Origin: a virus
Virus record (IMG/VR): IMGVR_UViG_3300046450_002021
Span: 1 to 20,788 of that record
DNA: 20,788 nucleotides
Reading direction: 5' to 3' (one strand)
Part shown: in pieces, positions 1-20,788 of the stretch
Position numbering within the stretch: the stretch's first letter is position 1
Layout of the letters: each line of letters begins with the position of its first letter
The notes under the pieces: model-generated
Databases searched by the model: none
Seen by the model: the letters and a program-made list of their open reading frames with translations, nothing else
Told to the model about the DNA's origin: nothing
Program-made: the position numbers and the translations under genes

Positions 1-45
1 GGGAGGTTACAACAAGACGAAAGTCTCATTGGATCACGCGTTTGA
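1..45 (+). CDS. C-terminal end of an upstream gene (partial)
   Basis: Frame 1 is open from the window edge and ends at a TGA at 43-45, giving the tail GRLQQDESLIGSRV. The TGA shares one base with the ATG at 45 (TGATG), a typical translational-coupling junction in phage operons, and this is the main reason to treat it as a real gene end. Only 14 residues are visible, so the product cannot be identified. The alternative is that the frame of the next gene, which is also open to the window edge, runs further upstream. Confidence 0.45.
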   Translation, partial: GRLQQDESLIGSRV

Positions 46-668
46 TGAACAAAAAAGTATATAAGGCTGGGTCAGAGCCGGGAGGACCACCGGGACGATT
101 CTTTGTTTCGTCAGTGTCTAACCCATGCGACCGATTTCTTTGGCTTCAGTGGAATGGCTTTGTTGCGCGTGAAGAGGTTACTGCTGCCAAAGAGCGTATG
201 TTCGGACATGGCAATGTAACTCAGATTAGATACAAAGATTATTTTAAAAAAATGGGCGTATACGTGGCCGATGAAATTCGGTGTACGGTAGACTACCCGC
301 CTATATCCGGAAGAGCAGATTACGAAATAGTAGATTTAGAAGGTAAAAGATTCCTTATTGAGCTTAAGACAATAAATGTCAGAGGCTGGGATGAGGATAT
401 TAAAGAGCATGCAAAGCCTGAACATGATATGCAGCTTCAAATGTATTTAAATATGATGGATGTTGAAAATGGTGCAGTATTATATGAAAACAAGAACACC
501 TTTGACATACGTCTTTATGATGTGAAGCGTGATCCTGCTATATACGAAGCTATGCTTGAACGTTTGCAAAATATTATAGAAATGCCGTCATTGCCAAAAC
601 TTAGTGACTGGGCAGATATTCATAATACAAGATATTGTCCTTGTCTTTTAGAAGCGGAAAGGTCGTAA
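45..668 (+). CDS. PD-(D/E)XK nuclease, RecB/Cas4-like
   Basis: Probable DNA exonuclease or endonuclease of the PD-(D/E)XK superfamily. Numbered from the ATG at 45 (207 aa): SSVSNPCDR at 22-30 resembles the N-terminal S-x-C-R signature of RecB/Cas4-like nucleases. GRAD (Asp92) and IELK (Glu106, Lys108) form the catalytic core, and Q130-LQM-Y134 matches the family's QxxxY helix. Cysteines lie at 28, 80, 198 and 200. Cas4/AddB iron-sulfur nucleases use one N-terminal and three C-terminal cysteines, so a cluster is possible but the spacing does not match. I chose ATG 45 because it overlaps the preceding TGA; TTG at 42 or an upstream start are alternatives. Its neighbours, including a RuvC-like resolvase, suggest recombination or processing of replicating DNA. 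The fold is well supported; the exact role is inferred. Confidence 0.75.
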   Translation: MNKKVYKAGSEPGGPPGRFFVSSVSNPCDRFLWLQWNGFVAREEVTAAKERMFGHGNVTQIRYKDYFKKMGVYVADEIRCTVDYPPISGRADYEIVDLEGKRFLIELKTINVRGWDEDIKEHAKPEHDMQLQMYLNMMDVENGAVLYENKNTFDIRLYDVKRDPAIYEAMLERLQNIIEMPSLPKLSDWADIHNTRYCPCLLEAERS

Positions 669-671
669 CTG

Positions 672-1154
672 ATGTCTTGGAAAACACAAATTGAAGGAAA
701 CGTTGACCGATTTATGGACGAAATGAACGTGCCAATAATTGGTCTTGACGATGAATCAAAGTCACGCGAACCATTAGTTTTCCCAAAGCTTGACGCGTTG
801 ACTGATCAAGAATTATCTGAATACATTACTAAATTTGGTGGATACAAGGCATACTTGGAAGGTCAGCTTGCGTATATTGATTCACGCAGAAGCCTGACTG
901 AAGAACTTTTTGATGAAGCTTTAGGTAAAGCTATGTTTAGAATTTCCGTAGGATACCCAAAAAAACCTACAAAAGAACTACTACGAGCCGAGGCCATTGA
1001 AGTAACATCCGGACTAGCCGAGTTACGTATAGACTTTTTAGAATTAGATACGCTTTATAAGCGCGTCATGGGAGTTAGAGATAGCTACAAGTCTGCATAC
1101 GAAGCTGTGTCAAGACTTGTGTCTTTGAGAGCCGCTATGAATGGGAGGTTTTAG
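672..1154 (+). CDS. helical protein of unknown function, possible recombination accessory
   Basis: 160 residues, with no signal peptide, membrane segment or cysteine motif. An acidic N-terminal stretch (about 1-55) precedes a mostly alpha-helical body rich in Leu, Glu, Lys and Arg (about 58-155). The arrangement (helix with YKAYLEGQLAYIDSRRS, a short YPKKPTKE linker, then long helices ending YKSAYEAVSRLVSLR) loosely recalls small helical recombination mediators such as T4 UvsY. That is only a resemblance of architecture; I see no diagnostic motif. It starts 3 bases after the nuclease stop with a weak AAAGG site upstream, and the next gene begins directly after its stop. It belongs to the nuclease-resolvase cluster, which is the only functional hint. 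Confidence 0.7.
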   Translation: MSWKTQIEGNVDRFMDEMNVPIIGLDDESKSREPLVFPKLDALTDQELSEYITKFGGYKAYLEGQLAYIDSRRSLTEELFDEALGKAMFRISVGYPKKPTKELLRAEAIEVTSGLAELRIDFLELDTLYKRVMGVRDSYKSAYEAVSRLVSLRAAMNGRF

Positions 1155-1802
1155 ATGGTAGTTGAAAAAGAAAGCCAAGACGATGGCTTTGAAGTATTAG
1201 TAGGGCGCACGCGTTCTTATCCGTTAACTGAAAAAGTGCCAATGGATGCGCAGCAAGGGTTGTACGACATAATTGATGAGGCTATGACTGATAAGGGTAT
1301 AAACCCTGGTCCCGATTGGTCTCAGGCGCAAGAAAAAATTATTGATTTAGGAAATGGATTAGAAGAAGTAGATCTTAGTACAGCACGTACTTCTGATCTT
1401 TTTGAGTTTGCGCACCAGGTTGAAATTATGATAGAGGCTACTGAAAAAAATCTTGATATAGATAAGCAAGTACTAAATAAACGTAGCGAAATGCTAGAAG
1501 AAATGTATCGTAGATCTATGGAAGCTAATGCAGAATATCAACGACGTGTTCCTTTTTTCAATAAAGAAATGCGTGAATATGTAGCTTCGCGTCAAGAAAT
1601 ATATGACGATGTTAATCGTATCAAACAAGAAATTAACGGTAAACGAACAGAGATTGATATGTCTGTTATAGATGGCCTGCGCACGCAGATGCGTGTTGTA
1701 AGTGATGAAGAAGTTGAAGAAAGAATTCAGACAGCTAAAGATATTTTAGAAACAAGTATAAGTGGCACTCTAAAAGAAAGAATTGTAGTAGCTAATGACT
1801 AA
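1155..1802 (+). CDS. coiled-coil protein of unknown function
   Basis: 215 residues, acidic, with no recognised domain. Residues about 80-200 are strongly helical with heptad-like spacing, for example in ATEKNLDIDKQVLNKRSEML and in the Glu/Arg-rich stretch that follows, so an oligomeric coiled coil is likely. The N-terminal 60 residues look less ordered. The start is well set: GGGAGG at 1143-1148 lies 6 bases before the ATG, inside the end of the preceding gene. The last 8 bases overlap the resolvase gene. The tight linkage with a nuclease, another helical protein and a RuvC-like nuclease suggests a DNA-transaction accessory role, but nothing in the protein itself proves this. Confidence 0.75.
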   Translation: MVVEKESQDDGFEVLVGRTRSYPLTEKVPMDAQQGLYDIIDEAMTDKGINPGPDWSQAQEKIIDLGNGLEEVDLSTARTSDLFEFAHQVEIMIEATEKNLDIDKQVLNKRSEMLEEMYRRSMEANAEYQRRVPFFNKEMREYVASRQEIYDDVNRIKQEINGKRTEIDMSVIDGLRTQMRVVSDEEVEERIQTAKDILETSISGTLKERIVVAND

Positions 1803-2268
1803 AGTGTTAGGCTTAGACTGTAGTTCAAAAGCAGTTCATGGTGTTTTATTAGACGAGCACGGCGAACTTTTGCGAATGACAAAATGGGCCAGCAAAAAAA
1901 CAGATACTGATGAGAGACTAGAAGAAATTACTCAAAAAATGTCTGTAGAAATATTAGAGTTTCTTAGAAATGACGAAGTATTTGCTACAATTGAGAAACC
2001 AATCCTAATTCAAAATGGTCATGCGACTATTTCAATATCGCAAGTGGTGGGCGCCGCAAAAGCTGTGTTAGTTGAAAAAACTATAAAGTTTTTAGCGGTT
2101 GATAATAAAACCTGGAAGCGTGCAGTATTGGGCGATGGAAGTGCAAAAAAAGATAAAATCTTTAAATTTGCGCAAATGAAATGGGGTGAAAATTTTACGG
2201 AACAAGATTACGCAGATGCCGCTTGCATATCAATGTGGGGTGTTAAACGATTTGGAAAGGAACTATAA
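1795..2268 (+). CDS. RuvC-like Holliday junction resolvase
   Basis: Likely cuts Holliday junctions or other branched DNA before packaging. The 157-residue protein has the RNase H-like RuvC pattern: LGLDCSS with Asp8, ATIEKP with Glu67, and QDYADAA with Asp138 and Asp141. E. coli RuvC uses Asp7, Glu66, Asp138 and Asp141, so order and spacing agree closely. The segment VDNKTWKRAVLGDGSAKKD at about 102-120 resembles the conserved P.xWK..v.G.G.a.K part of bacterial RuvC. Length is slightly below cellular RuvC (about 170). The ATG lies 8 bases inside the preceding gene, and the stop shares one base with the next start (TAATG), so it is part of a coupled operon. Family assignment is strong; the natural substrate is inferred. 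Confidence 0.82.
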   Translation: MTKVLGLDCSSKAVHGVLLDEHGELLRMTKWASKKTDTDERLEEITQKMSVEILEFLRNDEVFATIEKPILIQNGHATISISQVVGAAKAVLVEKTIKFLAVDNKTWKRAVLGDGSAKKDKIFKFAQMKWGENFTEQDYADAACISMWGVKRFGKEL

Positions 2269-2663
2269 TGTTAAGAGATGTAACGTCGGAAGAGTTGAAA
2301 GAAATTGTTGCAAAGTATGCACGGCCGGTATTTTGTAATGCCAGAAAATGCAAGAATTGGTTTCCGCTACCTGAAGGAACTGGACACCACGTGCCTAAGT
2401 TTAAGGGTCATGAATCTTTAGGAGAGTCAGATCTAATGACAGGTGTTTGCGGACGTCCAAATGAAATTGCAATTAGAGATATGGGTAAGGTTTTAATTAA
2501 CGGAGTTAGACAAAAGCGTGCTGAGTGCCTAACGTATTCTCCGCGCATGGATCCGGCGGCTGTAAATTTTGGTGCGTTGTTGCAACAAGATGGTTCTCCA
2601 TATGGTGGTTCTCTGGAATCGCAGAGCCATGAATACTATGGTGATAATAGTTCCTACGTGTAG
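2268..2663 (+). CDS. four-cysteine, probable zinc-binding protein of unknown function
   Basis: 131 residues. Cysteines at 23 and 28 (FCNARKCKNWFPLPEG), 61 (GVCGRPNE) and 87 (AECLTYSPR) have the spacing of a single metal site, with nearby His40, His41 and His48 as alternative ligands. The last 40 residues are Gly/Ser/Tyr-rich and look disordered. The ATG shares a base with the resolvase stop, so the gene is translationally coupled to it. I do not recognise the family. Metal binding is an inference from cysteine placement; a structural or DNA-binding role would fit equally well. Confidence 0.7.
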   Translation: MLRDVTSEELKEIVAKYARPVFCNARKCKNWFPLPEGTGHHVPKFKGHESLGESDLMTGVCGRPNEIAIRDMGKVLINGVRQKRAECLTYSPRMDPAAVNFGALLQQDGSPYGGSLESQSHEYYGDNSSYV

Positions 2664-2666
2664 GAT

Positions 2667-2744
2667 ATGCGGACGGTTATAAATTTAGCTAAAAAACACA
2701 TAGACGTTAGACGTACATTTTCTAACGTACTAAGGCAGAAATAA
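2667..2744 (+). CDS. possible 25-residue basic peptide
   Basis: ATG at 2667 opens 25 codons (MRTVINLAKKHIDVRRTFSN, then VLRQK) ending at TAA 2742-2744. It is the only same-strand frame filling the gap between the genes ending at 2663 and starting at 2758. Against it: only a weak AGGA sits 2 bases upstream, the peptide is very short, and the same bases hold tandem and inverted repeats that may be regulatory. Treat it as a weak candidate. Confidence 0.2.
   Translation: MRTVINLAKKHIDVRRTFSNVLRQK
2701..2728 (+). repeat. tandem 7-mer and inverted repeat upstream of the gene at 2758
   Basis: TAGACGT is repeated in tandem at 2701-2714. ACGTTAG (2704-2710) pairs with CTAACGT (2722-2728) around an 11-base loop. 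The motif sits about 30-55 bases before the ATG at 2758, a place where an operator or leader hairpin could act. No function is proven; the stem is only 7 bp. Confidence 0.35.
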
Positions 2745-2757
2745 GGAGAATAAAAAT

Positions 2758-3105
2758 ATGAGTAGAGCGGTAATAACACCTTTTGCAACAAAGTTGAGTG
2801 CGCAGGCTAGGCATGAAATGGACGAAGGAACTAATGGGGTCTTTAAGAGTTTTAGTGAGTTGTATCTTGCTGAAAAAGAAGGTGCTCAGCATGAGCACGC
2901 CAAGGAAGCTTCTAACGAACTATACGTAGAGGTTATTACGGTTGATGACAATCGAGCGGGTCTATACATGGGAATTACCGGTGACGGTAAAGATTCTATC
3001 CAAGAATGTGTTGATCAATTTGTAGTCGAGATTACCAAACTTTTTGATGGCATGTACATTGAACAAAGGCATGCAGAATTGCATGCTTCACAGCACAGGG
3101 CTTAG
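2758..3105 (+). CDS. protein of unknown function upstream of terminase
   Basis: 115 residues, with an excellent AAGGAG (2744-2749) 8 bases before the ATG, so translation is likely. No family is recognised. Residues about 55-100 (LYVEVITVDDNRAGLYMGIT and the following helix) read as a compact alpha/beta domain: a beta hairpin, then a helix IQECVDQFVVEITKLFDGMY. The N-terminal 50 residues look like a charged helix. It is the first gene after the only gap of the early region, directly before the terminase small subunit, so it may open the packaging transcription unit. Confidence 0.65.
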   Translation: MSRAVITPFATKLSAQARHEMDEGTNGVFKSFSELYLAEKEGAQHEHAKEASNELYVEVITVDDNRAGLYMGITGDGKDSIQECVDQFVVEITKLFDGMYIEQRHAELHASQHRA

Positions 3106-3112
3106 GCTCAGC

Positions 3113-3622
3113 ATGGCTGACGAAACTAATCTCGAAGCCAAAAAATTGCGGGCGCTGGAACTTTACTTAGGTGGTCTCAGCGTCCGCCAGATTGCTCACC
3201 AAGTGTCTAGCGAATTTGATGATCCAGTTTCGGCTGCTTCAATACAGTATTGGTCTACCAGCGCTGATCCGCAATGGAGTGTTATTAAAATGAACACTAA
3301 AGCCAATGCAATAGAATTGTTGTCTACTAGAAAAAGTACTGAGATGGCTGTTCGTGATGCTGAGCATTTAACAATTTACGAAGAAATTCGTAAAAAAGCC
3401 CGCGAAGAGTTGGAGATGAATATCTTTGACAAAGCTGGTGATGCGGTCACTGCTATTGATAAAGCAATCAAGGGTGAAAGAACTATCCTTGCTGGCTTGA
3501 TACAAAAAGAATTCTTGCAAGATGTTATTGAAATATTAAAACAAGAAATCCAAGACGATGAAGCGTTAACGAGAATTGCTATGCGCTTCAGGGAGCTAAC
3601 TACAAAGACGTATGCCCAATAA
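3113..3622 (+). CDS. terminase small subunit-like DNA-binding protein
   Basis: Probably recognises the packaging site and hands DNA to the large terminase encoded immediately downstream with an 11-base overlap. The 169-residue protein (from ATG 3113) has an N-terminal helix-turn-helix, LRALELYLGGLSVRQIAHQV then SAASIQYW (about 12-47), followed by long helices (about 85-165) that could form the oligomerisation domain. This order is usual for small terminases. The frame is open up to an ATG at 3044, but that start lies deep inside the preceding gene and adds unrelated residues; MADETN at 3113 is preferred although its ribosome site is weak. The call rests mostly on position plus the helix-turn-helix. 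The same motif occurs in the phosphoesterase at 13860. Confidence 0.65.
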   Translation: MADETNLEAKKLRALELYLGGLSVRQIAHQVSSEFDDPVSAASIQYWSTSADPQWSVIKMNTKANAIELLSTRKSTEMAVRDAEHLTIYEEIRKKAREELEMNIFDKAGDAVTAIDKAIKGERTILAGLIQKEFLQDVIEILKQEIQDDEALTRIAMRFRELTTKTYAQ

Positions 3623-5264
3623 TGAACTTCTTTCTTGGGATGATGCCTTAGGACAATTAGCCGATGGTATGCTACATATTGGGAACAGTGTTCCTGATGT
3701 AGGTACCTTCGGCGAATTTGTAGCTAAGTATTGGTCCCAAAGTTATGAAAAACCTGAATGGTTTGATACTTGGCATGTGCAGTATCTATGTCACTCATTA
3801 GAACAAGCAATGAGCGACAATAAATTCTTTTGCGCGCTTGTTCCGCGATTTCATCTTAAGTCAACCGTCTTAGGATATGCTTTTAGTATTTGGTCTTTTT
3901 TAAAAAATGCTAACTCAAGATTTGACTCATCCGGTATGTACCTAAGTTATTCGCAGCCAATGAGTGGCTATCATGTTTCAGAAATACAAAAAGCTATTCG
4001 TAGAAATCCATCTATTTTAGAATTTATGCATGATTTAGCTCCAACTGCTACACAGGCTTTTCATTACCAGGTTGGTCGAAGCCGTGGAGATATTATTGGC
4101 GGTGGCGTATTCTCATTTAAACGTGGTACGCACGTAAATCGATTTTTGGTGGCTGATGACATCCTTAAAGATCCAGAAAATCCTTTGAATTTGGGGCAGA
4201 TTCATAAAATTGAAGATCATTTTATGACTGAAACAATGCCAATTCCGGTTGGTGATGCCATGGTTGTAGTGCTAGGCACGCCTATGGCACCAGATGACTT
4301 GCTAATGAATCTTGAGCATGATGAAAGATTTGTATATGTAAAGCTACCAGCACTAGACGGTAATTTTTATGATTTTGATGACAAGCTTACAAAACCATAT
4401 CGGATTCTATGCCCAGAAATTCGAAGTGAAACAGCCTTGCTTTACGAACAAAGCGTGAAGCCTCATTCTTTTGCATCAGAAATGCTTCTTCTTCCATACC
4501 TTTCTCAGAATGCGTATCTTGGCGAAGAACAGATTGAAAAGATTGAAGTTGAAGAATTGAATAATATTAATCCTTATACCGAACATAGGGAACTGGCCGA
4601 TACTTATGAATACATCGTAGCGGCTGCAGATATTGGCAAGAAGAAGCATCCTTCCCACGTTGTGGCCTTTGGTGCTGTTGACGGTAAATTGATTCAGATT
4701 TACCAAGAGTTTCTAGATAACTGGGAATACACTGCTCAAGCAGAATTTCTAAATATGATTATGGATAATCTTCAGGTTGATATAGGCTACATAGACACAA
4801 CCCGCGGTGACATGGATGAACGTGGTCTTGATTCAAAATGGATTCCAACAGTATTTACTTCAAAAAGACGTCGGCAAATGGCTGCCGCTTTTGAAAAATG
4901 GGTGAATACCGACGGACTTCGACTAATCAAGGATGCTAGGCAGCGTGAGCAAATAACCAGCGTTAACATTGATCTACAAGCGCCGGAAACGGCTAAGGGT
5001 CACGGGGATTCTTTTTGGTCTATTGCTATGGCTTGTCTTGCGTACACAGAAGAATATACCAATAGAACACAGGATCTTGGTAATATGCAGGATTTCGTTT
5101 TTGCGAATGTGGATAATAACGGTACCAAAAAGGTAGATATGAACTATAATAAATTACACGATAATTCTGTAGGAAAATGTCCTAAGTGCTCAGTCGCTGA
5201 ACCGGCGTGGGTTCCAACGAATCAATTGTGTCTTATTTGTGGATATCGAGGTGAAGTAATTTGA
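3612..5264 (+). CDS. terL: terminase large subunit with C-terminal zinc ribbon
   Basis: DNA-packaging ATPase and nuclease that acts at the portal of the procapsid. In 550 residues: Walker A-like PRFHLKST (78-85), Walker B FLVADD (178-183), coupling motif VLGTP (220-224), then an RNase H-like nuclease with Asp340 (AAADIGKK), Asp395 (YIDTTRGD) and Asp466 (GHGDSFW). Walker A is off-consensus: Leu82 replaces the usual Gly before Lys83-Ser-Thr. The extreme C-terminus carries Cys523-x2-Cys526 and Cys540-x2-Cys543, a zinc ribbon not part of the standard terminase core. Length is at the upper normal range. It overlaps the small terminase gene by 11 bases and the ribonucleotide reductase gene by 4. 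Assignment is firm; the zinc ribbon's role is unknown. Confidence 0.94.
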   Translation: MPNNELLSWDDALGQLADGMLHIGNSVPDVGTFGEFVAKYWSQSYEKPEWFDTWHVQYLCHSLEQAMSDNKFFCALVPRFHLKSTVLGYAFSIWSFLKNANSRFDSSGMYLSYSQPMSGYHVSEIQKAIRRNPSILEFMHDLAPTATQAFHYQVGRSRGDIIGGGVFSFKRGTHVNRFLVADDILKDPENPLNLGQIHKIEDHFMTETMPIPVGDAMVVVLGTPMAPDDLLMNLEHDERFVYVKLPALDGNFYDFDDKLTKPYRILCPEIRSETALLYEQSVKPHSFASEMLLLPYLSQNAYLGEEQIEKIEVEELNNINPYTEHRELADTYEYIVAAADIGKKKHPSHVVAFGAVDGKLIQIYQEFLDNWEYTAQAEFLNMIMDNLQVDIGYIDTTRGDMDERGLDSKWIPTVFTSKRRRQMAAAFEKWVNTDGLRLIKDARQREQITSVNIDLQAPETAKGHGDSFWSIAMACLAYTEEYTNRTQDLGNMQDFVFANVDNNGTKKVDMNYNKLHDNSVGKCPKCSVAEPAWVPTNQLCLICGYRGEVI

Positions 5265-7645
5265 CGAGCGTATTAGAAAAAGTAGAAAGAATTGGAACGC
5301 ATGTGCAGAAGAGGGACGGGCGACTAGAGCCAGCAGATCTAAATAAGATTGTAAGAGCAATTCAGAATCACGCACACGGTCTCCGTGCTGTAGACTCAAT
5401 TAGGATTGCTACCAAGACGATTAGTGGTCTTTACGACGGAACAAAAACTGAGGAACTGGATCTTCTTTCTATTCAGACAGCTTCTGAATTAATTTCAGAA
5501 GAACCAGAGTACTCAAAACTAGCAGCTAGAATGTTGGCTTCTTTTATAAGTAAAGAAGTCTTGCTACAGGATATTGCTACTTTTTCACAATCTATAGCTG
5601 TGGGATTCAAACAGGGACTAATTAATCAAGCAACACTTGACTTAGTAACTGGAAATAAGCGTAAGCTAAATGAAGCTATAGAAAATCAAAACACAGACTT
5701 TTTTGAATATTTTGGTCTCAAAACAGTTTATGATCGTTATTTGCTTCGGCACCCAACAGATCGTTTTGTTCTGGAAACACCGCAATACTTTTTGATGCGG
5801 GTAGCCTGCGGTTTATCTAATACAGCAAACGAGGCAATAGAGCTTTATAACCTTTTGTCATCGCTTAAATATATGACCAGCACGCCAACCCTATTTAACT
5901 CTGGAACGTCTTTCCCGCAAATGTCTTCATGTTTTCTATTGGATTCTCCAGAAGATGATCTTCGTTCTATTTATCAAAAATATTCGGACATAGCAATGCT
6001 TTCAAAGTACTCAGGAGGAATTGGGGTATCCTTTTCTCGTATTCGATCCGATGGATCATTAATTAAAGGAACTAACGGCTATTCTAATGGAATTATTCCG
6101 TGGCTCAAAACACTTGATTCATCAGTTGCAGCAGTAAATCAAGGTGGCAAGCGCAAAGGTGCGGCCGCTGTATACCTAGAAACTTGGCATGCGGATATTG
6201 AAGCTTTCCTTGAACTTCGTGAAAACACAGGTGACCAAGCTAGGCGTACACATAATTTAATGTTAGCCAATTGGGTACCTGATCTATTTATGGAACGTGT
6301 CCGTGATGATGCCGTGTGGTCTCTATTTGACCCTAAAACTATGCCCGAGCTGGTAGATACCTTTGGAGACGCATTCAAGACTCTCTACGAGCAAGCCGAA
6401 TTAGACGGTAAGTATACTAGTCAACTTAAAGCTCGTGATCTTTACACAAGCATGATTCGTTCACTTTCACAAACCGGCAATGGTTGGATGACTTTTAAAG
6501 ATACGTCTAATCGTAAGTCTAATCAGACTGGGGTACCGGGAAATATTATTCACCTTTCAAACCTTTGTACTGAGATTCTTGAAGTTACTACTCCAGAAAC
6601 CGGCGCAGTTTGTAACCTTGGTTCATTAAACCTTGGTGAATTTGTTATTAATGCTGATACAGGTTTAAATATTGCGGACCTTATGAAGTCTACAAAGGTA
6701 GCTGTGCGTTTCCTAGACCGTGTTATTGACAGAAATTACTACACCGTAGATTCTTCTGGTGTAGGAAACAAGAAATGGAGACCTATTGGTTTAGGTGTCA
6801 TGGGTTTCCAAGACGTTCTTTTCAAAATGGAAATTCCGTTTGATTCAGAAGAGGCTGAACAAATTGCAAAACAGATTCAAGAAGCAATTTACTTTGCAGC
6901 GTTGGAAGCTTCTTGTGAGTTGGCTGAAGAATTTGGTTCGCATGATAATTTTGCTGAAACACGTGCGGCTAGTGGCGTACTGCAGTTTGATCTTTGGGAT
7001 AATGTTCAATTAGAACAATTATTTGACTGGAAGAGCCTCAAGGCACGTATAATAAAGAGTGGGTTGCGCAACTCTCTGTTGCTAGCAATTGCTCCTACGG
7101 CAACTATTGCCTCAATTTGTGGTGCATATGAATGTATTGAACCGCAGTTATCTAATCTTTTTAAAAGAGAAACTTTATCAGGTGAATTTCTGCAAATTAA
7201 TAGATATCTAGTAGCCGATCTTAAAAAATTAGATCTTTGGACTGAAGAAATTCGTAATGAGATTAAACTCAACGAAGGATCTATTCAGAGTATTGAAGCC
7301 ATTCCGCAACGTTTACGTGATTTATACAAGACTGCGTGGGAAATTTCAAACAAAGCCGTAATCAATGTGGCTGCAGCACGCGGACCATTTCTTGATCAAT
7401 CACAATCACTGAATCTTTTTGTTGAATCACCAACTATTGGCTCGGTATCTTCTATGTATATGTATGCATGGGAAAAAGGTTTAAAGACAACGTACTATCT
7501 GCGTAGCCGACCAGCTACAAAAATTAGAAAAGCCACTACTAGCACAACTAGTGTTACAATGCCAATAGTTTTGGATATCTATACAGATGCTGAAGCGCTT
7601 GCTTGTTCTCTAGAAAATCCGGAGGAATGTGAGGCATGTCAGTAG
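5261..7645 (+). CDS. nrdA: ribonucleoside-diphosphate reductase, class I large (alpha) subunit
   Basis: Reduces ribonucleoside diphosphates to deoxy forms together with NrdB, feeding viral DNA synthesis. 794 residues. An ATP-cone allosteric domain lies at about 11-100. The catalytic residues are Cys224 (SSCFLLD) and Cys451 (AVCNLGSLNL) for the redox pair, Asn434-Cys436-Glu438 (NLCTE) for the active-site radical, Tyr745-Tyr746 (TTYYLRSR) for radical transfer, and the C-terminal Cys790-x2-Cys793 (ECEACQ) for re-reduction. All expected residues are intact. Translation starts at TTG 5261 inside the terminase stop, preceded by GAGGTGA; the weak start codon may limit expression. The last 10 bases overlap a small ORF and nrdB follows. 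Placement between terminase and portal is unusual. Confidence 0.97.
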   Translation: MTSVLEKVERIGTHVQKRDGRLEPADLNKIVRAIQNHAHGLRAVDSIRIATKTISGLYDGTKTEELDLLSIQTASELISEEPEYSKLAARMLASFISKEVLLQDIATFSQSIAVGFKQGLINQATLDLVTGNKRKLNEAIENQNTDFFEYFGLKTVYDRYLLRHPTDRFVLETPQYFLMRVACGLSNTANEAIELYNLLSSLKYMTSTPTLFNSGTSFPQMSSCFLLDSPEDDLRSIYQKYSDIAMLSKYSGGIGVSFSRIRSDGSLIKGTNGYSNGIIPWLKTLDSSVAAVNQGGKRKGAAAVYLETWHADIEAFLELRENTGDQARRTHNLMLANWVPDLFMERVRDDAVWSLFDPKTMPELVDTFGDAFKTLYEQAELDGKYTSQLKARDLYTSMIRSLSQTGNGWMTFKDTSNRKSNQTGVPGNIIHLSNLCTEILEVTTPETGAVCNLGSLNLGEFVINADTGLNIADLMKSTKVAVRFLDRVIDRNYYTVDSSGVGNKKWRPIGLGVMGFQDVLFKMEIPFDSEEAEQIAKQIQEAIYFAALEASCELAEEFGSHDNFAETRAASGVLQFDLWDNVQLEQLFDWKSLKARIIKSGLRNSLLLAIAPTATIASICGAYECIEPQLSNLFKRETLSGEFLQINRYLVADLKKLDLWTEEIRNEIKLNEGSIQSIEAIPQRLRDLYKTAWEISNKAVINVAAARGPFLDQSQSLNLFVESPTIGSVSSMYMYAWEKGLKTTYYLRSRPATKIRKATTSTTSVTMPIVLDIYTDAEALACSLENPEECEACQ

Positions 7646-7779
7646 CCAGTCAACTTTGTTTGTGCGGTGGTAAAGATGGTAAACACAAGAGTGGGTGTCC
7701 GTTTCATATGTCCCAAAGTTTAAGGGCTGTAATTTTAAAACGTGATATCAAGAAGGATGCGTCTATTGTTACTAAGTAG
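7636..7779 (+). CDS. 47-residue Cys/His-rich small protein between nrdA and nrdB
   Basis: ATG 7636 opens 47 codons ending at TAG 7777-7779. GGAGG at 7621-7625 and GAGG at 7631-7634 lie upstream, so a ribosome site is plausible. The peptide contains CLCGG (8-12), then HKSGCPFH (17-24), a compact cluster of three cysteines and two histidines that could hold one zinc, followed by a basic tail (RAVILKRDIKKD). It overlaps nrdA by 10 bases and the start of nrdB by about 14, the same coupled style as its neighbours. It shows no thioredoxin or glutaredoxin CxxC motif, so I do not call it the reductant. Function unknown. Confidence 0.6.
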   Translation: MSVASQLCLCGGKDGKHKSGCPFHMSQSLRAVILKRDIKKDASIVTK

Positions 7780-8746
7780 TGGGTTTGATCTTTCGTTGCG
7801 GCCTATGCAATATCCGCAATTTTATGAAATGTACAAGAATTCTATTAAGAATACTTGGACAGTAGACGAGGTGGACTGGTCTGGGGATCTTGTAGATTTG
7901 AAAAAAAAGCTCAAGCCCGGAGAGCAGCACCTAATTAAACGATTGGTTGCTTTCTTTGCTACAGGAGATAATCTTGTAGCAGAGAATGTAGTTCTTAGCT
8001 TGTATCAAAATCTTAATTCACCTGAAGCTAGACTGTTTCTCAGTAGACAACTCTCTGAAGAAGCAACTCATATTGATTTCTATTTAACTTTGCTTGATAC
8101 ATATATTCCAGATCATGATGAACGACGTGAAATGTTTCGTGCATTAGAAACAATTCCTTCTATTAAAAAGAAGGGTGAGTATGCTCGAAAAGTAACTACA
8201 TTAGGCTCTGGATCTAATACCAAAGAGCAGGTTTTATTGAATTTAATTCTTTATGCGTGCGCTATTGAAGGACTATTTTTTTATGCTGCATTTGCATATG
8301 TTTATTTTTTACGTTCAAAAGGACTCCTAAATGGCTTGGCAACAGGTACAAACTGGGTTTTTAGAGATGAAAGTGCACATATGAACTTTGCATTAGAAGC
8401 AATAGAAGTTATTAGAGACGAAAATCCAGAGCTTTTTACGGCAAATCTTGAAAAACAAGTACGCGAACTATTTCATGAAGCGTTAGAATGTGAGTATGAA
8501 TTTGCTAAGGATGTACTTAGTGAAGGAGTCACTGGGCTATCAGTGGCTGACATAAAAACGTATTTGGAGTATGTAATAGACCAACGTCTTGTAATGCTTG
8601 GATATGGCATAGAATTTGGTTCAAAGAATCCATTTTCATTCCTAGAGTTGCAAGATGCGCAGGAACTTTCAAACTTCTTTGAGCGTAGAGTTTCGTCTTA
8701 TCAAACGTCAGTAGAAGGCACAGTTAGCTTCACCGAAGATTTCTAA
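7766..8746 (+). CDS. nrdB: ribonucleoside-diphosphate reductase, class I small (beta) subunit
   Basis: Di-metal radical-generating partner of NrdA. From TTG 7766 (326 aa), the expected ligands are Asp68 (ATGDNL), Glu99 and His102 (EATH), Glu168 (AIEGLFFY), Glu202 and His205 (RDESAH). The radical tyrosine aligns at Tyr106 (EATHIDFY against E. coli ETIHSRSY), so this looks like a tyrosyl-radical enzyme rather than a Tyr-less variant. It ends in FTEDF, an acidic aromatic tail of the type that docks into NrdA. Start choice: GTG 7742 has no ribosome site and ATG 7757 is too close to AGAAGG (7751-7756), while TTG 7766 is spaced correctly; ATG 7757 remains possible. It overlaps the small ORF upstream. 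Confidence 0.96.
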   Translation: MLLSSGFDLSLRPMQYPQFYEMYKNSIKNTWTVDEVDWSGDLVDLKKKLKPGEQHLIKRLVAFFATGDNLVAENVVLSLYQNLNSPEARLFLSRQLSEEATHIDFYLTLLDTYIPDHDERREMFRALETIPSIKKKGEYARKVTTLGSGSNTKEQVLLNLILYACAIEGLFFYAAFAYVYFLRSKGLLNGLATGTNWVFRDESAHMNFALEAIEVIRDENPELFTANLEKQVRELFHEALECEYEFAKDVLSEGVTGLSVADIKTYLEYVIDQRLVMLGYGIEFGSKNPFSFLELQDAQELSNFFERRVSSYQTSVEGTVSFTEDF

Positions 8747-8759
8747 ATCGGTGTATAAT
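8731..8759 (+). promoter_or_regulatory. hairpin followed by a TATAAT box
   Basis: CACCGA (8731-8736) and TCGGTG (8748-8753) form a 6-bp stem with an 11-base loop spanning the nrdB stop. A perfect TATAAT at 8754-8759 follows, then AAGGAG and the ATG at 8773. No TTGACA-like -35 is visible. A TATAAT this close to the ribosome site would leave a very short leader. It could be a phage promoter, a weak terminator (no long T-run) or chance. Confidence 0.35.
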
Positions 8760-8772
8760 TTAAGGAGTTAGT

Positions 8773-9264
8773 ATGACACAGTTCCATGGCGCAGATTTGC
8801 GTTACTCAGTAACAAGAGATTCAGAAACGTCTGCATGGCGTATTTTGGATACTAAGCATCCAGCACTATCGCAGCTGATGCCCTCTTCGGAGGTACCACC
8901 AGAATCATATAAAATCATCACAGAAGGTGAATTTATTGCGTTAGTACAGGAAGCCGCATCGTTAGAGTATGTTACACCGTTGCAGTTGAATCAGAATTTC
9001 CAGGTCGGTGGACCGGATAAAGATGATGTCAGTAATGTGAATATTTTAGGTGTAGTAGATGAAGATGTTCTAAAAGAGCTTCGTGCACAAAATGCGTTGT
9101 TGCAATTAGAAATATCTAAAGTAACAACTGAGCGTGATTTAGTTAGAGCTACGCTAGTGGCAGAACAAAATAAGCAACCAGAAAGCGAAAGTTTCAAACT
9201 TCGCAGGCATGCAATGGATCGCATAATTGGCATCACACAAATAGATGCAGTAGATAAGGACTAA
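8773..9264 (+). CDS. unknown protein upstream of portal, C-terminal coiled coil
   Basis: 163 residues with a strong AAGGAG at 8762-8767. Residues about 1-55 hold mixed alpha/beta sequence (AWRILDTKHPALSQL). Residues 95-132 (VVDEDVLKELRAQNALLQLE and onward) are an obvious coiled coil with Leu, Val and Ala in heptad positions. The tail is basic (FKLRRHAMDR). No family is recognised. Its stop shares a base with the portal start (TAATG), so the two are co-translated, and it begins the block after the reductase genes. A head-assembly or portal-associated role is possible from position only. Confidence 0.7.
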   Translation: MTQFHGADLRYSVTRDSETSAWRILDTKHPALSQLMPSSEVPPESYKIITEGEFIALVQEAASLEYVTPLQLNQNFQVGGPDKDDVSNVNILGVVDEDVLKELRAQNALLQLEISKVTTERDLVRATLVAEQNKQPESESFKLRRHAMDRIIGITQIDAVDKD

Positions 9265-11189
9265 TGAGACTAGACGAACTACAACCTAATTTACCGTCAG
9301 TCATGCAAGATCGCGAGCATATGCATAATACGCTTGGGATGCTTGACATGATCACAAAAGCAAGTATGGAAAACCCAAATGGGCAGGGTGGCAGTAAGTA
9401 CCGACCTCCGTCTATGGGTCTAGACCAAATAGTTAATACATGGGTTAGACAGCAGGTGCAGTTTAGGGCCCAACTAATGAGTGACTTGTTTACTATAGCA
9501 AACTCTGTTGGAGAAATTCGCGGACCAATTAACCATATTACCGGAGAAGTATTTCGACGTGGTTTGAACTGGTTGCCAAAGTTTACTGTAAAGTGTGAAA
9601 CATGTGGTACCGAATATCAAGAACAAGTTGCCGCATGTAAAATTTGTGTTAAAAATGGAGATATTTTTGATCTTCGCGAGCCGGATGATTCTCAAAAGAC
9701 ATCCCTAGAAGGTTTCTTTGATGACGCTAACATCTGGGATCAGTCGCTTGAAGATATTCTCAAACAATTTCATTTTGATTTGAATGCGCTAGATGATGCA
9801 TATCTTCTTCTTGAAAAAGAGTATTTTGCAACGGATGATGATCCCAATAACCCAGTATTATCCAAAGTTACTGGCATACGTCATTTGTTTCCTGGTCTTA
9901 TTGAATTTGATCTGGACCAAGAAGGCTTACCAAAGAATTCGCATTTCTTTTGTTATATACATAGAGACACGGACTCCGTTAGTGAGCCAGGGAAATGTCC
10001 AACCTGCGGCCGTGATATGATGCCGGCCATGTATAGATATATGCATAGAGGTAAGTCTGTATACTTCTTTGACTCTGAAATTATTCATCAGTCAAAGTTT
10101 AATCCATCTGAGACATACGGTTGGTCTCCAATTCTAACTATTTTTGAAAAGACGCTAACAATTGTTGGTATGGACAAAAATGTTTATCGTTATTTCTACG
10201 AGCGAACAATGCCAGCCTCCATGATTATGGTCTTTACAGATGATCCAGAAAATCTACGTCGTGAGCGCGATGATATTGCCGCAAAGACAAGGGTAGATCC
10301 AAATTATGTTCCAATGGTTGCTGTGTCGTCTAGGACGAACCGTGGTCGTGTGGATATGGTTCGTATGTTTCATACTCTTCAAGAGATGGATTATCTGCCA
10401 GTTAGAGAAGAAATTCGTGAACGCATTAGCGCAATGTGGGGTGTCACACCAGCATGGCAGGGTGCCCCTGAAGCCTTTGGCGGTATGTCCACGCAGACGC
10501 AGCAACTTGTTGTTATGAGTCGTGTTGTTGAATCAGATCAGCGTATGTTTCATGAAAAGATTTTTCCGCAGATTTTGGATGCCTTTGGTATTACAGATTG
10601 GAAATTAGAACTACCTGTTCCTGAAGAAAAAGCTGAAGCTACGCGTATTCAGTTTGCACAACAACGTGTAGGAGTTGCACAACAACTTGTTAATATGGGT
10701 TTCAGCGTGGCAATTAAAGCGCAAGAATCAGGTGTTGATTCTATTGACTTTATTGTATCTGGTGAAGCTACAGATCCTAACGCATTTATGAATCCCAATA
10801 TGTCAACGCCTGGTATGATGGAAAGCTATGCCCCATCTGATGGTACAGAGGCCGCTGAAGGGGATTCAACCGAGACTCCAACAATCGAAGGAGATATGGG
10901 AGAGGTACAACTAAGTATGCCTTCTTCTTCACCTTCATGGACTGTAGAATTGCAAAACCTAGGTTTCTCACAGCCTATTGTAAAGTCTCTTTCGGGTAAC
11001 AAAATATGGTTTGAAGACATAAGTGGTAAAGAATACATTGGTTTTATGAATCTTTCAGGGCACATAGTTCGGTCAGAGCCTGCAACCTACAGAAAAATTC
11101 CACAAAAATCCATGGATTCAGCAGCGCAGACACGAACTAATAACAAAATTTTCGGGGCAGAGGCACCTGAAGGGCCAGATGATATTTAA
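9264..11189 (+). CDS. portal protein with two embedded zinc-site insertions
   Basis: Dodecameric DNA channel at the capsid vertex and docking site for the terminase. In 641 residues the portal core reads from VNTWVRQQVQFRAQL (57-71) through GEIRGPINHITGEVF (83-97), a helical stem and crown containing VREEIRERISAMWGVTP (380-396) and STQTQQLVVMSRVVE (409-423). Two cysteine clusters are embedded: Cys111-x2-Cys114 with Cys125-x2-Cys128, and Cys230-x2-His233 with Cys245-x2-Cys248. Each has the geometry of a zinc ribbon. Residues after about 500 are low-complexity, then a small C-terminal domain (558-610). Gene order (terminase upstream, protease and capsid downstream) supports the call. The start overlaps the preceding stop; the stop overlaps the next start. 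Confidence 0.85.
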   Translation: MRLDELQPNLPSVMQDREHMHNTLGMLDMITKASMENPNGQGGSKYRPPSMGLDQIVNTWVRQQVQFRAQLMSDLFTIANSVGEIRGPINHITGEVFRRGLNWLPKFTVKCETCGTEYQEQVAACKICVKNGDIFDLREPDDSQKTSLEGFFDDANIWDQSLEDILKQFHFDLNALDDAYLLLEKEYFATDDDPNNPVLSKVTGIRHLFPGLIEFDLDQEGLPKNSHFFCYIHRDTDSVSEPGKCPTCGRDMMPAMYRYMHRGKSVYFFDSEIIHQSKFNPSETYGWSPILTIFEKTLTIVGMDKNVYRYFYERTMPASMIMVFTDDPENLRRERDDIAAKTRVDPNYVPMVAVSSRTNRGRVDMVRMFHTLQEMDYLPVREEIRERISAMWGVTPAWQGAPEAFGGMSTQTQQLVVMSRVVESDQRMFHEKIFPQILDAFGITDWKLELPVPEEKAEATRIQFAQQRVGVAQQLVNMGFSVAIKAQESGVDSIDFIVSGEATDPNAFMNPNMSTPGMMESYAPSDGTEAAEGDSTETPTIEGDMGEVQLSMPSSSPSWTVELQNLGFSQPIVKSLSGNKIWFEDISGKEYIGFMNLSGHIVRSEPATYRKIPQKSMDSAAQTRTNNKIFGAEAPEGPDDI

Positions 11190-13399
11190 TGACAGATAAC
11201 AACCAGCTAAAAAAATTCGTACTCCCAGCGCGCATGTATGGTCCAACAAAACCTCAACTTGCGCAAAGCAGAAAAGATAATGTCATTGATGAAAAAGACG
11301 GTGTCAATGATGATGGATTAACCGTTGAAAAAAGTAGTAAAGACTTTTTAACTATTCAGTGTTATCCACCTAAAAGCATTGCCAATCTGATATCGCTTAG
11401 CAACGGGTTGGCTCCAGATGAATTGCAGGTTACATTGTTTACACTTAGTACCAAGGAATTGTCCATTAATGATGTTAAAGTTATTGCTAGTATACTAGAA
11501 GGCTTTACAGAATCTACTAAGGTAAAATTTACTGGTAAGTTAGAAAAATTTGAGTCGAATCCAGGTTTTAAAGATAATCCGTATGTTCTTACTATAGAAT
11601 CTACCGAGCTTGAAAATTTACGTAGTAATATGTGCGACTTGCTAGATAGGGCTGGAATTGCATACTCAAGAGAGTATGCTTTTTATCCACACATAACTTT
11701 AGGCTATTTTTTTGAAGAGCCAATAGTAATGGCGTTAGGAAGTTCGTCATTTTATTTGTCAGCACCTTCGTTAAAGATGGGACCAAATGATGGTCATGCT
11801 CTTATTATGAAAGAGGCACAAATACTAAAAAATGAATCAGAAACTAAGGCTGGTCAACATGAGCATCCAGGAATAATGGGTTCACATTCTATTTCTCAAC
11901 ATCACAATAATCCAGCCGTAGCTCATGATTATACAACTACAGATCCTACGGCTGAGTTTGATGATAAAGATTATTGGAATTCTCTTACAGATGATGAGCA
12001 AGATGATCATGGCACCGAAGAAACTAACATTACTATATCTCAAATTGCACGGGCACAGGGCGTAGACTATGGTAGTCTCCGAGAAAAAATGAATCAATAT
12101 TTTCCGCAGCTAATCGATCAATATGACATTGGTACTTTTGGAAAAGGACATCCACTAACAAGAACTCAAGTTTGGGCCGCACATACGTTAGCTGAAATGC
12201 AGCAAGATACGGCTAAGCGAATGAATGTAAAACGACGTCCTTCACCAGTTAAAAGATACGCACCGGGTCAAGAAAATTACTTGGGCTTTATAGAGGGAAA
12301 ATTAGCTAACAATACTATGGATCAAGAAGAGTTTGATAGACTTTTTGTACTTCATCAAAATAAGTTAAAACAGCCTTTCTTGGTTGAAAAAGAAGGAGAT
12401 GGCGGCGGCGGTGACGGTGGTGGGGCAGGTGTTTTTACTTCTGGTGATGCCGGTGTTTTTACACCAACATTTGGTGGATCTTCAAAAAAGAAAAAAATAA
12501 CAAGCTTACCTACAAAAACCAAAAACACAGCTACCCAAGCATTAAAATCCTGGGTATCTAAAATACCAACATTCCCTGGTGCAGTTACAGTAGATAATAA
12601 TAAGATTACATTTGCAAGAAAATTTATTGCAAAAGATGAGGGTAGCCTTAAGTCAAACATTGAAGGTGTTGACCATATACGTCCAGAACATTTTAAAACA
12701 TTAAATCCTAGTGAGGATCAAGAAAAACAGCCTCCAAAGAGTCCGGCATTGCAACTTCTATTTGATTGGATAGATAAGTCTATAAATTATTCGGCACCTA
12801 TTAGACCAAAAAATGAAAAATCACCAACTGAAGATGATATTCCTGAAAGTTTAGACGAGCTTCTTCCAGAAGATGACGGTGATGAGTTAACTAAAATAAT
12901 ACCGGCAGCTATGGGTGCTGCAAGGTTGGCGGCGGGTGCTGTTCTTCAAAATGAAGAAAAATTGCCCGCATATCCTTCAAATAAAGGAATTGAAAATCCG
13001 CCAGAAACTGAAAATTTACCTGAATACGAAGAAGTAGAAGAACCTCCGAAAGAAGACGGTGTTTTTTACGAGCCTGAGGATTCTGAGGAACCGGAACAGT
13101 TTGTAGTTGAGCCAGAGCTAACGGCCGAACCAGAGCCGTCAGCTGAACCTGAGCTGGAAGAGTTGCCGCCTCCTCCGCCTCCACCTGTGTCTGGACCCCA
13201 TGGCGATGATGCAGCTAATCTTCTTCAAGCATTAGCAAGTATGACACTTACAAATGAAGACGTCAAAACTTTTTTGAAGACGGTATCGTTACAATATAAC
13301 GATCAAAAGTTCATTAGTGATAAACAATATGAAGCTTTAATGAACATTTACATACGTCAACAAAAAACTATTGCTGCTCAAGACCTTGCTGGAGCATAA
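11189..13399 (+). CDS. large virion-region protein with degenerate 2H phosphoesterase-like domain
   Basis: 736-residue multi-part protein of unknown overall role. Residues 52-200 match the 2H (2'-5' RNA ligase-like) fold: LTIQCYPP (54-61), DELQVTLFTL (77-86), then FYPHITLGYF (165-174). 2H enzymes use two HxT motifs; the second (His168) is present but the first is Gln80-Val-Thr, so normal catalysis is doubtful. A His-rich stretch (223-246) follows, then a possible helical DNA-binding-like segment (280-345), a Gly-rich linker (403-430) and a long Glu/Pro-rich acidic region with a Pro7 run (660-666). Short amphipathic Trp motifs occur at 452 and 523, and KKFVLPA near the N-terminus recurs in the protease. 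Start and stop overlap or abut structural genes, so a head-assembly role is likely. Confidence 0.65.
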   Translation: MTDNNQLKKFVLPARMYGPTKPQLAQSRKDNVIDEKDGVNDDGLTVEKSSKDFLTIQCYPPKSIANLISLSNGLAPDELQVTLFTLSTKELSINDVKVIASILEGFTESTKVKFTGKLEKFESNPGFKDNPYVLTIESTELENLRSNMCDLLDRAGIAYSREYAFYPHITLGYFFEEPIVMALGSSSFYLSAPSLKMGPNDGHALIMKEAQILKNESETKAGQHEHPGIMGSHSISQHHNNPAVAHDYTTTDPTAEFDDKDYWNSLTDDEQDDHGTEETNITISQIARAQGVDYGSLREKMNQYFPQLIDQYDIGTFGKGHPLTRTQVWAAHTLAEMQQDTAKRMNVKRRPSPVKRYAPGQENYLGFIEGKLANNTMDQEEFDRLFVLHQNKLKQPFLVEKEGDGGGGDGGGAGVFTSGDAGVFTPTFGGSSKKKKITSLPTKTKNTATQALKSWVSKIPTFPGAVTVDNNKITFARKFIAKDEGSLKSNIEGVDHIRPEHFKTLNPSEDQEKQPPKSPALQLLFDWIDKSINYSAPIRPKNEKSPTEDDIPESLDELLPEDDGDELTKIIPAAMGAARLAAGAVLQNEEKLPAYPSNKGIENPPETENLPEYEEVEEPPKEDGVFYEPEDSEEPEQFVVEPELTAEPEPSAEPELEELPPPPPPPVSGPHGDDAANLLQALASMTLTNEDVKTFLKTVSLQYNDQKFISDKQYEALMNIYIRQQKTIAAQDLAGA

Positions 13400-13410
13400 C
13401 TGCTATAACT

Positions 13411-13475
13411 AGGGGGCTAAAATGTCTGGTTTAAAAGAATTAAAAAAATGGATAGAAAATATTCAAAAAGCATCA
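13411..13475 (+). repeat. copy 1 of duplicated ribosome site and N-terminal tag
   Basis: The segment AGGGGGCTAAA-ATG plus the next 17 codons recurs at 17927-17991. Compared by eye, 47 of 54 coding bases and 10 of 11 upstream bases are identical, encoding MSGLKELKKWIENIQKAS against MSGPEELKKWVENIQKAS. Because the ribosome site is included, the repeat reflects copying of a gene start rather than only protein convergence. Confidence 0.85.
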
Positions 13476-13742
13476 GAGTACCAAGGAAAAAAAGTAAAAC
13501 TAAATGATCCATTTAGACTTCCAGCTGGCAGTACGTCTAAATTTGCTGTTTATGTAAAAAATGATAAAGATAACGTTGTTAAAGTAACTTTTGGTGATCC
13601 AAACATGGAAATCAAACGAGATAATCCAGCAAGAAGAAAAAGTTTTAGAGCAAGACATGGCTGCGATGATCCAGGCCCCAAGTGGAAAGCTAAATATTGG
13701 TCTTGCTATCAATGGCGGGCCGGTAAAAAAGTAGATAATTAA
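13422..13742 (+). CDS. small basic protein with duplicated N-terminal tag
   Basis: 106 residues, with AGGGGG 5 bases before the ATG. Residues 1-18 form an amphipathic helix nearly identical to an internal segment of the 982-residue protease. Residues about 38-100 contain KFAVYVKND, VTFGDPNMEIKRDNPARR, SFRARHGCDDPGPKWKAK and YWSCYQW. I recognise this Arg/Lys-rich block as one that recurs in proteins of unrelated tailed phages, but I know no function and give no family name. Cys87 and Cys100 with His85 could bind metal. The high positive charge suits contact with DNA or an acidic scaffold. It is the last gene before a 117-base gap, closing the block that starts at 8773. Confidence is high that it is a gene, low about its role. 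Confidence 0.75.
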   Translation: MSGLKELKKWIENIQKASEYQGKKVKLNDPFRLPAGSTSKFAVYVKNDKDNVVKVTFGDPNMEIKRDNPARRKSFRARHGCDDPGPKWKAKYWSCYQWRAGKKVDN

Positions 13743-13744
13743 TA

Positions 13745-13770
13745 CTTTTATTAAACACATTTAATAAAAG
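13745..13770 (+). repeat. perfect 11-bp AT-rich hairpin after the gene at 13422
   Basis: CTTTTATTAAA (13745-13755) and TTTAATAAAAG (13760-13770) are perfect reverse complements around a 4-base CACA loop, starting 3 bases after the stop codon. No T-run follows on either strand, so it is not a classical intrinsic terminator. It could protect the mRNA 3' end or mark a processing site. Confidence 0.6.
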
Positions 13771-13787
13771 AATCACCTGTATATTCG

Positions 13788-13827
13788 TATAATAATATGA
13801 TGCTTTTGACAAAAGTACAAGTATACT
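13788..13827 (+). promoter_or_regulatory. candidate promoter region before the metallophosphoesterase gene
   Basis: TATAAT lies at 13788-13793 and TATACT at 13822-13827; between them CTTTTGACAAAAG (13803-13815) is a small palindrome that contains TTGACA. TTGACA to TATACT spacing is only 10 bases, too short for a sigma-70 pair, and TATAAT has no obvious -35. The gap 13743-13859 holds no ORF, so control elements are expected here. The exact promoter is uncertain. Confidence 0.4.
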
Positions 13828-13859
13828 GACGCAGTAAAGAAAAATAGAAGGAGTTTGAT

Positions 13860-14873
13860 ATGCAAAGTATGAAGGATATGCCGCAAGAATTAGTTCGTGG
13901 TTTGATCGATAATTATCGTGGTGGCCGATCGGCTAGGGAGTGTTCTGATTGGCTTTTAGAGAGAGGTTTTGGCGGAGGCTCGCCAAAGGCTGTAGCGGAC
14001 TGGTTCCGTCGGCACGAAATTTTTAAAACTTATCCAGATATTGATATGAAGATGCATTTTGCAGAAGATCCGCTGCAGAACACTACCGCAATTGAATATG
14101 TACGTAGTGATGCAAAAACTCTTTTGGTTTTCAATGATCATCAAGCTCGTTATGATGATCGCTGGACTGAGCAAGCCGTACTTAGGTTTATTGAAGATTT
14201 CAAACCAGAAGCCCTTATTGATAATGGTGATCTATTTGACTTTGAGGCCATTAGCAGGTTCCCTACTTCTCTTGTAAAGCGTACATCTCTTCAAGATGAT
14301 GTAGACGCAGGCAGAGCCATTATCCGCCACCAGCGAGAAGCTGCTGGACCGGATTGTGAAATTTACGTTACAGAAGGTAATCATGAGGCTCGCCTATCCA
14401 AATTTATCACTGCAAATGCACCTGAACTATCCGAATCACCAGGACTTACTATGGAAGACTTTTGTGGTTTTGCAGACTTTGACGCTAAGTATGTTCACCC
14501 ATACGGAAACGGCGTGGACTGGCATGGTATTTTAGTTGCACACGGCAACCGTGTTAATGCACACTCTGCTGGATCAGCCAAAGCAGAGTTTGGAGATTCA
14601 GGTACAAGCCTAATAATGGGCCATACGCAGCGTCTGGGAGCTTATTACGTAACAGATCGTACTGGAACTCATGCTGCGTTCGAAAATGGCTGTATGTGCC
14701 GTATTGATCCAGGTGGAGCGGCTCCAAGTATGCGCGGACCAAGAGTAAACAACTGGCAGCAAGGATTTGCTGTTGGCTTTGCTGATGACTATGGTTGGAA
14801 TATTTATCAAGTTAGTATTACTAATCACGAGTTTATTTGGGGTGGTAAACGCTACACTCCGACAGGAAAGTAG
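13860..14873 (+). CDS. calcineurin-like metallophosphoesterase with N-terminal helix-turn-helix
   Basis: Probable two-metal phosphoesterase; substrate unknown. In 337 residues, the catalytic domain (about 86-300) shows FNDHQARYDD (91-100), DNGDLFD (121-127), EGNHEAR (172-178), VAHG (226-229) and GHTQR (254-258), the standard five motifs. In the first motif Asp93 is kept, but the usual histidine two residues later is Gln95, a variant I associate with phage members. Residues 9-52 form a helix-turn-helix with YRGGRSARE and VADWFRRHE that aligns without gaps to the small terminase, so the enzyme may be DNA-bound. AAGGAG sits 6 bases before the ATG. It follows a promoter-like gap and precedes a HAD phosphatase. 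Confidence 0.88.
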   Translation: MQSMKDMPQELVRGLIDNYRGGRSARECSDWLLERGFGGGSPKAVADWFRRHEIFKTYPDIDMKMHFAEDPLQNTTAIEYVRSDAKTLLVFNDHQARYDDRWTEQAVLRFIEDFKPEALIDNGDLFDFEAISRFPTSLVKRTSLQDDVDAGRAIIRHQREAAGPDCEIYVTEGNHEARLSKFITANAPELSESPGLTMEDFCGFADFDAKYVHPYGNGVDWHGILVAHGNRVNAHSAGSAKAEFGDSGTSLIMGHTQRLGAYYVTDRTGTHAAFENGCMCRIDPGGAAPSMRGPRVNNWQQGFAVGFADDYGWNIYQVSITNHEFIWGGKRYTPTGK

Positions 14874-14878
14874 GCTTA

Positions 14879-15457
14879 ATGATTGTAGGTATTGATATAG
14901 ATGGAATTTTAGCTAATTCTGTTGCGGCTACTTTAGCCAAAATAAATGAAGCAAAAAATACGCAGCTTACATACCAAGATTGGGATAGCTGGGGTCCGCA
15001 TGATAATTTTGGAATGACGCAGTACGAATTAATGGCCTGGATGGATATAGCCTGGTCAGATTTCTATTTTATGGACTTTGAAGAACCAAAAACCACAATT
15101 TCAGATTTAACTGCTTTGCAAGAGGCTGGACATAAAATTCATATTGTTACTTATAGGTCATTCGGAAGTCACTCTGATGTTATGAGTTGGCTACACTCAA
15201 AAAATGTACCTTATGATGCTGTGTCTATGTGCACACGTGAATTTGCCTCTAAACTAGAGTTTCCAATTGACGTATTGATAGACGATCATCCGCGTATGCC
15301 AGAAGCAGCTATTATGTTTCCGGCTAAAAAAGTTTATTGGATTAGACGACCGTGGAATAGATATGTAAAAACTTCTACTATTATTCCTAATATGATTAGG
15401 CTTGATACATTGCATGACGCCATAAATCATATCTTAGAACGTCAAGAAGCAAAATAG
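14879..15457 (+). CDS. HAD-superfamily 5'(3')-deoxyribonucleotidase-like phosphatase
   Basis: Probably removes phosphate from deoxynucleoside monophosphates. 192 residues with HAD motif I GIDIDG (Asp6, Asp8), motif II IVTYRS (Thr91), motif III Lys125 (SKLEF) and motif IV IDDHPRM (Asp135, Asp136). A helical cap lies between motifs I and II (about 15-75), as in the NT5C/dNT-type C1-cap enzymes. The DxDG start and IDDHP end fit that group better than other HAD families, but substrate specificity cannot be read from the sequence. It starts 5 bases after the phosphoesterase stop. Together with NrdA/NrdB it could tune nucleotide pools; the alternative is a role in clearing phosphorylated intermediates made by its neighbour. 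Confidence 0.85.
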   Translation: MIVGIDIDGILANSVAATLAKINEAKNTQLTYQDWDSWGPHDNFGMTQYELMAWMDIAWSDFYFMDFEEPKTTISDLTALQEAGHKIHIVTYRSFGSHSDVMSWLHSKNVPYDAVSMCTREFASKLEFPIDVLIDDHPRMPEAAIMFPAKKVYWIRRPWNRYVKTSTIIPNMIRLDTLHDAINHILERQEAK

Positions 15458-15471
15458 ATTATAATAAACAA

Positions 15472-15966
15472 GTGTTAATACGTAATGTCGCACAAGCTGT
15501 TATAGATGGTACACGCAAAAATGTAAAACGCATTTTTGATACTTCGCAGAGACTTGTGCCAGTACGTACGGGGCGTTTAAAAAATTCTGGAAGAATCAAA
15601 CAAACTTCATCTGGAGCTGATATTTCGTATAACACACCTTATGCAGCAAAGATGGAATTTGGACAAGAAGCACAAGATTTCTCTAATGAAAGACATGTGA
15701 TTAAAGTTAAAGCAACTACTAGAAAGTCTTACGTTACTAAAGAAGGAACAATGGTCAAAGCGGCGGTTGTCCCAGCGCATGAACGAATTGTATTTGGCAG
15801 GTATATATCATTAAATCCTTTTACGGGTAAACCTGATATTAGATTGATACAGAAAACAAAAGCCTTCGAAGGCCGACATTTTGTAGGTAACGCAGTAAAG
15901 CAAGAAATACAACATCTCTCAGAGGACATAGAGTTCTTTGTTAAAAAGATAGACGGAAGGTTATAA
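15472..15966 (+). CDS. HK97 gp10-like head-tail completion protein
   Basis: Likely a neck or tail-completion protein acting after DNA filling. The 164-residue sequence shows the hallmarks of the HK97-gp10-like family: an N-terminal helix with VAQAVIDGTRKNVKRIFDTS, then LVPVRTGRLKNSGRI (28-42), ISYNTPYAAKMEFGQ (51-65) and a C-terminal FVGNAVKQEIQ helix (136-146). The family usually has about 110-150 residues, so length is normal. The start is GTG 15472 with no clear ribosome site, 14 bases after the phosphatase stop; a TATAAT at 15460-15465 just before it is probably chance. The stop shares a base with the next start. The family call rests on motif memory, not on a search. Confidence 0.72.
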   Translation: MLIRNVAQAVIDGTRKNVKRIFDTSQRLVPVRTGRLKNSGRIKQTSSGADISYNTPYAAKMEFGQEAQDFSNERHVIKVKATTRKSYVTKEGTMVKAAVVPAHERIVFGRYISLNPFTGKPDIRLIQKTKAFEGRHFVGNAVKQEIQHLSEDIEFFVKKIDGRL

Positions 15967-16175
15967 TGACTGAATTAAACATTTCAGATGATCAAAGATA
16001 TGTAATGGATCGAGCCAGAAGGCACGTAGGTCGCACGTTAACTCTTATTGAACAAGCAATTCCAGATGGTGATCTACAACGTGTAGTTAAAAAGCAACTT
16101 GAAAATATTTTGTATGATTTTAGAAATGATATTCTACAAATGCTATCCACACAACAGCAAGATACACATGTATAA
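15966..16175 (+). CDS. small helical protein of unknown function
   Basis: 69 residues, almost entirely alpha-helical, with charged amphipathic stretches (DRARRHVGRTLTLIEQAIP and LQRVVKKQLENILYDFRNDI). No cysteines, membrane segment or known family. The ATG shares a base with the stop of the gp10-like gene (TAATG) and the stop overlaps the next small ORF by 8 bases, so it belongs to the same coupled cluster. It could be a small adaptor or chaperone for the neck or procapsid, but this is only position-based. Confidence 0.65.
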   Translation: MTELNISDDQRYVMDRARRHVGRTLTLIEQAIPDGDLQRVVKKQLENILYDFRNDILQMLSTQQQDTHV

Positions 16176-16266
16176 AACATGTACTAATTGCGGCCATAAA
16201 GGACATATATCAACATTTACCAGAAATGGAAATTTTTTGATTTGTCCTAGCTGCGGGAGATACTAA
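16168..16266 (+). CDS. 32-residue zinc-ribbon micro-protein
   Basis: ATG 16168 opens 32 codons ending TAA 16264-16266, directly abutting the GTG of the protease gene. The peptide is one zinc ribbon: CTNCGHKG (5-12) and CPSCGRY (26-32), two CxxC knuckles 17 residues apart, with aromatic and polar residues between as expected. It overlaps the preceding gene by 8 bases and fills what would otherwise be an empty 91-base gap, which supports its reality. No strong ribosome site is seen, so it may rely on coupling. It could bind nucleic acid or an RNA polymerase-like partner; the specific role is unknown. Confidence 0.6.
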   Translation: MYKTCTNCGHKGHISTFTRNGNFLICPSCGRY

Positions 16267-19215
16267 GTGAATCAGTTCGAATTTATTCGTAATTATCGTA
16301 GTCTAGCAAATGAACGTCTAGACGATATAGAACTTCTTATGATGTATAAGGAACTTCAAACGCAGACTATAGGTACTCGATTAAGAGCTAGATTTGAAGC
16401 CAATAGACCAGATCGTTTAGATCAAGTCTTGGCTATTGATTCTGTTGCTCATGAGCTTCACAAAGAGTCTCGTAATGAAGTTGAGCCTGTTATGGCTGAT
16501 ATTTTTCCAGACGCTGATATTACATTTTTGAAAAAGGCACTTGACAAGCTAGCCGGTTTGGAGAGCGATGAAGCAAGCCCTTTAGCTGACGTCCGCAAGT
16601 TTACTCGCGGATATTTTACTAATCTTCTTAGTGAAGATGATTCAATAATGCTATTAGAAAAGCAAGTTGGCAAAACGTCTGGTGATGACATAGGCGATGT
16701 TTTGGCTGAGTACGAACGACATTATGTTGCTGGTATTGCTTCACCAGGAGAAATACTTACTCTTCACCGAGCAGACCCAGCTAATGAAATGTATCGCCAG
16801 GCAGTAAAAGATGGAAAATTTGACGAAGAAGAAAATGAGCCCGTAATTGTAGGTGGTCCAGCATCAGTAGAATTAATTGATCGCCAAGGACACCTTATTA
16901 CTACAGCAGCACTTACTAAAGCTTTTGTAAACCACATGAAAAATGTGCGTACGCGTAATATTATGATTATGCATTCAGATGTGCAAGTTGGGTGGCCGTT
17001 GCCGGCTTACATCAATAAAGGTGGCGAAGTATTTAAATCTGGCGTAGACGAAAAAGGTTTATGGCTTATTTCTGAACTTCGTAATGATACTAAGATTGCA
17101 AAGAAAACGGCCGAAGAAGTTAAAAAAGGTGTTCTTAAGAGTTATTCTATAGCCGGTACAGCCGGTAATATTGAGTACGTTGAAAAAGGTGGCAAAAGTT
17201 TCATGCAGGTTAATGATTTGGAGCTAGCCGAGACTACAATTTGTGAAACCGGTGTTAATCAAGGAGCTTTTTTTAATATGCTTAAGAGTATAGATACAGC
17301 CCGCGCTGATCTAAGTCTTTTGTTAAACTCATTTGATGATTCGGTTCTTCTTACGGGATACGGCGTAGTAGTAGAAAAAGCAACAGGTACAGTAGTTATT
17401 GTGTCTGATACTAAGAGCATGATTACAGATCAATTGCAACTTCAACTTGAAGAAATGCTTCCGCTTGGCACCCTTATAGCGGTAAAGAGCGTTAGCAAAC
17501 TTGAAGAATTCATTCCCATATATAAGACAAGTATTACTGGTCTTTGGAAAACTGAAGTAGAAACAGAAACTGAATTAAAATCAGAATCTAGTGGTTCTTT
17601 AAAACTTGAAAAAGATGAAGTAAATTATGTAGCAGTAGCTTTAACTGGAAACTCATGCGCATACTGCCATAATTTCAACAAAGATGGTACATGTGATAAA
17701 GTACAAGGCGCTATAAGCTCTGGTGGCTACTGTGAACAGTATGACGGCAAAGAAGATAGGGCCGTGGAAAATCCTTTTATAGAAACAGAAATTGGTACGG
17801 TTACACATAAGAAAAATGGAATACGTAAAACTAGCTCTGGACGTCCAAGACGACCTAATTTAGTTGCATCATCGCGTAATCCAAACTTTCCAAAACGATG
17901 GGTATTACCCGCGACGCGTAGTGCGCAGGAGGCTAAAATGTCTGGTCCGGAAGAATTAAAAAAGTGGGTAGAAAACATTCAAAAAGCATCAGCAATGCCG
18001 CAAGTTCCTCAGCCAGGTGGTCAAAATCAACGTTCGGCTATGCCTAAAATTCCAAAACCTGGAGGGGGCGGACCTGCAAATAAAGATTTAGTGCCACTAT
18101 CTGGAGATCCCCAGCATCCAGTTCGCTGGGTTTTACCCAAAGACGCTCCTCAAAGTCCTAAACAGACTCCTATTAATCAAAATCCACCTGCCGGTAGGCA
18201 GGCTGCACAAGAAAAAGCTAATGTAGTTAGGCAACAGGGCCTAGCCGGCGGCGGTACTCAAGCACCAAGCCAACATGAGCGTTGGGCTAACGGCGGACAA
18301 GCCTACGATGACGGAAGAGAAACTGATTTTGCAGAACTTGGCGATCAGGGATCTACTGGCGACTTTGAAGGTCAAGGTTTCCGAAACCCTGACCCAGATT
18401 TACTTCAAGAGCGTAGAAACACAATTCGTGGTCAAGCGCAAACTAGTAGACTTGATTCAGATCAAAGCCTAGGTGGTGCCGGTAGCTTGAGTAGGGAGTT
18501 TAGGCCAGAGGCTGGCTCTATGCTTGCCGAATCATATGCTGAATCTGATCTTACGGCAGATAATTCAGATATAACTGAAGATGAATATAACCGTGCTCAG
18601 TCAGCAATATTTGCTCTTCTTCATGAAATAGAAAATGACGCAAATGATCCAGGTGATTATGATGCGCAGGCTAACTGGCTTGAGTCTGGGCAAGAGGAGC
18701 TCATGCGTCGTGCAAGCAGGTATATGGAAGCTCGCGGAATTCGGCCAGACAGCGAAGCATATTGGGTTGTAGATGCTTTTATGCCTGACGTTTCAGATAT
18801 AATCTACAACAATCTTACAAGAATGTCTGATCAAGAAATGCGGGACGAGGGGAGCATACGCAGGGGCGAGTATGCTCGCGACGAAGATTGGGCGCGATCT
18901 GATGGAGGAACAATGTCACGTGTAGAAAACTTACGAGCATGGTTGGTTAAGAGTGAATCTAGCGACGCTGATTACGATTATGAACGTAATTCAGACTACG
19001 AAAACGATAAAGGCACCGCTGTGCAGAAACTAGAGCTTTGGAAATATGCTAATGAACCTGCTGTGGGCTCTTATGACAAGCGTGAAAAAGCAAAACGTGT
19101 ATTTTTAGACGAAGAAGGTTTCCCAAAGGATGAAGAAACTAAGAGCGATAACGACTATGATAAGGTAGACAAAAAGCCTTGGAGTGTAAACCAAAGCGGA
19201 AACGAGGCCAATTAA
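16267..19215 (+). CDS. XkdF-family prohead serine protease with HiPIP-like insert and scaffold-like C-terminal half
   Basis: Capsid maturation protease fused to a long assembly region. 982 residues. 1-190: helical domain of unknown type. 193-340: XkdF-like protease fold (VIVGGPASVELIDRQGHLI, then IMIMHSDVQVG with His236, LKSYSIAG with Ser292/Ser294 as candidate catalytic residues). 464-489: Cys464-x2-Cys467-x8-Cys476-x12-Cys489 ending GGYCEQY, resembling HiPIP-type Fe-S sites. 520-760: Pro/Gly/Gln-rich, low complexity, with RWVLP at 544 and 621. 765-895: helical. The tail is very acidic. GTG start with GGGAGA upstream. An internal ribosome site and ATG at 17938 may yield a separate scaffold product. 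Normal XkdF proteins are shorter, so the C-terminal half looks like a fused second gene. Confidence 0.85.
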   Translation: MNQFEFIRNYRSLANERLDDIELLMMYKELQTQTIGTRLRARFEANRPDRLDQVLAIDSVAHELHKESRNEVEPVMADIFPDADITFLKKALDKLAGLESDEASPLADVRKFTRGYFTNLLSEDDSIMLLEKQVGKTSGDDIGDVLAEYERHYVAGIASPGEILTLHRADPANEMYRQAVKDGKFDEEENEPVIVGGPASVELIDRQGHLITTAALTKAFVNHMKNVRTRNIMIMHSDVQVGWPLPAYINKGGEVFKSGVDEKGLWLISELRNDTKIAKKTAEEVKKGVLKSYSIAGTAGNIEYVEKGGKSFMQVNDLELAETTICETGVNQGAFFNMLKSIDTARADLSLLLNSFDDSVLLTGYGVVVEKATGTVVIVSDTKSMITDQLQLQLEEMLPLGTLIAVKSVSKLEEFIPIYKTSITGLWKTEVETETELKSESSGSLKLEKDEVNYVAVALTGNSCAYCHNFNKDGTCDKVQGAISSGGYCEQYDGKEDRAVENPFIETEIGTVTHKKNGIRKTSSGRPRRPNLVASSRNPNFPKRWVLPATRSAQEAKMSGPEELKKWVENIQKASAMPQVPQPGGQNQRSAMPKIPKPGGGGPANKDLVPLSGDPQHPVRWVLPKDAPQSPKQTPINQNPPAGRQAAQEKANVVRQQGLAGGGTQAPSQHERWANGGQAYDDGRETDFAELGDQGSTGDFEGQGFRNPDPDLLQERRNTIRGQAQTSRLDSDQSLGGAGSLSREFRPEAGSMLAESYAESDLTADNSDITEDEYNRAQSAIFALLHEIENDANDPGDYDAQANWLESGQEELMRRASRYMEARGIRPDSEAYWVVDAFMPDVSDIIYNNLTRMSDQEMRDEGSIRRGEYARDEDWARSDGGTMSRVENLRAWLVKSESSDADYDYERNSDYENDKGTAVQKLELWKYANEPAVGSYDKREKAKRVFLDEEGFPKDEETKSDNDYDKVDKKPWSVNQSGNEAN
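17927..17991 (+). repeat. copy 2 of duplicated ribosome site and N-terminal tag, inside protease gene
   Basis: AGGAGGCTAAA-ATG plus the next 17 codons matches 13411-13475 (47 of 54 coding bases, 10 of 11 upstream bases identical by eye). Here the copy is in frame inside the 982-residue ORF, and its upstream bases keep the ideal ribosome-site sequence even though they are translated as AQEAK. Confidence 0.85.
17938..19215 (+). CDS. probable nested in-frame scaffold-like protein
   Basis: Candidate internal translation product of the protease gene. AGGAGG (17927-17932) lies 5 bases before ATG 17938, which is codon 558, in frame; this is one of the best ribosome sites in the window. The product would be 425 residues: a tag helix (1-18), a Pro/Gly/Gln-rich linker (about 19-200), a helical domain (about 208-340) and an acidic tail. 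This fits known nested scaffolds such as lambda Nu3 inside gene C, which also share the protease's C-terminus. That a separate gene in the same genome starts with the same ribosome site and tag makes chance less likely. No experimental evidence is available here. Confidence 0.55.
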   Translation: MSGPEELKKWVENIQKASAMPQVPQPGGQNQRSAMPKIPKPGGGGPANKDLVPLSGDPQHPVRWVLPKDAPQSPKQTPINQNPPAGRQAAQEKANVVRQQGLAGGGTQAPSQHERWANGGQAYDDGRETDFAELGDQGSTGDFEGQGFRNPDPDLLQERRNTIRGQAQTSRLDSDQSLGGAGSLSREFRPEAGSMLAESYAESDLTADNSDITEDEYNRAQSAIFALLHEIENDANDPGDYDAQANWLESGQEELMRRASRYMEARGIRPDSEAYWVVDAFMPDVSDIIYNNLTRMSDQEMRDEGSIRRGEYARDEDWARSDGGTMSRVENLRAWLVKSESSDADYDYERNSDYENDKGTAVQKLELWKYANEPAVGSYDKREKAKRVFLDEEGFPKDEETKSDNDYDKVDKKPWSVNQSGNEAN

Positions 19216-19448
19216 TGACGGAAACAAATACGGGAGTCGAATATGTACCCGCGGAAGTAGTTGACTACTTAATTATGGTTACTTTAGATGACGGCTGTGT
19301 ATTTAAAATGGTAACGGAAGACAAAAAAGTTGATGGTTGGATGGTAGATTTTCCAAATGGTTTTAATGTAATGTGTCCGCACGGTTTTAGCGACGGGATT
19401 AGTCCAATTGAGGGAGGTACCGATTATGTTAGCCAAATTGTTGAATAA
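19215..19448 (+). CDS. small protein of unknown function
   Basis: 77 residues from ATG 19215, which shares a base with the protease stop (TAATG); the frame extends upstream to 19179 but only inside the protease gene. The sequence is a probable small beta-rich domain (VVDYLIMVTLDDGCVFKMVT, DGWMVDFPNGFNVMCPHGFS) with two cysteines at 38 and 57 and no recognised family. The last 23 bases overlap the membrane-peptide ORF. It sits between the protease and capsid genes, where decoration or stabilisation proteins often occur, but nothing confirms that role. Confidence 0.65.
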   Translation: MTETNTGVEYVPAEVVDYLIMVTLDDGCVFKMVTEDKKVDGWMVDFPNGFNVMCPHGFSDGISPIEGGTDYVSQIVE

Positions 19449-19560
19449 GAAAATTTTATTAATTTTGGCTGGATTACTTACGGCTCTTGCCGCAGTAGTT
19501 CAAAGCCTTCGCAAGCTAAGGAGAAAACATGCAGATGCAACCAGGACCGATTTTATTTAA
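19426..19560 (+). CDS. 44-residue single-span membrane peptide
   Basis: ATG 19426 is preceded by GGGAGG at 19412-19417 at good spacing. The peptide runs 44 codons to TAA 19558-19560. It has a short basic N-terminus (MLAKLLNKK), one hydrophobic stretch (ILLILAGLLTALAAVV, 10-25) and a strongly basic tail (RKLRRKH). This is the profile of a small inner-membrane protein; such peptides in phages can be holin-like, anti-holin or membrane-targeting, but a single-span 44-mer is not diagnostic. It overlaps the gene upstream by 23 bases and the one downstream by 32. Its position in the capsid block is odd for a lysis gene. Confidence 0.6.
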   Translation: MLAKLLNKKILLILAGLLTALAAVVQSLRKLRRKHADATRTDFI

Positions 19561-19894
19561 TGCCATTAGTGGCATGTTTATGCAAATCCGGGGGAAAATT
19601 CCGGATACAGGTCAGCTAGTATGCTCAGAAGAATCAGAATATTTTGAAGGTGCTTTAACTTCTGAAACAGCTGAAGAAGCACTTGAATCACAAGATCTCA
19701 GTAATTGGGTGCAAGTACAAGATCCACAACAAATCAAAGGCGTCTTTTATGACGGTAGAGGTTGGACAATGGGATTTTCAAGCGGCAAAGACAAAACTAT
19801 AATATTAACTGAAGATGAGAAAGTTTATTACAATTTTTTAGCTTTTTTATTCGAAAAAGAACAAAAAGAAACACTACTTCTTAGTACAAAGTAA
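19529..19894 (+). CDS. protein of unknown function before capsid gene
   Basis: 121 residues with AAGGAG about 8 bases before the ATG. The N-terminal MQMQPGPILFNAISGMFMQI could be a hydrophobic helix. The rest is a mixed alpha/beta sequence with acidic helices (SETAEEALESQDLSNWVQVQ) and beta-like VFYDGRGWTMGFSSG and KTIILTEDEKVYYNFLAFLF. No family is recognised. It is the last gene before the terminator at 19958 and closes the protease operon. A head-completion or decoration role is possible by position only. Confidence 0.65.
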   Translation: MQMQPGPILFNAISGMFMQIRGKIPDTGQLVCSEESEYFEGALTSETAEEALESQDLSNWVQVQDPQQIKGVFYDGRGWTMGFSSGKDKTIILTEDEKVYYNFLAFLFEKEQKETLLLSTK

Positions 19895-19921
19895 TAAAAT
19901 ACGAAACATAGTTATATACGG

Positions 19922-19927
19922 TATAAT
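19922..19927 (+). promoter_or_regulatory. TATAAT box in the gap before the capsid gene
   Basis: A perfect -10-like hexamer lies in the 138-base non-coding gap 19895-20032, in the context TATACGGTATAATACTATA. No TTGACA-like -35 lies 16-18 bases upstream. The local context resembles the TATAAT at 13788 (both have TATA, then CG, then the hexamer). A start near 19934 would make a transcript that meets the terminator about 25 bases later. Confidence 0.4.
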
Positions 19928-19957
19928 ACTATATAGACAAATGAATAGCAGAGTATG

Positions 19958-19990
19958 AAGCAGCTAGAAAATGCTAGCTGCTTTTTATTT
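19958..19990 (+). terminator. strong intrinsic terminator
   Basis: AAGCAGCTAG (19958-19967) pairs perfectly with CTAGCTGCTT (19974-19983) around a 6-base loop, and the T-rich stretch TTTTTATTT (19982-19990) follows. This is the clearest rho-independent terminator in the window and separates the protease operon from the capsid gene. Because a TATAAT box lies just upstream, it could also end a short RNA or attenuate capsid transcription. Confidence 0.85.
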
Positions 19991-20005
19991 GCAAAAGAAA
20001 AAATT

Positions 20006-20025
20006 GCCCTGAAGGGCGAGGAGGT
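20006..20025 (+). promoter_or_regulatory. leader hairpin and ribosome site of capsid gene
   Basis: GCCC-TGAA-GGGC (20006-20017) forms a tight 4-bp GC stem with a 4-base loop. The purine-rich site GAGGAGG (20018-20024) follows, 8 bases before ATG 20033. Small stable hairpins just 5' of the ribosome site can protect highly expressed phage mRNAs. The function is inferred. Confidence 0.5.
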
Positions 20026-20032
20026 ATTGAGT

Positions 20033-20788
20033 ATGACTGGTGAGAGCAACATGAACGAAGGTGTGTTCCTAGCATTGAGCGCGTTGTCTGAGACAATGGG
20101 TAAGTTGGAAGGATATTTTGCGAAAGCGGAAGAACTGGAAGTTCAAAAGTCTGAGGCTGAATTAAAGAAAGCCGAAGAGATCCTTAAGTCCGATGAGCAG
20201 GCTCTATTGATTAAGAGTGTCACTGACGCGGTTGTCGAAAGTTTGGGTCTAGCAAAGGCTGGTATGGTTGACGGCAAGACGGAGACCAGTGTAAGTGGTG
20301 GGGCGCAGTGGCCGATGGCTTCACGACCCGATGACGGCGATGGTGAAACTGGCGCGGGCGAAACTTTGTCAAACCCGACGTCTGATGCACAGCACCCGAT
20401 TGTCGCAGCCCACGACGGTACCGAATACAAGAAAGAGTACCCAATGGAAGAAGAAGAAAAAGACAAGGACACTGAGATGTTCAAGTCTATGCAAGAAACC
20501 ATTGCTGAGCTCAAAAAGCAACTTGATGGCATGTCTGATGGAAAAGAAGCTGAAATTAAGAAGTCTAACGACGACTTGGTGCGTAAGCTTGGTTTCCGTG
20601 AAGAGCGTTCAAGCGCACCTCGTTTGGCCGGTCGCGGAATCACCACAGGTGATGTACAAATTGCTAAATCCGCGGATGTTGAAGACGTTACTGCGGCTCT
20701 CTCAGAGATCCCTTACCGTCAACTACGTGAGTGGGAAGAGCAACTCAAGAAAGGCAACACGGAAGGAATTCCGACGGAACTACTTGCT
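20033..20788 (+). CDS. probable major capsid protein precursor with scaffold-like N-terminus (partial)
   Basis: 252 codons are visible and the frame is open at the window edge, so the C-terminus is missing. The first 70 residues are a Glu/Lys/Ala-rich coiled coil (LEGYFAKAEELEVQKSEAEL and onward). Residues about 85-145 are acidic and disordered, then come a second helix (MFKSMQETIAELKKQL) and a more ordered part from about 190 (RAPR-like SSAPRLAGRGITTG, YRQLREWEEQLKKG). Long helical prodomains of this type act as built-in scaffolds and are cut off by the prohead protease. Position after an XkdF protease and the strong ribosome site support a capsid gene. Codon use is richer in C- and G-ending codons than its neighbours, as expected for high expression. 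A separate scaffold gene is the main alternative. Confidence 0.6.
   Translation, partial: MTGESNMNEGVFLALSALSETMGKLEGYFAKAEELEVQKSEAELKKAEEILKSDEQALLIKSVTDAVVESLGLAKAGMVDGKTETSVSGGAQWPMASRPDDGDGETGAGETLSNPTSDAQHPIVAAHDGTEYKKEYPMEEEEKDKDTEMFKSMQETIAELKKQLDGMSDGKEAEIKKSNDDLVRKLGFREERSSAPRLAGRGITTGDVQIAKSADVEDVTAALSEIPYRQLREWEEQLKKGNTEGIPTELLA

Follow-up and report, generated by a model that had tools for sequence, protein, structure and literature searches.

A putative in-frame internal start in the XkdF-type prohead protease gene of a marine tailed virus, with a similar ribosome site and ATG in most relatives

In phage lambda, an in-frame internal start in the protease gene (C/Nu3) gives rise to a protease-free C-terminal protein. 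Lambda C and Nu3 have been found to interact (PMC3224144), and Mu and Mu-like phages (Mu I/Z, PaMx73 gene 27, KS10 gp28/gp29) also carry an in-frame Shine-Dalgarno (SD) start inside the protease gene (PMC4378225, PMC2628397). In T4, the capsid targeting sequences of the internal proteins and Alt provide a further precedent, a short N-terminal peptide common to otherwise unrelated head proteins (PMC9026906). A homologous protease core occurs in gene 111 of the Haloarcula tailed virus HCTV-1, whose capsid protein is also related. This head maturation protease has 665 aa and an acidic tail after the core; the capsid gene comes immediately after it, without an intervening scaffold gene, and there is no clear SD at the first Met after the core. 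The locus described here resembles lambda C/Nu3 in position and domain order, with an in-frame start codon and ribosome-binding site downstream of the protease domain. The nested protease-gene device is thus known from lambda, Mu and Mu-like phages, and the present case differs in its virus group, its XkdF-type protease, a separate scaffold candidate and a duplicated start unit. Our literature search, which covered open-licence papers only, returned no description of a nested start for these viruses.

The DNA analysed (the window, 20,788 nucleotides) derives from an uncultured tailed virus of marine source and carries head and packaging genes, among them terminase-like (3612), portal-like (9264) and neck/minor head protein (15472) genes; between terminase and portal there are two genes resembling those of ribonucleotide reductase (5261-8746). 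Its protease gene is a capsid-protease gene of the XkdF type, organized as follows.

16267-19215, + strand: XkdF-type (S78) prohead protease gene, GTG start, 982 aa at full length (Pfam, PHROG)
16834-17301, + strand: protease core, residues ~190-345 (S78/XkdF profile matches)
17656-17733, + strand: Cys module, CAYC..C..C (sequence; alignment A1)
17927-17932, + strand: AGGAGG, ribosome-binding site of the putative internal start, 5-nt spacer CTAAA (duplex energy)
17938-19215, + strand: putative nested product, 425 aa, starting MSGPEELKKWVENIQKAS (SD-ATG; start unit; nested start of relatives)
18904-18915, + strand: second strong internal site, GGAGG, 4 nt, ATG (M883, MSRVENLRAWLVKSES; 100-aa product), -9.3 kcal/mol
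19072-19206, + strand: C-terminal segment, residues 936-980, REKAKRVFLDEEGFP..KKPWSVNQSG (matches C-termini of relatives' proteases)

The full-length protein matches a PHROG of head maturation proteases (PHROG 23555) and two catalytic-domain profiles (PF04586, 25.4 bits with a cut-off of 21; PF14550, 24.2 bits with a cut-off of 24). Profile A3 matched residues 109-345, Ser and His residues are conserved in A1/A3, and the GTG start is supported by an N-terminal extension common to two relatives, L112, which has the most similar gene order, and L313, a groundwater record. The Cys module precedes the internal start in several relatives as well (alignment A1). GC content at third positions does not change at the internal start; it rises further 3', from ~0.26 to 0.4 toward the end of the gene (18580-19215, sliding windows). 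An imperfect repeat, xPxxPxRWVLP, flanks the internal start on both sides (17821-17916 and about 18049-18144).

Codon 558 of the 982 is an in-frame ATG (17938-17940), preceded at five bases by a perfect AGGAGG and lying downstream of both the protease and the Cys-rich domains, all as the original prediction had described. The arrangement AGGAGG-N5-ATG occurs once without mismatch in the window. Its duplex with the anti-SD (-10.3 kcal/mol) outranks those of the 19 further Mets tested in the protease gene, and of 773 ATGs counted over both strands of the window just 4 attain such a value, which is comparable to that of true starts nearby (gene 13422, -9.3; major capsid gene, -9.3; gene 20033, -13.1). 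Tested alone against synonymous shuffling, M558 is not significant (p=0.07), and predicted RNA accessibility at the site is ordinary (9.2 kcal/mol, with a mean of 8.6 at other Mets). The weight that we give to M558 comes from relatives and from a duplicated gene start rather than from the window site alone; these two lines of evidence also lead us to reject a chance SD at M558.

A first scan with the protease protein recovered only two further records, both of the same virus and at least 99.9% identical, which hold no information on constraint. A search with the capsid protein yielded about 80 relatives and two more scans brought the sample to about 225 loci, from which we retained 170 with a complete protease core and a closed gene; their 99 distinct C-terminal parts form 41 clusters at 75% identity. 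In 29 of these 41 clusters an in-frame Met follows closely on the protease core or the Cys module, in most relatives just before a conserved segment, G-D-I-D-F-x-x-S-F-x-x-W, and strong ribosome sites such as AGGAGGTG, AAGGAG and GGGAGG stand directly 5' of it. Mean SD pairing at this Met is -7.8 kcal/mol, against averages of -2.0 for the remaining Mets in those genes and -4.4 once synonymous codons have been shuffled gene by gene (Wilcoxon 2e-8, Fisher 2e-5), and the nested Met is the strongest of its gene in 19 of the 29 clusters where 2.5 would be expected. The result holds with the window left out (28 clusters, -7.69 vs -4.45, p=4e-8; strongest Met in 18 of 28) and when the Met is chosen purely by distance under a closest-Met rule (mean -7.46). 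The original prediction had proposed aligning related phages as a check, and this comparison bears it out for the majority, with an SD-ATG at the equivalent place; the remaining 12 of 41 clusters lack the Met by the pattern used, and several others have the Met but no SD.

Two features of this sample suggest that a nucleotide signal, rather than a peptide, has been kept. The GGAG core is encoded in two codon phases in different clusters, read as Glu in x-GAG-G and as Gly in GGA-G, and the SD-like sequence is weaker in clusters without the Met (-3.8 vs -8.2, p=2e-4), among which we found no alternative start codon with an SD. The clusters share ancestry and hence are not fully independent; these same two features, encoding in two phases and the lack of ribosome site and Met together, are the best guards against that dependence. 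In SD lineages the part of the gene after the start is slightly better adapted in its codons to the capsid gene (+0.007 vs -0.063), a weak difference at p=0.02 uncorrected. No relative examined encodes the protease and the downstream half as separate genes, an arrangement that the original prediction had named as one to look for.

The position of the start within the protein raises the question of whether strong SD-like sequences might arise simply as a by-product of a Gly/Glu/Val-rich peptide, or serve ribosome pausing at a domain boundary. In a full-length model of one relative (L182, mean pLDDT 60), the protease fold (about residues 45-242) gives way to a disordered linker (243-285), and the internal start at residue 289 comes next, ahead of C-terminal helices (298-465), an order that places the start at a module boundary; a structure search with this model gave no significant match, as expected from a mean pLDDT of 60. 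This location in an inter-domain linker, together with the amount by which amino-acid content alone lifts the pairing score (the synonymous null set against other Mets), speaks for such a reading. However, pairing exceeds the synonymous null in nearly all clusters, and the SD goes together with an ATG that follows within a few bases and is absent from clusters that lack the Met, so that we consider either version of this explanation very improbable.

The second line of evidence, absent from the original prediction, is a 66-bp unit consisting of the SD, the ATG and 18 codons, which occurs twice in the window.

17927-17992, + strand: duplicated start unit, copy in the protease gene (88% identity over 66 bp)
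13411-13476, + strand: the other copy of the start unit, at the true start of gene 13422 (88% identity)
13422-13742, + strand: small gene of PHROG 7595, a family of unknown function; its product begins with the same peptide (PHROG match)

At gene 13422 the ATG is almost certainly the start, as an in-frame TAG stands 12 nt before it. Similarity between the two copies begins at the ribosome site and stops after codon 18, beyond which the two protein sequences diverge, and the ribosome-site part is untranslated leader at 13422 and encodes Gln-Glu-Ala-Lys in the protease gene. A shared leader of this kind is inexplicable at the protein level, and we therefore regard the two sites as related as gene starts. 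Relatives of gene 13422 in other viruses have differing N-termini, and a wider search for the F/L..W motif outside the protease gene gave nothing above shuffled background. The same near-copy could instead mark 17927-17992 as the in-frame relic of a duplicated gene start, its peptide kept as a binding helix and initiation absent or negligible, as the open reading of the protein through the unit and the non-significant synonymous test at this single site would allow. Against this, the SD and its spacing are intact at 17927-17940, and relatives whose surrounding sequence is unrelated still have a strong SD with an ATG at the corresponding position; we thus judge a silent relic unlikely. The DNA itself shows the site, its relationship to a true gene start and the conserved nested SD-ATG of relatives, and together these make internal initiation in the protease gene, as read from sequence, a well-supported interpretation.

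Which internal site is used may be a separate matter. Of the strong sites that follow the Cys module, M558 is the first, and everything downstream is contained in its product, as in relatives. The orthology of M558 with their conserved site is not proven, given that the distance from the Cys module to the start is 69 residues as against 23-30 in relatives and that M558 adjoins a lineage-specific stretch. The functional start may alternatively be M883 (18913), a site that the original prediction did not mention, with M558 secondary or silent. In favor of M883 are its strong GGAGG-4-ATG site, the length of its product (100 residues, compared with 99 for the product of an AGGAGG-ATG in L112) and the position of the conserved C-terminal segment soon after it, as in relatives; in L313, which was not among the records used to find the nested-start pattern, two sites are of like strength (-8.4 and -8.2) and the second lies just before the same C-terminal segment as in the window protease. 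Synonymous shuffling nevertheless gives p=0.25 for M883, and of the two sites it is M558 whose SD pairs more strongly and which has a near-copy at a genuine gene start. The single-site tests are too weak to choose between them (p=0.07 and 0.25), and although we think it rather doubtful that M883 is the main start, both sites may be used, in which case the protease gene may give three products. The L313 protease gene (5653-7545), in a record binned with Candidatus Daviesbacteria, also contains an intein-like insertion (CLPFGSKIW...VVHN before Cys) inside the conserved CEKGMNQ motif.

The putative nested product is less uniform than the Pro/Gly-rich, helical and acidic tail originally described: residues 558-760 are indeed rich in Pro and Gly (23% together) but nearly neutral, and the acidity is found in residues 761-882 (net -18), within an overall net charge of -28. 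Residues 936-980, a correspondence new to this analysis, match the C-termini of relatives' proteases with a score reached by 0 of 2000 shuffles, a test we used because single-target profile E-values are rough. Searches of Pfam and PHROGs with nested products returned nothing convincing, with one weak Pfam coiled-coil match (E 0.0033) below cut-off. Because residues 936-980 match the C-termini of relatives' proteases, we do not favor a foreign gene fused downstream, an origin against which the steady GC3 at the site and the lack of any split-gene relative also speak.

The original prediction extended the comparison with lambda to function, proposing that the nested product is a scaffold; the nested in-frame start is upheld by the homologous true gene start and by the SD-ATG of relatives, and the scaffold role is called into question by another gene.

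20033-20788, + strand: scaffold candidate, 256 aa, cut off by the window edge (L086 has the whole gene, 7235-8005, immediately ahead of the major capsid gene)

A scaffold typically consists of long helices with a disordered acidic segment linking them, and its end is helical. The product of gene 20033 is acidic and coiled-coil, with long predicted helices at 5-70 and 142-185 and a helical C-terminal end, and its model has two long helices, a disordered acidic stretch between them and a helical end. In the overlapping record L004/L086 (99.99% identical), which extends beyond the window, gene 20033 ends 49 nt before the major capsid gene. All 128 loci that could be tested, this virus among them, have an ORF of this single acidic family whose end lies 12-50 nt ahead of the capsid gene. 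The capsid scaffold is thus probably encoded by a separate gene next door to the capsid gene, not by the nested product, which has no similarity to the scaffold-candidate gene (A4 vs window protein). In the window and in L112 types the scaffold-capsid pair comes after the protease gene (L086-L165 observations), but in most relatives the protease gene is found downstream of the capsid gene, a further departure from lambda C/Nu3. A strict lambda arrangement, in which the nested product is the main capsid scaffold and is removed by the protease of the same gene, would fit its overall acidity and the position and domain order of lambda C/Nu3 and Mu-type genes (PMC4378225, PMC2628397). Whereas the embedded product is the scaffold in Mu-like phages, here another gene fills that role better, and the ubiquity of that gene, the mostly downstream protease and the lack of similarity make such an arrangement quite unlikely.

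We propose that the protease gene has at least one functional internal start and that the nested product is an accessory prohead-core or capsid-internal protein, an assignment that we consider probable and that follows from the presence of a dedicated scaffold candidate beside the capsid gene. Ribosomes starting at 16267 would make the full protease, and those entering at the AGGAGG/ATG of 17938 would make a 425-residue protein lacking the protease and Cys modules. It would open with a short amphipathic helix (ELKKWVENIQKAS), followed in order by a linker rich in Pro and Gly, an acidic region of helical character and the C-terminal segment common to relatives. This protein would assemble through the same segments as the protease tail. 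Predicted N-terminal peptides of nested products include (M)SGPEELKK and MFKSDGEIDFTQSF. We infer that initiation does occur, and the stoichiometry and head role of the product are likewise inferred. We favor a protease-free head-core or cargo protein with an N-terminal targeting helix. A targeting role is suggested because the nested N-terminal peptide also begins gene 13422, in analogy to the shared peptide of T4 head proteins, and we accordingly hypothesize that the peptide may be a capsid-targeting signal.

These viruses are mostly known from metagenomes alone, and gene callers would give one protease gene. A conserved nested start would therefore mean that a second head protein has been missed across a large marine virus group. 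It would also mean that nested protease-gene products and the scaffold role, coupled in lambda and Mu, come apart here, and that the shared start peptide is a candidate capsid-targeting signal outside the T4 group. A bolder extension, which we hold to be improbable, is that the 66-bp unit is a movable capsid-entry cassette whose 18-residue helix sends whatever follows into the prohead. Were it true, the unit would have been copied between a cargo gene, 13422, and the protease gene, giving a protease and a protease-free core protein from one gene beside a dedicated scaffold, and L112-type viruses would use another peptide in the same manner, MVTGK.SSLE.LKSF at the nested start and MTSKKLE.FKAFLQKE at the start of a NUDIX/PAP2 protein.

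That large NUDIX and PAP2 protein (L168:447-3092, L172:360-3092) may have an ADP-ribosyltransferase-like end (weak DRAT match), and it begins with MTSKKLE.FKAFLQKEGGG, which is similar to the peptide at the nested start in those viruses. In the window, the 736-aa gene after the portal gene (11189-13399) shows a very weak match of Acb1/2H type (E 0.057); it also encodes a Gly-rich linker and a VFTPTFGG-KKKK stretch that resembles the L168 protein.
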